A stretch of 64,000 nt of DNA from Paludibacterium sp. B53371 (GTDB lineage: Bacteria; Pseudomonadota; Gammaproteobacteria; Burkholderiales; Chromobacteriaceae): positions 558,001-622,000 of the forward strand of contig NZ_CP069163.1 in the NCBI RefSeq assembly GCF_018802765.1, in the 5' to 3' direction. The first letter of the stretch is position 1, and each line of letters begins with the position of its first letter. Below are positions 1 through 64,000 of the stretch, in pieces. A program made the translations under genes and the position numbers. Below the pieces are notes generated by a model. It made no database searches. It saw only the letters and a program-made list of their open reading frames with translations, and was not told the DNA's origin.

Positions 1-14
1 TTTAGAGGCTAATC

Positions 15-365
15 ATGACTGAAACGACTGAAGTGCTGTCCCCGATCAATTTCACCGACAGCGCATGCAGCAAGGTGCGCGAACTGATCGCTGAAGAAGG
101 TAACCCCGATCTGAAACTGCGGGTGTTCGTCACCGGTGGTGGTTGTTCCGGCTTCCAGTACGGCTTCACCTTCGATGAGCTGGTGAATGAAGATGATACC
201 CAGATCGCCCGCGAAGGCGTGACCTTCCTGGTGGATCCGATGAGCTACCAGTATCTGGTCGGCGCGGAAATCGATTATCAGGAAAGCCTGGAAGGCTCCC
301 AGTTCGTCATCAAGAATCCGAATGCCACTACCACCTGCGGTTGTGGATCTTCGTTCTCGGTGTAA
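15..365 (+). CDS. erpA: Iron-sulfur cluster insertion protein ErpA
   Basis: A-type Fe-S carrier of 116 residues that delivers clusters to apo-enzymes in the cytoplasm. The three cluster-ligand cysteines of the HesB/IscA family are visible: C44 in [10 protein letters not shown], and C108 and C110 in the C-terminal CGCGSSFSV. Length fits ErpA, and the FQYGF context separates it from the IscA copy in the isc operon at 51 kb. AGAGG lies just upstream of the ATG. The gene stands alone and is closed by a strong terminator. ErpA rather than a generic A-type protein is a family-level judgement. Confidence 0.95.
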
Positions 366-383
366 GGTTTTTTGCGATAAGAT

Positions 384-412
384 AAAAGCCTGGGGTATTC
401 CCAGGCTTTTTT
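384..412 (+). terminator. Rho-independent terminator of erpA
   Basis: An 11-bp perfect stem (AAAAGCCTGGG / CCCAGGCTTTT) with a 5-nt loop runs into T residues. It lies 19 nt after the erpA stop and before cheR. Confidence 0.9.
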
Positions 413-424
413 ATTTGGATCGAC

Positions 425-1324
425 ATGGACAAGCAGCCACCTCTGACGATGCCCAAGGTTGAATTCAGCCGCGAATTCAATTTCACCGACGCCGACTTTG
501 AACGTATCCGCAAGCTGATATACAAAGAGGCCGGGATTTCGCTGAATACCTCCAAGAAGGACATGGTTTACGGTCGCCTGGTGCGCCGTATTCGCGAACT
601 GAAACTGGCAGGTTTTGCGGCCTACCTGGACTTGCTGGAATCAATCCAGGGCAAGCGCGAGTTCGAACAGTTCGTCAATGCCCTGACCACCAACCTGACT
701 TTCTTCTTCCGCGAGGAGCATCATTTTCCGCTGCTGGCGGAACATTTGAAGAAGCGGGTGGCGGCAGGGGCGACCGAGATCAATATCTGGTGTGCCGCTT
801 CGTCGACAGGCGAAGAACCTTATTCCCTGGCCATGACCGCACTGGAAACGCTGCGCGGCACCGGTCCGAAGGTCAATATTGTCGCCACGGACCTGGATAC
901 GCTGGTGCTGGAAACCGGTCGCAAGGGGATCTATCCCGCCGACAAGGTGGCCAGGCTGCCCACGGGGCATGCCAGCAAGTATTTCGACAAATTGCCGGAT
1001 GGTACCTATCAGGCGAAATCCCAGCTGCGCAATATGATCACCTTCTCCCGGCTGAATCTGATCGAGCCGCAGTGGTCGGTGCACAAGCAGTTTGACGCGA
1101 TCTTCTGCCGCAATGTGATGATCTACTTTGATCGCGATACGCAGTTCGCGATCCTCAAGCGCTTTGCCCCCTTGCTGCGTCCCGATGGTTTGTTGTTTGT
1201 CGGTCACTCCGAGAATTTCTATTTTGCTTCGGATTATTTCCGCCTGCGCGGCAAGACCGTGTATGAGCATGCCCCCAGGGGCGATGCCGGGCATAAACCG
1301 GGCGAGCTGGCCAAGGGACGTTAA
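425..1324 (+). CDS. cheR: CheR-type chemoreceptor glutamate methyltransferase
   Basis: SAM-dependent methyltransferase of 299 residues expected to methylate glutamates of chemoreceptors. The N-terminal helical CheR domain covers about residues 15-75. The SAM site is CAASSTGEEPYSLAM at 123-137, followed by ATDLD near 155 and FCRNVMIYF near 230. The family usually has a Gly-Cys pair before STGEEPYS; here it is Ala-Ser. The ATG at 425 has GGA at a suitable distance; a second ATG at 449 is possible. No other chemotaxis gene lies nearby, so it is an orphan cheR. It precedes dadA by 8 nt, so the two may be cotranscribed. Confidence 0.9.
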   Translation: MDKQPPLTMPKVEFSREFNFTDADFERIRKLIYKEAGISLNTSKKDMVYGRLVRRIRELKLAGFAAYLDLLESIQGKREFEQFVNALTTNLTFFFREEHHFPLLAEHLKKRVAAGATEINIWCAASSTGEEPYSLAMTALETLRGTGPKVNIVATDLDTLVLETGRKGIYPADKVARLPTGHASKYFDKLPDGTYQAKSQLRNMITFSRLNLIEPQWSVHKQFDAIFCRNVMIYFDRDTQFAILKRFAPLLRPDGLLFVGHSENFYFASDYFRLRGKTVYEHAPRGDAGHKPGELAKGR

Positions 1325-1332
1325 GGAGCACC

Positions 1333-2589
1333 ATGAAGGTAGCGGTACTGGGGGCAGGAGTAGTGGGGGTCAGCACCGCCTGGTTTCTGGCGTGTGATGG
1401 TCATGAGGTGGAAGTGATCGATCGTGCCTGCGGGCCGGCGCGCGAGACCAGTTTCGCCAATGGTGGACAGATTTCGGTCAGTCAGTCGGAGCCCTGGGCT
1501 TATCCGGGGGCGCCGCTGCAGATCCTGCGCTGGCTCGGGCGGGAGGATTCTCCGCTGTTGTTCCGCCCCCGGCTGGATCCCGCTCAGTGGCGCTGGATGG
1601 CCGGCTTCCTGCGCGAGTGCCTGCCCGGCCGTTTCGATCGCAACATGCGGCAGATGCTGGCACTGGGCAAATACAGCCGCGACACGTTTGCCGAGTTGCG
1701 CCAGACTCTGGGCCTGCGTTACGACAATCTGGAACGCGGCATCGTGACCCTGATTGCCTCGCAGCAGGGCCTGGACGAAGCGGCGGCGACCTGTCGGGTC
1801 ATGCAGGGTTACGGTGTGCAGAAGCGGGTGGTGTCGCGCGAGGAGTTGCTGGACATCGAGCCTGCGCTATCTCCGGTGGCCGGCCAGCTGGCCGGCGGGA
1901 CCTACTGTCCGGATGACGAGTCAGGCTGTGTGCATTTGTTCACGGCCCAGTTGGCGCAGCATGCGGCGGCACGTGGCGTGCGCTTCCGTTTCAATACCCG
2001 CATCAATGCCCTGGAGGCTGATGGCGACCGTGTCAGCGGTGTCTCGGTGACCGATGAGGATGGCCAGTACCGTACCGTCAGGGCGGATGCCTACGTCCTG
2101 GCGCTTGGCAGCTATTCCCCGCTGCTGGCGCGGACAGTTGGCCTGTCCTTGCCGGTCTATCCTACCAAGGGCTATTCGGCCACGGTGCCGCTGGCCGATG
2201 AGGCGCAGGCGCCGCTGGTGAGCATTACCGACGAGGATTACAAGATCGTGCTGACACGGCTGGGTTCGACGCTGCGCATTGCCGGGACGGCCGAGCTGGC
2301 GGGCTACTCCACCCATCTGAATCCGGCGCGTTGTCAGGCGCTGATCCGCCGTGCCCGTGTCCTGGTGCCCGAAGCCTGTGCACATTGGGATCAGGCCAGC
2401 TTCTGGAGCGGCCTGCGTCCCAGTACGCCGGGCAATGTGCCTCTGATCGGCCGTTCGCGACTGGCCAACCTGTATCTGAATACCGGACACGGTACCCTGG
2501 GGCTGACCGAAGGGCCAGGCTCCGGCAAGGCGCTGGCCGAGCGTATGGCCGGCCGCCAGCTGCCGTTTGCGTTCGGCTTTACCGGTTAA
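1333..2589 (+). CDS. dadA: D-amino acid dehydrogenase small subunit DadA
   Basis: FAD enzyme of 418 residues that oxidises D-amino acids, classically D-alanine, to 2-oxo acids and feeds electrons to the respiratory chain. The Rossmann motif GAGVVG is at residues 7-12 of a DAO-fold protein. The SFANGGQIS stretch near 42-50 and GHGTLGLTEGPGSG near the C-terminus are typical of DadA. The start has a perfect AAGGAG. No alanine racemase dadX follows; the Asp/Glu-type racemase about 1.1 kb downstream is a different family. Close paralogues exist, so substrate range is inferred. Confidence 0.9.
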   Translation: MKVAVLGAGVVGVSTAWFLACDGHEVEVIDRACGPARETSFANGGQISVSQSEPWAYPGAPLQILRWLGREDSPLLFRPRLDPAQWRWMAGFLRECLPGRFDRNMRQMLALGKYSRDTFAELRQTLGLRYDNLERGIVTLIASQQGLDEAAATCRVMQGYGVQKRVVSREELLDIEPALSPVAGQLAGGTYCPDDESGCVHLFTAQLAQHAAARGVRFRFNTRINALEADGDRVSGVSVTDEDGQYRTVRADAYVLALGSYSPLLARTVGLSLPVYPTKGYSATVPLADEAQAPLVSITDEDYKIVLTRLGSTLRIAGTAELAGYSTHLNPARCQALIRRARVLVPEACAHWDQASFWSGLRPSTPGNVPLIGRSRLANLYLNTGHGTLGLTEGPGSGKALAERMAGRQLPFAFGFTG

Positions 2590-2595
2590 GGAGGC

Positions 2596-2955
2596 TCAGC
2601 GTGGCCGATGGCCGCGCTCGATGCAGACGCCGACCCGCTTCACGCCAGGCAGGATGCCGAGCTTGCTGACGGATACCTTGACCCAGGGCGAGCCGAAATC
2701 TTCGCGCACGACCTTGGCAATGTATTCCGCCAGGGCTTCGATCAGCAGAAAGTGCCTTTCGGCCAGGGCATGGCGCAGACGATCGACCACCACACCGTAA
2801 TGGATGGTGTCGCTGATGTCATCGCTGTGACAGGGTGCTTCGCTGGGAATGCCGATTTCCATATCGATTTCGATGGTCTGCGGCGTGGTTTTTTCCCAGT
2901 CGTATATGCCGATAATGGTCTCGGCGCGCATTTCGCGCAAAAAAATGATGTCCAT
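2596..2955 (-). CDS. folB: Dihydroneopterin aldolase FolB
   Basis: Folate-pathway enzyme of 119 residues converting 7,8-dihydroneopterin to 6-hydroxymethyl-7,8-dihydropterin and glycolaldehyde. Visible family features are the start MDIIFLREMRAETIIGIYDWE, here cut by family variation, the segment DTIHYGVVVDRL near 49-60, the active-site region LIEALAEYIAKVV near 71-83, and a C-terminal VSVSKLG followed by the GVKRVGV strand. It is divergent from plsY, as in many Betaproteobacteria, and convergent with dadA with only 6 nt between the genes. Confidence 0.95.
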   Translation of the reverse strand: MDIIFLREMRAETIIGIYDWEKTTPQTIEIDMEIGIPSEAPCHSDDISDTIHYGVVVDRLRHALAERHFLLIEALAEYIAKVVREDFGSPWVKVSVSKLGILPGVKRVGVCIERGHRPR

Positions 2956-3026
2956 CCGATGGCGGCTGTTGGGGAATGCCGCTTGATACCGTAGAATCTG
3001 AGACTTTGCATTCTAGTGGATATAAC

Positions 3027-3686
3027 ATGTCTCCGACAGTCCATGCCCTGATGTCCCCCATTGATTTTGTCTTTACTTGCGCTGCCTACATCATCGGCTC
3101 GCTGTCCTTTGCCGTGATCGTCAGCAAGGTCATGGGCATTCAGGATCCCCGCAGCTATGGCTCCAAGAATCCGGGGGCGACCAATGTGCTGCGCAGCGGC
3201 AACAAAGCGGCCGCGGCGCTGACCCTGCTGGGTGACGCCATCAAGGGGCTGGTTGCCGTGCTGCTTGCCCGCTGGCTTGGCCCGCAATATGGCGTTGATG
3301 CAGCCGGTGTGGCCTGGGTCGCCCTGGCCGTGGTGATCGGCCACATGTGGCCGATGTTCTTCAACTTCAAGGGCGGCAAGGGCGTGGCCACCGCCATTGG
3401 CGTGATGTTCGGCCTGAATTTGCTGCTTGGTCTGACCGTCGTGGTGACCTGGTTGCTGGTGGCCTTTATCTGGCGCTACTCCTCGCTGGCCGCCATGCTG
3501 TCGCTGGGCCTGTCCCCGCTGTTCGCCACCTTCCTCATGCCGCGTGGCACGCCGGAAATGGGTATCACCCTGGTGATCGGGCTGCTGGTGTTCTACCGCC
3601 ACCGCGACAATCTGCTCAAGCTGCTGACCCGCCAGGAAAAGAAGATCGGCGAAAAGGCCCGGGCGCCGGCCGATCCGCATCAGTAA
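3027..3686 (+). CDS. plsY: Acyl-phosphate:glycerol-3-phosphate acyltransferase PlsY
   Basis: Polytopic inner-membrane enzyme (219 residues from this start) that transfers the acyl group from acyl-phosphate to glycerol-3-phosphate, the first committed step of phospholipid synthesis. Conserved PlsY blocks are visible: YIIGSLSFAV, GSKNPGATNVLR, GDAIKGL, GHMWPMFFNFKGGKGVAT and FYRHRDN. I chose the ATG at 3027 because GTGGA precedes it; an ATG eight codons later (3051) also fits family alignments. It is convergent with the racemase gene, and the two stop codons abut. Confidence 0.95.
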   Translation: MSPTVHALMSPIDFVFTCAAYIIGSLSFAVIVSKVMGIQDPRSYGSKNPGATNVLRSGNKAAAALTLLGDAIKGLVAVLLARWLGPQYGVDAAGVAWVALAVVIGHMWPMFFNFKGGKGVATAIGVMFGLNLLLGLTVVVTWLLVAFIWRYSSLAAMLSLGLSPLFATFLMPRGTPEMGITLVIGLLVFYRHRDNLLKLLTRQEKKIGEKARAPADPHQ

Positions 3687-4382
3687 TCACGTCGCCAGTG
3701 CCCACTCGACGGCTGCCTCGGCGTGCAGGACGGTGGTATCAAATACGGGTAATGCCGAGTCGGCCTGCTTGATCAGCAGGCCGATTTCCGTACAGCCCAG
3801 CACAATGGCCTGTGCCCCTTGTTGTTGCAGGCGGGCCATGATTTGGCCATACAGCTGGCGTGAGTCCTCACGCAAAATCCCCTGGCAAAGTTCCTCATAG
3901 ATAATGCGGTGCACGTCTTCGCGGTCGTGTACCTGGGGTATCAGTACATCGATCCCGTGCCCTGATGTCAGTCGCTGGCGATAAAAGTCCTGCTCCATGG
4001 TATAGCGCGTTCCCAGCAGCCCGACCTTGTCGATACCGGCCTGGCGCAGTGCTTTGCCAGTGGCATCGGCGATGTGCAGCAAAGGCAGGGGACTGGCTGC
4101 CTCAATGACCGGAGCCAGTTTGTGCATGGTGTTGGTACACAGCACGATGCCATCTGCGCCCCCGGCCGCCAGCTGGCGTGCGGCGCAGGCCATCTTGTCC
4201 GCCAGCGCCTGCCAGTCACCCTGTACCTGCAGGGTTTCAATCTCGGCAAAATCCACGGTCAGCAGCAGGCTGCGTGCATTGTGCTGACCGCCCAGTCTGG
4301 CCTTCACGGACTGGTTGATCAGTTGGTAATAATGGGCTGAGGACTCCCAGCTCATGCCGCCGATTAGTCCGATGGTTTTCAT
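3687..4382 (-). CDS. Aspartate/glutamate racemase family protein
   Basis: Cofactor-independent amino acid racemase of 231 residues. It begins MKTIGLIGGMSWESS, the family signature. Both catalytic cysteines are present: C82 in LCTNTMHK and C197 in LGCTEIGLL. They act as the acid/base pair on opposite faces of the substrate alpha-carbon. Aspartate is the common substrate of this YgeA/RacX-like branch, but broad-specificity racemases share it, so the substrate is open. It is divergent from a MocR regulator across 63 nt, a usual sign that the regulator controls it. Translation could extend further upstream in frame, but that would enter the regulator gene. Confidence 0.9.
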   Translation of the reverse strand: MKTIGLIGGMSWESSAHYYQLINQSVKARLGGQHNARSLLLTVDFAEIETLQVQGDWQALADKMACAARQLAAGGADGIVLCTNTMHKLAPVIEAASPLPLLHIADATGKALRQAGIDKVGLLGTRYTMEQDFYRQRLTSGHGIDVLIPQVHDREDVHRIIYEELCQGILREDSRQLYGQIMARLQQQGAQAIVLGCTEIGLLIKQADSALPVFDTTVLHAEAAVEWALAT

Positions 4383-4417
4383 CTCCAGTCCTTCTCTGTT
4401 TGCAGATAGGCTTAGTA

Positions 4418-4447
4418 TGTCTTCATTTCTGACAGGATTGTCTTCAT
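4418..4447. promoter_or_regulatory. Direct repeats between racemase and MocR genes
   Basis: The 9-mer TGTCTTCAT occurs at 4418-4426 and 4439-4447, with starts 21 bp apart, about two helical turns. The second copy overlaps the MocR start codon. Direct-repeat operators of this kind are known for MocR/PdxR regulators. AGGA at 4434-4437 between the repeats doubles as the ribosome binding site of the regulator gene. Confidence 0.5.
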
Positions 4448-5795
4448 GACAAACTGGCTGCCACGTTTGCGTCCCGGACAAGGGCCGATGTTTTTGCAGA
4501 TAGCAGAGGCCATCCGCCATGACATCCGCGCCGGGCGATTGCAGGCGGGAGAGGTGTTGCCACCGCAACGGTTGCTGGCGGATTTGCTAGGTATCCATCT
4601 CAGCACGGTGACGCGTGCCTATGGCCTCGCTGAACAGCGCGGGTTGATTGTCGGCCAGGGGCGGCGCGGCACCGTTGTCCGGGATCGGGTGCTTGCCTCT
4701 GGTCTGTTCGCGCCTCAGCGTGACTTGACTGACGAACGCATCGATTTGTCCAGCAACGTACCGGCGCAGGATCTGCGGGATCGGACCGTCGAGAAGATGT
4801 TGATGGCCATGTTGCAGGAGCAGGGGGCCGAAGCGTGGATGCGATACTGCACGGCGAGCGAGTGGCTGGACGCGCAGGCGGATGTGGCCGACTGGCTGGG
4901 GTTGTGCGGCCTGGACACCGGGCAGTTTGCCATCCTGCTGTGCGCTGGCGCACAACATGCGCTGGATCAGGCATTGGCCATGGCGCATGGCGGACGTGAC
5001 GTGGCGGTGGAGTGTCTGACCTACCCGGGGGTACAGGCGCTGGCTGCCATGCGGGGACTGCAGTTGCATGGTTTGGCGATGGATGCCGAGGGCGTGCGGC
5101 CGGACAGCCTGGATACCGTGGCGCAGCGTGGCGTGCGCGTGGCGATTGTGTCGTCGAACCTGCAAAATCCGACAGGGGCGACGATGGGGCTGGCTCGTCG
5201 TCTGGCGCTAGTTGAGGTGGCCCGGCGCCGCGGGGTGACGCTGATTGAAGAGGATGTCTATGGACTGCTGACAGCAACGCGCTTGCCGCCACTGGCCATG
5301 TTGGCCCCGGAGCGTACTCTTTATCTGACCTCCCTGTCCAAAACCGTGGCCCCCGGATTGCGTCTGGGCATGCTGGCTGCACCGCCCACGCTGGCACCGC
5401 GTGCCGAGGATGCCTTGCACCTTACCGGTTGGCAGCTCAGTCCCCTGATGCTTGCGCTTGGCTGCCGGCTGATTCGTACTGGTGAAGCAAGCCGTCGGCT
5501 GAACTGGCAGCGCCAGGAGCTGGCCGCACGGCATCGATTGCTGGATCGTGCGCTCGGTCTGGCCAACAGGCCAGTCTGCCATTGTCCCCACCGCTGGCTG
5601 CCCGTCGAGGGCCATTCGACGGCACTGATTTCCCGATTGCGCGAGGCGGGAATCTGGTTGGTGGATGGGCAGGACCTGGCGGTGGGAAGAGCGGCGCCAG
5701 AGGGGGTGCGGCTGGCCTTGGGGGCCGCCGTGAGCCGACGCCAGCTTGAACGTGCGGCACGGCAGCTGGCCGTCTTGTTGCCTGGTGAGACTTAA
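4446..5795 (+). CDS. MocR-type transcriptional regulator with PLP aminotransferase-like domain
   Basis: A 449-residue GntR/MocR fusion. Residues 14-80 form a winged helix-turn-helix (FLQIAEAIRHDIRAGRL ... STVTRAYGLAEQRGLI). Residues 105-440 form a class I aminotransferase fold with NPTG at 241-244, EEDVYG near 269 and the PLP lysine K299 in LTSLSKTVAPGLRLG. Such proteins sense PLP or an amino acid and seldom catalyse transamination. The divergent racemase gene is the most likely target. Its stop overlaps the stop of the convergent hydrolase gene by 3 nt. The ligand is unknown. Confidence 0.9.
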   Translation: MTNWLPRLRPGQGPMFLQIAEAIRHDIRAGRLQAGEVLPPQRLLADLLGIHLSTVTRAYGLAEQRGLIVGQGRRGTVVRDRVLASGLFAPQRDLTDERIDLSSNVPAQDLRDRTVEKMLMAMLQEQGAEAWMRYCTASEWLDAQADVADWLGLCGLDTGQFAILLCAGAQHALDQALAMAHGGRDVAVECLTYPGVQALAAMRGLQLHGLAMDAEGVRPDSLDTVAQRGVRVAIVSSNLQNPTGATMGLARRLALVEVARRRGVTLIEEDVYGLLTATRLPPLAMLAPERTLYLTSLSKTVAPGLRLGMLAAPPTLAPRAEDALHLTGWQLSPLMLALGCRLIRTGEASRRLNWQRQELAARHRLLDRALGLANRPVCHCPHRWLPVEGHSTALISRLREAGIWLVDGQDLAVGRAAPEGVRLALGAAVSRRQLERAARQLAVLLPGET

Positions 5796-6751
5796 CCGTC
5801 CGACAGCACGCGAATGTGAGCGGTCACGCTGCGTCCGAGCGAGGAGAGGTCATAGCCGCCTTCCAGAACCGACACAATCCTTCCCTGACAGTACAGGTCG
5901 GCAATCTGCACCAGATGCCGCGTCACCCATTCGTAATCGGCTTCGACCAGGCCGAGCGAGCCCATATCGTCTTCGCGATGGGCATCGAAACCGGCTGAAA
6001 TGAAGATCATCTCGGGCTGGAAGTTGTGCAGCTCAGGCAGCCAGACATTCTCCACCACCTCACGGAAGGCGGCGCCGCTGCTGCCAGCGCGCAGCGGCAC
6101 ATTGTGCATGTTGGGGCCCTGTGGCTTGTCGCCACAGTAGGGGTAGAAGGGGTGCTGGAAAATCGACACCATCATCACGCGCGGATCGTTGTGGAAAATT
6201 TCTTCCGTGCCATTGCCGTGATGGACATCGAAATCAATGATGGCCACGCGCTCCAGCTTGTAGGCCGACAGGGCGTGCGCGACACCGATGGCAATATTGT
6301 TGAAAAAACAGAAGCCCATGGATTTGGCGCTTTCCGCATGGTGTCCCGGCGGGCGGATGGCACAGAAAGCGTTCGGTACCTTCTCTTCACACACCAGATC
6401 GACAGCCTTGACCACGGCTCCGGCGGCCCGGCGCGCCGCTTTCAGTGTCCCGGGTGACATGGCGGTATCCGGATCGACACGGAAGGTGCCGACGGTCGGC
6501 ACACTGGCTTCAATGTATTCCACATAGCGCGGCGGATGGATGCGCGCCAGTTGTTGTTCGGTCACTTCGGGGGCTTCGACTTCCTGCAGGGTGTCGAAGA
6601 TCTGGGAGGCCATCAGTTGATCACGGATGGCGATCAGGCGCTCCGGACATTCGGGGTGACCCACGCCCATATTGTGCTGGAGACAGTCCGGGTGGGTGAC
6701 ATACGCCGTCAGACCGGTACGGTGCCATTGGGTCTTCAACCAGGTAAACAC
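5792..6751 (-). CDS. Histone deacetylase-like amidohydrolase
   Basis: Zinc-dependent deacetylase/amidohydrolase of about 319 residues in the HDAC/AcuC/acetylpolyamine-amidohydrolase superfamily. Visible motifs are YVTHPDCLQHNMGVGHPECPERL near the start (given here only as a region), RPPGHHAE with the tandem catalytic histidines, IDFDVHHGNGTEEIF with the zinc Asp/His, SAGFDAHREDD and LEGGYDLSSL. I chose the GTG at 6751 because AGAGG precedes it at good spacing; an in-frame ATG at 6784 has no ribosome binding site. Bacterial members act on acetylated small molecules or lysines; the substrate here is not predictable. Confidence 0.85.
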   Translation of the reverse strand: MFTWLKTQWHRTGLTAYVTHPDCLQHNMGVGHPECPERLIAIRDQLMASQIFDTLQEVEAPEVTEQQLARIHPPRYVEYIEASVPTVGTFRVDPDTAMSPGTLKAARRAAGAVVKAVDLVCEEKVPNAFCAIRPPGHHAESAKSMGFCFFNNIAIGVAHALSAYKLERVAIIDFDVHHGNGTEEIFHNDPRVMMVSIFQHPFYPYCGDKPQGPNMHNVPLRAGSSGAAFREVVENVWLPELHNFQPEMIFISAGFDAHREDDMGSLGLVEADYEWVTRHLVQIADLYCQGRIVSVLEGGYDLSSLGRSVTAHIRVLSDG

Positions 6752-7013
6752 GATCTCCCCTCTGTCGCTCTTGTGCGCGAGCATATGTATTTTCAATAAA
6801 TATTGGTCGAAATTCCCCCGGAAATCAATAACAAGAAAGCATTGGCTGAATCAGCTTTGCCGGGAAAGTGGCGGCGATATGGCGGGGAATTGGCGGCGTC
6901 CAGTAAAGAACTATCTGCCTGATGCCTGTGTCTGAGTGCCCGTTGCCCATTGCTGCGAGCATGACATATACATGAAATATAGAATGGTTGCGTTTTGGCG
7001 AAAAGCCAGCAGG

Positions 7014-8135
7014 ATGAAGCGTATTGGATGGATTATCCTGCTGTCGGCATTGTGCAGCTCCGGGGCCTGGTGGTTGTGGCACAGAACCGTCCGTAGCCCG
7101 GCGCCGGCACCACTGACCGAGACCATCGTGCGCAGCGACATTGTCAGCGCGGTGCAAGCCAGTGGCCAATTACAACCGATCCGGACCGTCGATGTGGGCG
7201 CCCAGGTCAGCGGGCAACTGAAGCATCTGTATGTGGTCGCCGGTCAGCGGGTGCGCAAAGGCCAGCTGCTGGCCGAGATTGATCCGCGCCTGGCCCGGAG
7301 CGAGCTGCAGATCGCCCTGGCGGAGCTGGCCGTGTTGCAGTCCGAGGCGCGCGGGCTGAGCGTGCGTTACCACTATGCCGACCGTGAGCTGCATCGTCAG
7401 CAACAGTTACATGCCGGCGGGGTCAGCGCGGAGCGCGAGCTGCAGCAGGCGCATAGCCAGCGGGCGCAGCTCGCGGCGGATCTGGCGGGGGTCAGGGCGC
7501 GCATCCGCCGTGCCGGACTGATGGTTGAGCAGCAGCGTACCCGATTGGCCTATACCCGCATTGAGGCGCCCATGGATGGCGAGGTGCTGGCGATCGAAAC
7601 CCGTGAAGGGCAGACGGTGATTGCGGCACAGCAGGCGCCGACCATTCTCAAGCTGGGGGATCTGTCCCGTCTCCGCGTCAGGGCCAATGTCTCCGAGGCC
7701 GATATCCTGCGCATTCACCCGGGACAGAAGGCCTGGTTTTCGCTGCTGGGTCATCCGGCTCAGCGCTATGAGGGCCGGGTGGGTGAAGTGCTGCCGACGC
7801 CGCAGCGCATCAATAACGCGCTGTACTTTTATGTGCAGTTTGATGTCGATAATCCGCAGCAGCTGCGAACCGAGATGACGGCTCAGGTCAGCATCGTGTT
7901 GGCCGAGGCACGCCAGGTGGTGGCCGTCCCGCTGATGGCCCTGGACGATGAGGCCGAAGAGGGCAACTGGCACTCGGTACGGGTGCTGGGCAAGGATGGC
8001 AGCGTTCGTCCGCAGCGGGTACGCATCGGCTTGCGTGGACGTACCCAGGCGGAGGTACTGGAGGGACTGCAGCCCGGTGAGCAGGTGGTGATCAGTGATG
8101 CGCGGCTGCCGTTGCAGGAGGGGCGTCATGGCTGA
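7014..8135 (+). CDS. macA: MacA-like periplasmic membrane fusion protein
   Basis: HlyD/RND-type adaptor of 373 residues linking an inner-membrane ABC exporter to an outer-membrane channel. It has an N-terminal membrane anchor (IGWIILLSALCSSGAWWLW), a lipoyl half-motif (VDVGAQVSGQLKHL), a long coiled-coil hairpin at about residues 105-190, and the second lipoyl half (IEAPMDGEVLAIETREGQTV). An earlier in-frame ATG at 6972 would add 14 cytoplasmic residues. It overlaps macB by 8 nt. The gene order adaptor, MacB, outer-membrane factor supports export of a macrolide, peptide or lipid; the actual cargo is unknown. Confidence 0.88.
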   Translation: MKRIGWIILLSALCSSGAWWLWHRTVRSPAPAPLTETIVRSDIVSAVQASGQLQPIRTVDVGAQVSGQLKHLYVVAGQRVRKGQLLAEIDPRLARSELQIALAELAVLQSEARGLSVRYHYADRELHRQQQLHAGGVSAERELQQAHSQRAQLAADLAGVRARIRRAGLMVEQQRTRLAYTRIEAPMDGEVLAIETREGQTVIAAQQAPTILKLGDLSRLRVRANVSEADILRIHPGQKAWFSLLGHPAQRYEGRVGEVLPTPQRINNALYFYVQFDVDNPQQLRTEMTAQVSIVLAEARQVVAVPLMALDDEAEEGNWHSVRVLGKDGSVRPQRVRIGLRGRTQAEVLEGLQPGEQVVISDARLPLQEGRHG

Positions 8136-10077
8136 GCCCCTGCTCTGGCTGGAGCGCGTTTCGCGCCACTTTGCCTCGCCGGCCGGCGAGGTGGCGGTGC
8201 TGGATGAGGTCAGCCTGCAGATCGAGGCCGGCGACATGGTCGCCATCATCGGCGCCTCGGGGTCGGGCAAGTCCACCCTGATGAATCTGCTCGGCTGCCT
8301 GGACCGGCCCAGCCGTGGTTGCTACCGGGTTGCCGGCCGGGATACCGCGCGGCTAGACAGCGATGCACTGGCCGCCTTGCGGCGCGAGCGCTTTGGTTTT
8401 GTCTTTCAGCGCTACCATCTGTTGCCGCATCTGGATGCCGCCGACAATGTCGCCATGCCGGCCATCTATGCGGGTCTGGGACAGACACCACGCCGGCAGC
8501 GGGCGCTGGCCTTGCTCGGGAGGCTGGGCCTGTCGACCCATGCCGACAAACCTGGATGCCTGCTGTCGGGCGGGCAGCAGCAGCGGGTCAGCATCGCCCG
8601 GGCGCTGATGAATGGCGGCGAGGTGATTCTGGCCGATGAGCCGACCGGGGCGCTGGACAGTCAGAGCGGGCGCGAGGTGATGGCGATCCTGCATCAGCTC
8701 CATCAGGCCGGTCACACCATCATCATCGTGACACACGACCCGTCGATTGCCGCCCAGGCCTGCCGCATCATCGAATTGTCGGATGGCCGGGTGGTGCGTG
8801 ATCAGCGAGGCAGCGGCCCGGCCGGTGCCGGCGCGCAGGCCACCGTATCCTGCCCGGAGCGGCCAGCCCCACCGGCGCGCCGTGCAGGCCATCTCGCCGA
8901 TGCATTCAACATGGCCCTGTTTGCCCTGCGAGCCAATCGACTGCGCACCTGTCTGACCATGCTGGGCATCATGATCGGTATCGCGGCGGTCGTTACGGTG
9001 GTGGCCCTGGGACAGGGGGCCAGCGATGCGGTGCTCAAGGATATCCGCCAGATCGGGACCAATGCCATCTACGTCTACCGTGGCAGCGACTGGGCGGATG
9101 ACAGGGCGTCATCGATCGACACGCTGGGACCGGAGGATTTGTCTGCCTTGTCGGCCGCCTCCTATGTCGACAGCGTGTCGCCGCTGGGCGGCGCGAAGAT
9201 GCGTGCCCAGTGGCGTCACGCCGATGCCGATGTCCAGGTGTTTGGCGGGGGCGCGGATGTGTTCCGCGTGATGGGGCGGCAAGTGGTCGAAGGGCGCGGG
9301 ATCAGCGCGGAGGATATCCGCCAGCAAAACCAGGTGGTGGTGCTGGACCCGAATACCCGGCGCAAATTGTTCGGTGATCGGCGCGAGGTGCTGGGCGAGG
9401 TGGTGCAGCTGGGGCCGCTGCCGGCGACGGTGATCGGTGTCACCGATCGCGACCGCTACAACGAGGGATCCAGCCAGTTGCTGGTCTGGACCCCCTACAG
9501 CACGGCGGCCAGCCGTCTGTTCGGCTATGCCCACTTCGACATGCTGATCGTGCGCATCCGCGATGGTGTCCCGATGGCATTGGCCGAGGCTCAGGTCACC
9601 CGCCAGCTGACGCGCCTGCATGGCCGCAAGGATTTCTTTACCAGCAACCTCGATGCCATCTATCAGTCGATGAAGCGCGTCAATGACACCATGTCGCTGC
9701 AGTTGTCGGTGGTGGCGCTGATTGCCCTGCTGGTGGGCGGCATCGGGGTGATGAACATCATGCTGGTGTCCGTGGCCGAGCGCACGCGTGAAATCGGCAT
9801 CCGCATGGCCGTCGGCGCCCGTCAGCGCGATGTGCTGCTGCAGTTTCTGATTGAGGCGGTCATGGTGTGCCTGCTCGGGGGCATGGTCGGCATCGGCCTT
9901 GCCCTGGCGTTTGGTCTGGTGTTCCCGTTGCTGAGTGACAGCATCCAGTTGCGCTACTCCTGGCCCTCGGTGGTGGTGGCACTTGGCTGCTCGATGCTGG
10001 TCGGTGTCGGGTTCGGTTATTTCCCCGCGCGCAAGGCGGCCAGACTGGATCCCGTCGTGGCACTGGCCAGGGAGTGA
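8128..10077 (+). CDS. macB: MacB-type ABC exporter, fused ATPase and permease
   Basis: A 649-residue inner-membrane protein with an N-terminal ATPase and a C-terminal MacB permease. Walker A GASGSGKST is at 42-50, the signature LSGGQQQRVS near 145, and Walker B VILADEPTGALD near 165-176. The first membrane helix is at about residue 275 (LTMLGIMIGIAAVVTVVAL), followed by a large periplasmic MacB_PCD domain. The FtsX-like helices near the C-terminus include the ERTREIGIRMAVGA motif. MacB works as a mechanotransmission pump on periplasmic substrates. The start is taken at MAEPLLW, inside the end of macA. Confidence 0.93.
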   Translation: MAEPLLWLERVSRHFASPAGEVAVLDEVSLQIEAGDMVAIIGASGSGKSTLMNLLGCLDRPSRGCYRVAGRDTARLDSDALAALRRERFGFVFQRYHLLPHLDAADNVAMPAIYAGLGQTPRRQRALALLGRLGLSTHADKPGCLLSGGQQQRVSIARALMNGGEVILADEPTGALDSQSGREVMAILHQLHQAGHTIIIVTHDPSIAAQACRIIELSDGRVVRDQRGSGPAGAGAQATVSCPERPAPPARRAGHLADAFNMALFALRANRLRTCLTMLGIMIGIAAVVTVVALGQGASDAVLKDIRQIGTNAIYVYRGSDWADDRASSIDTLGPEDLSALSAASYVDSVSPLGGAKMRAQWRHADADVQVFGGGADVFRVMGRQVVEGRGISAEDIRQQNQVVVLDPNTRRKLFGDRREVLGEVVQLGPLPATVIGVTDRDRYNEGSSQLLVWTPYSTAASRLFGYAHFDMLIVRIRDGVPMALAEAQVTRQLTRLHGRKDFFTSNLDAIYQSMKRVNDTMSLQLSVVALIALLVGGIGVMNIMLVSVAERTREIGIRMAVGARQRDVLLQFLIEAVMVCLLGGMVGIGLALAFGLVFPLLSDSIQLRYSWPSVVVALGCSMLVGVGFGYFPARKAARLDPVVALARE

Positions 10078-10081
10078 AAAC

Positions 10082-11413
10082 ATGAAAGCATGGCTGTCAG
10101 GCTTGCTGGCACTGGGGTGTGTCGGCTGTGCCATGAGTCCGCCGCCCGCCGTGACGGTGTGCGATACCCGGTCAGAACAAACGCTGGCATGGTGGCAGGG
10201 CTTTGCCGATCCGCGCCTGCTCGGCTATCTGGCGGAAGCCGGCCGCTGCAATCTGGAGCTGGCCCAGAAAGCCCGCCTGATTGCCCGCCAGCGGCAGTCG
10301 CTCGCCGAGGGGGACTGGCGGCCCCGGGGCAGGATGTCGGCGGATGTCGGCCAGTCACTGGACGGCGGTGAGCTGCGCCATGGCCACACTCTGGATCTGG
10401 CCGTGGGCTATGAGCTGGATGTCTGGCAGCGCCTGCGTCTGGGCAAGCAGGCAGAAGCGCATGCCGTCGAAGCGGCTGAGCTCGACCGGCAGGCCCTGTG
10501 GCTGTCGCTGCAGGCGGAGGTGGCCATGCGCTACTGGGACTGGGTGGCCCTGCGCCGGCAACAGGTGTTGGCCGGGCAGGTGGTCGAGGTCCGTCAGGCC
10601 TTGCGCGAGCTCGATCAGCTGGCTGTACGGCATGGCAGTCTGGCACCGCGTCAGCGGCATGAGAGCGAGATGGCCTGGCTGCAGGCCCGGGAACGGCAGT
10701 CGCAGCTGAGTCATCAGGTCGAGCAGGCCGCCGAGCGGCTGGCCGCGCTGCTCGACCGGCCTGGACTGTCTGATTTGCCGGGGGCGGATACCTTGCCGGC
10801 GCAGTGGCCGGCGCTGCCGGCGGATCAGCCTGCCGCGGTGCTGGCTCGCCGGCCGGATGTGGCGGCTCAGTCCGCCCGTGTTGCGGCGGCCTGGGCAAAG
10901 CTGGTGCAGGCGCGTCAGGCCCTGATGCCGACCGTCACCCTGTCCGCCACGCTGGGCGCAGCCAGTCCGACCCTGAAAGGCTTGCTGGCTCAGAGCGCGG
11001 CCGGTGGGGTTCTGCAGCTGGGATTGCCATTTCTGGACTGGTCGGGCATGGGGATTCAGCGCGAGCAACTTCGCCTGGCGTGGGAGCAGGCCACACTGGC
11101 CTATGAGCAAACCCTGCGACGGGCCTTGCGCGAACTGGCGCTGGCCCTGCGTCATCAGCCGTTGCTTGAACAGGATGTGCAGCGGGTCGAGGCTCGGCTG
11201 GCGCTGCAGCGCCAGCAGGAGCGTCGAGCCGAGCTGGCGGTCTCTGCCGGCGCCAGTGCACAGACCGAGCGTTTGCTGGTGCGTTTGCAGGGCTTGCAGC
11301 TGGCTTCGGCGCAGGTCGATCTGCTGCATGCGCGTGCCAGCCATCTGGCGCTGCTGTACAAGGTGCTGGGCGGGCCGCCGCAAGCGCTGGTTTCACCCGG
11401 GGCAGGGGAATGA
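10082..11413 (+). CDS. Outer-membrane efflux lipoprotein (TolC/NodT-like)
   Basis: Outer-membrane factor of 443 residues completing a tripartite pump with the upstream MacA and MacB. It starts with a lipoprotein-like signal (LSGLLALGCVGCAMS), with C13 or C16 as the candidate lipidated cysteine. The body contains two repeats of long helices typical of the OEP fold, for example LARRPDVAAQSARVAAAW, a motif of NodT-family proteins. It begins 4 nt after the macB stop, so it is translationally coupled. It is convergent with rpoS. Confidence 0.88.
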   Translation: MKAWLSGLLALGCVGCAMSPPPAVTVCDTRSEQTLAWWQGFADPRLLGYLAEAGRCNLELAQKARLIARQRQSLAEGDWRPRGRMSADVGQSLDGGELRHGHTLDLAVGYELDVWQRLRLGKQAEAHAVEAAELDRQALWLSLQAEVAMRYWDWVALRRQQVLAGQVVEVRQALRELDQLAVRHGSLAPRQRHESEMAWLQARERQSQLSHQVEQAAERLAALLDRPGLSDLPGADTLPAQWPALPADQPAAVLARRPDVAAQSARVAAAWAKLVQARQALMPTVTLSATLGAASPTLKGLLAQSAAGGVLQLGLPFLDWSGMGIQREQLRLAWEQATLAYEQTLRRALRELALALRHQPLLEQDVQRVEARLALQRQQERRAELAVSAGASAQTERLLVRLQGLQLASAQVDLLHARASHLALLYKVLGGPPQALVSPGAGE

Positions 11414-11447
11414 AAAACGCCGACCCCGCTTGAGACGATGGTCGGCG
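11413..11447 (-). terminator. Rho-independent terminator of rpoS
   Basis: Read on the minus strand, an 8-bp stem (CGCCGACC / GGTCGGCG) with a 14-nt loop is followed by TTTTTC. It lies between the convergent rpoS and the efflux lipoprotein gene, about 20 nt after the rpoS stop. Confidence 0.75.
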
Positions 11448-11468
11448 CCAACGATTGATCCGGGCTTG

Positions 11469-12419
11469 TCAGAGCAAAAAGTCTTTCGAGATGCCTTTGC
11501 GGCGCAGGATGCGTCGCAGTTGTTCCAGGCCCTCGATCTGAATCTGGCGCACACGTTCCCGTGTCAGGTTCAGCGCAGCAGCCAGTTCTTCCAGCGTACA
11601 GATCTCATGGCCGTTGAGGCCATAACGTCTTTCGATCACCATGCGCTGTTTTTCGTTGAGCTGCGCCATCCACTCGTGCACAAAGCGCTCCAGCTGGGTG
11701 TTATGCAGCTGCATTTCCGGCTCTTCATGCTGTTCGTCCGGGATGGACTCGCCGATCGACAGCATCGGATCGATATCCAGCGGTGCATCCAGCGAGGCCA
11801 TGCGCTCATTGAGGTTCATCACGCGGCGCACATCGCTGACCGGGCGATCGACCAGATGGGCGATCTCCTCCAGGGTTGGCTCGCGCCCGACCTGGCTCTC
11901 CAGATGGCGCGACGCACGCAGGTAGACGTTGAGTTCCTTGATGACATGAACCGGCAGCCGGATGGTGCGCGACTGGTTCATGATGGCGCGTTCGATGCTT
12001 TGACGGATCCACCAGGTAGCGTAGGTCGAGAAACGGAAACCACGTTCGGGATCAAATTTTTCCAGGGCGTGCATCAGGCCGATATTGCCTTCCTCGATCA
12101 GATCGAGCAGGGCAAGACCCCGGTTGATGTAGTGCTTGGCGATGTTCACAACCAGACGCAGGTTGTGTTCGATCATCTTTTGCCGGGCTTCAAACTCGCC
12201 TTGTACAACACGGCGGGCCAGTTCCAGTTCTTCTTTGGGTGTCAGGAGGGCGTTGTTGCCGATGTCGTTGAGATAAATCTGGGTGACATCGGCGGTTTCG
12301 TCGTGGGCCAGTGGCGCCTCGGATCCTTCTTCGCTTTCAGCTTGTTCAGCTACAGCTTCCTCGGCGCCCGCATCTTCTACTGTTTCCTCGTCTTCGAGGA
12401 GATCGAGTTCGTTATTCAT
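11469..12419 (-). CDS. rpoS: RNA polymerase sigma factor RpoS
   Basis: Stationary-phase and general-stress sigma-38 factor of 316 residues. After an acidic N-terminal tail of about 45 residues come region 1.2 ([11 protein letters not shown]), region 2 with the core-binding and -10 recognition helices ([19 protein letters not shown], then [17 protein letters not shown]), region 3 and region 4 (RYGLNGHE ... [18 protein letters not shown]). The surE-pcm-nlpD-rpoS order confirms RpoS over another sigma-70 paralogue. In relatives the main rpoS promoter lies inside nlpD. Confidence 0.97.
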
Positions 12420-12463
12420 GCTTCCCCCGCCTAGAGATGACCCTGGCTGGGGATAGCCCCCGT

Positions 12464-13516
12464 TCAGGGTTTGCTGTTCAGGTACTGCGTCGGATCAACC
12501 GGCTTGCCGAATTTGCGGATCTCGAAATGCAGCTTGACCTGATCTGCATCCGTATTACCCATTTCGGCAATTTTTTGTCCTTTCTTTACGGCCTGGCCTT
12601 CCTTGACCAGTAGCTGGCTGTTGTGAGCGTAGGCCGATAGAAATGTCTTGTTATGTTTGATGATGATGAGTTTGCCGTAACCTCTCAGTCCATTACCGCT
12701 GTACACCACCTTGCCGTCACCGGCCGCCAGGACAGCCTGTCCCATGCGACCACCCAGGTCGATACCCTTGTTGTTGTCGGAGAAACCGCGCAACAACTTG
12801 CCATTCACCGGCCAGATCCAGCCGACATTGTCATCGCCCGCACTTGCCGCCGGGGCGGATGCCGCATGATCGGGCGCTGTCGGGCCGGCCACAGGGGCAG
12901 AGGCCACGGCAGGCGCACTGGCTGCCGGTTTGCTGCTCTTGCTGGCGGTCTGGTTGCTGCCTTCGCTTTCTGCACCAATTGCATGCAGAGCAGCATCAGA
13001 ATATGCCAACTTCAAAGCCTTCGGATATGTCTTGACGGGGGACTGTCTGACAGATCCGTTAATTTGTGTTGCTGGCGGCGTACTGGCCTTTGGCGCCGGC
13101 GTTTCGCTGCCGGGAGGCGTCAGTCGCAGCACCTGCCCGACCTTGATGCTGAAGTCCGGCAGATTGTTCCAGGTGGCAACCTGTTGATACTTCAGCCCAT
13201 GAGCCAGCGAGATCCGGAACAGGTTCTCGCCCGGTGCCACCACGTGTGTCTTGCCATCATCGGCGCTCACCGCGACCGGTCTGGCGGATGCCGGGCCGGC
13301 ACTGCCCATCGGCGCATCGGCCTTGTAGGGCGTGGTTTGCGCACTATCCACACTGCGCGAAACGCTGTTTGGCGCCGTGCTGCGTACCGTGGTCGGCGAA
13401 GCCGTGCTGCCGGATTCGACCGGAGCCGGTTGCTGGACAAAACTGCTGCAACCACACAGCCCGACAAGGGCCAGGGTAGTCAGCAGACTGGTACGACGGG
13501 ATGGCAAAATCATCAT
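12464..13516 (-). CDS. nlpD: NlpD-type LysM/LytM lipoprotein
   Basis: Envelope protein of 350 residues. A lipoprotein signal ends at LVGLCGCSS. One LysM peptidoglycan-binding repeat covers about residues 90-135 ([17 protein letters not shown] to VGQVLRL). A LytM/M23 domain covers about 240-345. The zinc ligands are degenerate: GIDLGG replaces the HxxxD of active M23 enzymes, and KLHFEIR keeps only the second His of HxH. This loss is characteristic of NlpD, which activates amidase AmiC rather than cutting peptidoglycan itself. It lies directly upstream of rpoS. Confidence 0.93.
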
Positions 13517-13609
13517 TCTGGTTTTTTATATGCTAACGGATATGAATTGTAAATTGTCAAACAATACCGTTGTGGTATTTTTGCTCTATTCATGACTGTT
13601 TAAAACGCG

Positions 13610-14278
13610 TCAGTCGCGTCCCGGGAGCAGCGGAACGAATTTCACCGCATCCAGCTTGGTCTTCTGCAAACCCTTGGCGGTCTTCTCGATGTGCCACAGG
13701 TGCTGTTCACCGTCGCCGAGCGGCATGATCAGGCGCCCGCCCTCGGCCAGCTGGCTGATCAGTGCCTCCGGCACGGCCTTGGCCGCCGCGGTCATGATGA
13801 TGCCGTCAAACGGAGCTGCCTCGGGCAGACCGAAGTGGCCGTCTCCGTGGACCAGACGGGCATGGACCAGCTTGGCTGCGCGCAGGTTCTTTCTGGCTTT
13901 GTCCAGCAGCGCGCCGATACGTTCAATCGAAAATACTGTTGCACCCATTTTGAGTAGCACAGCGGTTTGATAACCGCAGCCGGTGCCGATCTCCAGAACC
14001 TTGCCCATCGGGCGGTCGGCAAACAGCAGTTCGGACATGCGGGCCACCGTCAGGGGCTGGGAGATGGTCTGCTGCATGCCGATAGGCAGCGAGACATCAT
14101 CGTAGGCGCGGGTGGCCAGGGCCTGGTCGACAAACAGGTGGCGTTGAACTTCGTACATGGCCGCCAGCACCCGCTCGTCGCGGATGCCCGCCTGGCGCAG
14201 TCGTTCGACCATGCGCATGCGTGTCCGGTCGGACAGCATGCCGTAATCCTGACGCTGCGAAGTCAGCTGCATAGCCAT
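13610..14278 (-). CDS. pcm: Protein-L-isoaspartate O-methyltransferase
   Basis: SAM-dependent repair enzyme of 222 residues that methylates L-isoaspartyl residues in damaged proteins. Family motifs are present: [15 protein letters not shown] near 65-80, the SAM loop [13 protein letters not shown] near 105, and [20 protein letters not shown] near 152-170. It starts inside the end of surE with a 16-nt overlap and precedes nlpD-rpoS, which matches its stationary-phase role. Confidence 0.96.
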
Positions 14279-15006
14279 GTATTGATCCCGTCCAGTTGGT
14301 CATAGGCCGTCAGATCGATCATCAGTGGGGTGACCGAAATCCGGCGATTGGCGATGGCGTGAAAGTCGGTGCCGGCTCCGGCGTCCTGAACGCTGCCGGG
14401 CGGGCCGACCCAGTATACGGTTTCTCCGCGCGGCGTGTCGGTCTTGATCACCGGTTCGGCCATATGACGGCGGCCGAGGCGGGTGATGCTCAGGCCGCCG
14501 AGCTGTTCGGGCAGGACGTCCGGTACATTGACGTTGAGCAGGACTGGTTGGCCGAAAGGCTGCTGCAGGCAGCGCTCGATCAGGCGCCCGACGGCCTGGC
14601 AGGCGGTCGGCATGTTGTCGGTGGCATGGCTGGCCAGCGAGACCGCGATCGACGGAATGCCCAGCAGGTAGCCTTCGGTGGCGGCGGCCACCGTGCCGGA
14701 GTAGAGCGTGTCATCACCCATGTTGGCACCGTGGTTGATGCCGGAGATGACCATGTCGGGGCGGAAGTCGAGCAGGCCGGTCACCGCCAGGTGCACGCAA
14801 TCGGTCGGGGTGCCGTTGACGAAGAAGAAGCCGTTGGATGCCTTGCGTACCGACAGCGGTCGATCCAGCGTGAGCGAATTGCTGGCGCCGGAGCGGTTGC
14901 GTTCCGGGGCGACGACGACCACTTCGCCGTAGTGTGCCAGTGTCTCGGCCAGGGCGTGGATGCCCGGCGCGAGATAACCATCGTCATTGCTGATCAGAAA
15001 CTTCAT
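14263..15006 (-). CDS. surE: 5'/3'-nucleotidase SurE
   Basis: Metal-dependent survival nucleotidase of 247 residues. It begins [15 protein letters not shown], whose tandem aspartates bind the metal, followed by [16 protein letters not shown] and the [23 protein letters not shown] block, the SurE signature. The start is set at this conserved ATG, well inside a longer open frame. It heads the surE-pcm-nlpD-rpoS cluster. Confidence 0.96.
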
Positions 15007-15087
15007 GCCGTATTTCCTCGGGAGACCCGCTGATTGTATCGCTCCGGACGGGGGTAAGAAAACCGTCGGATCATGGCCGTGTGATGC

Positions 15088-15111
15088 AAAAACCCGCCAC
15101 GGGGCGGGTTT
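15088..15111 (-). terminator. Rho-independent terminator of nadA
   Basis: A 9-bp perfect stem (AAACCCGCC / GGCGGGTTT) with a 4-nt loop is followed on the minus strand by a T run. It lies right after the nadA stop. Confidence 0.85.
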
Positions 15112-15115
15112 CGGG

Positions 15116-16030
15116 TCAGGCCAGGTAGCGCTGGCTGAAGGCCAGCATGCGTTCGATCGGTACGCGGGCGGCGTCCATCTGCGCCTCGCTGAGATAGTCG
15201 ATTTCCAGACCGATGCCATCCTGGGCGCGTTTGACTGCCTCGACGCTGTTGAGCTTCATGTACGGACAGGAGTTGCACTGGCAGCCGGCATAGATCGGCG
15301 CCTGGCGCAGGTCGAGATCCGGACGGGCCAGCCGCATGTTGTACAGGATGCCGTCTTCGGTGGCGACGAAGATCACGTCCTTGGCATCGCCCTGATAGTT
15401 TTTCACCCAATTGAGCATGCCGGAGGTCGATCCGACGTATTCGGCGCGCTGCAGGACCGGCAGCGGGCTTTCCGGGTGGGCGATCAGGTGGGCCGCGTCC
15501 ACCGCGCTGATGGCTTCGTTGAGTGCGGTTTCATTGAACTTGTCGTGGACTTCGCACACGGCCGACCACAGCGGCATATCGTAGCCATACTGGAAGTTCA
15601 GGTAGGCGCCCATGTTGCGGTCCGGCGAGAAGATGACCTTCTTGCCCTGACTGTAAAGGTCGGCAATCACGTCATCCACGTTGCGGCTGGTGACAATCCA
15701 GTCGGACAGCGCCTTGTGTTCGGCGCTGGAGTTGATGTACGACACATGGACATGGTCCGGGTAGCTGTTGCGCCACTTGGCCAGGGCACTGACATCGGTC
15801 TGGGTGACCAGCGAACAGGTGGAACCGGCATCCGGCAGGATGACCCGTGCATTCGGGTTGAGGATCTTGGCGGTTTCCGCCATGAAGCGCACGCCGGCAA
15901 ACACGATGATGTCCGCCTGCGCTTCACGGGCGTACAGCGAGAGCTCCAGACTGTCGCCGACCTTGTCGGCCATCTGCTGGACTTCGGGCTGGGTGTAATA
16001 GTGGGCTAGGGTGACGACACGTTTCGTCAT
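15116..16030 (-). CDS. nadA: Quinolinate synthase NadA
   Basis: [4Fe-4S] enzyme of 304 residues that condenses iminoaspartate with dihydroxyacetone phosphate to quinolinate in NAD synthesis. All three cluster ligands are visible: C72 in GSTCSL, C159 in SAVCEVH, and the cysteine group CQCNSC at 250-255. It starts [19 protein letters not shown], an AHYYxxPE motif at the substrate site. This is the compact form of about 300 residues rather than the longer enterobacterial form. No nadB or nadC lies nearby. It depends on the Fe-S machinery encoded elsewhere in the window. Confidence 0.95.
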
Positions 16031-16234
16031 GATACTTTCATCTCTTCCTGACAACTTGGGCAGGTTTGGGCCAATAGCGTAGGTTATCAAGTCTGTGACC
16101 GGATTGCCACTTTGCCGCTGATTTGACTGTCGGACGATACTGAATCAGAGGGCGGTGATATTCTTGTCGAATAAAGTGGCCAGTTGCCATCCTGCAGGCT
16201 GGCCGTGCATTGCATGCGAATGTGGATGACGCCG

Positions 16235-18913
16235 ATGAAACCGCATTATCTGACCTCCTTGTTTTCGCCTCGCAACGTCGCCGTCGTGGGCGCGAGCGAT
16301 ACGCCGGGCTCCATTGGCCAGGCTGTGTTCGCCAATCTTCTGACAGGCAACTTTCAGGGCAAATTGTTCCCGGTCAACCTCAATCACAAGGTGGTCGGCG
16401 GCGTGCCGGCACACCAGTCCGTGCGTCAGATCGAAGCACCGCTGGACATGGCGGTGGTGACCACGGCGCTGCGTACCCTGCCGGCGATCATGCGCGATTG
16501 TGGCAAAAAGGGGATCAAGGCGGTCCTTCTGGCCAAGGAGTTCTCGGACGCCGAGCAGCTGGAGCGGGAAATTCTCAATGAGTCGGTCGGCATTGCGCGG
16601 CATTACGGCATCCGGGTGCTGGGTCCCAATGTGCTGGGACTGATGCGCCCGGTGGCCGGCTTCAATGCCAGCAATTACACCAGTAAGGTGCGCCCGGGCA
16701 ATCTGGCGCTGGTATCGCAGTCGAGTGCGCTGTGTACCGCCATGCTCGACTGGGCGGACAGCAAGGGGATCGGCTTCTCCAGCGTGGTGTCGGTGGGGGA
16801 GGCGGTCGACGTCGACTTTGGTGAAATTCTCGATTATTTGGTGGCCGACAACTTTACGCAGGGTATTTTGTTGCACGTGCACCACATTCATGATGCGCGT
16901 CGTTTCATGAGCGCCCTGCGGGCGGCGGCCCGAACCAAGCCGGTGGTGGTGATCAAGTCCGGCCGCTACGAAGACGGGGTAACCGGCCTGACGCATTCGA
17001 GCAATCTGATCGCCAGCGCCGATGTCTTTGATGCCGCCCTGTCGCGCGCCGGGGTGCTGCGCGTCGATACCATTGCCCAGCTGTTTACTGCCGCCAAGGT
17101 GCTGGCAGCCAATTTCCGTGTACAGGGCAATCGTCTGGCGATCGTGACCAACGGTATCGGTCCGGGAGTGCTGGCCGCCGACAGTGTCGCCAGTTACGGC
17201 GTCGAACTGGCCCAACTGACACCGGAGACCCTGGCGCTGCTCAATCAGGTGCTGCCGCGTAACTGGTCCGGCGGCAATCCGCTCGACATCATCGGCGATG
17301 CCAGTCCGATGCGCTTTCGCACCGCGGTCAAAGCCTGTCTCGATGATGCCAATGTCGATGGCGTGCTGGTGCTCTTTACCCCGCAGGCGGGTACCGATCA
17401 GCTGACCACGGCCCAACTGATGATCGGCCTGCAGCGCGAGGCCAGCAAGCCGATCTTCCTGTCCTGGCTCGGCGAGGCCAAGGTGGCCGAAAGCCGCGAG
17501 CTGTTCAGCAAGGCCAAGTGCGCCCACTTCCGTGCGCCGGAGTACGCCATCGAGGTATTCCGCAATCTGGCCAATTACCATCAGAACCAGAAAATGCTGC
17601 TGCAGACGCCGGGGCCGCTGGAGGGCAAGCGTGAGGCGCCGGATGTCACCACGGCGCGGGCCGTGATCAATCTGGCGCTGGCTGATGGCCGTACCCTGCT
17701 CTCCGAGTATGAGTCCAAGCAGGTGCTGGCGGCCTTTCATGTGCCGGTCAATCAGACCCTGCTGGCGCGTACGGAAGACGAAGCGGTGGCCTGTGCGGCG
17801 GAAATCGGCTATCCGGTGGTGCTGAAAATCGATTCGCCGGACATCTTCTACAAGTCGGATGTCGGCGGTGTGGAGCTGAATATCACCAATGAGGCCACGC
17901 TGCGGGCGGCCTTTGTCGGCATCATCGACCGCACCCGCTCGGCGCGTCCCGATGCCCGCATCGACGGGATTTCCGTGCAGCCCATGCGTCGCCGGCGTTT
18001 TGCCCGCGAGACCATGGTCGGCGTCAGTCATGATGCCCAGTTCGGTCCGGTGATGACGTTCGGTGCCGGCGGCATTGCCGTTGAGGTCATGAACGACCGG
18101 GCGCTGGCCCTGCCGCCACTGAATGACTATCTGGTCAACCGCATGATCGACAAGACGCGCATCGGTCAGTTGCTGGGGGCCTTCAAGAACATGCCGCCGG
18201 TGGACCGCGATCAGCTGGCGCAGGTGCTGTTGCACGTCTCCGAGCTGGTATGCGAGCTGCCGCAGGTGCGCGAGCTGGATATCAACCCGCTGGTGGCCGA
18301 TGACCTGGGGGTCATTGCGCTGGATGCGCGCATCGTGGTGGCCGCCGTGCGTGAAGACCGCAAGCGTTACAGCCACATGGCCATCATGCCGTACCCGACG
18401 CGGCAGATCCGCCAGGCGCAGCTGGCCGATGGCACCCCGGTGACCATCCGCCCGGTGCGGCCGGAGGATGCCGAGATGCAGCAGGCCTTCGTGCGCAATT
18501 TGTCGGAAGAGAGCCGCTATAACCGCTATATGTCCAGCATCAAGCAGCTGTCGCAGACCATGTTGGTGCGCTTTACTCAGCTCGATTACGACCGGGAAAT
18601 GGCGCTGGCACTGGTGCGTGATGACGGCCAGGGGGCGGAGGAGCAACTGGCTGTGGCGCGCTTCATTACTGATCCGGATAACGAAGGCTGCGAGTTTGCG
18701 CTCGAGGTGGCCGATCACTGGCAGGGGCACGGCATTGGTGCCTTGCTGATGAATGCCTTGTTCGACGCGGCGCGCGAGCAGGGCCTCAAGGTCATGCGCG
18801 GCGAGGTGCTGGCCAGCAACAAGGGCATGCTGAAACTGATGCGCAAGCTGGGTTTCAGCGTGGAACCACACCCGGAAGACAGCTCGCTGACCAACGTGAC
18901 CCGGGCGCTCTGA
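16235..18913 (+). CDS. PatZ-type protein lysine acetyltransferase (NDP-forming acyl-CoA synthetase-like plus GNAT)
   Basis: A large protein of 892 residues. In order it has a CoA-binding Rossmann domain (PRNVAVVGASDTPGSIGQ near 12-30), a succinyl-CoA-ligase-like part, an ATP-grasp part (about 490-700), and a C-terminal GNAT acetyltransferase (about 730-890, with DHWQGHGIGALLMNALFD binding acetyl-CoA). This matches E. coli PatZ/YfiQ (886 residues), which acetylates and inhibits acetyl-CoA synthetase. I chose the ATG at 16235 because the conserved N-terminus begins there; upstream in-frame ATGs exist. It stands alone between nadA and rpsP. Confidence 0.9.
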   Translation: MKPHYLTSLFSPRNVAVVGASDTPGSIGQAVFANLLTGNFQGKLFPVNLNHKVVGGVPAHQSVRQIEAPLDMAVVTTALRTLPAIMRDCGKKGIKAVLLAKEFSDAEQLEREILNESVGIARHYGIRVLGPNVLGLMRPVAGFNASNYTSKVRPGNLALVSQSSALCTAMLDWADSKGIGFSSVVSVGEAVDVDFGEILDYLVADNFTQGILLHVHHIHDARRFMSALRAAARTKPVVVIKSGRYEDGVTGLTHSSNLIASADVFDAALSRAGVLRVDTIAQLFTAAKVLAANFRVQGNRLAIVTNGIGPGVLAADSVASYGVELAQLTPETLALLNQVLPRNWSGGNPLDIIGDASPMRFRTAVKACLDDANVDGVLVLFTPQAGTDQLTTAQLMIGLQREASKPIFLSWLGEAKVAESRELFSKAKCAHFRAPEYAIEVFRNLANYHQNQKMLLQTPGPLEGKREAPDVTTARAVINLALADGRTLLSEYESKQVLAAFHVPVNQTLLARTEDEAVACAAEIGYPVVLKIDSPDIFYKSDVGGVELNITNEATLRAAFVGIIDRTRSARPDARIDGISVQPMRRRRFARETMVGVSHDAQFGPVMTFGAGGIAVEVMNDRALALPPLNDYLVNRMIDKTRIGQLLGAFKNMPPVDRDQLAQVLLHVSELVCELPQVRELDINPLVADDLGVIALDARIVVAAVREDRKRYSHMAIMPYPTRQIRQAQLADGTPVTIRPVRPEDAEMQQAFVRNLSEESRYNRYMSSIKQLSQTMLVRFTQLDYDREMALALVRDDGQGAEEQLAVARFITDPDNEGCEFALEVADHWQGHGIGALLMNALFDAAREQGLKVMRGEVLASNKGMLKLMRKLGFSVEPHPEDSSLTNVTRAL

Positions 18914-18963
18914 ACCGCGCAGAGTGTCGGGTTTTCCGCCCCCGGACAGGCCCGTTGGCAGGC

Positions 18964-19009
18964 TTGACAGAATAAGCGCTTGCCAGATAAGGGAAAACTG
19001 ACCTAGAAT
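18964..19009 (+). promoter_or_regulatory. Candidate promoters of the rpsP operon
   Basis: Two overlapping sigma-70 candidates precede rpsP. TTGACA (18964-18969) is 17 bp from ATAAGG (18987-18992), and TTGCCA (18980-18985) is 18 bp from TAGAAT (19004-19009). The second would give a leader of about 36 nt. Confidence 0.5.
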
Positions 19010-19052
19010 CATGGGCTTTTCTATTGATCCGTTTTCATTAAGGACATCGACA

Positions 19053-19298
19053 ATGGTAGTCATTCGTTTGGCTCGTGGCGGCTCCAAGAACCGTCCGTTC
19101 TACAACATCGTTGTGACCGATTCCCGCAATCGTCGTGACGGTCGCTTCATCGAGCGCCTGGGTTTCTACAATCCGGTTGCCAACGAGAAGGAAGAACGCG
19201 CACGTTTCACCATGGACCGTGTGAACTACTGGATCGGCGTTGGCGCGCAAGTATCCGATAGCGTTGCCCGTCTGCTGAAAGAACAGGCAGCAGCCTGA
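19053..19298 (+). CDS. rpsP: 30S ribosomal protein S16
   Basis: Ribosomal protein bS16 of 81 residues, beginning [18 protein letters not shown]. It is needed for assembly of the 30S platform. It is the first gene of the classical rpsP-rimM-trmD-rplS operon. The start is at the conserved Met with AAGGA upstream, not at the longer open frame. Confidence 0.98.
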
Positions 19299-19333
19299 TC
19301 GATCTTCTGATCCCGAATACGGAAGCAGGGCGC

Positions 19334-19840
19334 ATGCGCGACAACGATCTGGTCATCATGGGTTTTGTGCGCGGCGCCTTTGGCGTGCGTGGCGGTATCA
19401 AGGTGCACGCCGATACCGAATTCGTCGACAGCCTGTTCGATTACCCGGTGTGGTGGTTGGGCAGGAATGGCGACTGGAAGCCGTACAACTTCGTCGACGG
19501 GCAGGTCCAGCCCAAGGCGTTGGTGGCACAGCTGGAAGGGGTGACTGATCGCGATGTGGCCGAGGCCATGCGCGGCATGCAGATCGCCGTTCCCCGCAGT
19601 GAGCTTCCCGAAGCCGAGGAAGATGAGTATTACTGGAACGACCTGATCGGCCTGAAGGTGAACAACCTTGAGGGCGAGTCGTTCGGCAGTGTGACGGAAC
19701 TGATGGAAACCGGTGCCAATGACGTGCTGGTGGTAGATGACGGCCCCAAACGCCGTCTGATCCCGTTTGTAGATGCGGTGATTGACCGTGTCGACCTTGA
19801 GGCAGGCCTCATCGTGGTCGACTGGGGTGCCGACTACTGA
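19334..19840 (+). CDS. rimM: Ribosome maturation factor RimM
   Basis: 16S rRNA processing factor of 168 residues that binds S19 during 30S head maturation. The N-terminal RimM domain begins [19 protein letters not shown], and the C-terminal PRC-barrel includes [12 protein letters not shown] and [10 protein letters not shown]. It is the second gene of the operon, and its stop overlaps the trmD start as TGATG. Confidence 0.97.
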
Positions 19841-20607
19841 TGCAGATCGATGCCATCACGCTGTTCCCGGAGATGTTCGATGCCATTTGCGCCAGCGGGA
19901 TAACCAGTCGCGCTCTGCAGCAGGACATCTGGGGCTTCAAGGCCTGGAATCCGCGTGATTTTACCGACGACAATTACCGTCGCGTCGATGACCGCCCCTA
20001 TGGGGGAGGTCCCGGCATGGTGATGTTGCCGGAACCGCTGGAAATGGCCATCGAGGCCGCGCGTGCCCGTCAGCAGGCGCTGGGTATCGACAGCCATGTG
20101 GTGTATTTGTCGCCACAGGGACGCAGGCTTGACCACGACAAGGTGGTCGAACTGGCCGCGCGTCCCGGCATGATCCTGTTGTGCGGTCGTTATGAAGGGA
20201 TTGACGAGCGCCTGATCGAACGCCAGGTCGATGAAGAAGTCTCCATCGGCGATTATGTCCTGTCCGGTGGCGAGCTGCCGGCCATGGTGCTGGTCGATTC
20301 GGTGGTCCGTCAGTTGCCCGGTGCGCTCAATGATGCGCTGTCGGCGGATGAAGATTCTTTCGCCACCGGCCTGCTCGATTGCCCGCACTACACCCGACCG
20401 GAAGAATACCGGGGCATGCGGGTACCGGACGTCTTGATGTCCGGTAATCATGCCCTGATTGCCGCCTGGCGGCTCAAGCAGGCGCTTGGCAGAACCTGGC
20501 TTCGCCGCCCGGATTTGCTGGCCGCCCGCAAGTTGTCAAAACAGGAGTCTCGGCTGCTGGCTGAGTATCAGCAGGAACAAGCCTCCGTAAAAAATCAGGA
20601 GTTGTAA
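19840..20607 (+). CDS. trmD: tRNA (guanine-N1)-methyltransferase TrmD
   Basis: SPOUT-class enzyme of 255 residues that makes m1G37 in tRNA and so prevents frameshifting. The trefoil-knot SAM site is visible in [14 protein letters not shown] and [25 protein letters not shown] near 50-61 is another TrmD signature. It starts on the last base of the rimM stop and ends 1 nt before rplS. Confidence 0.98.
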
Positions 20608-20608
20608 C

Positions 20609-20977
20609 ATGGATCTGATCCAAATTCTGGAACAAGAAGAAATCGCCCGTCTGGGCAAGACCATCCCGTCCTTCAACCCGGGCGACACCGTTGTCGTTCA
20701 GGTCAAGGTAAAGGAAGGTAACCGTGAGCGTCTGCAGGCTTACGAAGGCGTTGTCATCGCCAAGAAGAACCGCGGTCTGAACAGCTCGTTCATCGTGCGC
20801 AAGATTTCCGCTGGTGAAGGCGTTGAGCGTACCTTCCAGACCTACTCCCCGCTGGTGGCTTCCATTGAAGTGAAGCGCCGTGGTGACGTGCGTCGCGCCA
20901 AGCTGTACTACCTGCGCGGTCGTACCGGCAAGTCCGCACGCATCAAGGAAAAGCTGTCGTTCAAGAAAGAAGCTTGA
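20609..20977 (+). CDS. rplS: 50S ribosomal protein L19
   Basis: Ribosomal protein bL19 of 122 residues, located at the subunit interface. [20 protein letters not shown] and [19 protein letters not shown] are typical. It has a strong CAGGAG ribosome binding site inside the end of trmD and is the last gene of the operon. Confidence 0.98.
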
Positions 20978-21000
20978 TCGACCGGGTTTTCGCTATGATG

Positions 21001-21031
21001 AAGCGCAAGGCTTACGCCTTGCGCTTTTTTT
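21001..21031 (+). terminator. Terminator of the rpsP-rplS operon
   Basis: An 11-bp perfect stem (AAGCGCAAGGC / GCCTTGCGCTT) with loop TTAC and a T run, 23 nt after the rplS stop. Confidence 0.93.
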
Positions 21032-21065
21032 CTGCCTGTCGTCTGGACATCACAAGGACTGGCAC

Positions 21066-21533
21066 ATGAATGAGTCGGTGGTGATCACGGTACCCTTCGG
21101 TTGTCTCGCGATCGAGACGTACGAAGACCGCCTGGCAAGTATCCGTTTTCTGCCGGGCGATCATCCCTTGTCGGCGCCGCAGCGCGGCGGGCTGGCGGAA
21201 GAGGCCGTGCGTCAGGTGCAGGCCTGGCTGGTGGATCCGCACTTTGTCTTCTCCCTGCCTTTCCTGCTCCAGGGCAGTGATTTTCAGCGGCGCGTCTGGC
21301 AGCGCATTGCCGCGATCCCGCTGGCGCAGACCTTGAGTTATGGTGCCCTGGCGCAAGAACTGGGCAGTGTGGCCCGTGCCGTCGGCGGTGCCTGTGGCCG
21401 TAATCCGCTGCCGCTGGTCATTCCCTGTCACCGGGTGGTCGCGGCAAGCGGCAGCGGGGGCTTCAATCAGTCGGCGGGACGGGAGACGGTCAGTATCAAG
21501 GAGTGGTTGCTCGCTCATGAACGACGTGCTTGA
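21066..21533 (+). CDS. ogt: Methylated-DNA-protein cysteine methyltransferase
   Basis: Suicidal repair protein of 155 residues that removes alkyl groups from O6-alkylguanine. The acceptor C121 lies in LVIPCHRVV, with GSGGF following and the DNA-binding helix VARAVGGACGRNP before it. There is no Ada regulatory domain, so it is of the Ogt/MGMT class. I set the start at MNESVVITVPFG. It overlaps the start of xerD by 17 nt, so the two are probably cotranscribed. Confidence 0.92.
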   Translation: MNESVVITVPFGCLAIETYEDRLASIRFLPGDHPLSAPQRGGLAEEAVRQVQAWLVDPHFVFSLPFLLQGSDFQRRVWQRIAAIPLAQTLSYGALAQELGSVARAVGGACGRNPLPLVIPCHRVVAASGSGGFNQSAGRETVSIKEWLLAHERRA

Positions 21534-22404
21534 TGTACTCGATACCTTTCTGGACCATCTCTGGCTCAGCGATGGTCTGTCGCGCAACACCCTGGCGGCC
21601 TACCGGCGCGACCTGAACAAGCTGGCGCTCAGGCTGGAGCAGGTGGGCGGCAATCTGGTCACGGCCGATGGCCAGGCCCTGGCTTCGGCCTTGCTGTTGT
21701 GCGCTGATCAGGAGAAACCGGCGACGCGCGCCAGACTGCTCAGTGCCGCCAAGCGTTTCTATCAATACCTGCAGCAGAACGGCATGCGCGGCGATGATCC
21801 CGTGGCTCGCATGGCGACCCCCAAGCAGGGTCTGCGTCTGCCCAAGACCCTGTCCGAGGCCCATGTCGAGGCCTTGCTGGCGGCACCGGATACCGGCACC
21901 CTGCTTGGACTGCGTGACCGCTGCCTGTTTGAAGTGCTCTATGCCACCGGCCTGCGGGTTTCGGAGCTGGTCGGGCTGACGCTGCAGCAGATCGATCTGG
22001 TCAGCGGGGTGCTCAAGACGGTCGGGAAGGGGAACAAAGAGCGACTGGTGCCGCTGGGGGAAATCGCCGTGGAGTGGCTGCAGCGCTATCTGAGCGAGGC
22101 GCGTCCCCATCTGCTGTCCGGCGTGCAATGCGACGCGGTCTTTATCACCCGTCTCAAGGGGCCGATGACCCGTCAGATGGCCTGGTACCTGATCGTGCGC
22201 TATGCCGAGCGCCAGGGCTTGCCAAAGCTGAGCCCGCATACGTTGCGCCATGCCTTTGCCACGCATCTGGTCAACCACGGTGCCGACTTGCGCGTGGTGC
22301 AACTGCTGCTGGGTCATGCGGACATCTCCTCCACCCAGATCTATACCCATGTGGCGCGCGAGCGGCTCAGGCAACTGCATGCCGAGCACCATCCCCGCGG
22401 CTGA
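21517..22404 (+). CDS. xerD: Tyrosine recombinase XerD
   Basis: Site-specific recombinase of 295 residues that, with XerC, resolves chromosome dimers at dif. The N-terminal SAM-like domain covers about residues 1-90. The catalytic set is complete: R147 (TGLRVSE), K171 (GKGNKE), H241 and R244 (HTLRHAFATH), H267 (LGHADI) and nucleophile Y276 (IYTHV). XerD rather than XerC is supported by LSPHTLRHAFATHLVNHGADL and the lack of linked dapF/xerC genes. It is not a phage integrase: there is no att-like repeat or mobile cargo nearby. Confidence 0.93.
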   Translation: MNDVLDVLDTFLDHLWLSDGLSRNTLAAYRRDLNKLALRLEQVGGNLVTADGQALASALLLCADQEKPATRARLLSAAKRFYQYLQQNGMRGDDPVARMATPKQGLRLPKTLSEAHVEALLAAPDTGTLLGLRDRCLFEVLYATGLRVSELVGLTLQQIDLVSGVLKTVGKGNKERLVPLGEIAVEWLQRYLSEARPHLLSGVQCDAVFITRLKGPMTRQMAWYLIVRYAERQGLPKLSPHTLRHAFATHLVNHGADLRVVQLLLGHADISSTQIYTHVARERLRQLHAEHHPRG

Positions 22405-22414
22405 GACAAGACAT

Positions 22415-22445
22415 GAAAAAGCCGGTGGCGAATGCCACCGGCTTT
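22415..22445. terminator. Bidirectional terminator between xerD and clpA
   Basis: A 12-bp perfect stem (AAAGCCGGTGGC / GCCACCGGCTTT) with loop GAAT. The minus-strand reading continues with T residues and fits clpA best; the plus-strand reading also serves xerD. Confidence 0.85.
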
Positions 22446-22463
22446 CAGTTGGCTGCGGACTGC

Positions 22464-24740
22464 TTACAGCGCCTCGGCCAGCTTCTCTTCCTTGAATTGC
22501 AGTTCGACCTTGCCTTCTTCGTTGACGCTGACCGTCACCTCGCCACCATCGGCCAGTCGGCCGAACAGCAATTCGTCGGCCAGCGCCTTGCGGATGGTGT
22601 CCTGGATCAGGCGGGCCATCGGGCGGGCGCCCATCTGCGGGTCGAAGCCATGCTTGGCCAGGTAGCTGCGCAGCTCGTCGGTGAAGTGGATCTCGACGTG
22701 CTTGTCGGCCAGCTGGTGTTCCAGCTGCATCAGGAACTTGTCCACCACCTGCAGGATGATCTGCTCGTCCAGCGTGCTGAACGAGATGATGGCATCCAGC
22801 CGGTTGCGGAACTCGGGACTGAACAGCCGCTTGATGTCGGCCATCTCGTCGCCGAGGGCGCGTTCGTTGGTAAAGCCCATGGTCGGCTTGGACAACGATT
22901 CTGCCCCGGCATTGGTGGTCAGAATCAGGATCACGTTGCGGAAATCCGCTTTGCGACCGTTGTTGTCAGTCAGCGTGCCATGGTCCATCACCTGCAGCAG
23001 CACGTTGTAGATGTCCGGATGCGCCTTCTCAATTTCATCCAGCAGCAACACCGAATAGGGGTGCTTGGTGATCGATTCGGTCAGCTGTCCGCCCTGTTCG
23101 AAGCCGACATATCCCGGCGGCGCGCCGATCAGTCTTGAAACGGCATGACGCTCCATGTATTCGGACATGTCGAAGCGCACCAGCTCGACGCCGAGCGCAT
23201 AGGCCAGCTGGCGGGCCACTTCCGTCTTGCCGACCCCGGTCGGACCGGAGAACAGGAAGGAACCGATCGGCTTTTGCGGATTGCCCAGGCCGGAACGCGA
23301 CATCTTGATGGCGGTGGCCAGGGCTTCGATGGCCTTGTCCTGACCGAACACCACGTTCTTGAGGTCGCGGTCCAGGTTACGCAGCACGTTCTTGTCGCTG
23401 CTCGACACCGTCTTGGCCGGGATGCGGGCAATCTTGGCCACGATTTCCTCGATCTCGGACTTGTTGATGACCTTCTTCTGGCGCGACTTGGGCAGGATCT
23501 TCTGCGCAGCCCCGGCCTCGTCGATCACGTCAATCGCCTTGTCCGGCAGATGGCGGTCATTGATGTAGCGTGCCGACAGCTCTGCTGCCGTGGCCAGCGC
23601 ACCGGCGGTATAGCGAACGCCGTGATGCGACTCGAAGCGCGACTTCAGTCCCTTGAGAATTTCCACCGTCTGCTCGACCGTCGGCTCGGCAATGTCGATC
23701 TTCTGGAAACGACGCGACAGGGCGTTGTCCTTCTCGAAGATGCCGCGGAACTCGTTGTAGGTGGTGGCCCCGATGCACCGCAGATTCCCGTTGGACAGTG
23801 CCGGCTTGAGCAGGTTGGACGCATCCAGCGTGCCACCGGAGGCCGCGCCCGCACCGATCAGGGTGTGGATTTCGTCAATGAACAGGATGGCATGCGGATC
23901 ATCCGTCAGCTGCTTGATGACCGCCTTGAGCCGCTGCTCGAAGTCACCACGATACTTGGTGCCGGCCAGCAGGGCGCCCATGTCCAGCGCGTAGACCGTG
24001 GCGCCTTCCAGTACCTCCGGGACCTCCTTGTTGACGATACGGCGTGCCAGCCCCTCGGCGATGGCGGTTTTGCCCACACCGGCCTCACCGACCAGCAAGG
24101 GGTTGTTCTTGCGGCGACGGCACAGGGTCTGCACCGTACGTTCCAGTTCCTGTTCGCGCCCGATCAGCGGGTCGATCTTGCCGTCGCGCGCCAGGGCATT
24201 GAGGTTCAGGGTGTAGTTTTCCAGCGCCCCGCCCGCGGACGGAGACTGCTCTTCACCATCGGCCTCGCTGCCTTCACTGCGCGACTCGGACGGCTGTTGC
24301 TGCGAGCGCTGCTTGGTGATGCCGTGGGAAATGAAATTCACCACGTCCAGACGGGAAATGCCCTGCTGGTGCAGGTAGTACACCGCATGCGAATCCTTTT
24401 CGCCAAAAATGGCGACCAGGATATTCGCGCCGGTGACTTCCTTCTTGCCGGACGACTGGACATGCAGGATCGCGCGCTGAATCACGCGCTGAAAACCGAG
24501 GGTCGGCTGGGTTTCCACTTCGGATTCGCCAGGGACGGTCGGGGTATGTTCATCGATGAAATCAGTCAGCTGTTTCTTCAGCTGATCCAGATTGGCACCG
24601 CACGCTCGCAAAACATCCGCGGCGGACGGGTTGTCAATCATGGCCAGCAGCAGGTGTTCGACGCTGATGAATTCATGCCGCTTGCGTCTGGCATCCATAA
24701 ACGCCATATGCAGGCTCACTTCAAGCTCTTGGGCAATCAT
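22464..24740 (-). CDS. clpA: ClpA, ATPase subunit of the Clp protease
   Basis: AAA+ unfoldase of 758 residues, the same length as E. coli ClpA. The N-domain (about 1-145) binds ClpS. Two AAA modules follow, with Walker [10 protein letters not shown] near 215 and GPTGVGKTE near 495, and [14 protein letters not shown] as the Walker B of the first module. It feeds substrates to ClpP. I set the start at [12 protein letters not shown], which overlaps the clpS stop by one base (TGATG). Confidence 0.97.
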
Positions 24741-25048
24741 CAGTTTTCCTCCATCACGCATTGGAGCGGATGCTGATGCACTTTCGCGAAGTGCAACACC
24801 TGCTCAACCTTTGTTGCAGCCACATCTTTGGTATAAATGCCACACACGCCGTGGCCCTGCGTATGTACCTGAAGCATGATCACGGTCGCCTGCTCGCGAT
24901 CCTTGTGAAAGAAGCGCTGCAGAATCTGTACGACAAAATCCATGGGTGTGTAATCGTCATTCAATAACAACACCTTATACATGGGTGGCGGGGTAGTGCG
25001 CACTGTTGATGCCAGGTTCTCGGCATCTTCCTTGTACTGCGTAGACAT
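24740..25048 (-). CDS. clpS: ClpS, N-end rule adaptor for ClpA
   Basis: Adaptor of 102 residues that presents N-degron proteins to ClpA. The conserved core [20 protein letters not shown] binds the N-terminal residue, and [20 protein letters not shown] is typical. I use the ATG at 25048; a TTG five codons upstream is less likely. It is translationally coupled to clpA and divergent from a cold-shock gene, as in the enterobacterial cspD-clpS-clpA arrangement. Confidence 0.95.
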
Positions 25049-25134
25049 GTCGGCTTTCGGCAAAATCGCTGCTTACTACAATTTTGGTTCCAGTATTAAT
25101 TTTTTCAAGTGCATTCAATTCGATTACTTATGAC

Positions 25135-25163
25135 TTGACGCTGTGGCAATGGTTGCGTAGAAA
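25135..25163 (+). promoter_or_regulatory. Promoter of the cold-shock gene
   Basis: TTGACG (25135-25140), a 17-bp spacer and TAGAAA (25158-25163). It predicts a 5' leader of about 85 nt before the start codon at 25256, long enough for structure-based control as in other cold-shock mRNAs. Confidence 0.5.
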
Positions 25164-25255
25164 TGCACTCAGGTGCTTGGCTTAATTGAAATCTATGCGA
25201 ATTAGTTAAGCTTTTGTTGTTCGGCCTCACCAGCCTGTTTATGCAAGGAAGTGAA

Positions 25256-25459
25256 ATGGCAACTGGTATCGTCAAATGGTTCAACGACGCTAAGGGCTTC
25301 GGCTTTATTACCCCGGATGAGGGTGGTGAAGATCTGTTCGCCCACTTCTCGGCCATCAACATGCAAGGCTTCAAGTCCCTGAAGGAAGGGCAACGTGTAA
25401 GCTTTGACATCGTCAATGGTCCGAAAGGCAAGCAAGCGTCGAACATCCAGACTGCTTAA
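25256..25459 (+). CDS. CspA-family cold-shock protein
   Basis: Single cold-shock domain of 67 residues that binds RNA or single-stranded DNA. RNP1 KGFGFITP and RNP2 DLFAHFSAI are intact. A good AAGGAAGTGA ribosome binding site precedes MATGIVKWF. Its position divergent from clpS-clpA matches cspD of enterobacteria, but that name is not certain from sequence alone. It is followed by a terminator. Confidence 0.95.
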
Positions 25460-25512
25460 CCTCGTTACAGGTTTAGGGAGGGTCGACCTCAATCGACCAC
25501 TGGATCTAGATG

Positions 25513-25535
25513 AACCCGCCACAAGCGGGTTTTTT
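25513..25535 (+). terminator. Terminator of the cold-shock gene
   Basis: A 7-bp stem (AACCCGC / GCGGGTT), loop CACAA, then a T run, about 55 nt after the stop. Confidence 0.85.
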
Positions 25536-25920
25536 CTTGCCCGAAAAGTTTGTTCCAGATCAAGTCCATCCGCATTTGTTTTTCAGCCCATACCTCATAT
25601 CCCCTTTGAATTTTCAATGCCCTATAGATGGCGCCCCCACTTGCCAGAACCCTCTTTCGATCCCTGTAAAGACGTCATGGTTGCTTTTGTCATATTTGTA
25701 AAAACAAAAAATCTTCAATAAAACAATGATTTGTCTTGTGTTGTTGCGCTGCAAGAGCGAATGGCAAAAGAGGTTCTTGGCTTTGGCTAATGCAGGCAGG
25801 CAGTGAGAAAGGGGCGTTTGCCCGGGTAAGTTTCGCTTAATTAGAGATTCATTATTAGTTAATTTTTTGTTATTCGGACTAGTCCTACACTTGCCTCGTG
25901 CTCAAGTAAGCACTCCTCGA
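25536..25920. other. AT-rich intergenic region upstream of cadBA
   Basis: About 385 nt without a convincing gene, clearly richer in A and T than the surroundings. It holds a perfect 10-bp palindrome GGACTAGTCC at 25876-25885 in an AT-rich tract. Two hairpins that exclude each other follow: ACTTG with CAAGT (25889-25893 and 25903-25907) and GTGCT with AGCAC (25898-25902 and 25909-25913). This is the expected place for the cadBA promoter and its regulator sites, but I cannot assign a confident -35/-10 pair. Confidence 0.5.
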
Positions 25921-26058
25921 ATGAAAAGCAAACATACAGGTCGACCGCAGCAAGGCCAGGCCAGTATCCGCAGCTTGATCTCTTTCGTGAGAAACACAGA
26001 AAAGGCAACAGACCAGGTCATCCCGCCGGGAACCGGTACTGACAAGCCTAAACCCTGA
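25921..26058 (+). CDS. Possible short ORF in the cadB leader
   Basis: An ATG-initiated frame of 45 codons ending 14 nt before cadB. The product would begin MKSKHTGRPQQGQ and be basic and Pro/Gly-rich, without a recognisable family. It is not unusually rich in lysine and has no clear ribosome binding site, so a classical lysine attenuator is not supported. It may be untranslated leader. Confidence 0.2.
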   Translation: MKSKHTGRPQQGQASIRSLISFVRNTEKATDQVIPPGTGTDKPKP

Positions 26059-26072
26059 GGTACTTGAAGACT

Positions 26073-27392
26073 ATGACTACGACACCTAAGAAAATCGGTT
26101 TGCTCGCCTGCATCGGCGTGGTCGCCGGCAACATGATGGGCAGCGGTATCGCTCTCTTGCCAGCCAACCTGGCTCGCATTGGCTCGGTATCTATTCTGAG
26201 CTGGATTATTTGTATGTTTGGCGCCATGTGCCTGGCGTATGTCTATGCCCGCCTGGGCACGGTCAACCCGCAACAGGGTGGTCCGATCGCTTACGCCGGT
26301 GAAGTGTCGCCGGCCTTCGGTTTCCAGACCGGCGTGCTGTACTACCACGCCAACTGGATCGGCAACCTGGCCATCGCCATTACCGGTGTTGCCTACATGT
26401 CGACCTTCTTCCCGATCCTGAACCAACCGTGGCCGGCAACGATCGCCTCGGTGGCCATCGTCTGGATCTTCACTTTCGTCAACCTGATGGGTGGTGCCTG
26501 GGTCAGCCGTCTGACCTCGTTCGGCCTGATCCTGATCCTGATCCCGGTCGTTCTGACCGCGACCGTGGGCTGGGGCTGGTTTGATGCGCACACCTACATG
26601 GCCAACTGGAACACCTCGGGCAAGACCGATGGCTCCGCCATGGTCAGCGCTGTGATCCTGTGCCTGTGGGCCTTCGTTGGTGTCGAGTCCGCTTCCGTGT
26701 CCACCGGTCTGGTCGACAATCCGAAGCGTACCGTGCCGCTGGCTACCATGCTGGGTACCGGTCTGGCCGGCCTGGTGTACATCTCCTCGACCCAAGCCAT
26801 CAGCGGCATGTTCCCGGCCAAGGAAATGGCTGCTGCAGGTGCGCCGTTCGCGCTGGCTACCAGCCACATGTTCGGTAGCTGGGCTGCACCGCTGGTTTCG
26901 CTGTTTGCGGCTTTCGCCTGCTTCACCTCGCTGGGTTCCTGGATGATGCTGGTAGGCGAAGCTGGTCGTCGTGCTGCCAATGACGGCAACTTCCCGGCCA
27001 TCTACGGCAAGACCGACAAGCATGGCGTGGCCCGTTTCGGTCTGCTGCTGGCTTCGATCAAGATGACTGTCCTGCTGATTCTGCTGAACCTGTTCGCTGG
27101 TTCGGGCAATGCTTCCGGTCTGTTCAATCAGCTGACCTCGATCGCCGTGCTGCTGACCCTGCTGCCGTACTTCTACAGCTGCATCAACCTGATCCGTTTC
27201 GAAGGCATGACCACCAAGAGTGCTGTCAGCCTGGTGGCCTGCGTGGTCGGTAGCGGTTTCTGCATGGTCGGTCTGGCCGGTGCGGATGCTACCCCGCTGA
27301 TGGGCACCTTCATTGTTTCGCTGATCATCCTGATGTTCTACGCCCGCAAGATGGGTGCCCGTCAGGCTGCCGGCGCCGCGATCGACGCCTGA
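26073..27392 (+). CDS. cadB: Lysine:cadaverine antiporter CadB
   Basis: APC-family antiporter of 439 residues with about 12 membrane helices. It exchanges external lysine for cadaverine made by CadA. The protein is close to E. coli CadB throughout as I recall it: KKIGLLACIGVVAGNMMGSG at the start, NPQQGGPIAYAGE, FQTGVLYYHANWIGNLAI, FVGVESASVSTG and PYFYSCINLIRFEG. I use the ATG at 26073; a TTG three codons upstream is in frame. cadA follows 72 nt later. The codon set is narrow, as in highly expressed genes. Confidence 0.95.
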   Translation: MTTTPKKIGLLACIGVVAGNMMGSGIALLPANLARIGSVSILSWIICMFGAMCLAYVYARLGTVNPQQGGPIAYAGEVSPAFGFQTGVLYYHANWIGNLAIAITGVAYMSTFFPILNQPWPATIASVAIVWIFTFVNLMGGAWVSRLTSFGLILILIPVVLTATVGWGWFDAHTYMANWNTSGKTDGSAMVSAVILCLWAFVGVESASVSTGLVDNPKRTVPLATMLGTGLAGLVYISSTQAISGMFPAKEMAAAGAPFALATSHMFGSWAAPLVSLFAAFACFTSLGSWMMLVGEAGRRAANDGNFPAIYGKTDKHGVARFGLLLASIKMTVLLILLNLFAGSGNASGLFNQLTSIAVLLTLLPYFYSCINLIRFEGMTTKSAVSLVACVVGSGFCMVGLAGADATPLMGTFIVSLIILMFYARKMGARQAAGAAIDA

Positions 27393-27464
27393 TCCGGCAA
27401 AGAATCTGTCGCCAGCCGGAGGGCTCCGGCTGGTGGCTGTAAACCCCAAGAAAGGGAAGTTTCT

Positions 27465-29606
27465 ATGAAAACCATTCTGATTCTGACGAGTAACGATGCA
27501 CCGCAGTTCAAGACCGAACCGATGCAGGAACTGCACGCAGTAATGGCAGATTCCGGCTACGAGGTGGTTTACCCGGACAGCAAGGAAGACTTGCTGAAGC
27601 TGATCGCGCAAAACCCGCGTATCGCAGCCGTACTGTTTGACTGGGATGACTTCGGTCTGGACCTGTGCAGCGAAATCAGCAATCTGAATGAAAAGCTGCC
27701 GCTGTTCGGCTTCGCCAACCACAATACCGTTCTGGACGTGTCGCTGACCGAACTGCGTCTGAACCTGAATTTCTTCGAATACCACATGGATCAGGCCGAA
27801 GATGTCTTCGTGACCATCGAGCAAGGTATCGAAGCCTACGTTGACGACATCGTTCCGCCGTTCACCAAGGCACTGTTCAAGTACGTTGAATCCAACAAGT
27901 ACACCTTCTGCACCCCGGGTCACCTGGGCGGTTCGGCCTTCCTGAAGAGCCCGGTCGGCAGCGTGTTCTATGATTTCTACGGCCCGAACGTATTCAAGGC
28001 CGACGTTTCGGTGTCCATGCCGGAACTGGGCTCCCTGCTGGACCACTCCGGCCCGCACAAGGAAGCCGAAGAGTACATCGCCAAGGTCTTCAACGCGACC
28101 AACAGCTACATCGTGACCAACGGTACCTCGACCGCCAACAAGATCGTCGGCATGTTCGCGGCACCGGCCGGTTCGACCATCATGGTTGACCGCAACTGCC
28201 ACAAGTCGCTCACCCATCTGATGATGATGAGCAATGTGACCCCGATCTACTTCCGTCCGACCCGTAACGCCTACGGTATCCTCGGTGGCATCCCGAAGAG
28301 CGAATTCACCCGCGAAGTGATCGAAGAGAAGATCGCCGAAACCCCGAATGCTACCTGGCCGACCTATGCCGTGGTGACCAACTCCACCTACGACGGCCTG
28401 CTGTACAACACCGAGTGGATCAAGAAGACCCTCGACGTGAAGCACATGCACTTCGACAGCGCCTGGGTGCCGTACACCAACTTCCACCCGATGTACAAGG
28501 GCAAGTATGGTATGAGCGGTGAAACCGTTCCGGGCAAGGTGGTTTATGAAACCCAGTCGACCCACAAGCTGCTGGCTGCCTTCTCGCAAGCTTCGATGAT
28601 TCACATCAAGGGCGAAGTGGACCATGAAACGTTCAACGAATCGTTCATGATGCACACCTCGACCTCGCCGCAATACGGTATCGTTGCCTCGACCGAAGTG
28701 GCTGCCGCCATGATGAAGGGTAACGCTGGTCGTCGCCTGATCGAGAACTCGGTTGAGCGCGCCCTGAACTTCCGCAAGGAAGTGAAGAAGCTGCGTGAAG
28801 AAAGCAAGGGCTGGTTCTTCGACGTATGGCAACCGGAAGCGATTGACGGTGCGGATTGCTGGCCGCTCAAGCCGAGCGACAACTGGCACGGTTTCAAGAA
28901 CATTGATGCCGACCACATGTACCTCGACCCGATCAAGGTCACCATCCTGACCCCGGGCATGAGCAAGCAAGGTACCCTGGAAGACACCGGTATCCCGGCT
29001 TCCATCGTGTCCAAGTACCTGGACGACCACGGCATCGTGGTTGAAAAGACCGGCCCGTACAACCTGCTGTTCCTGTTCTCGATCGGTATCGACAAGTCCA
29101 AGTCGCTGAAGCTGCTGCGTACCCTGACCGAGTTCAAGCGTGGCTACGACCTGAACCTGAAGGTCAAGAGCATGCTGCCGAGCCTGTACAATGAGCATCC
29201 GTCCTTCTACGAAGACATGCGCATCCAGGATCTGGCACAAGGCATCCACAAGCTGATGCGCAAGTTCAACCTGCCGGAAATGATGTACCACGCCTTCGAA
29301 GTGCTGCCGCAACAAGAACTGACCCCGCACAAGGCATTCCAGCTGGTGCTGAAGGATCAGACCGAAGAAGTTTACGTGGAAGAGCTGGTTGGTCAGGTCA
29401 ACGCCAACATGATCCTGCCGTATCCTCCGGGCGTACCGCTGGTTCTGCCGGGTGAAGTGATCACCGAGGAAAGCGTTGCCGTTCTGGACTTCCTGCTGAT
29501 GCTGATCGAAGTGGGCAAGCACTACCCGGGCTTCGACACCGACATCCACGGTGCTTACAAGCAAGAAGACGGCCGTTACAAGGTCAAGGTCATCAAGCGC
29601 AGCTAA
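27465..29606 (+). CDS. cadA: Inducible lysine decarboxylase CadA
   Basis: PLP-dependent decarboxylase of 713 residues (E. coli CadA has 715) that turns lysine into cadaverine and CO2 and so consumes a cytoplasmic proton. It has an N-terminal wing domain (1-130), the PLP core with the Schiff-base lysine in ETQSTHKLLAAFSQ near 367, FDSAWVPYTNF before it, and a C-terminal domain (565-713). FCTPGHLGGSAF and DRNCHKSLTHLMMM match lysine rather than arginine or ornithine decarboxylases. AAGGGAAG precedes the start. It forms an operon with cadB, and no cadC lies beside it. Confidence 0.95.
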   Translation: MKTILILTSNDAPQFKTEPMQELHAVMADSGYEVVYPDSKEDLLKLIAQNPRIAAVLFDWDDFGLDLCSEISNLNEKLPLFGFANHNTVLDVSLTELRLNLNFFEYHMDQAEDVFVTIEQGIEAYVDDIVPPFTKALFKYVESNKYTFCTPGHLGGSAFLKSPVGSVFYDFYGPNVFKADVSVSMPELGSLLDHSGPHKEAEEYIAKVFNATNSYIVTNGTSTANKIVGMFAAPAGSTIMVDRNCHKSLTHLMMMSNVTPIYFRPTRNAYGILGGIPKSEFTREVIEEKIAETPNATWPTYAVVTNSTYDGLLYNTEWIKKTLDVKHMHFDSAWVPYTNFHPMYKGKYGMSGETVPGKVVYETQSTHKLLAAFSQASMIHIKGEVDHETFNESFMMHTSTSPQYGIVASTEVAAAMMKGNAGRRLIENSVERALNFRKEVKKLREESKGWFFDVWQPEAIDGADCWPLKPSDNWHGFKNIDADHMYLDPIKVTILTPGMSKQGTLEDTGIPASIVSKYLDDHGIVVEKTGPYNLLFLFSIGIDKSKSLKLLRTLTEFKRGYDLNLKVKSMLPSLYNEHPSFYEDMRIQDLAQGIHKLMRKFNLPEMMYHAFEVLPQQELTPHKAFQLVLKDQTEEVYVEELVGQVNANMILPYPPGVPLVLPGEVITEESVAVLDFLLMLIEVGKHYPGFDTDIHGAYKQEDGRYKVKVIKRS

Positions 29607-29628
29607 TCGCGTCTTGCTGATGAAACAA

Positions 29629-29661
29629 AACCGCCAGGCAGCGATGCCTGGCGGTTTTTTT
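29629..29661 (+). terminator. Terminator of cadBA
   Basis: A 12-bp perfect stem (AACCGCCAGGCA / TGCCTGGCGGTT), loop GCGA and a T run, 22 nt after the cadA stop. Confidence 0.93.
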
Positions 29662-29674
29662 GTCTGGCAGGGCA

Positions 29675-29697
29675 ACAAAAAACCGCCTTGCGGCGGT
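29675..29697 (-). terminator. Terminator of the LysR regulator gene
   Basis: On the minus strand a 7-bp stem (ACCGCCG / CGGCGGT region, small loop) runs into TTTTTTG. It directly follows the stop of the LysR gene and faces the cadBA terminator. Confidence 0.8.
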
Positions 29698-29702
29698 GCG
29701 AT

Positions 29703-30599
29703 TCAGCGATTGTGCTGGTCTTTGTAATGCTCGAGATAATCGAGCAGCGCCTGCAATTCCGGCCCGACATACTTCTCGCTGTAGGTGGCGATGCAGAACT
29801 CGCGATGGAAAAACTCCGGCATCGGCAAGGCCCGCACCAGACCGTGCGCCACAGCCTGAGTGACGGCGATGCGCGAAACAAAGGCTAGCCCGACACCATG
29901 AATCACGGCGTTGATGATGGCTTCCGTGGCGTTGATCTCCAGCGCGATACGCGGATGCTTGAGGCGGCGGCCGATATGGAAGTCGAACTGCTCGCGGCTG
30001 CCCGAGCCTTGTTCGCGCAGCACCCATGCCTGCTTTTCCAGTTCGGCCATCTGCAGTTTGCCCTCCAGCCCGAGGGTCGAATCGGGCGGGGCAATCACGA
30101 TCATTTCATCGCGAATCCACGGCCGCTTGGTCAGGGTGGCGTCCTGTACGGTGCGTTCAATGATGGCTACATCCAGCTCGGTGGTTTGCAGCTTGTTACA
30201 CAAATCACCGGTACTGCCGATGAACAGTGTCGGGTAGCCGCCGCCCTCGGTCTGGTGGTAGTCCTGCAGAATGCCGGGCAAGAGATAGTTGCCGATGGTC
30301 TTGGTGGTGCCCACCTTGATGCGCTTGAAGCTCTCGAACTCACCGGTGAAAAAATTCTCGATCTGATTGATGCGCTGGATCAGCTCGTCGATGTAAGGCA
30401 GCAACTGCTTGCCTTCCGAATTGAGAATCAGGCGGTTGCTCACCCGGTGAAACAGCTTGCGGCCAAACTGGCGTTCCAGTTCCTGCAGCGTCTGTGATAC
30501 GGCAGGACGCGTCAGGCAGAGTTTTTCAGAGGCATTGGCAATCGAGCCTTCCTGCGCCACGGCCAGTAGGGCACGCAATTGTCGAATGGTGATGTTCAT
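29703..30599 (-). CDS. LysR-family transcriptional regulator
   Basis: Regulator of 298 residues. The N-terminal winged helix (RQLRALLAVAQEGSIANASE ... RPAVSQTLQELERQFG) covers about 1-60, and the substrate-binding domain covers about 90-290. It is convergent with cadBA, the closest regulator to that operon. In enterobacteria CadC controls cadBA; here CadC is absent from the neighbourhood, so this protein is a candidate regulator, but position alone does not show it. The effector is unknown. Confidence 0.9.
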   Translation of the reverse strand: MNITIRQLRALLAVAQEGSIANASEKLCLTRPAVSQTLQELERQFGRKLFHRVSNRLILNSEGKQLLPYIDELIQRINQIENFFTGEFESFKRIKVGTTKTIGNYLLPGILQDYHQTEGGGYPTLFIGSTGDLCNKLQTTELDVAIIERTVQDATLTKRPWIRDEMIVIAPPDSTLGLEGKLQMAELEKQAWVLREQGSGSREQFDFHIGRRLKHPRIALEINATEAIINAVIHGVGLAFVSRIAVTQAVAHGLVRALPMPEFFHREFCIATYSEKYVGPELQALLDYLEHYKDQHNR

Positions 30600-30723
30600 A
30601 ACGCTCCGGCTGTGTTGGGTCGTACGTCTTCTACGGCCTGTGCAACGGCAATGGGGATGCTGTGGCGTGGCGTGCCGGGGGTAGTCGGACGGAAGCCATG
30701 CGCCTGATTTTTATTTTCCTTAT

Positions 30724-30729
30724 ATTATA
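30724..30729 (-). promoter_or_regulatory. Candidate -10 of the LysR gene
   Basis: On the minus strand TATAAT lies in an AT-rich pocket about 125 nt before the LysR start. No good -35 hexamer is visible. The same 229-nt gap (30600-30828) otherwise holds only the icd terminator. Confidence 0.3.
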
Positions 30730-30781
30730 ACATTTTGCCATGGAATATGCCGTTGCCCGGACGGTCGTCCGGCGGGCAAGA

Positions 30782-30811
30782 AAAAAGCCGCGGGCCATGC
30801 CGCGGCTTTTT
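30782..30811. terminator. Terminator of icd (bidirectional form)
   Basis: A 12-bp stem (AAAAAGCCGCGG / CCGCGGCTTTTT) with a 6-nt loop, flanked by A and T runs so that it can act on both strands. It lies 18 nt after the icd stop. Confidence 0.9.
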
Positions 30812-30828
30812 GACGACTGCCTGCTGGC

Positions 30829-32076
30829 TTACATGCGAGCGATCATCGCGTCGCCGAAGGCCGAGCAGCTGACTTCGGTGGCACCATCCATCAGACGGGC
30901 GAAGTCATAGGTGACCTGCTTGTCGTTGATCGACTTCTCCATGCCCTTGATCACCAGATCGGCCGCTTCGGTCCAGCCCAGGTGACGCAGCATCATTTCG
31001 GCCGACAGGATCAGCGAACCCGGGTTGACCTTATCCAGGCCGGCATACTTCGGGGCCGTGCCGTGGGTGGCTTCGAACACGGCGTACTGATCCGAGATGT
31101 TGGCGCCCGGGGCGATCCCGATCCCGCCCACTTGTGCGGCCAGCGCATCGGAGATGTAGTCGCCGTTCAGGTTCAGCGTCGCAATCACGTCGTACTCGGC
31201 CGGACGCAGCAGGATCTGCTGCAGGAAAGCGTCGGCAATCGCATCCTTGACGATGATCTCGCGACCGGTCTTCGGGTTCTTGAACTTGCACCACGGACCG
31301 CCGTCGATGAGCTCGGCACCGAACTCGTTCTTGGCCAGTGCATAGGCCCAATCACGGAAGCCACCTTCGGTGAACTTCATGATGTTGCCCTTGTGGACGA
31401 AGGTCACGCTCTTGCGATCGTTGTCGATGGCATAGCGGATGGCCGCACGGACCAGACGCTCGGTACCCTGGCGCGAAACCGGCTTGATGCCGATGCCGGA
31501 GGTTTCCGGGAAGCGGATCTTCTTGACGCCCATTTCGGTTTGCAGGAACTGGATCAGCTTCTTGGCGCCTTCCGTTTCGGCCTGCCACTCGATGCCGGCG
31601 TAGATGTCTTCGGTGTTTTCGCGGAAGATCACCATATCAGTCAGCTCAGGCTGCTTGAGCGGGCTGGGCACCCCCTTGAAGTAACGTACCGGGCGGACGC
31701 ACTGATACAGATCCAGCTCCTGGCGCAGTGCGACGTTGAGCGAGCGGATGCCGCCGCCAACCGGCGTGGTCATCGGCCCCTTGATCGATACCGAGTATTC
31801 TTTCAGGGCGGCAAAGGTTTCTGCCGGCAGCCACTCGTCCGGGCCATACAGGCGGGTCGATTTTTCACCGGCATACACTTCCATCCAGTGAATCTTGCGG
31901 GCGCCGCCATAGGCTTTTTCCACCGCCGCGTCGATGACCTTGATCATCACCGGGGTGATGTCGACGCCAATGCCGTCGCCTTCGATGAACGGAATGATCG
32001 GGTTGTTCGGAATCGGTTGCCCCGGGACGATCTTTTGTCCGCCGGCAGGCACTTTGATGAGGGATTGAACGCTCAT
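30829..32076 (-). CDS. icd: NADP-dependent isocitrate dehydrogenase
   Basis: TCA-cycle enzyme of 415 residues oxidising isocitrate to 2-oxoglutarate. S112 in [11 protein letters not shown] corresponds to the phosphorylated Ser113 of the E. coli enzyme, the target of Ace[14 protein letters not shown] and [13 protein letters not shown] (NADP binding) are typical of the enterobacterial type. aceK lies only about 0.9 kb away on the other strand, beyond rluE. The divergent rluE-icd pair also occurs in E. coli. Confidence 0.97.
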
Positions 32077-32302
32077 GCCTTCTCCATTGTTGGTGGGTGC
32101 TGTTGGCTACCAGGAATCACGCCCCCGCCGGGTCGGCCGGGGTGTTCGTGGTGTCCGGTGGTGCGCGCGGGCAATGTGCGATCGTTTCGAGAAGCGGTCG
32201 CGCGACCGCGCAGGAGATGCCGGATGATGACCAAAGCTTATTGTTATGCCGCTCTCCTTAACCTTGCTATTATCGTGTAAATCATTCGTATTCGCCAGAC
32301 CC

Positions 32303-32944
32303 ATGCCTGAACTGATCCTGTTAAATAAACCATATGGCGTAATAAGCCAGTTTTCGCAACATGAATTGCATAAAACCCTGAAGGACTTTGTGCAGGTGCC
32401 GGGCTTTTATCCGGCCGGCCGGCTGGATACCGATAGTGAAGGATTGTTGTTACTGACCAATGACGGCACGCTGCAGCATCGCATCAGCGATCCGCGCTGG
32501 AAGCAGCCCAAGACTTACTGGGTGCAGGTCGAGGGCGTCCCGGGCGATGAGCAACTGGCGGCCCTGCGTCAGGGCGTGGATCTGGGGGACTTTATCACCT
32601 TGCCCGCAGAAGCCGAGCGCCTGGATGCCCCCGAGATCTGGCCGCGCGTGCCGCCGATCCGGGTGCGCAAGACCGTGCCGGACAGCTGGATTGCGCTGAC
32701 GATTCACGAGGGGAAGAACCGCCAGGTCAGACGCATGACCGCCAAAGTCGGTTTGCCCACCCTGCGTCTGGTGCGGGTGGCCATTGGCCCCTGGCGTGTG
32801 GACGGGCTGGCGCCGGGCGAAATGCGCCGGCTGGAAATCCGCCTTGAAGATTTGCCGCGAGTCAAGCATGCTGGTGGCATTGGCAAATCGGCCGGCACGA
32901 TGACAGGTGCCGCCAGATTCGGCCGGGGGAGCGGCAGACGCTGA
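32303..32944 (+). CDS. rluE: 23S rRNA pseudouridine synthase RluE
   Basis: RsuA/RluB/E/F-family enzyme of 213 residues that makes pseudouridine 2457 in 23S rRNA in E. coli. The catalytic aspartate lies in GRLDTDSEGLLLLTNDG; LLNKPYGV begins the fold and EGKNRQVRRMTAKVG is the second conserved block. There is no N-terminal S4 domain, as in RluE. I set the start at MPELILLNKPYG, inside a longer open frame. The C-terminal tail after residue 190 is Gly/Arg-rich and variable. Confidence 0.93.
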   Translation: MPELILLNKPYGVISQFSQHELHKTLKDFVQVPGFYPAGRLDTDSEGLLLLTNDGTLQHRISDPRWKQPKTYWVQVEGVPGDEQLAALRQGVDLGDFITLPAEAERLDAPEIWPRVPPIRVRKTVPDSWIALTIHEGKNRQVRRMTAKVGLPTLRLVRVAIGPWRVDGLAPGEMRRLEIRLEDLPRVKHAGGIGKSAGTMTGAARFGRGSGRR

Positions 32945-32979
32945 GAACCGTCGGTCGCCGCCCGGTAGGGGGCGAAACG

Positions 32980-34743
32980 ATGCAGATTCCCGAGTATTAC
33001 AACCCGGTGGCGCGAGATATCGCGCTGGCCTTGATCGCCGGCTTCGACAAGCATTACCGCTTGTTCCGCGAATGCACGCAGAGCGCCAAGACGCGCTTTG
33101 ACGAGGCGGACTGGCCGGGGATCCAGAAAGCGATCCGCGATCGCATCCAGTTTTATGACCAGCGTGTGAGCGAGACGGTCGAGCTGCTGCATCGCGATTT
33201 TCATGCCGAGCTGCTGGACAACGAGATCTGGCAGCAGGCCAAGCTGTATTACATCGGCCTGCTGTGCAACCACAAGCAACCCGAGCTGGCGGAAACCTTC
33301 TTCAACTCGGTGTTCACCCGCATTCTGCATCGCGACTATTTCAACAACGATTTCATTTTCCTGCGCCCGGCGATTTCCACCGAGTACATCGAATCCAATC
33401 CACCGTCCTACCGCAGCTACTATCCCGCTTCGGTCGGCTTGCTGGCGACCCTGCAGCAGATCATCGCCGACTTCGGCTGGACAAGACCGTTTGCCAATCT
33501 GCGCCGCGATCTGACGCTGGTATTGCGCACGGTGAATCAGTATCTGGAGGGACGCGTTCCGCGGCGCGAGGCCAATCTGCAGATTCAGGTGCTGTCTTCG
33601 GCGTTTTATCGCAACAAGACTGCCTATCTGTTCGGCAAGGTGATCAACGGCTATGCCTCGTATCCCTTTGCCGTGCCGGTGCTGCATGATGCCGACGGCA
33701 ATCTTTACCTGGACACTATCCTGCTCGAGCCCTGGCGCATCGGCGTGCTGTTTTCCTTCAGCCATGCCTATTTCCTGGTCGACATGGAGGTGCCCTCCGG
33801 CTATGTGCAGTTCCTGCGCAGCATGCTGCCGACCAAGAGCAAGGCCGAGCTCTATACCATGATCGGACTGCAGAAGCAGGGGAAGAACATCTTCTATCGC
33901 GATTTCATCCAGCATCTGCAGCACTCCAACGACCTGTTTACCATCGCACCCGGTATCCGCGGGCTGGTGATGCTGGTGTTCACGCTGCCGTCGTTTCCTT
34001 ATGTGTTCAAGCTGATCAAGGATGTGTTCGGCGCCACCAAGGAGCTGGATCGTCACACTGTGCGTGCCAAATACCGGCTGGTCAAACGCCATGACCGGGT
34101 TGGCCGCATGGCGGATACGCTGGAGTTTTCCAACGTAGCCTTTCCCAAGGCGCGCTTTACCGAGGAGTTGCTGGAAGAATTGCGTCGTCTGGCTCCGTCG
34201 ATGATCGAGGAGAGCGAGCACACCATCGTGATTCATCACCTGTATATCGAGCGGCGCATGAAACCGCTCAATCTGTACCTGCAGTCGGCGACGCCGGAAG
34301 AGCGCGAACAGGCGGTGATCGAATACGGCAATGCCATCAAGGAGCTGGCGACGGCCAATATTTTCCCTGGCGACATGTTGTTCAAGAACTTCGGGGTGAC
34401 ACGTTACGGGCGGGTGATTTTCTACGACTATGACGAGATCGAGTACATGACGGATTGTCAGTTCCGTCGTATTCCGCCGGCACCGAATCCCGAGATGGAG
34501 ATGTCCGGCGAGGTCTGGTATCCGGTGGCGCGCAATGATGTGTTCCCGGAGGAGTTTGCCACCTTCCTGCTGGCGGACGCCGATGTGCGCAAAGTGTTCC
34601 TGCAGCACCATCGGGATTTGCTGGATCCGTCATTCTGGCAGGAAAAACAGCAGCGCATCCGTGCCGGCAATATCGAGGATTTCTACCCCTATCCGGAGAG
34701 CATGCGCTTCGTTCATCGCTACCCGACCCGTTTTGCCCCATGA
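32980..34743 (+). CDS. aceK: Isocitrate dehydrogenase kinase/phosphatase AceK
   Basis: Bifunctional enzyme of 587 residues that phosphorylates Icd to divert isocitrate into the glyoxylate shunt and also reverses it. ATP-site features include GLVMLVFTLPSFPYVFKLIK and the KRHDRVGRMADTLEF block; LFKNFGVTRYGRVIFYDYDE contains the catalytic Asp and metal site. The length matches the family. Unlike the E. coli aceBAK operon, no aceA or aceB is adjacent; it sits instead close to its substrate gene icd. A TAGGGGG element precedes the ATG. Confidence 0.97.
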   Translation: MQIPEYYNPVARDIALALIAGFDKHYRLFRECTQSAKTRFDEADWPGIQKAIRDRIQFYDQRVSETVELLHRDFHAELLDNEIWQQAKLYYIGLLCNHKQPELAETFFNSVFTRILHRDYFNNDFIFLRPAISTEYIESNPPSYRSYYPASVGLLATLQQIIADFGWTRPFANLRRDLTLVLRTVNQYLEGRVPRREANLQIQVLSSAFYRNKTAYLFGKVINGYASYPFAVPVLHDADGNLYLDTILLEPWRIGVLFSFSHAYFLVDMEVPSGYVQFLRSMLPTKSKAELYTMIGLQKQGKNIFYRDFIQHLQHSNDLFTIAPGIRGLVMLVFTLPSFPYVFKLIKDVFGATKELDRHTVRAKYRLVKRHDRVGRMADTLEFSNVAFPKARFTEELLEELRRLAPSMIEESEHTIVIHHLYIERRMKPLNLYLQSATPEEREQAVIEYGNAIKELATANIFPGDMLFKNFGVTRYGRVIFYDYDEIEYMTDCQFRRIPPAPNPEMEMSGEVWYPVARNDVFPEEFATFLLADADVRKVFLQHHRDLLDPSFWQEKQQRIRAGNIEDFYPYPESMRFVHRYPTRFAP

Positions 34744-34779
34744 CAAAGGCCGGGACACCCAGGTGTCCCGGCCTTTGTC
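34742..34779. terminator. Bidirectional terminator between aceK and the CxxC protein gene
   Basis: A 17-bp perfect stem (GACAAAGGCCGGGACAC / GTGTCCCGGCCTTTGTC) with loop CCAG. There is no long T run, but the stem is very stable and lies between convergent genes. Confidence 0.75.
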
Positions 34780-34789
34780 ATCCCTCACC

Positions 34790-35227
34790 TCAGGCCGATA
34801 CCACCGGACAGACGTGATCCTGGAAGTAGGCCACCGGCCCGGCGCTGGTCAGGCCGATATGAAAGCAGCTCTGACTGGCGAAGGTCTCGCCCGGGTTTTC
34901 CAGTGCGCGCAGCATCTCGAACAGCACTTCCACTTCCTTGAAGTTTTTCGCCATCTTGACGTTGCCCTCGATCCACGCCTGCAGCAGATCGGCCTGCGGG
35001 TGTTCGCCATCCAGCCGCAAGGCGCAGTTGGGGCAACTGACCAGGCCAATGCCCGGTGGCATGGTGATGCCGCGTTGCTGCAGCTGCTCGCGGGCGAACT
35101 GATCGAACTTGCTCAGTTGACGTTGCGCACGACGGCGGATGGCGGTCAGCGACACGCCTTCCTTTTCCGCTGCCGCACCAAAAATCTTCTTCAGGCCGGG
35201 ATTGTCGCCGGCATGGCTGGTTGGCAT
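34790..35227 (-). CDS. Conserved-looking hypothetical protein with a CxxC motif
   Basis: A 145-residue protein I do not recognise. The first 55 residues are basic and helical. SCPNC at about 64-68 suggests a metal or redox site, and two further cysteines (QSCFHIG and HVCPVV) lie in the C-terminal 30 residues. There is no signal peptide or membrane segment. It is a single gene in the mutS orientation, separated from mutS by about 60 nt, so cotranscription is possible only if mutS reads through. Codon use resembles its neighbours, so it is probably a real native gene. Confidence 0.75.
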   Translation of the reverse strand: MPTSHAGDNPGLKKIFGAAAEKEGVSLTAIRRRAQRQLSKFDQFAREQLQQRGITMPPGIGLVSCPNCALRLDGEHPQADLLQAWIEGNVKMAKNFKEVEVLFEMLRALENPGETFASQSCFHIGLTSAGPVAYFQDHVCPVVSA

Positions 35228-35291
35228 GGTTTCATCCTCGAATCAATATCTGGTGTTTCATTCTAGGCAATGCCGTACAGATTGCCGGGGT

Positions 35292-37838
35292 TTAATTCAT
35301 AATTTGTTTGAGGTCGAACAATAAATCCAGCGCCTGCCTGGGCGTCAGCGCGTTGGGGTCGATGTCGGCCAGGCGCTCCAGGACCGGATCGGGCTCCGGC
35401 TCGGACGCCTGCGGCATCGCCACGGCGAACAGATCCGGTTGCTGGCTGGCGGCCTGATTTTCCAGTTCGACCAGGTAACGACGCGCCTCGCGGATCACCT
35501 TGCCCGGTACCCCGGCCAGCTGGGCGACCGCCAGACCGTAACTCTGACTGGCCGGCCCTTCTTCCACATGGTGCAGGAAGACAATGCGGTCCTTGTGCTC
35601 GACCGCCGACAGGTGAACATTGGCCACGCTCGGATAGTCGCTGGCCAGCCGCGTCAGCTCGAAATAGTGGGTGGCGAACAGGGTATAGGCACGATTCTTC
35701 TCGATCAGTGCCTTGGCAATCGCCCAGGCCAGCGCCAGGCCGTCAAAGGTCGAGGTGCCGCGGCCCACCTCATCCATCAGCACCAGACTCTGCTCGCTGG
35801 CGTTGTTGAGGATGTTGGCGGTTTCGGTCATCTCGACCATGAAGGTCGAACGCCCGCCGGCCAGATCGTCCGAGGCGCCGATGCGGGTGAAGATGCGGTC
35901 GATCGGGCCGATGGTGACGCCCTCGGCCGGGACGAAACTGCCGATGTGTGCCAGCAGGGTGATCAGCGCAGTCTGTCGCATATAGGTTGACTTACCGCCC
36001 ATGTTCGGACCGGTGATCAGCAGCAGCTTGCGGGCTGCGCCCAGGCTGGTGTCATTGGCGATGAAGCTGTCTACCTGGCTTTCGACCACCGGGTGGCGTC
36101 CGCCGCGGATGTCGAGCACAGGTTGTGAGACAAACACGGGCTCGACATAGCCGCCCGTTTCGGCGCTTTGGGCAAACGCCGCCAGCACATCCAGCGTGGC
36201 CACGGCGGCCGCCACCTGCTTCAGCGTGCCGATCCCCGCTGCCAGCGTTTCGAGCAGGGCTTCGTAGAGCTGCTTTTCCAGTGCCAGCGACCGATCCTGG
36301 GCCGACAGCGCCTTGTCTTCGAACTCTTTCAGCTCGGGCGTGATGTAGCGTTCGGCATTTTTCAGGGTCTGGCGGCGGCGATAATCGTCCGGCACATTTT
36401 CCGATTGTGCCTTGCTGACTTCGATATAGAAGCCATGCACCCGGTTGAACTCCACCTTGAGGGTGGCGATGCCGCTGCGTTCGCGTTCCCGTGCCTCCAG
36501 CGCCAGCAGGAATTCGCCGCAATTGGTCTGGATGGCGCGCAGTTCGTCCAGCTCGGCCGAATAGCCATGATTGATCACGCCGCCATCACGCAGAAAGGTT
36601 GCCGGCTCCGGCAGCACTGCCTGCTGCAGGGTCTCGATCAGACCGGCTGCACCGGGCAGCGCCGCGGCCAGCTCGGCCAGCAGTCCGCTCTCGTCCTGGG
36701 GCAGCAGCGGCGTGATGTCGCCCAGCTTGATCAGCGAATCACGCAGGGCCGACAGGTCGCGCGGGCGCGCCGAGCGCAGCGCGATGCGCGCACAGATACG
36801 CTCGATATCCGCCACTTCGCGCAACTCGGCCAGCAAGGTGGCATGACCCGGCAGCAGGGCACGCACGGCGCTCAGACGTTCAGCGATCTTGCCCTGCTGG
36901 CGCAGGGGGTGATGCAGCCAGTGGCGCAGCAGACGGCTGCCCATGGTGGTGGCACAGCGATCCAGCAGGGAAAACAGCGTCGGCGAGGGCTCGCCGCGGA
37001 TGGTTTCGGTCAGCTCCAGATTGCGCCGGGTCGCCGCATCCATGCGGATCAGTTCGCGGCTGTCCTCGACCGCCAGCGACATCAGGTGTGCCGGATTGGC
37101 ACCCTGGGTGGTCTTGACGTATTCCAGCAGGGCGCCGGCCGCGCCGACGGCCACTTTCAGTTCCTCGGCACCAAAGCCCGACAGGTCGCGCGTGCCGAAA
37201 TGCCGCGTCAGGGCCTGATGGCTGGACTGCGGGTCAAACTGCCAGGCCGGCAGTTTTTTCTTCGGCAGGTTCAGTTCCTGCAGCAAAGCCAGATCGCAGT
37301 CATCGGGCAGGATCAGCTCGGAAGGGCGCAGCCGTTCCAGCTCACTCGCCAGCTCCTCGCTGGCGGTCTCCATCACCTTGAACTCGCCGCTGGCCAGCGA
37401 CAGCCAGGCCAGTCCCAGCTTTCCCTTGATGGTTTGCAGGGCCAGCACCAGGACATCGCGCTTTTCATCGAGAAAGGCCGCATCCGTAACGGTACCGGGC
37501 GTGACAATGCGTGCCACGCGTCGCTCGACCGGTCCCTTGCTGGTGGCCGGGTCGCCGAACTGTTCGGCAATCGCGACCGATTCACCGAGGCGAATCAGCT
37601 TGGCCAGATATTGCTCGGCGGCATGGTAGGGCACCCCGGCCATCTTGATCGGATTGCCGGCACTGGCCCCGCGGGTGGTCAGCGTGATATCCAGCAGGCG
37701 GGCGGCTTTTTCGGCGTCTTCGTAGAACAGCTCGTAGAAGTCGCCCATGCGATAGAACACCAGTTTGTCCTGATGCTCGCGCTTGATGGCGAGGTATTGC
37801 TGCATGACAGGGGTGTGTTTGGCTGCGGCGTCTGTCAT
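35292..37838 (-). CDS. mutS: DNA mismatch repair protein MutS
   Basis: Mismatch-recognition ATPase of 848 residues. The mismatch-binding domain I carries the Phe-X-Glu wedge as FYELF ([17 protein letters not shown] region). The Walker [10 protein letters not shown] is near 615, followed by [12 protein letters not shown] and the ATHYFELT switch. A C-terminal tail for tetramer formation is present. I set the start at [17 protein letters not shown]; a longer in-frame extension upstream is not family-like. Confidence 0.97.
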
Positions 37839-37899
37839 TGGTGGTGACCCTGATTCCTGGCGGCTGAGCCCGGCAACAGGCCGGGCAGAATGAAAAGAA

Positions 37900-37923
37900 A
37901 AGGGCGAGGGGTGGGACCTCGCC
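37900..37923 (-). terminator. Possible terminator of the porin gene
   Basis: On the minus strand a 7-bp stem (GGCGAGG / CCTCGCC) with a 7-nt loop is followed by CTTTTCTTTTC. It lies about 85 nt after the porin stop and before mutS; a second GC-rich hairpin lies nearer the stop. Confidence 0.5.
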
Positions 37924-38007
37924 TCATTGGCGCCGCGTCTCGGCGGCATCCGGATGGATTTTCTCACAGCCGGGCGGCCCGGGCTATATGCCGGGCTGCC
38001 CTGGCGC

Positions 38008-39171
38008 TCAGAACTTGTGGCTCAGACTCAGGCTGGTGCTGGTCAGGGTGGTGGCACGCGCGGCCACAGCGGCCCCCGCCTGGGGGGCGAAGATCAGCCG
38101 GCCATGAGCGATACCGGCCTGCGTGCGTTTGGAGAGCTGGTAATCGGCCCCGATGATCCACTGACGATAGCCGGTCTGCGGCAGGCGTTCTCCGTTCGTG
38201 CGCTGGTCCCAGCCATGTGCCAGTGTCAGTTTTGCTGTGATGGCGCCACGGGTGTGTGCCAGCGAGAGCGCCGCCTGCCGGGTTTGCAGCCGGCTCTCGG
38301 CGGCTGACTTCATGCCCCCCGTTGTCCCCTGGGGGTGCTGGCTGTCGCCGGAAAAGCCATCGGTCCAGTCATAGCCCCGCGCCTGCTGCCAGGCCAGAGC
38401 CAGCAGCCACTGGTCATTGCGATAGCCGGCCTCGAAATAGTGCAGATGAGCGGGCTCCAGTTCGCCGCCCGCCTGGGGACGACACTCTTTCTTGTCTCCG
38501 GTCCGGCGCAGACTGCAGGGATTGGCTTCGCGTTGAAAGGCATAGGCGGCAAACCATCCCTGAGCGGCATAGCTCAGGCCCAGCGAAAAAATGTCGGACG
38601 GCCGTTCGATCTCCGCCTGCCCTGTGCTGTCACGCGTGGCGTTTTCGCCAAAGCCGTAGCTGAGGCTGGTTTGAAAGCCCGCCACGACCGGAGAGTCATA
38701 GGCAATGGCGTTTTTCAGCCGTTTGCCCGGATTGGTGAAGACCTTGAGGGCATCGGCGCCGAAATTCCTCATGCCTTCATGCCCCTGATGACGGTGATGG
38801 GCAATGCTGCCGCCCGAGCGCCACTGATTGACCGTGTACAGCCCCTTGAGCGCACTGTTCAGATGTCCCAGGCGCAGGGTGCCCAGCGAGGCATCGCTCA
38901 GTCCGGCAAAGGTCTGTCCCGGAGACGGGGCCTTGCTGCCATCCAGCTCGGCCTCCAGCTCGATCTGCCAGAGGGTTTTCAATCCATTGCCCAGCGACTC
39001 ACTGCCCTTGATGCCGAAATGTGTACCGGCATTGTCCAGCCGGTTCTGGTTCGGCCCCCGCGACAGGGTGTGGCGGCCAAGGCTGCCGTGCAGTTCGCCA
39101 TACAGCGTGACATCGGCCCAGAGCGGGGCGGACAGCGGGCAGGCCAGCAGGGGGATCCAGCGTAGATGCAT
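38008..39171 (-). CDS. Outer-membrane porin of the Gram-negative (betaproteobacterial) family
   Basis: General porin of 387 residues forming a beta-barrel channel. A short signal peptide ends at about [14 protein letters not shown], the usual first strand. Family features include [28 protein letters not shown]-like [11 protein letters not shown], and the [16 protein letters not shown] segment; the protein ends in LSLSHKF with the terminal aromatic needed for Bam recognition. Two cysteines in a loop near 232-243 ([12 protein letters not shown]) could form a disulfide. The start codon is preceded by AGGAG, which is buried in a perfect hairpin. Confidence 0.9.
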
Positions 39172-39172
39172 G

Positions 39173-39207
39173 GTATGACTCCTGAATGTGAGTAAAAGGA
39201 GTCATAC
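39173..39207 (-). promoter_or_regulatory. Hairpin sequestering the porin ribosome binding site
   Basis: On the minus strand GTATGACTCCT is followed, after 13 nt, by its exact complement AGGAGTCATAC, 1 nt before the ATG. The 11-bp perfect helix contains the whole Shine-Dalgarno AGGAG. Such a fold should hold translation low until it melts or a partner binds. It could also act as a DNA operator for a dimeric repressor. Confidence 0.65.
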
Positions 39208-39398
39208 AATTTAAACAGTCTTTTTAAGATTGATAGGGTGCATGGCGGCCGAAGTTTCATGAATTGTCTGATTGCTATATGTCTCAATAAATGGGTTGAG
39301 CCAAAATCATGAATAACGACAATTTCATGATCTGTCGCAAGAATGTGTCGTGATATGACCACAGTGCGGCATGCCCGGGGCAGATCGGACATGCTAGA

Positions 39399-39433
39399 AT
39401 CATTAGCTTAAACATAATTAGTTTGCTAATGAT
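39399..39433 (+). promoter_or_regulatory. Palindromic operator of the MarR regulator gene
   Basis: ATCATTAGC and GCTAATGAT form 9-bp perfect arms 17 bp apart, and the right arm touches the marR ATG. AAAC and GTTT within the spacer form a second, inner pair. TAGAAT at 39395-39400 is a possible -10. The AT-rich palindrome is the kind of site bound by MarR dimers, which suggests autorepression. Confidence 0.6.
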
Positions 39434-39901
39434 ATGCCGACCCAAAACGATCGCTTCAGCGAAGCCCTGGTGCATCTGATGAAAAACTGGCGCAGTGCCC
39501 TCGATGCCCGGTTCCGGCCTTTCGGTCTGTCTCAGGCGCGCTGGCAGGTGCTGCTGAAACTGTTACGTGCCGGTCAGCCGCTGGCGCAATGTGATCTGGC
39601 CCAGCGCATCGGTATCGAACCGGCTTCGCTGGTGCGGCTGCTGGATGCCTTGCAGAGCGAGGGACTGGTCAGTCGTACGGCCGATCCGCATGACCGGCGC
39701 AGCAAACTGGTGTCGCTGACCGGGCAGGGGAGCGCGCTAGGACAGCAGCTGGCGCTGATTGCCGACGAGATGAAAACTGAATTGCTCGGCAGCGTACCTG
39801 CCGAGGCCCTGGCCCAAACCATCGAGGTGCTGGAGCAGCTGGAGCAGCTGGCTGCCGCCATGCTGGCGGCGCACACGGCGTCGGATTGTGCACCGGAGTA
39901 G
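39434..39901 (+). CDS. MarR-family transcriptional regulator
   Basis: Winged-helix dimer of 155 residues. The recognition region is LAQRIGIEPASLVRLLDALQ and the wing follows with GLVSRTADPHDRRSK, the classic MarR DRR motif. It is 3 nt upstream of a DHA2 exporter, an arrangement typical of ligand-responsive drug efflux (SlyA/EmrR-like). There is no Shine-Dalgarno before the ATG; the operator palindrome occupies that space, so translation may start on a short or leaderless mRNA. Confidence 0.92.
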   Translation: MPTQNDRFSEALVHLMKNWRSALDARFRPFGLSQARWQVLLKLLRAGQPLAQCDLAQRIGIEPASLVRLLDALQSEGLVSRTADPHDRRSKLVSLTGQGSALGQQLALIADEMKTELLGSVPAEALAQTIEVLEQLEQLAAAMLAAHTASDCAPE

Positions 39902-39904
39902 GTT

Positions 39905-41422
39905 TTGAGCCAGGCTCCGGCAAATCGGATGTTGATCATGGTGGCGGTCATGTCCGCCACCATCATGCAGGCGCTCGATACCACGATTGTCAATGTGGCC
40001 CTGCCGCAGATGCAGGGCAATCTCGGTACGACCGCTGATCAGATCAGCTGGGTCTTGACCAGCTATCTGGTGGCCTCGGCGATCTTCATGCCGCTGACCG
40101 GCTATCTGACCGATCTCCTCGGTCGGCGTCGGTACCTGCTGTATTCGATTGCCGGCTTCGTGCTGGCCTCCATGCTGTGCGGCGTGGCGCAGAATCTGGC
40201 GCAAATTGTGCTGTTTCGCCTGCTGCAGGGGGTCTTCGGCGCCGCACTGGTTCCCTTGTCCCAGGCCATCATGGCGGATACGTTTCCGTTGGCCGAGCGC
40301 GGCCGGGCGATGGCCATCTGGGGCATGGGGGTCATGATCGGCCCGATTGGCGGCCCGACGCTGGGGGGCTGGTTGACCGATGTGCTTGACTGGCGCTGGA
40401 CGTTCTATATCAATGTGCCGGTTGGCCTGATCTCCCTGTGGCTGGCCCGGCAGGTGCCGGATACGCCGCGCAGGCAGCGCGACATGGACTGGCTCGGCCT
40501 GTTGCTGCTGACCCTGGGCATTGGCGGGCTGCAATTCGTGCTGGACCGGGGGAATACCGAGGACTGGTTTTCCAGTCAGGCCATTGTGGCGGCCACCTTT
40601 GCCAGTGTGATCGGCATGGCCGGCTTTGGTTTGCGAGGCCTGCTCTCGCGCCAGAAGCCGCTGTTTGATCTGCATATTTTCCGCGACGGCAATTTTGCGG
40701 CCTCCAGCTTCGTGATCACCGCACTCGGGCTGGCCATGTATGGCGCCATGGTGATTCAGCCGATCATGCTGGAAGGCCTGTTCCATTACCCGACCCTGTC
40801 GACCGGGCTGGTCATGGCGCCACGCGGCATTGCCAGCATGATCAGCATGATGATGATCGGCCGGCTGGTGTCGAAAGTGGACGTCCGCTATCTGATCGGC
40901 ACCGGCATCCTGATCGGCGCCTGTGGTACCTGGGTCTGCACGCACTACACGCTGGAGACCAGCACGGCCTGGTTTATCTGGCCGGTACTGCTGCAAGGTT
41001 TCGGGTTAGGGATGATCTGGGTGCCGCTGTCGACGCTGGCCCTGTCAACCTTGCCGGCGGCGCTGACCGCCGAGGCAGCAGGTCTGTTCAGCTTGTTGCG
41101 TACCATCGGCTCCTCGGTGGGGATTGCCGTGATCACTACCTTCTACACCCGGGACACGCAGGCTGCCTGGAATCATCTGGTTGGGTATTTCAATATCAAT
41201 AATCCGGCACTGTGGTCTTATCTGAATCTGAGCGGGCGCACCGTGCTGGATGAGACCTCGGCCAGCATGCTGGCCAGCGAGCTGGACCGCCAGGCGCACA
41301 TGGTGGCGATTGTCGATGTTTACTGGCTGATTACCTTCAGCTTCCTGCTGATGCTGCCGCTGGTGCTGATGCTGCGTCAGCGCAAGGGGGTGGTGCACAA
41401 GGTAGAGATCGTGGCGGATTGA
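39905..41422 (+). CDS. DHA2-family multidrug exporter (EmrB-like)
   Basis: Major facilitator protein of 505 residues with about 14 membrane helices, predicted to expel drugs by proton antiport. Motif D1 is seen in IMQALDTTIVNVALPQM, motif A in YLTDLLGRRRYLL and motif C in IGPIGGPTLGGWL. The start is a TTG at 39905 with CGGAG at correct spacing; the next ATG (39929) lies in the first helix and would shorten it. The EmrA-type adaptor that normally accompanies EmrB is missing here. Confidence 0.9.
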   Translation: MSQAPANRMLIMVAVMSATIMQALDTTIVNVALPQMQGNLGTTADQISWVLTSYLVASAIFMPLTGYLTDLLGRRRYLLYSIAGFVLASMLCGVAQNLAQIVLFRLLQGVFGAALVPLSQAIMADTFPLAERGRAMAIWGMGVMIGPIGGPTLGGWLTDVLDWRWTFYINVPVGLISLWLARQVPDTPRRQRDMDWLGLLLLTLGIGGLQFVLDRGNTEDWFSSQAIVAATFASVIGMAGFGLRGLLSRQKPLFDLHIFRDGNFAASSFVITALGLAMYGAMVIQPIMLEGLFHYPTLSTGLVMAPRGIASMISMMMIGRLVSKVDVRYLIGTGILIGACGTWVCTHYTLETSTAWFIWPVLLQGFGLGMIWVPLSTLALSTLPAALTAEAAGLFSLLRTIGSSVGIAVITTFYTRDTQAAWNHLVGYFNINNPALWSYLNLSGRTVLDETSASMLASELDRQAHMVAIVDVYWLITFSFLLMLPLVLMLRQRKGVVHKVEIVAD

Positions 41423-41443
41423 TCCGCCGCCGAGCGCCATGAA

Positions 41444-41467
41444 AAAAAGCGCCCGTGGGCGCTTTTT
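41444..41467. terminator. Bidirectional terminator between the exporter and suhB
   Basis: An 11-bp stem (AAAAAGCGCCC / GGGCGCTTTTT) flanked by A and T runs, between convergent genes. Confidence 0.88.
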
Positions 41468-41470
41468 GGC

Positions 41471-42259
41471 TTACTTCACGTGCGGCGACAGGATGTGCAG
41501 CAGTTGGGCCAGAACCTTCGGGCTGGCTGCCACGATATCACCGGATTCGAACCATTCCTGCTCGCCCTTCATGTCGGTGACGATGCCACCGGCCTCCTGG
41601 ATGATCAGGCTGCCGGCCGCGATATCCCACGGCTTGAGGTTGAACTCCCAGAAACCGTCCACCCGACCGCAGGCCACATTGCACAGGTCGATGGCGGCGG
41701 CACCTTCGCGACGTACGCCGGCGGTACGGCCGATCACGTCCTTGAGCATGCCGAGATAGGTGTCGATATAAGACTGATCCACCACCGGGAAGCCGGTGGA
41801 GATGACGCATTCATTGAGGTTGGTACGCTTGCCGACGCGGATGCGGCGGTCATTGAGGAAGGCGCCCACGCCACGCGAGGCGGTGAACAGGTCGTTGCGG
41901 TTCGGGTCGTAGACCACGCCCTGCTGAATCTGGCCCTTGTGCGCCAGCGCGATGGAAACCGCGTACTGGGTATGGCCGTGGATGAAGTTGGTGGTGCCGT
42001 CGATCGGGTCGATGATCCATTCGTATTCGGCTTGTCCCACACCCTTGGCGCCCGATTCTTCCGCCAGGATGGCGTGCTTCGGATAGGCCTCGAGAATGGT
42101 TTCAATGATGGTTTGTTCCGCGGCGCGATCGACCTCGGAAACGAAGTCGTTGTGCTTCTTGCGTTCGACACGGATGGTATCGACATTCATGGAAGCGCGT
42201 TGAATCACATTGCCTGCGCGGCGTGCGGCCTTGATGGCCACATTGAGCATCGGGTGCAT
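41471..42259 (-). CDS. suhB: Inositol-1-monophosphatase SuhB
   Basis: Metal-dependent phosphatase of 262 residues; SuhB also joins the rRNA antitermination complex in E. coli. The lithium-sensitive phosphatase motifs are intact: LAEESGAKG-type EESG, WIIDPIDGTTNFIHG for the two metals, and KPWDIAAGSLIIQEAGG. It is divergent from trmJ, as in many proteobacteria. Confidence 0.95.
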   Translation of the reverse strand: MHPMLNVAIKAARRAGNVIQRASMNVDTIRVERKKHNDFVSEVDRAAEQTIIETILEAYPKHAILAEESGAKGVGQAEYEWIIDPIDGTTNFIHGHTQYAVSIALAHKGQIQQGVVYDPNRNDLFTASRGVGAFLNDRRIRVGKRTNLNECVISTGFPVVDQSYIDTYLGMLKDVIGRTAGVRREGAAAIDLCNVACGRVDGFWEFNLKPWDIAAGSLIIQEAGGIVTDMKGEQEWFESGDIVAASPKVLAQLLHILSPHVK

Positions 42260-42400
42260 GGACAGCCTCTAAACTGACAGGGACGGCTCGCGCATGGGCG
42301 GGCCGCCGACTGGTATCATCTGGGTTAAGGAACAGGAAAGGCGGCGCATGTGAAGGCCGCATTTCAAAATTATGTCCGCTATTTTAATGTGAAACGGTCA

Positions 42401-43165
42401 ATGAATAAACCCGAAGTCCCTGATTTTTTGAGAAACATCCGAATTGTGCTGGCCAGACCGAGTCATCCGGGCAACATCGGCTCGGCGGCACGGGCCATGA
42501 AAACCATGGGTTTGTCGCAATTATGGCTGGTGTCACCGAAAGCTTTTCCCAGTGGTGAGGCCGATGCGCTGGCCTCGGGAGCGGTGGATCTGCTGCAGTC
42601 GGCGCAAGTGGTCGATACCCTGGCAGAGGCGCTGAATGGGGTGACGGTTGCCGCGGCGCTGACCAGTCGCCGTCGGGAGCTGACCACCCCGCTGGCCGTG
42701 CCGCGCGAGCTGACGCCCGAGCTTCTGGGGCGGGCACAGGCCGGCGAGCAGGTGGCCCTGGTGTTCGGTAACGAGACCTTCGGGCTGTCGATCGAAGAGG
42801 TCGAGCTGTGCAATCGCCTGGTGACCATTCCGGGCAATCCGGATTATTTTTCCCTCAATCTGGCCATGGCGGTGCAGGTGATGACCTACGAGCTGTTCAG
42901 CCACGTGGGTGTCGGCGTCGATTATCTCAAGCCGAGCGGCCTGGCCGCGACCGCTGACGAGGTGGAAGGCATGTGCGCCCATCTGGATCAGACCATGGCA
43001 CATATCGGCTACTACGAGCGCCGCAATGGCGAACGGCTGATGCGCCGCATGCGCACCCTGTTCCATCGGGCCGGCGTTCTGCGCGAAGAGGTCGACATCC
43101 TGCGCGGCTTCTTCAAGCAGGTGATGCGTGCGGCTGACGGGCATGTTCCTCCCGACAAGTCCTGA
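42401..43165 (+). CDS. trmJ: tRNA (cytidine/uridine-2'-O-)-methyltransferase TrmJ
   Basis: SPOUT-class enzyme of 254 residues that 2'-O-methylates position 32 of tRNAs. Signature pieces are VLARPSHPGNIGSAARAMK near the start, LVFGNETFGLS, and IPGNPDYFSLNLAMAVQ with the knot. I use the ATG at 42401; a GTG 17 codons upstream is in frame but not family-like. It overlaps the next gene by 23 nt. Confidence 0.93.
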   Translation: MNKPEVPDFLRNIRIVLARPSHPGNIGSAARAMKTMGLSQLWLVSPKAFPSGEADALASGAVDLLQSAQVVDTLAEALNGVTVAAALTSRRRELTTPLAVPRELTPELLGRAQAGEQVALVFGNETFGLSIEEVELCNRLVTIPGNPDYFSLNLAMAVQVMTYELFSHVGVGVDYLKPSGLAATADEVEGMCAHLDQTMAHIGYYERRNGERLMRRMRTLFHRAGVLREEVDILRGFFKQVMRAADGHVPPDKS

Positions 43166-44054
43166 GCTGCCCTGGCGCCAGCCTGCGGTGCGTGATCTGG
43201 CCTGTCTGCTGACCGGCCGCGCACCCTGGCTCACGCCAGACGACCTGCCCGATGCGCTGCTGCTGGGGGCCGACGGGATGAGGCGCCTGGCGATGCTGGA
43301 CAACGATCCGGCGCCACTGCGCCGCTGGCTGGCGGCTCGTCCCGTCAGGCGGCTTGGCCACTATGCCGAGCAACTGCTGGCTTTCTGGTTTGACCATTCC
43401 CCCCATATCGAGCTGGTTGCGCACAATCTGGTGCTGCGCGACAAAGGGCTGACGCTGGGTGAGTTCGACTTCCTGCTGCGTATTGATGGCCAGCCCTGGC
43501 ATCTGGAAACCTGCAGCAAATTCTATCTGCAGTGCGGGAAGGGGGCATCAGGCCTGGTGGGCCCCAGTCTGCGCGATGCCTGGCTGCTGAAACAGGACAA
43601 GCTGGCTCAGCAATTGAGGCTGAGTCGCCATGCGCTGGCCCGACAAGTCCTGCCGCCGGGGTTTGAGGCACCGCGCACCGGGGCACTGGTGCGTGGCTGC
43701 TTTTTTTACCGTCAGGCGCCTGACGAGGCGGCATTCGCGCCGGCAACCCAATGGCAAGGCTGGATGGCTGACTGCGAACAGCCCTGGCCCTGTCGCGACG
43801 CCTCCAGTCGCTGGCTGTGGCTGCCGCGCATGCGCTGGCTGTCGCCGGCGCTGGCCGCCAGCGGCGAGGTAGGGTCGGCACAGGCCCTGCGTGTGCAGAT
43901 GACACAAGCCGAGGCGCCCCAAATGGTGGCGGAAATGGTGGCAGAGGAGGGGGGATGGCGCGAATTGCGGCGCGGCTTTGTTCTGCCGTCGCGCTGGCCG
44001 GATGCCGGGCGGCTGGTGCAGCTGCAGCAGCAAATGCCAACGGGCGCCTGCTGA
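43143..44054 (+). CDS. DUF1853 family protein
   Basis: A 303-residue protein resembling the uncharacterised DUF1853 family. Conserved parts are GHYAEQLLAFWFDH, LGEFDFLLRIDGQPWHLET and KFYLQCG, which together recall the E, D-E-K spacing of restriction-like nuclease folds (GEFDF ... HLET.KFY); this is my reading and not a shown activity. It begins inside trmJ, so it is probably cotranscribed. No signal peptide is visible. Confidence 0.8.
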   Translation: MFLPTSPELPWRQPAVRDLACLLTGRAPWLTPDDLPDALLLGADGMRRLAMLDNDPAPLRRWLAARPVRRLGHYAEQLLAFWFDHSPHIELVAHNLVLRDKGLTLGEFDFLLRIDGQPWHLETCSKFYLQCGKGASGLVGPSLRDAWLLKQDKLAQQLRLSRHALARQVLPPGFEAPRTGALVRGCFFYRQAPDEAAFAPATQWQGWMADCEQPWPCRDASSRWLWLPRMRWLSPALAASGEVGSAQALRVQMTQAEAPQMVAEMVAEEGGWRELRRGFVLPSRWPDAGRLVQLQQQMPTGAC

Positions 44055-44067
44055 GCGGCGCCCGTTG
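44038..44067. terminator. Strong hairpin at the DUF1853/fnr junction
   Basis: An 11-bp perfect stem (CAACGGGCGCC / GGCGCCCGTTG) with an 8-nt loop that contains the DUF1853 stop codon. There is no clear T run on either strand, so termination is only likely. Confidence 0.5.
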
Positions 44068-44081
44068 TCGGGACTGGCAAG

Positions 44082-44831
44082 TTACTCCGCGTTGTTGGAG
44101 TGGATGCAGCCGGCGATCAGTTGCTTGAGTTCTTCCGGTTTCACCAGCTGAATGTGCTTGTGATCGACGCTGATCCAGCCCTGTTGCTGGAACTTCGACA
44201 GCGTGCGGCTGACGGTTTCCAGTTTCAGGCCGAGGAAGCTGCCGATTTCCTCGCGGCTCATGCGCAGAATGAAGTCATTGGCGGCGAAGCCACGGATGGC
44301 CAGACGCTGGGACAGGTTGAGCAGGAACGCGGCCAGACGCTCTTCTGCCTTCATGTTGCCAAGAAGCAACATGACGTTCTGATCGCGGACAATCTCGCGG
44401 CTCATCAGGCGGAAGAAATGGTGCTGCAGGCTGGGGATGTCGCGACCAAGGCTCTCGATTCGATTGAACGGCAGTTCGCAGACTTCGCTGTCTTCCAGGG
44501 CGATGGCATCGCAGCCATGGATGTTGGAGGACACGCCATCCAGCCCCATCAGCTCGCCGGACATCAGGAAGCCCGTGACCTGCTCGCGGCCATCCTGGCT
44601 GGAGACGCAGGTCTTGAAGAAGCCGGTGCGCACGGCGAACAGCGACTTGAAGCCCTCACCGCTGCGGAACAGATACTCGCCCCGTTTGATGCGACGGCTC
44701 TGGCGGATGACGGCATCAAGCTGCGTCATCTCTTCGCGATTCAGTCCGACGGGCAGGCAGAGTTCGCGCAAGCTGCAGTTGGAGCAGGAGAGCTTGAGCG
44801 CATGCAATTGGATGGTGGTCTGGTCAGTCAT
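44082..44831 (-). CDS. fnr: FNR-type oxygen-sensing regulator
   Basis: Crp/Fnr regulator of 249 residues that carries an oxygen-labile [4Fe-4S] cluster. Ligand cysteines are C16, C19, C25 (SCSNCSLRELC) and C107 (GCDAI). The cyclic-nucleotide-like domain spans about 40-150, and the helix-turn-helix MSREEIGSFLGLKLETVSRTLSKF near 200 has the E..SR contact residues of FNR. I set the start at MTDQTTIQLHALK. It is divergent from hemN across a 109-nt gap with an FNR-like site. Confidence 0.95.
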   Translation of the reverse strand: MTDQTTIQLHALKLSCSNCSLRELCLPVGLNREEMTQLDAVIRQSRRIKRGEYLFRSGEGFKSLFAVRTGFFKTCVSSQDGREQVTGFLMSGELMGLDGVSSNIHGCDAIALEDSEVCELPFNRIESLGRDIPSLQHHFFRLMSREIVRDQNVMLLLGNMKAEERLAAFLLNLSQRLAIRGFAANDFILRMSREEIGSFLGLKLETVSRTLSKFQQQGWISVDHKHIQLVKPEELKQLIAGCIHSNNAE

Positions 44832-44861
44832 GCCGTTTTTTGAGCAACCTTTAATTGAACC

Positions 44862-44875
44862 TTGACTCTTGTCAA
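44862..44875. promoter_or_regulatory. FNR-like box between fnr and hemN
   Basis: TTGACTCTTGTCAA is a perfect 5-4-5 palindrome. It differs from the FNR consensus TTGAT-N4-ATCAA by one base in each half. It lies 31 nt from the fnr start and 66 nt from the hemN start, so it could control both. Confidence 0.7.
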
Positions 44876-44940
44876 AGCGGAATTCAAATGTTTTCCGCAA
44901 ATTTACCAGCCCACCACCGGTTTTTCCATCAAATACCGAC

Positions 44941-46347
44941 ATGACCACCATCCATTCGTTTTCTCCGGAGCATTTCGAGTTCGATCGACAACTGATCGAA
45001 CGGCTGGAAGGCTCCGGCCCGAGATACACCTCATACCCGACTGCAGACCGCTTTCATGCGGATTTCGGCGAGGCCGATTATCGTCATTGGCTCAAACAGC
45101 GTCGCATCGGGGCGAACAGTAAAGCTGTATCATTATATGCTCATTTACCATTTTGCAATACTGTTTGCTATTACTGTGCCTGTAACAAGATCATCACCAA
45201 GGACAAGAGCAAGGCAGATATCTACCTCGACTACCTGGAAAAAGAGGTAGAAATGGTGGCAAATGCCGTCGGTGAGCGAGAAAAAGTCATTCAGTTGCAT
45301 TTTGGTGGCGGTACGCCGACCTTCTTGTCGGATGCGCAACTCGAACGACTGATGAATATCCTGCGCGGGCATTTCGACTTTTTGCCGGAAGGTGAATATT
45401 CCATCGAGATTGATCCGCGCAAGGTGGGGCGCGAGACGATCTTCAAACTGGCGTCATTCGGTTTCAACCGCATCAGTGTCGGGGTGCAGGATCTGGAACC
45501 GCGCGTGCAGGAGGCCGTCAACCGGGTGCAGAGCCTGGACGAGACACTGGAAGTGATTCAGGCGGCGCGCGAGGCAGGTTTCAAATCGGTCAGTATCGAC
45601 CTGATCTACGGGCTGCCGTTTCAGACGCAAAGCTCCGTGGCGCGGACCATTGAGCAGGTCATCGCCATCAGTCCGGACCGCATTGCGCTATACAATTACG
45701 CCCACTTGCCAACGCTGTTCATGCCGCAACGGCGTATCGACGAAGCCGACCTGCCGTCGTCTTCAGTGAAATTGGATATTTTACAACACTCGGTGCGTCA
45801 ACTGACCGAGGCGGGCTATGTGTTCATCGGCATGGATCACTTCGCCAAGCCCGATGATGACCTGGCGGTTGCCTTGCGTCAGGGGCGTCTGCAGCGCAAT
45901 TTTCAGGGCTATTCCACCTACGCCGACTGCGACATGCTGGCCTTCGGGGTGTCCTCGATCGGCAAGGTGGGACCTTGCTATAGCCAGAACGAGAAAGAGC
46001 TGGATGCCTACTATGCGGCGCTGGACGCCGGCCGCCTGCCGGTGATGCGTGGACTGGTGCTGGACAGTGACGACATTCTGCGCCGCTCGATCATCCAGGC
46101 GCTGATGTGCCGTTTCTCTTTGTCGTTCGAGGCCATCGAGGAAATCTTCAATATCAATTTCGCCCATTACTTTGCGGAAGAGATCCCGAAGCTGCGCGAG
46201 ATGCAGCAGATGGGCCTGCTGCATTTTGACGGCGACTTCCTGACCGTTGAACCGAAGGGGCGATTCCTGATCCGCAATGTGGCCATGCTGTTCGATCGCC
46301 ATCTGCGCGAGCGCCAGACCAAGGCCCGTTACTCCAAGGTGATCTGA
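44941..46347 (+). CDS. hemN: Oxygen-independent coproporphyrinogen III oxidase HemN
   Basis: Radical SAM enzyme of 468 residues that decarboxylates coproporphyrinogen III for haem synthesis without oxygen. The cluster motif is C72, C76, C79 (CNTVCYYC) with the extra C81 typical of HemN, then GGGTPTFL, IDPRKV, GFNRISVGVQD and NYAHLPTLF. SGPRYTSYPTADRF is the N-terminal trip-wire. I set the start at 44941; an upstream TTG in frame would pass through the FNR site. Confidence 0.95.
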   Translation: MTTIHSFSPEHFEFDRQLIERLEGSGPRYTSYPTADRFHADFGEADYRHWLKQRRIGANSKAVSLYAHLPFCNTVCYYCACNKIITKDKSKADIYLDYLEKEVEMVANAVGEREKVIQLHFGGGTPTFLSDAQLERLMNILRGHFDFLPEGEYSIEIDPRKVGRETIFKLASFGFNRISVGVQDLEPRVQEAVNRVQSLDETLEVIQAAREAGFKSVSIDLIYGLPFQTQSSVARTIEQVIAISPDRIALYNYAHLPTLFMPQRRIDEADLPSSSVKLDILQHSVRQLTEAGYVFIGMDHFAKPDDDLAVALRQGRLQRNFQGYSTYADCDMLAFGVSSIGKVGPCYSQNEKELDAYYAALDAGRLPVMRGLVLDSDDILRRSIIQALMCRFSLSFEAIEEIFNINFAHYFAEEIPKLREMQQMGLLHFDGDFLTVEPKGRFLIRNVAMLFDRHLRERQTKARYSKVI

Positions 46348-46350
46348 GCG

Positions 46351-46476
46351 GTGTCCCGTCTGCTTAACGGGGTACTGCTGGCCCTGGTGGCTGTCGCCTA
46401 CGGCCTGTGGTTTGGCCTGCGACTCCTGGGCTGGCCGTTCGCCTGGCTGTGGCAGCAGCGACCACGCAGCAAATGA
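46351..46476 (+). CDS. Small single-helix membrane protein downstream of hemN
   Basis: A GTG-initiated ORF of 41 codons beginning 3 nt after the hemN stop. The product has a hydrophobic stretch of about 25 residues (LLNGVLLALVAVAYGLWFG and after), then aromatic residues and a basic tail ending RPRSK, so it would span the inner membrane once. AAGGTG inside the end of hemN could serve as ribosome binding site. A terminator begins on the stop codon, which supports its belonging to the hemN transcript. I know no family for it. Confidence 0.5.
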   Translation: MSRLLNGVLLALVAVAYGLWFGLRLLGWPFAWLWQQRPRSK

Positions 46477-46503
46477 AAAAGCCGGCGGATGCCGGCTTTT
46501 TTT
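46476..46503. terminator. Terminator after hemN and the small ORF
   Basis: An 11-bp stem (AAAAAGCCGGC / GCCGGCTTTTT), loop GGAT, and further T residues. It also faces udk on the other strand. Confidence 0.9.
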
Positions 46504-46528
46504 GCATGCATACGGCCATGGGCGTGTG

Positions 46529-47143
46529 TTACACCACCAGGCTTTCGATGCGGGCGATGATCATGTCGATGGCCGGGTCATTGCTGCCATGCGGCAGGAT
46601 CACGTCGGCAAAGCGCTTGGTCGGCTCGATGAACTGGTTATGCATCGGTCGCACCGTCGACATGTACTGATCGATGACGTGCTGCATCGAGCGGGCACGT
46701 TCGACGATGTCGCGCTGCAGCCGGCGGATGAAACGCACATCCGGGTCGGTGTCGACAAAGATTTTCAGCGACATCATGTCGCGCAGCGCCGCATCGTACA
46801 GAGAGTAGAAGCCTTCGATCAGAATCACCGGTGCCGGCACGACGGTACGGGTTTCATGGCTGCGGGTGTGGATCGAGAAATCATAAATCGGCATGTCGAT
46901 CGGCACGCCGTTGCGCAGGTCATCGATGTGCGACATCAGCAGCGGCCAGTCGAAGGCATGCGGATGGTCGTAGTTGGTCAGCAGCCGCTGCTCGAAGGTC
47001 AGCGCACTCTGATCACGATAGTAGTTGTCCTGGATGATGACCGCTGCCTTGTCGGTGCCGATGGTTTCGACCAGTTGGCGAGTTACGGTGGTCTTGCCGC
47101 TGCCGCTGCCGCCGGCGATGCCGATGATGAAAGGTGTGGTCAT
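46529..47143 (-). CDS. udk: Uridine kinase
   Basis: Salvage kinase of 204 residues phosphorylating uridine and cytidine. The P-loop GIAGGSGSGKTT is at 8-19, followed by IIQDNYYRDQS and NYDHPHAFDWPLL, the standard uridine kinase blocks, and ILIEGFYSLYD. It follows a GST gene by 42 nt in the same direction. Confidence 0.96.
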   Translation of the reverse strand: MTTPFIIGIAGGSGSGKTTVTRQLVETIGTDKAAVIIQDNYYRDQSALTFEQRLLTNYDHPHAFDWPLLMSHIDDLRNGVPIDMPIYDFSIHTRSHETRTVVPAPVILIEGFYSLYDAALRDMMSLKIFVDTDPDVRFIRRLQRDIVERARSMQHVIDQYMSTVRPMHNQFIEPTKRFADVILPHGSNDPAIDMIIARIESLVV

Positions 47144-47185
47144 GATGTGCTGTCGGAAAAGGCCGATATTTTAATGAAAAGGTAA

Positions 47186-47821
47186 TCAGCGCGCCAGTGC
47201 TGTTTCTGCCTCGGCCTCGCGAATCCATTGCTGCATGGCCGGCAGAGACAGCATGTGTTCGGCGTACTGTTCGGCCAGACCGGTCAAGACATAATCATAG
47301 CTGACGAAGCGGGTGACGACCGGCGCAAAGAAGGCATCCGCCAGGGTGAAGTGGCCGAACAGGAAGGGGCCATCGGCTTCATGTTGCTGGCGCAGACTTT
47401 GCCAGATCTCGAGCACGCGGTGGATGTCGCGTTGCAGTTCCGCGGTCAGCGGCGGGGTGGCGTGGCGCCCGCAAATATCAAACGGCATTGCCTGACGCAG
47501 TGTGGGGAAGCCGCTGTGCATCTCGGCCACCACCGAGCGTGCCTGAGCCCGTTCGGCACTGCCTTGTGGCCACAGGCGGGCATGAGGAAAGCACTCCGCC
47601 AGGTATTCGCAAATGGCCAGTGAGTCGCCGATCCGCAAGTTGCGGTCGTACAACAGCGGGACCTTGCCGGCCGGGTTGAATACCCGGATTTGTTCTGCTG
47701 CGTCGGCCGCTCGCAAATCTATCTTCTGCTCTTCGAAGGGCTCGTCGAGCATCTTCAGTACCAGCCAGGGGCGCAGGGACCAGGAAGACAGGTTTTTGTT
47801 GCCGATCAGCAAAGTAAACAT
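47186..47821 (-). CDS. Glutathione S-transferase family protein
   Basis: A 211-residue GST. The N-terminal thioredoxin fold starts TLLIGNKNLSSWSLRPWL, with serines at the usual activating position, and contains NPAGKVPLLYD (cis-Pro) and IGDSLAICEYLAECFP (glutathione-binding E/DS-A-I). The C-terminal helical domain includes TLADAFFAPVVTRF. The N-terminal form resembles the zeta/YfcF-like group. The substrate is unknown. Confidence 0.9.
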   Translation of the reverse strand: MFTLLIGNKNLSSWSLRPWLVLKMLDEPFEEQKIDLRAADAAEQIRVFNPAGKVPLLYDRNLRIGDSLAICEYLAECFPHARLWPQGSAERAQARSVVAEMHSGFPTLRQAMPFDICGRHATPPLTAELQRDIHRVLEIWQSLRQQHEADGPFLFGHFTLADAFFAPVVTRFVSYDYVLTGLAEQYAEHMLSLPAMQQWIREAEAETALAR

Positions 47822-47897
47822 GAGCCACTCCGGGAATGGGGGTGATTCATCTTACAACGCGGCAGAAGTGCATGGGATGGTTAGATTGCTCATGACA

Positions 47898-47933
47898 AAA
47901 AAATACCACCGTCCTGTGGTGCAAGACGGTGGT
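47898..47933 (-). terminator. Terminator of the isc operon
   Basis: On the minus strand a 9-bp stem (ACCACCGTC / GACGGTGGT) with an 11-nt loop is followed by seven T residues, about 15 nt after the iscX stop. Confidence 0.88.
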
Positions 47934-47949
47934 GCGGGGCGGGAGGGGC

Positions 47950-48147
47950 TCAGGCGCCGACTTCGTCGATCCAGGCCTGCTGAATGGCCTCCAGCACCTT
48001 TTCGCCGCCACGGCCGTGGTCGTCGTCAAACCCCGGCAGGGAGACGACCCAGTTGTGCAGGTCAGTGAAGCGGATATGACGCGGGTCGGTATCCGGCATG
48101 CTGTCCGCCAGCTCGGCGGCAATATCGTAAATGTCGCTCCATTTCAT
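47950..48147 (-). CDS. iscX: Fe-S assembly protein IscX
   Basis: Small acidic protein of 65 residues that binds IscS and tunes its activity. MKWSDIYDIAAELADSMPD is the family start and FTDLHNWVVSLPGFDDD the iron- and IscS-binding face. It is the last gene of the isc operon. Confidence 0.95.
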   Translation of the reverse strand: MKWSDIYDIAAELADSMPDTDPRHIRFTDLHNWVVSLPGFDDDHGRGGEKVLEAIQQAWIDEVGA

Positions 48148-48158
48148 GATCGGCCTCC

Positions 48159-48500
48159 TCAGTGGTTCTCGCGTGCGTGGTTGATGGTGTAGCGCGGAAT
48201 TTCGACGGTCAGGTCGTCCTGACCGATCACCGCCTGGCAGGACAGGCGCGACGTGGCTTCCAGTCCCCAGGCACGATCCAGCAGGTCGTCTTCCAGCTCG
48301 TCCGAAGGCGGCAGGGAGTTGAAGCCCTCGCGGACGACCACATGACAGGTGGTGCAGGCGCAGGACATCTCGCAGGCGTGTTCGATTTCGATGCCGTTTT
48401 TCAGCAAGACCTCACACAGACTGCTGCCGCTTTCGGCATCTTCGATTACCGCGCCTTCCGGGCACAGTTCGTTATGGGGCAAAACAATGATTCTGGGCAT
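48159..48500 (-). CDS. fdx: [2Fe-2S] ferredoxin of the isc system
   Basis: Adrenodoxin-type ferredoxin of 113 residues that gives electrons for cluster assembly. Cluster cysteines are in EHACEMSCACTTCHVVV and LSCQAV. It lies 6 nt after hscA and 11 nt before iscX. Confidence 0.95.
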   Translation of the reverse strand: MPRIIVLPHNELCPEGAVIEDAESGSSLCEVLLKNGIEIEHACEMSCACTTCHVVVREGFNSLPPSDELEDDLLDRAWGLEATSRLSCQAVIGQDDLTVEIPRYTINHARENH

Positions 48501-48506
48501 GGGATC

Positions 48507-50369
<1,863 letters not shown>

Positions 50370-50397
50370 GGCAAACGATCAGTAAGGGGTGAGGGGG

Positions 50398-50931
50398 TCA
50401 GGACAGCGCCTGTTCGAGGGCGTCATCGACTTCCTGACCAAGTTTTTCCAGAAAACGCCACTTGCGTACCAGCAGTGCAGCCTGGTCGTCGTCGCGTTCG
50501 ATATCCAGTGTGTGAACCAGTTGCTGCTCCAGCTGGCGGGTTTCGTCCCGCAGCTCGGCCGCCAGACGGTCCAGGGTGGCGCTGTCGCGGGCACGGCGGG
50601 CATCCTCGATGGTTTCGCGCCAGGTCATCTGCTGCATCAGAAACGCACCGGGCATGCTGGTATTGGTTTCTTCCTGCGTGTCGGTGCCGGCCAGCGTGAG
50701 CAGGTAGCGAGCCCGGGCCAGCGGGGACTTCAGGGTGCGGTAGGCTTCATTGACGCGGGTGGCCATCATCAGGGCGACGCGCTTTTCGGCGTCACCGGCA
50801 TGGGCGTAGCGGTCGGGATGGACTTCGGCAGCCACGGCACGCCAGGCCTGATCGAGCTGAGCGCTGTCCAGCGCAAAGCGTTCGGGCAGGCCGAAAAGCG
50901 CAAAGTGACTCTGTTGGAAATCAGGGTTCAT
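50398..50931 (-). CDS. hscB: J-domain co-chaperone HscB
   Basis: Co-chaperone of 177 residues that brings IscU to HscA. The J-domain begins HFALFGLPERFALD and contains the HPD motif in AEVHPDRYAH. The C-terminal helices (LMQQMTWRETIEDAR onward) bind IscU. I set the start at MNPDFQQSHFALF. Confidence 0.96.
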   Translation of the reverse strand: MNPDFQQSHFALFGLPERFALDSAQLDQAWRAVAAEVHPDRYAHAGDAEKRVALMMATRVNEAYRTLKSPLARARYLLTLAGTDTQEETNTSMPGAFLMQQMTWRETIEDARRARDSATLDRLAAELRDETRQLEQQLVHTLDIERDDDQAALLVRKWRFLEKLGQEVDDALEQALS

Positions 50932-50983
50932 CAACACTCCAGCAGGCCCCGGCAGCTGGATGCCGGGGCGCAACGTGCACCGT

Positions 50984-51307
50984 TCAGACGTTGAAGCTTT
51001 CGCCGCAACCGCATTCGTTCTTCACGTTCGGATTGTTGAACTTGAACCCTTCGTTCAAGCCTTCCTTGACGTAGTCGAGCTCGGTGCCGTCGATGTAGCT
51101 CAGACTCTTCTCGTCGGTGTAGACCCGCAGGCCGTGACTTTCGAAGAAGATGTCTTCCGGGTTTTCGACATCGACGAATTCCAGCTTGTACGCCATGCCG
51201 GAGCAGCCGGAGGTCTTGACACCCAGGCGGATGCCGAGACCTTTGCCGCGCTTGGCAATGAAGTTGCTGACATGCGCCGCAGCGCTTTCGGAAAGGGTGA
51301 TGGCCAT
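50984..51307 (-). CDS. iscA: Fe-S carrier IscA
   Basis: A-type carrier of 107 residues. Ligands are C35 in [10 protein letters not shown] and C99 and C101 in the C-terminal [10 protein letters not shown]. It is the isc-operon counterpart of ErpA at the left end of the window and is situated between iscU and hscB. Confidence 0.97.
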
Positions 51308-51325
51308 AGTGTTACCTGTCGCCGC

Positions 51326-51709
51326 TTATTTGCCGTGTTTTTGCTTGTAATCGCTGACCGCTGCCTTGATGGCATCTTCCGCCAGAATCGAGCAGTGGAT
51401 CTTGACCGGCGGCAACTCCAGCTCTTCGGCGATTTCGGTATTGCGGATGTTCAGGGCTTCGTCCAGGGTCTTGCCCTTGACCCATTCGGTCACCAGCGAG
51501 GAAGAGGCGATGGCCGAGCCGCAACCATAGGTCTTGAAGCGTGCGTCTTCGATGACGCCGTCCTCACTGACCTTGATCTGCAGTTTCATGACATCGCCAC
51601 ATGCCGGTGCGCCGACCATGCCGGTACCGACCTGGCCGTCGTCCTTGTCGAAGGCACCGACGTTGCGCGGATTCTCGTAGTGATCCAGTACTTTGTTGCT
51701 GTAAGCCAT
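51326..51709 (-). CDS. iscU: Fe-S scaffold IscU
   Basis: Scaffold of 127 residues on which clusters are built from IscS sulfur. Ligand cysteines are C37, C63 and C106, and the HscA-binding LPPVKIHCS is at 99-107. I set the start at MAYSNKVLDHYENP. Confidence 0.97.
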   Translation of the reverse strand: MAYSNKVLDHYENPRNVGAFDKDDGQVGTGMVGAPACGDVMKLQIKVSEDGVIEDARFKTYGCGSAIASSSLVTEWVKGKTLDEALNIRNTEIAEELELPPVKIHCSILAEDAIKAAVSDYKQKHGK

Positions 51710-51758
51710 GATGTAACCTCTTGCTGCCAAGGGGCGGCGGCTGCCGCCCGGTTTCAGT

Positions 51759-52976
51759 TCAGTGTGCAGCCCACTGCACGCTATTCAGGTCCACGCCGTC
51801 CTTGTACATCTCCCACAGGGGCGACAGTTCGCGCAGCTTGCCGATCTTCTCGCGCAGCAGGGCGACGGCAAAGTCGATCTGCTCGACCGTGGTGAAACGA
51901 CCGATGGTGAAGCGGATCGAGCTGTGTGCCAGTTCGTCGTTGCGTCCCAGCGCGCGCAGCACATAAGACGGCTCCAGGCTGGCCGAGGTGCAGGCCGAGC
52001 CACTGGAGACGGCCAGTTCCTTGATGGCCATGATCAGCGACTCACCTTCGACGAAGTTGAAGCTGATGTTCAGGTTGTGCGGCACGCGCTGATCCATGTC
52101 GCCGTTGAGGTAAACCTCTTCCATGCCCTTGACGCCATTCCACAGGCGGTCGCGCAGCATGCGGATGCGCTCGTTTTCGTGTGCCATCTCTTCGCGCGCC
52201 AGGCGGAAGCTTTCCCCCATGCCGACGATCTGGTGCGTGGCCAGGGTGCCGGAACGGAAGCCACGCTCGTGACCGCCGCCATGCATCTGCGCTTCCAGAC
52301 GGACGCGCGGCTTGCGGCGGATGTACAGGGCGCCGATGCCCTTGGGACCATAGGTCTTGTGAGCCGAGAAGCTCATCAGGTCAACCGGCTGCTTTTCCAG
52401 ATCGATGGCGACCTTGCCGGTGGCCTGGGCGGCGTCCACATGGAAGATCACACCCTTTTCGCGGCACAGCGCTCCCAGCGTATCGATATCCTGAATCACG
52501 CCGATCTCGTTGTTGACCAGCATGACTGACGCCAGAATGGTATCCGGGCGCATGGCGGCCTTGAACTGATCAAGATCAATCAGGCCGTCCGGCTTGACCG
52601 GCAGGTAGGTGACTTCGAAGCCTTCGCGTTCCAGCTCGCGGCAGGTATCCAGCACGGCCTTGTGTTCGGTGCGCACGGTGATGATGTGCTTGCCGCGGGT
52701 CTGGTAGAACTGCGCCGCGCCCTTGATGGCGAGGTTGTCGGACTCGGTGGCACCCGAGGTCCAGATGATTTCTTTCGGGTCGCAGTTGACCAGGCGAGCC
52801 ACTTCCGCCCGGGCGTTTTCAACCGCATCTTCGGCCTCCCAGCCGAAACTGTGACTGCGTGAAGCCGGGTTGCCGAAGTGCTCGGTCAGCCAGGGGATCA
52901 TCTTCTCTGCCACGCGCGGATCAACCGGGGTGGTGGCCGAGTAGTCAAGATAGATCGGAAGCTTCATCTGGGACAT
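51759..52976 (-). CDS. iscS: Cysteine desulfurase IscS
   Basis: PLP enzyme of 405 residues that takes sulfur from cysteine for clusters and tRNA thiolation. The PLP lysine is K207 in SFSAHKTYG, and the persulfide cysteine is C329 in [25 protein letters not shown] begins the fold. MSQM gives two possible starts three codons apart. Confidence 0.97.
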
Positions 52977-53006
52977 TTAAACGTTCTCCACAAAGTGTTT
53001 CCGCAG

Positions 53007-53498
53007 TCACAAGGCGCCGCCGGCCGAGGCTGGCTGCGATCGATGTGCGGGGGCCGCTTCGCGCTTGTCCTGCAGCACGGCCGTATCTTTGGCCAGCTGC
53101 TCGTCGACAAGGTTGCCGAGGCTCACCTGCGATAGATAATTGAAGATGGTGGCATTCAGGTTGGTCCACAAGTCATGGGTCATGCACCGCTGGTTCTGAC
53201 CGCGACAATTTTCGCGGCCACCGCACTGCGTGGCATCCACCGGCTCGTCAACCGCGGTAATGATATGAGCCACCGAGATATCCTCGGGGGCGCGTGCCAG
53301 GGTGTATCCGCCGCCCGGTCCGCGAACGCTGTCGACCAGTTCGGCCCGGCGCAGCTTGCCGAACAGCTGCTCCAGATAGGAGAGCGAGATGTTCTGTCTT
53401 TCGCTGATGCCGGCCAGCGTGACGGGACCCTTGTCCTGGCGCAGTGCCAGGTCCAGCATGGCCGTGACGGCAAATCGGCCTTTAGTGGTCAGGCGCAT
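53007..53498 (-). CDS. iscR: Fe-S-sensing regulator IscR
   Basis: Rrf2-family regulator of 163 residues that represses the isc operon when it holds a [2Fe-2S] cluster. The winged helix starts [19 protein letters not shown]. Candidate ligands are C92, C98 and C105 ([15 protein letters not shown]); the last gap is one residue longer than the C92/C98/C104 spacing of E. coli. It is the first gene of the operon, with a type 1 IscR box at its promoter. Confidence 0.96.
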
Positions 53499-53533
53499 GG
53501 TAGGAAGCTCCCAAAAAGAAAGTGGTCGAGCTG

Positions 53534-53568
53534 ATTATACGCAAATCCCGAGTAATTTGGTCAACTAA
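53534..53568 (-). promoter_or_regulatory. iscR promoter with type 1 IscR box
   Basis: On the minus strand the 25-bp element at 53544-53568 reads TTAGTTGACC...ACTCGGGATT and matches the E. coli type 1 IscR site at nearly all fixed positions. It covers the -35 TTGACC. TATAAT at 53534-53539 is the -10, with an unusually long 19-bp spacer. Autorepression by holo-IscR is expected. Confidence 0.75.
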
Positions 53569-53643
53569 TTTTTGACGGGAGCATGCCCACCAAAGTTGAT
53601 AGTTGATCATTTTACTGGGAAATGGCGGATTTGTGATCGTTTT

Positions 53644-53673
53644 CTGACAATCGTGTCATCCTCTTGGTATATT
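53644..53673 (+). promoter_or_regulatory. Candidate promoter of the KAS III gene
   Basis: CTGACA (53644-53649), an 18-bp spacer and TATATT (53668-53673). A palindrome TGACA-ATCG-TGTCA (53645-53658) overlaps the -35 and may be a regulator site. Confidence 0.45.
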
Positions 53674-53764
53674 TGCTGCACTTCAACAGAACAAAATGGC
53701 GGCAGTGACGCGGCTTGTGGCATGACAAGGCGAGCCCGTGGCTGTCGAGGCGAGGAGATTCTTC

Positions 53765-54886
53765 ATGTATCAGGCAGTCATCAGCGGTACCGGCTTGTTC
53801 ACGCCGCCGCATGCGGTCAGCAATGACGAGCTGGTCGCAGCATTCAATACCTATGTGGCGCAGTACAACCAGCAGCATGCCGCAGAGATTGCGGCCGGCA
53901 GCCGCGAGGCCCTGGCCGAGTCCAGCAGCGATTTCATCGTCAAGGCCTCGGGCATCCGCCAGCGCTATCTGATGGACAAGTCCGGCGTGCTGGATCCGCA
54001 GCGCATGCGCCCCTTCCTGCCCGAGCGCGATAACGAGGCATTGTCGCTGCAGGCCGAAATGGCGGTGGCAGCGGCCCGCCAGGCGCTGGAGAACGCCGGG
54101 CGCGTCCCGGCAGACATCGATATGGTGATTGTCGCCTGCTCCAATATGCAACGCGCCTATCCGGCCATGGCGGTCGAGGTGCAGCAGGCGCTCGGCATCA
54201 GCGGCTTTGCCTTCGACATGAATGTGGCTTGCTCCTCGGCCACCTTCGGTATCCAGAATGCGGTGAATGCCGTCGCCACCGGCCAGGCGCGCGCGGCCCT
54301 GGTGATCAGCCCCGAGATTTGCTCGGCCCACCTGAATTTCCGCGATCGGGACAGCCATTTCATCTTTGGTGACGCGGCCAGTGCCGTGCTGGTGGAGCGA
54401 GCCGAGGATGCCCGGGCCGCTCAGGTGTTCGAGGTGTTGGGCACCAGGCTGGCCACCCTGTTCTCCAATGCCATCCGCAATAATTTCGGCTTTCTCAATG
54501 CGTGTGACGAGCGGGGAATTGGCCAGCCGGACAAATTGTTCGTCCAGCAGGGGCGCAAGGTCTTCAAGGAGGTCTGCCCGATGGTCGGCGAGCATATTGT
54601 CGGCCACCTGGATCAGTTGTCGATTGCCCCGGACAGCGTCAAGCGCTTCTGGCTACATCAGGCCAATCTGTCCATGAACCAGCTGATTGCCCGCCGTGTG
54701 TTGGGTCGGGATGCCAGCGAGATCGAGGCGCCGGTGATTCTCGACCGCTATGCCAACACCAGTTCGGCTGGCTCGATTATCGCCTTTCACTTATATAAGG
54801 ATGATCTCGTTTCTGGCGACGTGGGGGTCATTTCTTCGTTCGGCGCCGGCTACTCGGTCGGCAGTGTGGTGCTGAGGGTACGCTGA
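53765..54886 (+). CDS. Beta-ketoacyl-ACP synthase III family protein (FabH-like)
   Basis: Thiolase-fold condensing enzyme of 373 residues. The KAS III triad is complete: C156 (NVACSSATFG), H298 (LHQANLS) and N331 (YANTSSAG). It is about 55 residues longer than standard FabH because of an insertion around residues 30-75, as in the FabH2/FabY-like group that takes medium-chain acyl-CoA or diverts to other products. It is not in a fab operon (no plsX, fabD or fabG adjacent), which also argues against the housekeeping FabH. A GAGGAG precedes MYQAVISGTG. Confidence 0.85.
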   Translation: MYQAVISGTGLFTPPHAVSNDELVAAFNTYVAQYNQQHAAEIAAGSREALAESSSDFIVKASGIRQRYLMDKSGVLDPQRMRPFLPERDNEALSLQAEMAVAAARQALENAGRVPADIDMVIVACSNMQRAYPAMAVEVQQALGISGFAFDMNVACSSATFGIQNAVNAVATGQARAALVISPEICSAHLNFRDRDSHFIFGDAASAVLVERAEDARAAQVFEVLGTRLATLFSNAIRNNFGFLNACDERGIGQPDKLFVQQGRKVFKEVCPMVGEHIVGHLDQLSIAPDSVKRFWLHQANLSMNQLIARRVLGRDASEIEAPVILDRYANTSSAGSIIAFHLYKDDLVSGDVGVISSFGAGYSVGSVVLRVR

Positions 54887-54926
54887 GACAGGCCGACCGC
54901 CATTCCGTCATCGCCAGTATTTCCAC

Positions 54927-54957
54927 AAGGCGCAGCGATACTCGTTGCGCCTTTTTT
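54927..54957 (+). terminator. Terminator of the KAS III gene
   Basis: Stem AAGGCGCAGCGA / TCGTTGCGCCTT (one G-U pair), loop TAC, then a T run, 40 nt after the stop. Confidence 0.88.
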
Positions 54958-55008
54958 GACATTTAATTCTGCCCGGCTACGCTTTTCGCATCATTATCGG
55001 TTTGATGC

Positions 55009-55037
55009 TTGTCAAATACGATACAAATGCATAATGT
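55009..55037 (+). promoter_or_regulatory. Promoter of the dpp operon
   Basis: TTGTCA (55009-55014), 17-bp spacer and TAATGT (55032-55037). The predicted leader before the dppA start at 55094 is about 50 nt. Confidence 0.5.
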
Positions 55038-55093
55038 ATACCGCATGGCCCTTGATGGCCTAATCAAAATAAATACAGAGGAATAGAGAGATT

Positions 55094-56686
55094 ATGCGAG
55101 ATGCAAAGAAAGTACTGCTGGCAGCTGGTCTGCTGGCCGCTGCGTCGTACGTGTCCGCTGGCGGCACCCTGATTTACTGCTCCGAAGGCAGCCCGGCGGG
55201 TTTTGATCCGGGCCAGTACACCTCCGGTACCGACTTCGACGCTTCTGCCGAAACCGTCTTCAACCGTCTGGTGCAATTCGAACGTGGCAGTACCAAGCTG
55301 ATCCCCGGTCTGGCCACCAGCTGGGACGTGTCTGCCGACGGCCTGAACTACACCTTCAAGCTGCGTCCGGGCGTGAAGTTCCACAGCACCGACTACTTCA
55401 AGCCGACCCGCACCTTCAACGCCGATGACGTGGTCTTTACCTTCGACCGCATGCTGAACAAGGACCATCCGTTCCGCAAGGCCTACCCGACCGACTTCCC
55501 GTACTTCTCCGACATGGGCATGCCGGACAACATCGTCAAGGTCGAAAAGGTCGATCCGATGACCGTGCGCTTTGTGCTGAAGAGCGTCGATGCCTCCTTC
55601 CTGGCCGACCTGGCCATGAGCTTCGCCTCGATCCAGTCGGCCGAATACGCCGACAAGCTGCTCAAGGCCGGCCATCCGGAGCAGATCAACAGCCAGCCGA
55701 TCGGTACCGGTCCGTTCATCTTCAAGCGCTATCAGAAAGATGCCCAGATCCGTTTCGTCGGCAACAAGGAATACTGGAACAAGGGCGACGTCAAGCTGGA
55801 TAACCTGATTTTCGCCATCACCACCGACCCGTCGGTGCGCTACCAGAAGCTGAAGGCCGGTGAGTGCCAGGTTGCCGCCTACCCGCGTCCGGCCGATGTC
55901 GCCGCCATGAAGGCCGATCCCAAGCTGCATGTGCTGACCCAGTCCGGCTTCAACGTCGGCTACCTGGGCTACAACGTGCTGCATGCCCCGCTGAACAAGC
56001 TGGAAGTGCGCCAGGCGCTGGATATGTCCATCAACAAGCCGGCCATCCTGAAGGCCGTCTACCAGGGGCAGGGCCAACCGGCCGTCAACCCGATGCCGCC
56101 GACCCAGTGGTCCTACAACAAGAGCGTGAAGGATGCGCCGTTTGACCCGTCCAAGGCCAAGGCACTGCTGAGCAAGGCCGGTTTCCCGAACGGTTTCGAC
56201 CTCACCCTGTGGGCGATGCCGGTACAGCGTCCGTATAACCCCAATGCCAAGCTGATGGCCGAGATGATCCAGTCCGACTGGGCCAAGATCGGTGTGCGCG
56301 CCAAGATCGTCACCTACGAATGGGGTGAATACCTGAAGCGTGCCAAGAATGGCGAGCACGATGCCATTCTGGTCGGCTGGACCGGCGACAACGGTGATCC
56401 GGACAACTGGCTCAATGCCCTGCTGGGTTGCGAAGCCGTCAACGGCAACAACTACACCAAGTGGTGCTACAAGCCGTTCGATGATCTGATCCAGCGTGGC
56501 AAGCGCACCACCAATGTGGCCGAGCGCACCAAGGACTACTCGAAGGCCCAGGTGATTGCCAAGCAACAGCTGCCGCTGACCACCATTGCCCACAGCACGG
56601 TCAACGAACCGACGACCGCCAATGTGGTGGGCTTCAAGGTCAGCCCGTTCGGTCTTAACTCCTTCTATGGTGTAAGCGTCAAGTAA
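55094..56686 (+). CDS. dppA: Periplasmic dipeptide-binding protein DppA
   Basis: Solute-binding protein of 530 residues for a dipeptide ABC importer. A Sec signal peptide (KKVLLAAGLLAAASYVSAGG) comes first. SBP family 5 features include LIYCSEGSPAGFDPGQYTSG, WDVSADGLNYTFKLRPGVKF and FVGWTGDNGDPDNWLNALLGC. The DppA-like WTGDNGDPDNW segment favours dipeptides over oligopeptides or nickel. Its codon use is strongly biased, as in abundant proteins. A stable hairpin follows, and then the permease genes. Confidence 0.93.
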   Translation: MRDAKKVLLAAGLLAAASYVSAGGTLIYCSEGSPAGFDPGQYTSGTDFDASAETVFNRLVQFERGSTKLIPGLATSWDVSADGLNYTFKLRPGVKFHSTDYFKPTRTFNADDVVFTFDRMLNKDHPFRKAYPTDFPYFSDMGMPDNIVKVEKVDPMTVRFVLKSVDASFLADLAMSFASIQSAEYADKLLKAGHPEQINSQPIGTGPFIFKRYQKDAQIRFVGNKEYWNKGDVKLDNLIFAITTDPSVRYQKLKAGECQVAAYPRPADVAAMKADPKLHVLTQSGFNVGYLGYNVLHAPLNKLEVRQALDMSINKPAILKAVYQGQGQPAVNPMPPTQWSYNKSVKDAPFDPSKAKALLSKAGFPNGFDLTLWAMPVQRPYNPNAKLMAEMIQSDWAKIGVRAKIVTYEWGEYLKRAKNGEHDAILVGWTGDNGDPDNWLNALLGCEAVNGNNYTKWCYKPFDDLIQRGKRTTNVAERTKDYSKAQVIAKQQLPLTTIAHSTVNEPTTANVVGFKVSPFGLNSFYGVSVK

Positions 56687-56700
56687 TGACACGGTAGTAG

Positions 56701-56723
56701 CGCCCGGGGCCCGGCCCCGGGCG
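56701..56723 (+). repeat. Hairpin between dppA and dppB
   Basis: CGCCCGGGG / CCCCGGGCG forms a 9-bp GC-only stem with a 5-nt loop, 14 nt after the dppA stop and without a T run. It probably guards the 3' end of the dppA message or dampens read-through to the permease genes. The rest of the 265-nt gap shows no gene. Confidence 0.6.
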
Positions 56724-56951
56724 TGTGGTCGAAATCAGAGAGGCGAGACAACGCCCGGATTGCTGGTCAAAGGGGCAACAGAGAGCTGGTCAGTCAACGA
56801 TGTCCGGCCCATCCGACGATGGGGCGGCGTTTATCGTGCGCGCTGTCTGCCTGCGTCCCCGCGCCGGCCCGTCCTCCCCGGTTTCCTCCCTGCCAGATAA
56901 AAGCAAATGCGCGGCAGTCGCAGCTGGAAGTGCCGCGCGGAGGTGACACGC

Positions 56952-57980
56952 ATGTTTTCATTCATTCTCAGACGCTTGTGGTTGCTGGCCCCTTCGGTCA
57001 TCGGCATTACCCTGCTGACCTTCGGCCTGATCCGCATGATCCCGGGCGATCCCATTGAAGTGATGGTGGGCGAACGGACCCTCGACCCGGCCCTGCACGC
57101 CGCTGCGCTGCATCGCCTCGGGCTGGACAAACCGTTGTACCAACAATATTTCGACTATGTCGGCAATCTGCTGCATGGCAACCTCGGCCAGTCGCTGATC
57201 ACCCGTGACAATGTCTGGAACGAGTTCACGACCCTGTTCCCGGCCACGCTGGAGCTGGCGGCATCGGCCATGCTGTTTGCCGTGGTGGTCGGCCTGCTGG
57301 CTGGCGTGATTGCCGCCATCAAGCGTGGTTCCCTGTTTGATCACGGGGTCATGGGCCTGTCGCTGACCGGCTTCTCCATGCCGATCTTCTGGCTGGGCCT
57401 GCTGCTGATCATGCTGTTCTCGGTCAAACTCGGCTGGACGCCGGTATCCGGTCGTATCGACCTGGCATTTGATATCCCTGCCCGCACCGGCTTCATGACC
57501 ATCGACGCCTGGATTGCCGAACACAATGATCCGGCCAACTACGCCGGGGCGCTGCGCGATGCGCTGGCGCATCTGATCCTGCCGTCGATTGCACTGGGCA
57601 CCATTCCGATGGCGGTGATTGCCCGGATGACCCGCTCGTCCATGCTGGAAGTGCTGCGCGAAGACTATGTGCGCACCGCGCGCGCCAAGGGGCTGTCGCC
57701 GGCCCGGGTGATCTTCATCCATACCCTGCGTAACGCGCTGATCCCGGTGCTGACCGTGGTCGGTCTGCAGGTGGGTACCCTGATGGGCGGCGCCGTGCTG
57801 ACCGAAACCATTTTCTCCTGGCCCGGTATCGGTAAATGGCTGATCGACGCCATCCAGCGCCGTGACTACCCGGTCGTGCAAAACGGCATTCTGCTGGTGG
57901 CGCTGCTGGTGATTCTGGTCAACTTCATTGTCGACATCCTGTACGGCATCGCCAATCCGCGCATTCGCCATGCCAAATAA
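56952..57980 (+). CDS. dppB: Dipeptide ABC transporter permease DppB
   Basis: Inner-membrane permease of 342 residues with six helices. The BPD-transport EAA loop is [42 protein letters not shown] starts the first helix. AGGTG precedes the ATG at 56952. It forms the channel with DppC. Confidence 0.95.
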   Translation: MFSFILRRLWLLAPSVIGITLLTFGLIRMIPGDPIEVMVGERTLDPALHAAALHRLGLDKPLYQQYFDYVGNLLHGNLGQSLITRDNVWNEFTTLFPATLELAASAMLFAVVVGLLAGVIAAIKRGSLFDHGVMGLSLTGFSMPIFWLGLLLIMLFSVKLGWTPVSGRIDLAFDIPARTGFMTIDAWIAEHNDPANYAGALRDALAHLILPSIALGTIPMAVIARMTRSSMLEVLREDYVRTARAKGLSPARVIFIHTLRNALIPVLTVVGLQVGTLMGGAVLTETIFSWPGIGKWLIDAIQRRDYPVVQNGILLVALLVILVNFIVDILYGIANPRIRHAK

Positions 57981-57996
57981 CAGGGGAGTAGCAAGC

Positions 57997-58908
57997 ATGA
58001 CAACCCAAGTACAAAGCAGTGCCGAAGACAAGGCACTGGCCTACCCCTCGCCGCTGAAAGAGTTCTGGCAGGGTTTCAGTTTCAACAAGGGGGCCGTGAT
58101 CGGACTGGTGTTCCTGACCGTGGTGGTGCTGGCGGCGCTGTTTGCGCCCTGGGTGGCGCCCTATAACCCGGTGGAACAGTACCGCGACTTCATGCTGACG
58201 CCGCCCAGCTGGGCCGATGGCGGCAGCAGCCGCTTCCTGCTCGGCACCGATGAGATCGGCCGCGACATGTTGTCGCGTCTGATCTACGGCTCGCGCCTGT
58301 CGCTGCTGATCGGCCTGTCCGCCGTATTGTCCTCGCTGATCCCGGGCATCATTCTCGGCCTGCTGGCGGCCTTCTTCCCCAAGGTACTGGGGCCGCTGAT
58401 CATGCGCGTCATGGACGTGATGATGGCCCTGCCGTCGCTGCTGCTGGCGATTGCCATCGTGGCGATCCTCGGGCCGAGCATGGTCAACACCATCATTGCC
58501 ATTTCCGTGGTATCGCTGCCGGGCTATGTGCGCCTGGTGCGCGCGTCGGCCATGACCGAGCTGAACCGCGACTATGTCACGGCGGCTCGCGTGGCCGGTG
58601 CCGGCACGGTCCGTCTGATGTTCGTCACCGTGCTGCCCAACTGCATGGCACCGCTGATCGTGCACGCCACCATGAGTTTCTCCTCTGCGATTCTGGATGC
58701 TGCTGCCCTGGGCTTCCTCGGCATGGGGGTGCAGCCGCCTTCTGCCGAATGGGGCGCCATGCTCTCCAGCGCGCGTGACTACATCGAACGCGCCTGGTGG
58801 GTGGTGTCCTGGCCCGGTCTGACCATTCTGCTGTCGGTGCTGGCGATCAATCTGATCGGTGACGGTCTGCGCGATGCGCTGGATCCGAAACTGAAACGCG
58901 CGGCGTGA
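57997..58908 (+). CDS. dppC: Dipeptide ABC transporter permease DppC
   Basis: Second permease of 303 residues. The EAA loop is [20 protein letters not shown], and [19 protein letters not shown] is the OppC/DppC hallmark. A cytoplasmic N-terminal tail of about 35 residues comes before the first helix. AGGGGAG precedes the ATG, 16 nt after dppB. Confidence 0.95.
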
Positions 58909-58918
58909 GAGGAATAAC

Positions 58919-59893
58919 ATGAGTCTGCTGGAAATCAACAATCTGTCCGTGCTGTTCGGTGCCGAAGCCAATCCCTTCGCTGCCGTCGAAGGGCTGGACC
59001 TGAGCGTCAAGCAGGGCGAGATCGTCGGGATTGTCGGTGAGTCCGGCTCCGGCAAATCGGTCACCATGATGGCCATGATGGGCCTGCTGGAAGGCCAGGG
59101 TCGCATTGTGGCTGACAAGCTGCAGTTCGATGGCAAGGATCTGCTGACCCTGCCGGCACGCGAGCGGCGCAAGATCGTCGGCAAAGATATTTCGATGATC
59201 TTTCAGGATCCGATGACGGCCCTGAATCCGAGCTTTACCGTCGGTTATCAGATCATGGAAGTGCTCAAGGTGCATCAGGGGCTGCGTGGTGCTGCGCTGA
59301 AGCAGCGCGCCATCGAATTGATGGAAATGGTCGAGATTCCGGCCGCCGCGACCCGGCTGGATGCCTATCCGCACCAGCTGTCCGGCGGGATGAGCCAGCG
59401 TGTGGCGATTGCCATGGCGATTGCCTGTAACCCGAAACTGCTGATTGCCGACGAACCGACCACGGCGCTGGATGTGACCATTCAGGCGCAGATCATGTCG
59501 CTGCTGGTCAATCTGCAGAAGAGCCACAATATGGCGCTGATCCTCATTACCCACGATCTGGCGGTCGTGGCCGAGGTGGCGCACCGGCTGGCGGTGATGT
59601 ATGCCGGCCAGGTGGTGGAGGAGGGGGCCGTCCCGGGCATCTTCCGTCATCCGCAGCATCCCTACACCGAGGCGCTGCTGTCGTCGATTCCCGAGCACAG
59701 CAAGGGGGCGCGCCGACTGAACACCCTGCCGGGTATCGTCCCCGGGCATTACGACCGACCCAAGGGTTGCCTGCTGTCGCCTCGCTGCCCCTATGTGACC
59801 GACCGCTGCCGCGGTGAGCGTCCGGTGCTCGAGCATAACGCCGCCGGCGCCGTGCGCTGCTATTTCCCTCTTTCGGCCAAGGACACGCAATGA
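58919..59893 (+). CDS. dppD: Dipeptide ABC transporter ATPase DppD
   Basis: ATPase of 324 residues. Walker A GESGSGKS near 40, signature [14 protein letters not shown], Walker [13 protein letters not shown]. The C-terminal oligopeptide domain has [14 protein letters not shown], the cysteine pattern that binds an Fe-S cluster in some Dpp ATPases. Its stop overlaps dppF as ATGA. Confidence 0.95.
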
Positions 59894-60864
59894 CTGAACA
59901 TGTTTTGCAGGCACGGGATCTGACCCGTCACTATCAGGTGTCGCAAGGCTTTCTCAAGGGCCATGCCACGGTCAAAGCCCTCAACGGCGTCTCGTTCGAC
60001 CTGCAGGCCGGTCGTACCCTGGCGGTGGTGGGGGAGTCCGGCTGTGGCAAGTCGACACTGGCACGCCAGCTCACCCTGATCGAGCCGCCGACCTCCGGGT
60101 CTCTGCTGCTCGACGGCCAGGATGCGGCCAAGGCCTCGAAGGCGGAACTGAAGGCCATGCGCACCAAGGTGCAGATGGTGTTCCAGAACCCCTATGCCTC
60201 GCTCAATCCGCGACAGAAGATTGGGACGCAACTGTCCGAACCGTTGGTGATCAACAGCCAGTTGTCGGCGGCGGAGCGCCTGGAGCGTGTGCAGTCGATG
60301 ATGAAGCTGGTCGGCCTGCGTCCGGAGCACTATTACCGCTACCCGCACATGTTCTCCGGTGGCCAGCGCCAGCGTATCGCCATTGCGCGTGCCATGATGC
60401 TCAACCCGAAGATCGTGGTGGCCGACGAACCGACCAGTGCGCTGGATGTCTCGATTCAGGCGCAGGTGCTCAATCTGTTCATGGATCTGCAGGAGTCGTT
60501 CAACACCACCTATGTGTTCGTCTCGCACAATCTGGCGGTGGTGGAGCATGTGGCCAACGACGTGATGGTGATGTATCTGGGGCGGGTGGTGGAAATCGGC
60601 GCCAAGGAAACCCTCTACGCCCGTCCGCTGCATCCTTATACCCAGGCGCTGCTGTCGGCCACGCCGTCGATCCACCCGGAAGATCGCCGTATTCAGATCA
60701 AGATCCAGGGCGAGTTGCCCAGTCCGCTCAAACCGCCCACGGGGTGCGCCTTCCACAAGCGCTGCCCGTTTGCCGTCGAGCGTTGCAAACAGGAGACCCC
60801 TGAGTTGCGCGAACTGGATCAGCGCCAGGTGGCTTGCCATCGTGCCGAGGAGATCAACAGCTGA
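59890..60864 (+). CDS. dppF: Dipeptide ABC transporter ATPase DppF
   Basis: Second ATPase of 324 residues. Walker [10 protein letters not shown] near 51, signature [15 protein letters not shown], Walker [13 protein letters not shown]. The C-terminus again has the [14 protein letters not shown] cysteine block. It closes the dppABCDF operon and is followed by a terminator. Confidence 0.95.
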
Positions 60865-60886
60865 TTCACGGAGTCAGATCACAAGG

Positions 60887-60913
60887 ATGCCCCGCCGAGC
60901 GGGGCATTTTTTT
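60887..60913 (+). terminator. Terminator of the dpp operon
   Basis: Nine-bp stem (ATGCCCCGC / GCGGGGCAT), loop CGA, then seven T residues, 22 nt after dppF. Confidence 0.93.
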
Positions 60914-60941
60914 GTCCTGACCTGTCCGGGCCGCGAGGGCG

Positions 60942-61565
60942 TCAATCCGGCACCGGATAGTGGGTGCCTTGTTTCATCGCCAGCCAGCTTGGCCAGGGGA
61001 AGGTGGTCGGCCATTGCTGCCAGTGCAGGCGGTAGTGCGCCAGTTGTGCTTCCGGCACCCAGTGCAAGACGCCGTCGTCACCAATGCGGTCAGGAAAGCG
61101 CACACCATGCAGGTGATCGATTTCGTGCAGGAAAATGCGCGCGGTCAGCCCTTCGGCCGTCCGCTCTACCCGCTCGCCATGCCGGTCCAGCGCCTCGATG
61201 CGAATTTCACGTGCTCTGCTCACCAGACCACGCACCTGACCGTGGACGGAGTAGCATCCTTCTGGCCCGGTCTGTTGCGCCTCCGATTGCCAGATGACGC
61301 GTGGATTGATGAACACCTCCAGCTCACCCCAGCCGGTCCGGTCCTCCCGTACCGAGGTATCGACCAGGATGATGGCGCGGTCGATGCCGATCTGCGGAGC
61401 CGCCAGGCCCAGCATGCGCGGATTGTCTGCGTCGCGCTCCGGCGCGGCCGCGACCAGCATGCGCTCAATCAGCGCCTGAATCTCGGCGGAGGGTATGGTC
61501 TCGGGGGCAATCCGTGCCACCGCTTGTTGCAACAACGGGGCCCCGGGGGGCAGAAAGTCGGTCAT
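60942..61565 (-). CDS. def: Peptide deformylase
   Basis: Metal-dependent deformylase of 207 residues that removes formyl from nascent proteins. Motif 1 GLAAPQIG at 53-60, motif 2 EGCYS at 102-106 (usual EGCLS) with the metal cysteine, and motif 3 HEIDH at 147-151 (usual HEYDH). It is longer than the housekeeping enzyme and is not beside fmt, so it is likely a second deformylase. I set the start at MTDFLPPGAP. Confidence 0.88.
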   Translation of the reverse strand: MTDFLPPGAPLLQQAVARIAPETIPSAEIQALIERMLVAAAPERDADNPRMLGLAAPQIGIDRAIILVDTSVREDRTGWGELEVFINPRVIWQSEAQQTGPEGCYSVHGQVRGLVSRAREIRIEALDRHGERVERTAEGLTARIFLHEIDHLHGVRFPDRIGDDGVLHWVPEAQLAHYRLHWQQWPTTFPWPSWLAMKQGTHYPVPD

Positions 61566-61706
61566 CGGAGAAATGTCCTTGTCGGCGGGGGGGCGAGGGG
61601 ACCATGCTGTCGCCATCCTCCGGTGTGCGTTGCACAAAAAAGCTTTACCTCAACGGCTGACTGGCGATACAGTCGCCATAACCTAGCTTACTGACGGGAT
61701 AATGTC

Positions 61707-62207
61707 GTGAAAAGAGCGGTGTATGCCGGAAGTTTCGATCCGGTAACCAACGGTCACCTGTGGATGATCCGTGAGGCGGTCGAGCTGTTTGACGAGCTGG
61801 TGGTGGCTGTCGGCGTCAACCCGGACAAGCACTGTACCTTCACGGTTGAAGAGCGTGTCGAAATGCTCAACGCCGTGACTCAGGGCTTCAACAAGCTGCG
61901 GGTCGAAGTGTTCAGCAACCAGTTTCTGGTCAACTATGCCCAGACGGTCGATGCCAACTACATCGTGCGCGGCATTCGCACCGCCAGCGATTACGAATAC
62001 GAGCGCACGATGCGCTACATCAACACCGACCTGCATCCGGATATCACCACGATCTTCCTGCTGCCGCCGCGTGAATATGCCGAAGTCTCCTCGACCATGG
62101 TCAAGGGGCTGGTCGGTCCGCGAGGCTGGGAAACCGTGATCCGCCAGTATGTGCCGGATCCGGTCTATCGCAAGCTGATGGCCATGTATACGCTCAGCGG
62201 CAGCTGA
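61707..62207 (+). CDS. coaD: Phosphopantetheine adenylyltransferase CoaD (divergent)
   Basis: Nucleotidyltransferase of 166 residues for the penultimate step of CoA synthesis. The TNGH form of the HxGH site is at 14-17 ([11 protein letters not shown]); [13 protein letters not shown] and [10 protein letters not shown] are the substrate and ATP blocks. The C-terminal half departs from the usual CoaD, so a related adenylyltransferase is possible. The start is GTG; the ATG 5 nt upstream opens only a two-codon frame (Met-Ser) whose TGA overlaps this GTG. Confidence 0.8.
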
Positions 62208-62227
62208 GCCGGAACGGAATTTGACAG

Positions 62228-62268
62228 TGACGCGCGTCGGCATCAAGCTGACGCGCGTCATGTTTTTT
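62228..62268 (+). terminator. Terminator of coaD
   Basis: An 11-bp perfect stem (TGACGCGCGTC / GACGCGCGTCA) with an 11-nt loop, then TGTTTTTT, 20 nt after the stop. Confidence 0.85.
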
Positions 62269-62302
62269 GTGCCCGGCAGGACCGGGCAGTAGGGAGCCAA
62301 TC

Positions 62303-63250
62303 ATGTCGGACATCAACGCCTTTGCCAATCGCCTCGGCAAGAACTTCAAGCATTTCGGCAAATGGGCGAAGCGGCAGGGTATCGAGGCCTGGCGAGCTTA
62401 TGATCGCGATATCCCCCAGTTTCCTGTCGCCGTCGATATCTATGGCAGCCATTGCCATCTGCAGGAGTACGACACCGGCTGGGTGATGAGCGATGAGGAA
62501 CATGATGGCTGGTTGCAGGCGGTCTGCCAGTCGGTGGCGGACGTCACCGGGATCGAGCTGTCGCATATTGGTGTCAAGACGCGTCGTCGGCAAAAGGGGA
62601 CAAGTCAGTACGAAAAGACCGGCAGCCAGGGCGAGGACTTTGTCGTCGAGGAGTTCGGTCAGCGCTTCTGGGTCAACATGGATGCCTATCTGGATACCGG
62701 CCTGTTCCTGGATCACCGCAATACCCGCAAGCGGGTGCGTGAAGAGGCCGCCGGCAAGCGCTTCCTTAATCTGTTTGCCTATACCGGCAGTTTCTCCGTC
62801 TATGCCGCCAGTGGCGGTGCCGTGCTGTCCGAGACGGTTGATCTCTCCAATACTTATCTGGATTGGGCAGGGCGCAATTTCGATCTCAACGGCCTGGATC
62901 GTGCGCGCCATCAGCTGGTGCGCAGCGATGTGTTCCAGTATCTGGTCATGGCCATTGCCGAGCGCAAGCAGTTCGATCTGATCGTGATGGATCCGCCGAG
63001 TTTTTCCAATTCCAAAAAGATGAGCGATACCCTGGATGTGCAGCGCGATCACCCCTGGCTGATCGAACAGGCGATGAAACTACTCAGTCCGGACGGAACG
63101 CTATATTTCTCCAATAACCTGCGCAGCTTCGAACTCGATGGCAAATTGCCCATCCTTTATCAGGTCAAGGATCTCAGTGCCCAGTCGGTCCCGGAGGATT
63201 TTCGCAACAAGAAAATCCATCAGTGTTATCAGTTGCGCCATCTGCCTTGA
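62303..63250 (+). CDS. Stand-alone RlmK-type 23S rRNA methyltransferase
   Basis: Class I SAM methyltransferase of 315 residues that resembles the C-terminal (RlmK) half of E. coli RlmKL, which makes m7G2069. The start FANRLGKNFKHFGKWAKRQG, the PUA-like part, VKTRRRQKGTSQYEK, LDTGLFLDHRNTRK, LNLFAYTGSFSVYAA (SAM) and MDPPSFSNSKKM follow the same order. The RlmL half is absent here. AGGGA precedes the ATG at 62303. Confidence 0.87.
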   Translation: MSDINAFANRLGKNFKHFGKWAKRQGIEAWRAYDRDIPQFPVAVDIYGSHCHLQEYDTGWVMSDEEHDGWLQAVCQSVADVTGIELSHIGVKTRRRQKGTSQYEKTGSQGEDFVVEEFGQRFWVNMDAYLDTGLFLDHRNTRKRVREEAAGKRFLNLFAYTGSFSVYAASGGAVLSETVDLSNTYLDWAGRNFDLNGLDRARHQLVRSDVFQYLVMAIAERKQFDLIVMDPPSFSNSKKMSDTLDVQRDHPWLIEQAMKLLSPDGTLYFSNNLRSFELDGKLPILYQVKDLSAQSVPEDFRNKKIHQCYQLRHLP

Positions 63251-63358
63251 GCCGGGGCTATCGGTACTGTTGATAAATTCAATCGATTAACTGTCTTGTG
63301 GAATATATAAGGCGACCCTATTCTCCAGTGTAACGTTGAGACTGAAGGGGAGGGCGCC

Positions 63359-63712
63359 ATGGCTGTACTTGAACTGACTGCGGAAAACTTTAACGAGACG
63401 GTCGATCGTGATGGCATCGTCCTGCTGGATTTCTGGGCGCCGTGGTGTGGACCATGCAAAATGTTCGGACCGGTCTTTACGGCAGCGGCCGAAAAACATC
63501 CTGATATTCTGTTTGCCAAGATCAATACCGAAGATCAGCCGGCTTTGGCGCAGCACTTCAATATCCGCTCTATCCCGACACTGATGGCGCTGCGCGACCG
63601 AACGCTGGTGTTCAACCAGGCGGGGGCGATGATGAGCGCTCAATTCGAACAATTGATTCAGGCCGTGCGTGATCTGGACATGAAAGAAGTGCGCCAGCAG
63701 GCACAGGGATAG
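63359..63712 (+). CDS. Thioredoxin family protein
   Basis: A 117-residue thioredoxin fold with the WCGPC active site (C30, C33) and the cis-Pro in RSIPTLMAL. There is no signal peptide, so it is cytoplasmic. It differs from TrxA in FGPVFTAAAEKHPDIL and an extended C-terminal helix, so it is likely an accessory thioredoxin. GGGGAGG precedes the ATG. Confidence 0.92.
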   Translation: MAVLELTAENFNETVDRDGIVLLDFWAPWCGPCKMFGPVFTAAAEKHPDILFAKINTEDQPALAQHFNIRSIPTLMALRDRTLVFNQAGAMMSAQFEQLIQAVRDLDMKEVRQQAQG

Positions 63713-63728
63713 GCAGATGGTGCAATGC

Positions 63729-63760
63729 AAAAACGGCGGGCGCAGCCCGCCGTTTTTTTT
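63729..63760 (+). terminator. Terminator of the thioredoxin gene
   Basis: A 13-bp stem (AAAAACGGCGGGC / GCCCGCCGTTTTT), loop GCA, followed by further T residues, 17 nt after the stop. Confidence 0.93.
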
Positions 63761-63817
63761 ATTGCCTTTTTCTTCAGTGGCTTAGCGTAAAGTTACCGTT
63801 TTTTGTCAGAAAGGGTG

Positions 63818-63846
63818 TTGACGACCCTGCGTCCGGCCGGTATAGT
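63818..63846 (+). promoter_or_regulatory. rRNA operon promoter
   Basis: TTGACG (63818-63823), a 17-bp GC-rich spacer and TATAGT (63841-63846), followed by a GC-rich discriminator CGCCTCC. An A/T-rich stretch just upstream may act as UP element. These features, with boxA downstream, mark an rrn promoter. Confidence 0.85.
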
Positions 63847-63878
63847 TCGCCTCCTCGCTGCAGCAACAACGCAGCACC

Positions 63879-63889
63879 GCTCTTTAACA
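63879..63889 (+). promoter_or_regulatory. boxA antitermination site of the rrn leader
   Basis: GCTCTTTAACA matches the rrn boxA at which Nus factors and SuhB assemble. From about 63855 to 64000 the sequence is rRNA leader, with paired segments that would join the 16S processing stalk. The 16S gene itself lies beyond the window. Confidence 0.88.
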
Positions 63890-64000
63890 AAACGAACAAC
63901 CGATAGGTGTGAGTGCCGGGAAAGACCGACACTTGCACTGCAAGAGACAGAAAAAAACCTTACGGGGTTCTTTTGAAGTCCTTGCGTGCCAGATAGTACG

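Follow-up and report, generated by a model that had tools for sequence, protein, structure and literature searches.

A conserved hairpin over the Shine-Dalgarno sequence of a Paludibacterium porin gene, a candidate cis-acting repressor of translation

Introduction

Porins determine what enters the Gram-negative cell. Directly before the start codon of one porin gene of Paludibacterium sp. B53371, an inverted repeat with perfect arms includes the Shine-Dalgarno (SD) sequence, and the question raised by this locus is what the corresponding hairpin does: whether it acts in the mRNA or in the DNA, and whether something opens it. The gene lies in a stretch of 64,000 nucleotides (the window; contig NZ_CP069163.1, positions 558,001 to 622,000, forward strand), whose numbering is used throughout. 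An earlier note on this DNA had proposed an RNA thermometer or a switch controlled by a small RNA (sRNA). On balance, we consider it probable that a lineage-specific, cis-acting hairpin strongly represses translation of the porin and needs an opener. Statements about published systems refer to excerpts of the papers cited.

The porin gene and its hairpin

The following features, all on the minus strand, make up the gene and the region directly before it:

38008..39171, minus strand: porin gene, 387 aa, Gram-negative porin (ORF list, domain and PDB sequence matches)
39173..39183, minus strand: right (3') arm, AGGAGTCATAC, which carries the SD (sequence, repeat search, fold)
39179..39183, minus strand: SD sequence AGGAG, 7 nt before the ATG (sequence; GGAG common to three orthologues)
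39184..39196, minus strand: 13-nt loop, TTTACTCACATTC / UUUACUCACAUUC (sequence, fold)
39197..39207, minus strand: left (5') arm, GTATGACTCCT, with the anti-SD UCCU (sequence, repeat search, fold)
39208..39215, minus strand: TTTAAATT, adjoining the left arm on its 5' side (invariant in three orthologues)

The 387-aa ORF matches the domains Porin_4 (E 1.7e-24) and Porin_1 (E 8.7e-24), as well as five PDB sequences: two carry the name outer membrane protein, and the other three are PorB/P.IB porins, which we take to be those of Neisseria. Sequence inspection and a repeat search bore out the exact hairpin that the earlier note had described: 39197-39207 pairs with 39173-39183 in a perfect stem of 11 bp with a 13-nt loop. 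Read on the minus strand from 39207 to 39173, the order is GTATGACTCCT - TTTACTCACATTC - AGGAGTCATAC, followed by C39172 and the ATG (39171-39169); the 3' end of the hairpin, which holds the porin AGGAG, lies 1 nt before that ATG. The 65-nt region folds at -16.8 kcal/mol (z -3.36), a value matched by 1 of 200 shuffles, and in this fold UCCU faces AGGA.

The exact hairpin pattern occurs at one place in the genome of 3,626,872 bases, as does the looser pattern TATGACTC-N10..30-GAGTCATA. In a sample of 464 kb (the window plus 20 stretches of 20 kb), a scan for perfect stems of 8 bp or more, with loops of 3-25, that are closely followed by a possible ORF start (minimum 80 codons) returned 153 stem/start combinations. 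Those with an SD sequence in the 3' arm were all 8-bp stems except the porin hairpin; no other perfect stem of 10 bp or more in this sample had an SD in its 3' arm immediately before a possible start codon. When the 60 nt upstream were shuffled by mononucleotides, 11 of 200,000 shuffles produced a perfect stem of 11 bp with its end 0-3 nt upstream of the ATG, a rate that, multiplied by about 3,400 genes (gene number assumed), gives a chance expectation of about 0.2 per genome. Rarity by itself is therefore only moderate evidence for function, and conservation, the stronger argument, must decide.

The genome also holds, outside the window, long palindromes with arms of 20-28 bp and GGGGTCAGGTCTT (L055:5237-5294, L059:8098-8153, L061:2804-2868 and L071:10879-10939), presumably a REP-like repeat family. 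The window has one 12/13 match to GGGGTCAGGTCTT, at 29314-29326, and a match was also found in 4 of 100 shuffles.

Conservation within the genus

In a protein search of 61 genomes of the family, 20 had a match at E up to 1e-40. Close orthologues of the porin were found in two other genomes, both of the same genus and here called G002 (58% identity) and G004 (57%); the next matches had at most 44% identity. A draw of 399 genomes spread evenly over the order returned only the window genome itself at E up to 1e-75, but that sample evidently lacked G002 and G004 and is uninformative about the genus. The window species, G002 and G004 share the arrangement of marR and the MFS gene, a divergent porin gene, and mutS, with identities to the two orthologues of 73 and 69% for MarR, 88 and 86% for the MFS transporter, and 89 and 87% for MutS. 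Three genus mates (G001, G003 and G005) are without a close porin orthologue; in G005, other ORFs occupy the 1.5 kb upstream of mutS. The features concerned are:

39168..39250, minus strand: conserved block of the leader, with 77% identity to G004 across 83 nt (alignment)
39434..39901, plus strand: gene for a MarR-family regulator, oriented divergently to the porin gene (domain match; orthologues at the equivalent place in G002 and G004)
39905..41422, plus strand: MFS transporter gene, downstream of marR (domain match; arrangement also in G002 and G004)

Both orthologues keep the hairpin, with ten pairs or most of ten, so that the pairing held up in the comparison that the earlier note had named as a check. 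Across the three-species alignment, 28 of the 30 cells of the ten-pair stem are paired, against 31-43% of cells in six slid controls, and an unconstrained RNAalifold consensus recovers the same ten pairs. The innermost, 11th pair of the window species is absent from both orthologues, and the GGAG of the SD is invariant in all three. Two pairs, both in G002, have changed on both sides (G-C to A-U and A-U to G-C), and five have changed asymmetrically (two in G004, three in G002), three of the five to G.U. G002 has also lost two outer pairs and gained an inner AGUA/UAUU helix.

The pattern of change differs between the two comparisons. Against G004, 2 of 20 arm columns have changed versus 10 of 15 inner columns, that is, the loop and the innermost pair (Fisher 0.0009), and the left arm alone stands at 1 of 10 (Fisher 0.012). 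Against G002, 7 of 20 arm columns and 4 of 14 inner columns have changed, with no difference (Fisher 1.0), four of the changes falling in the first ten columns of the left arm. In 40 of 500 column shuffles, double changes and paired cells were as numerous as observed; the covariation score was reached in 27 of 500 and the number of further pair types in 333 of 500. With three sequences, the covariation of the stem is suggestive, not proof.

Beyond these three species, a covariance model built from their leaders and run on the 61 family genomes returned the same three and one weak match (G059, E 0.25). A scan of genome contigs yielded one locus, a more distant porin (40%) of a Paludibacterium metagenome-assembled genome, whose leader is that of locus L008 and where freeing the SD costs only 2.7 kcal/mol.

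An ATG inside the left arm (39205-39203, minus strand) is present in all three species. Only in G002 does its frame match that of the porin, which would gain a longer signal peptide; in the other two the frame differs (68 and 28 codons). No SD was seen before this ATG at 39205-39203. We regard it as incidental, coupling through it being possible.

Further conserved sequence lies between the divergent genes. Directly before marR, an AT-rich stretch with repeated TTAGCA/CTAAT elements (39391-39432), conserved in G002 and G004, has the look of a likely MarR operator or promoter. Within 39285-39360 (minus strand) are more conserved blocks, among them CACGACA, present in all three species, and a CTCAAC-CATTT-TTG block common to the window species and G002 only; these may be promoter or regulator sites.

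Predicted masking of the SD

The earlier claim that a strong helix hides the SD agrees with the predicted cost of freeing it, 12.4 kcal/mol in the window species; the costs in G002 and G004 are 8.8 and 9.6 kcal/mol, and those at 26 other porins of the family 0.2-3.7 kcal/mol. For the comparisons of leaders, accessibility and opening costs, we used 31 of the 47 porin-match loci (L002-L048), omitting before counting L018-L031 (short or distant matches), L032 (a duplicate of L008) and L045; L016, whose start is probably misplaced, has no accessibility or opening-cost value and L017 no opening-cost value. Among the 30 porins with an SD, its mean unpaired probability is 0.010-0.022 in the three orthologues and 0.29-0.84 in the other 27.

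Within the 464-kb sample of its own genome, where 117 ATG starts were called crudely with the porin among them, the window porin has the highest SD-freeing cost. By mean unpaired probability, it is not exceptional in this G+C-rich genome, where burial of the SD is not rare: the value is at most 0.05 at 24 of 224 crudely called starts, and 0.022 at the porin.

In an excerpt of the work that relates folding cost to initiation, the slope is 0.45 mol/kcal (PMC3936740). By extrapolation of that slope, the extra cost of about 7-10 kcal/mol would correspond to a roughly 20- to 100-fold lower initiation.

Where the transcript may begin

Whether the hairpin can act in the mRNA depends on the transcript start. 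A strict promoter scan of 39000-39600 found none. A frequency-based scoring script, with scores compared with shuffled maxima, returned weak sites only, including an aligned group at -108, -109 and -110 in the three species with a start near -97, which would place the whole hairpin inside the mRNA. In the window species, this group is represented by one feature:

39274..39304, minus strand: weak promoter-like pair TTGGCT, 19 nt, TATAGC; the whole hairpin would then lie in the mRNA (promoter scoring)

G002 and G004 have -10-like matches at about the equivalent place (-109 and -110), and none of the three aligned sites reaches the mean best score of shuffles. The best scores anywhere were 4.7 in the window species and 6.4 in G002, below the mean shuffled maxima of 7.0 and 6.7, and 8.3 for TATACT at -118 in G004 (start near -106), within one standard deviation of the shuffled maximum (7.1, sd 1.4).

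TTTAAATT, at -44, also has a weak -10 score, with a predicted start near -30, inside the left arm. Either the leader uses it, single-stranded, for landing or binding, or it is a promoter element of the -10 type; in the latter case, transcription could begin within the left arm, and about 6 bp of stem would be left, a start that by the criteria of the earlier note would refute its reading. We infer that transcription begins 5' of the left arm.

A probable lineage-specific repressing hairpin

The reading that we favour takes the hairpin as a translational control element. A stable, SD-covering helix conserved in orthologues, as found here in three sequences only, is what characterizes control hairpins that sequester the SD. 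In the porin mRNA leader, the left arm would pair with the SD and with what follows it, stopping 1 nt short of the AUG; access of 30S subunits to the start codon would be poor, and little porin would be made in the basal state. A local helix of such high predicted stability should fold immediately upon transcription and stay shut through ordinary temperature changes. Opening would then fall to an activating sRNA or an RNA-binding protein that invades or melts the left arm or, alternatively, to 30S subunits that load on the conserved AU-rich UUUAAAUU just 5' of the hairpin and unfold it. An sRNA complementary to the left arm is a possible opener; a search for exact matches found no other copy of the 11-mer half in the genome.

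It is the gap between this porin, which its conserved hairpin should nearly shut, and the 26 far more accessible porins of the family that points to an opener. In the most specific form of the proposal, one porin of this lineage would sit behind a nearly locked gate, far too stable to yield to heat, and stay silent pending a specific signal; a dedicated sRNA or protein, or 30S subunits loading on UUUAAAUU, would open the gate. We offer this form tentatively and hold it to be rather unlikely as a whole.

Other explanations

The alternative that survives best is a DNA operator: a repressor, dimeric or tetrameric, would bind the 35-bp interrupted palindrome over the transcription start of the porin gene, and TTTAAATT would serve as the -10 element. 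At the DNA level, too, the arms form a perfect palindrome, a divergent gene for a MarR regulator adjoins the porin gene in all three species, and the -10-like TTTAAATT, with its start predicted at about -30, is invariant among them. The both-side changes preserve a palindrome as much as a helix; G.U, found at three of the five asymmetric positions, is compatible with an RNA helix but not with a DNA palindrome, and weakly favours RNA. Operator half-sites of 11 bp with a 13-bp gap would be unusual, and this palindrome coincides with the SD and the AUG, not with a recognizable promoter. The genome has no second exact copy of the site or of a half-site, which argues against a regulon of several sites and would still suit an operator with a single target. 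Taken together, these points leave the operator as a possibility that we think doubtful.

A further explanation keeps the hairpin in the mRNA and dispenses with regulated opening: it would mainly protect the 5' end or tune translation to a constant low level. In an excerpt on ompK36, a stem over the SD created by mutation lowers porin output and is not a switch (PMC9499542), and ribosomes can use upstream standby sites beside stable hairpins (excerpt of PMC3936740), a part for which the conserved AU-rich segment directly upstream would be suitably placed. A predicted strength of 8.8-12.4 kcal/mol, well above the 0.2-3.7 at 26 other porins, speaks against such tuning, which we consider improbable.

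The two halves of the earlier proposal, thermometer or switch, have fared differently: the switch in general stands, and the simple RNA thermometer, by which warming would melt the helix and the porin be made at higher temperature, is now very improbable. An SD buried in a hairpin is typical of known thermometers, outer-membrane genes such as ompA and chuA are under their control (excerpts of PMC8245352 and PMC9002310), and the SD is paired in silico at 25 C in all three species, as a thermometer needs at low temperature. At 50 C, however, it is predicted to remain shut in all three: the unpaired probability of GGAG is at most 0.001 in the window species, 0.094 in G002 and 0.056 in G004, and the cost of freeing it is 11.4, 7.9 and 9.3 kcal/mol at 42 C and still 10.0, 6.7 and 8.1 kcal/mol at 50 C. 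For comparison, the four Paludibacterium species in a table excerpted from PMC12943652 grow within 15-42 C. This predicted closure, together with the excerpted report that perfect pairing locked the Yersinia ompA thermometer shut (PMC8245352), makes a thermometer unlikely. Membership of the FourU class was rejected, UCCU and not UUUU lying opposite AGGA, and an Rfam search of 38900-39500 at E up to 1 gave no thermometer match, its one match being on the opposite strand with 18.1 bits against a cut-off of 60.

That the palindrome arose by chance and has no function is scarcely credible: the shuffles allow about 0.2 such cases per genome (gene number assumed), but both close orthologues keep the hairpin, with two both-side pair changes, despite only 57-58% identity of the porins.

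Comparison with known systems

Hairpins in 5' untranslated regions that sequester the SD and are opened by an activating sRNA or protein form a general class. The hairpin described here resembles them in that a local helix covers the SD and the start region and an activator would be needed to free it; it differs in that its own activator and the length of its leader are putative. Among the literature matches listed, outside whose coverage many subscription papers fall, no publication on this hairpin appeared, and it looks like a fresh example of an already known type of genetic switch. It offers a simple test case in which ribosomes or small RNAs meet a perfect SD-masking helix.

Four systems, as described in excerpts, are closest. 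In the ompA thermometer of Yersinia pseudotuberculosis, the SD of an outer-membrane protein gene is likewise paired in a leader hairpin, but a bulged A in the SD lets it open at 37 C, whereas the porin hairpin pairs perfectly and, by prediction, stays closed at 50 C (PMC8245352). The Escherichia coli chuA thermometer, which involves the sRNA CyaR, also covers the ribosome-binding site of an outer-membrane gene; it is a FourU element, in contrast to UCCU paired with AGGA, and its activation by CyaR is independent of the covering hairpin (PMC9002310). In Klebsiella pneumoniae ompK36, the recurrent mutation 25c>t creates an SD-covering stem that lowers translation of a porin mRNA by pairing coding sequence with the SD, whereas the present stem is conserved and lies wholly 5' of the start codon (PMC9499542). 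Finally, the sRNA NcS25 of Burkholderia cenocepacia controls the porin gene BCAL3473 by pairing with its SD in trans; in the Paludibacterium porin the pairing strand is supplied in cis (PMC10117139).
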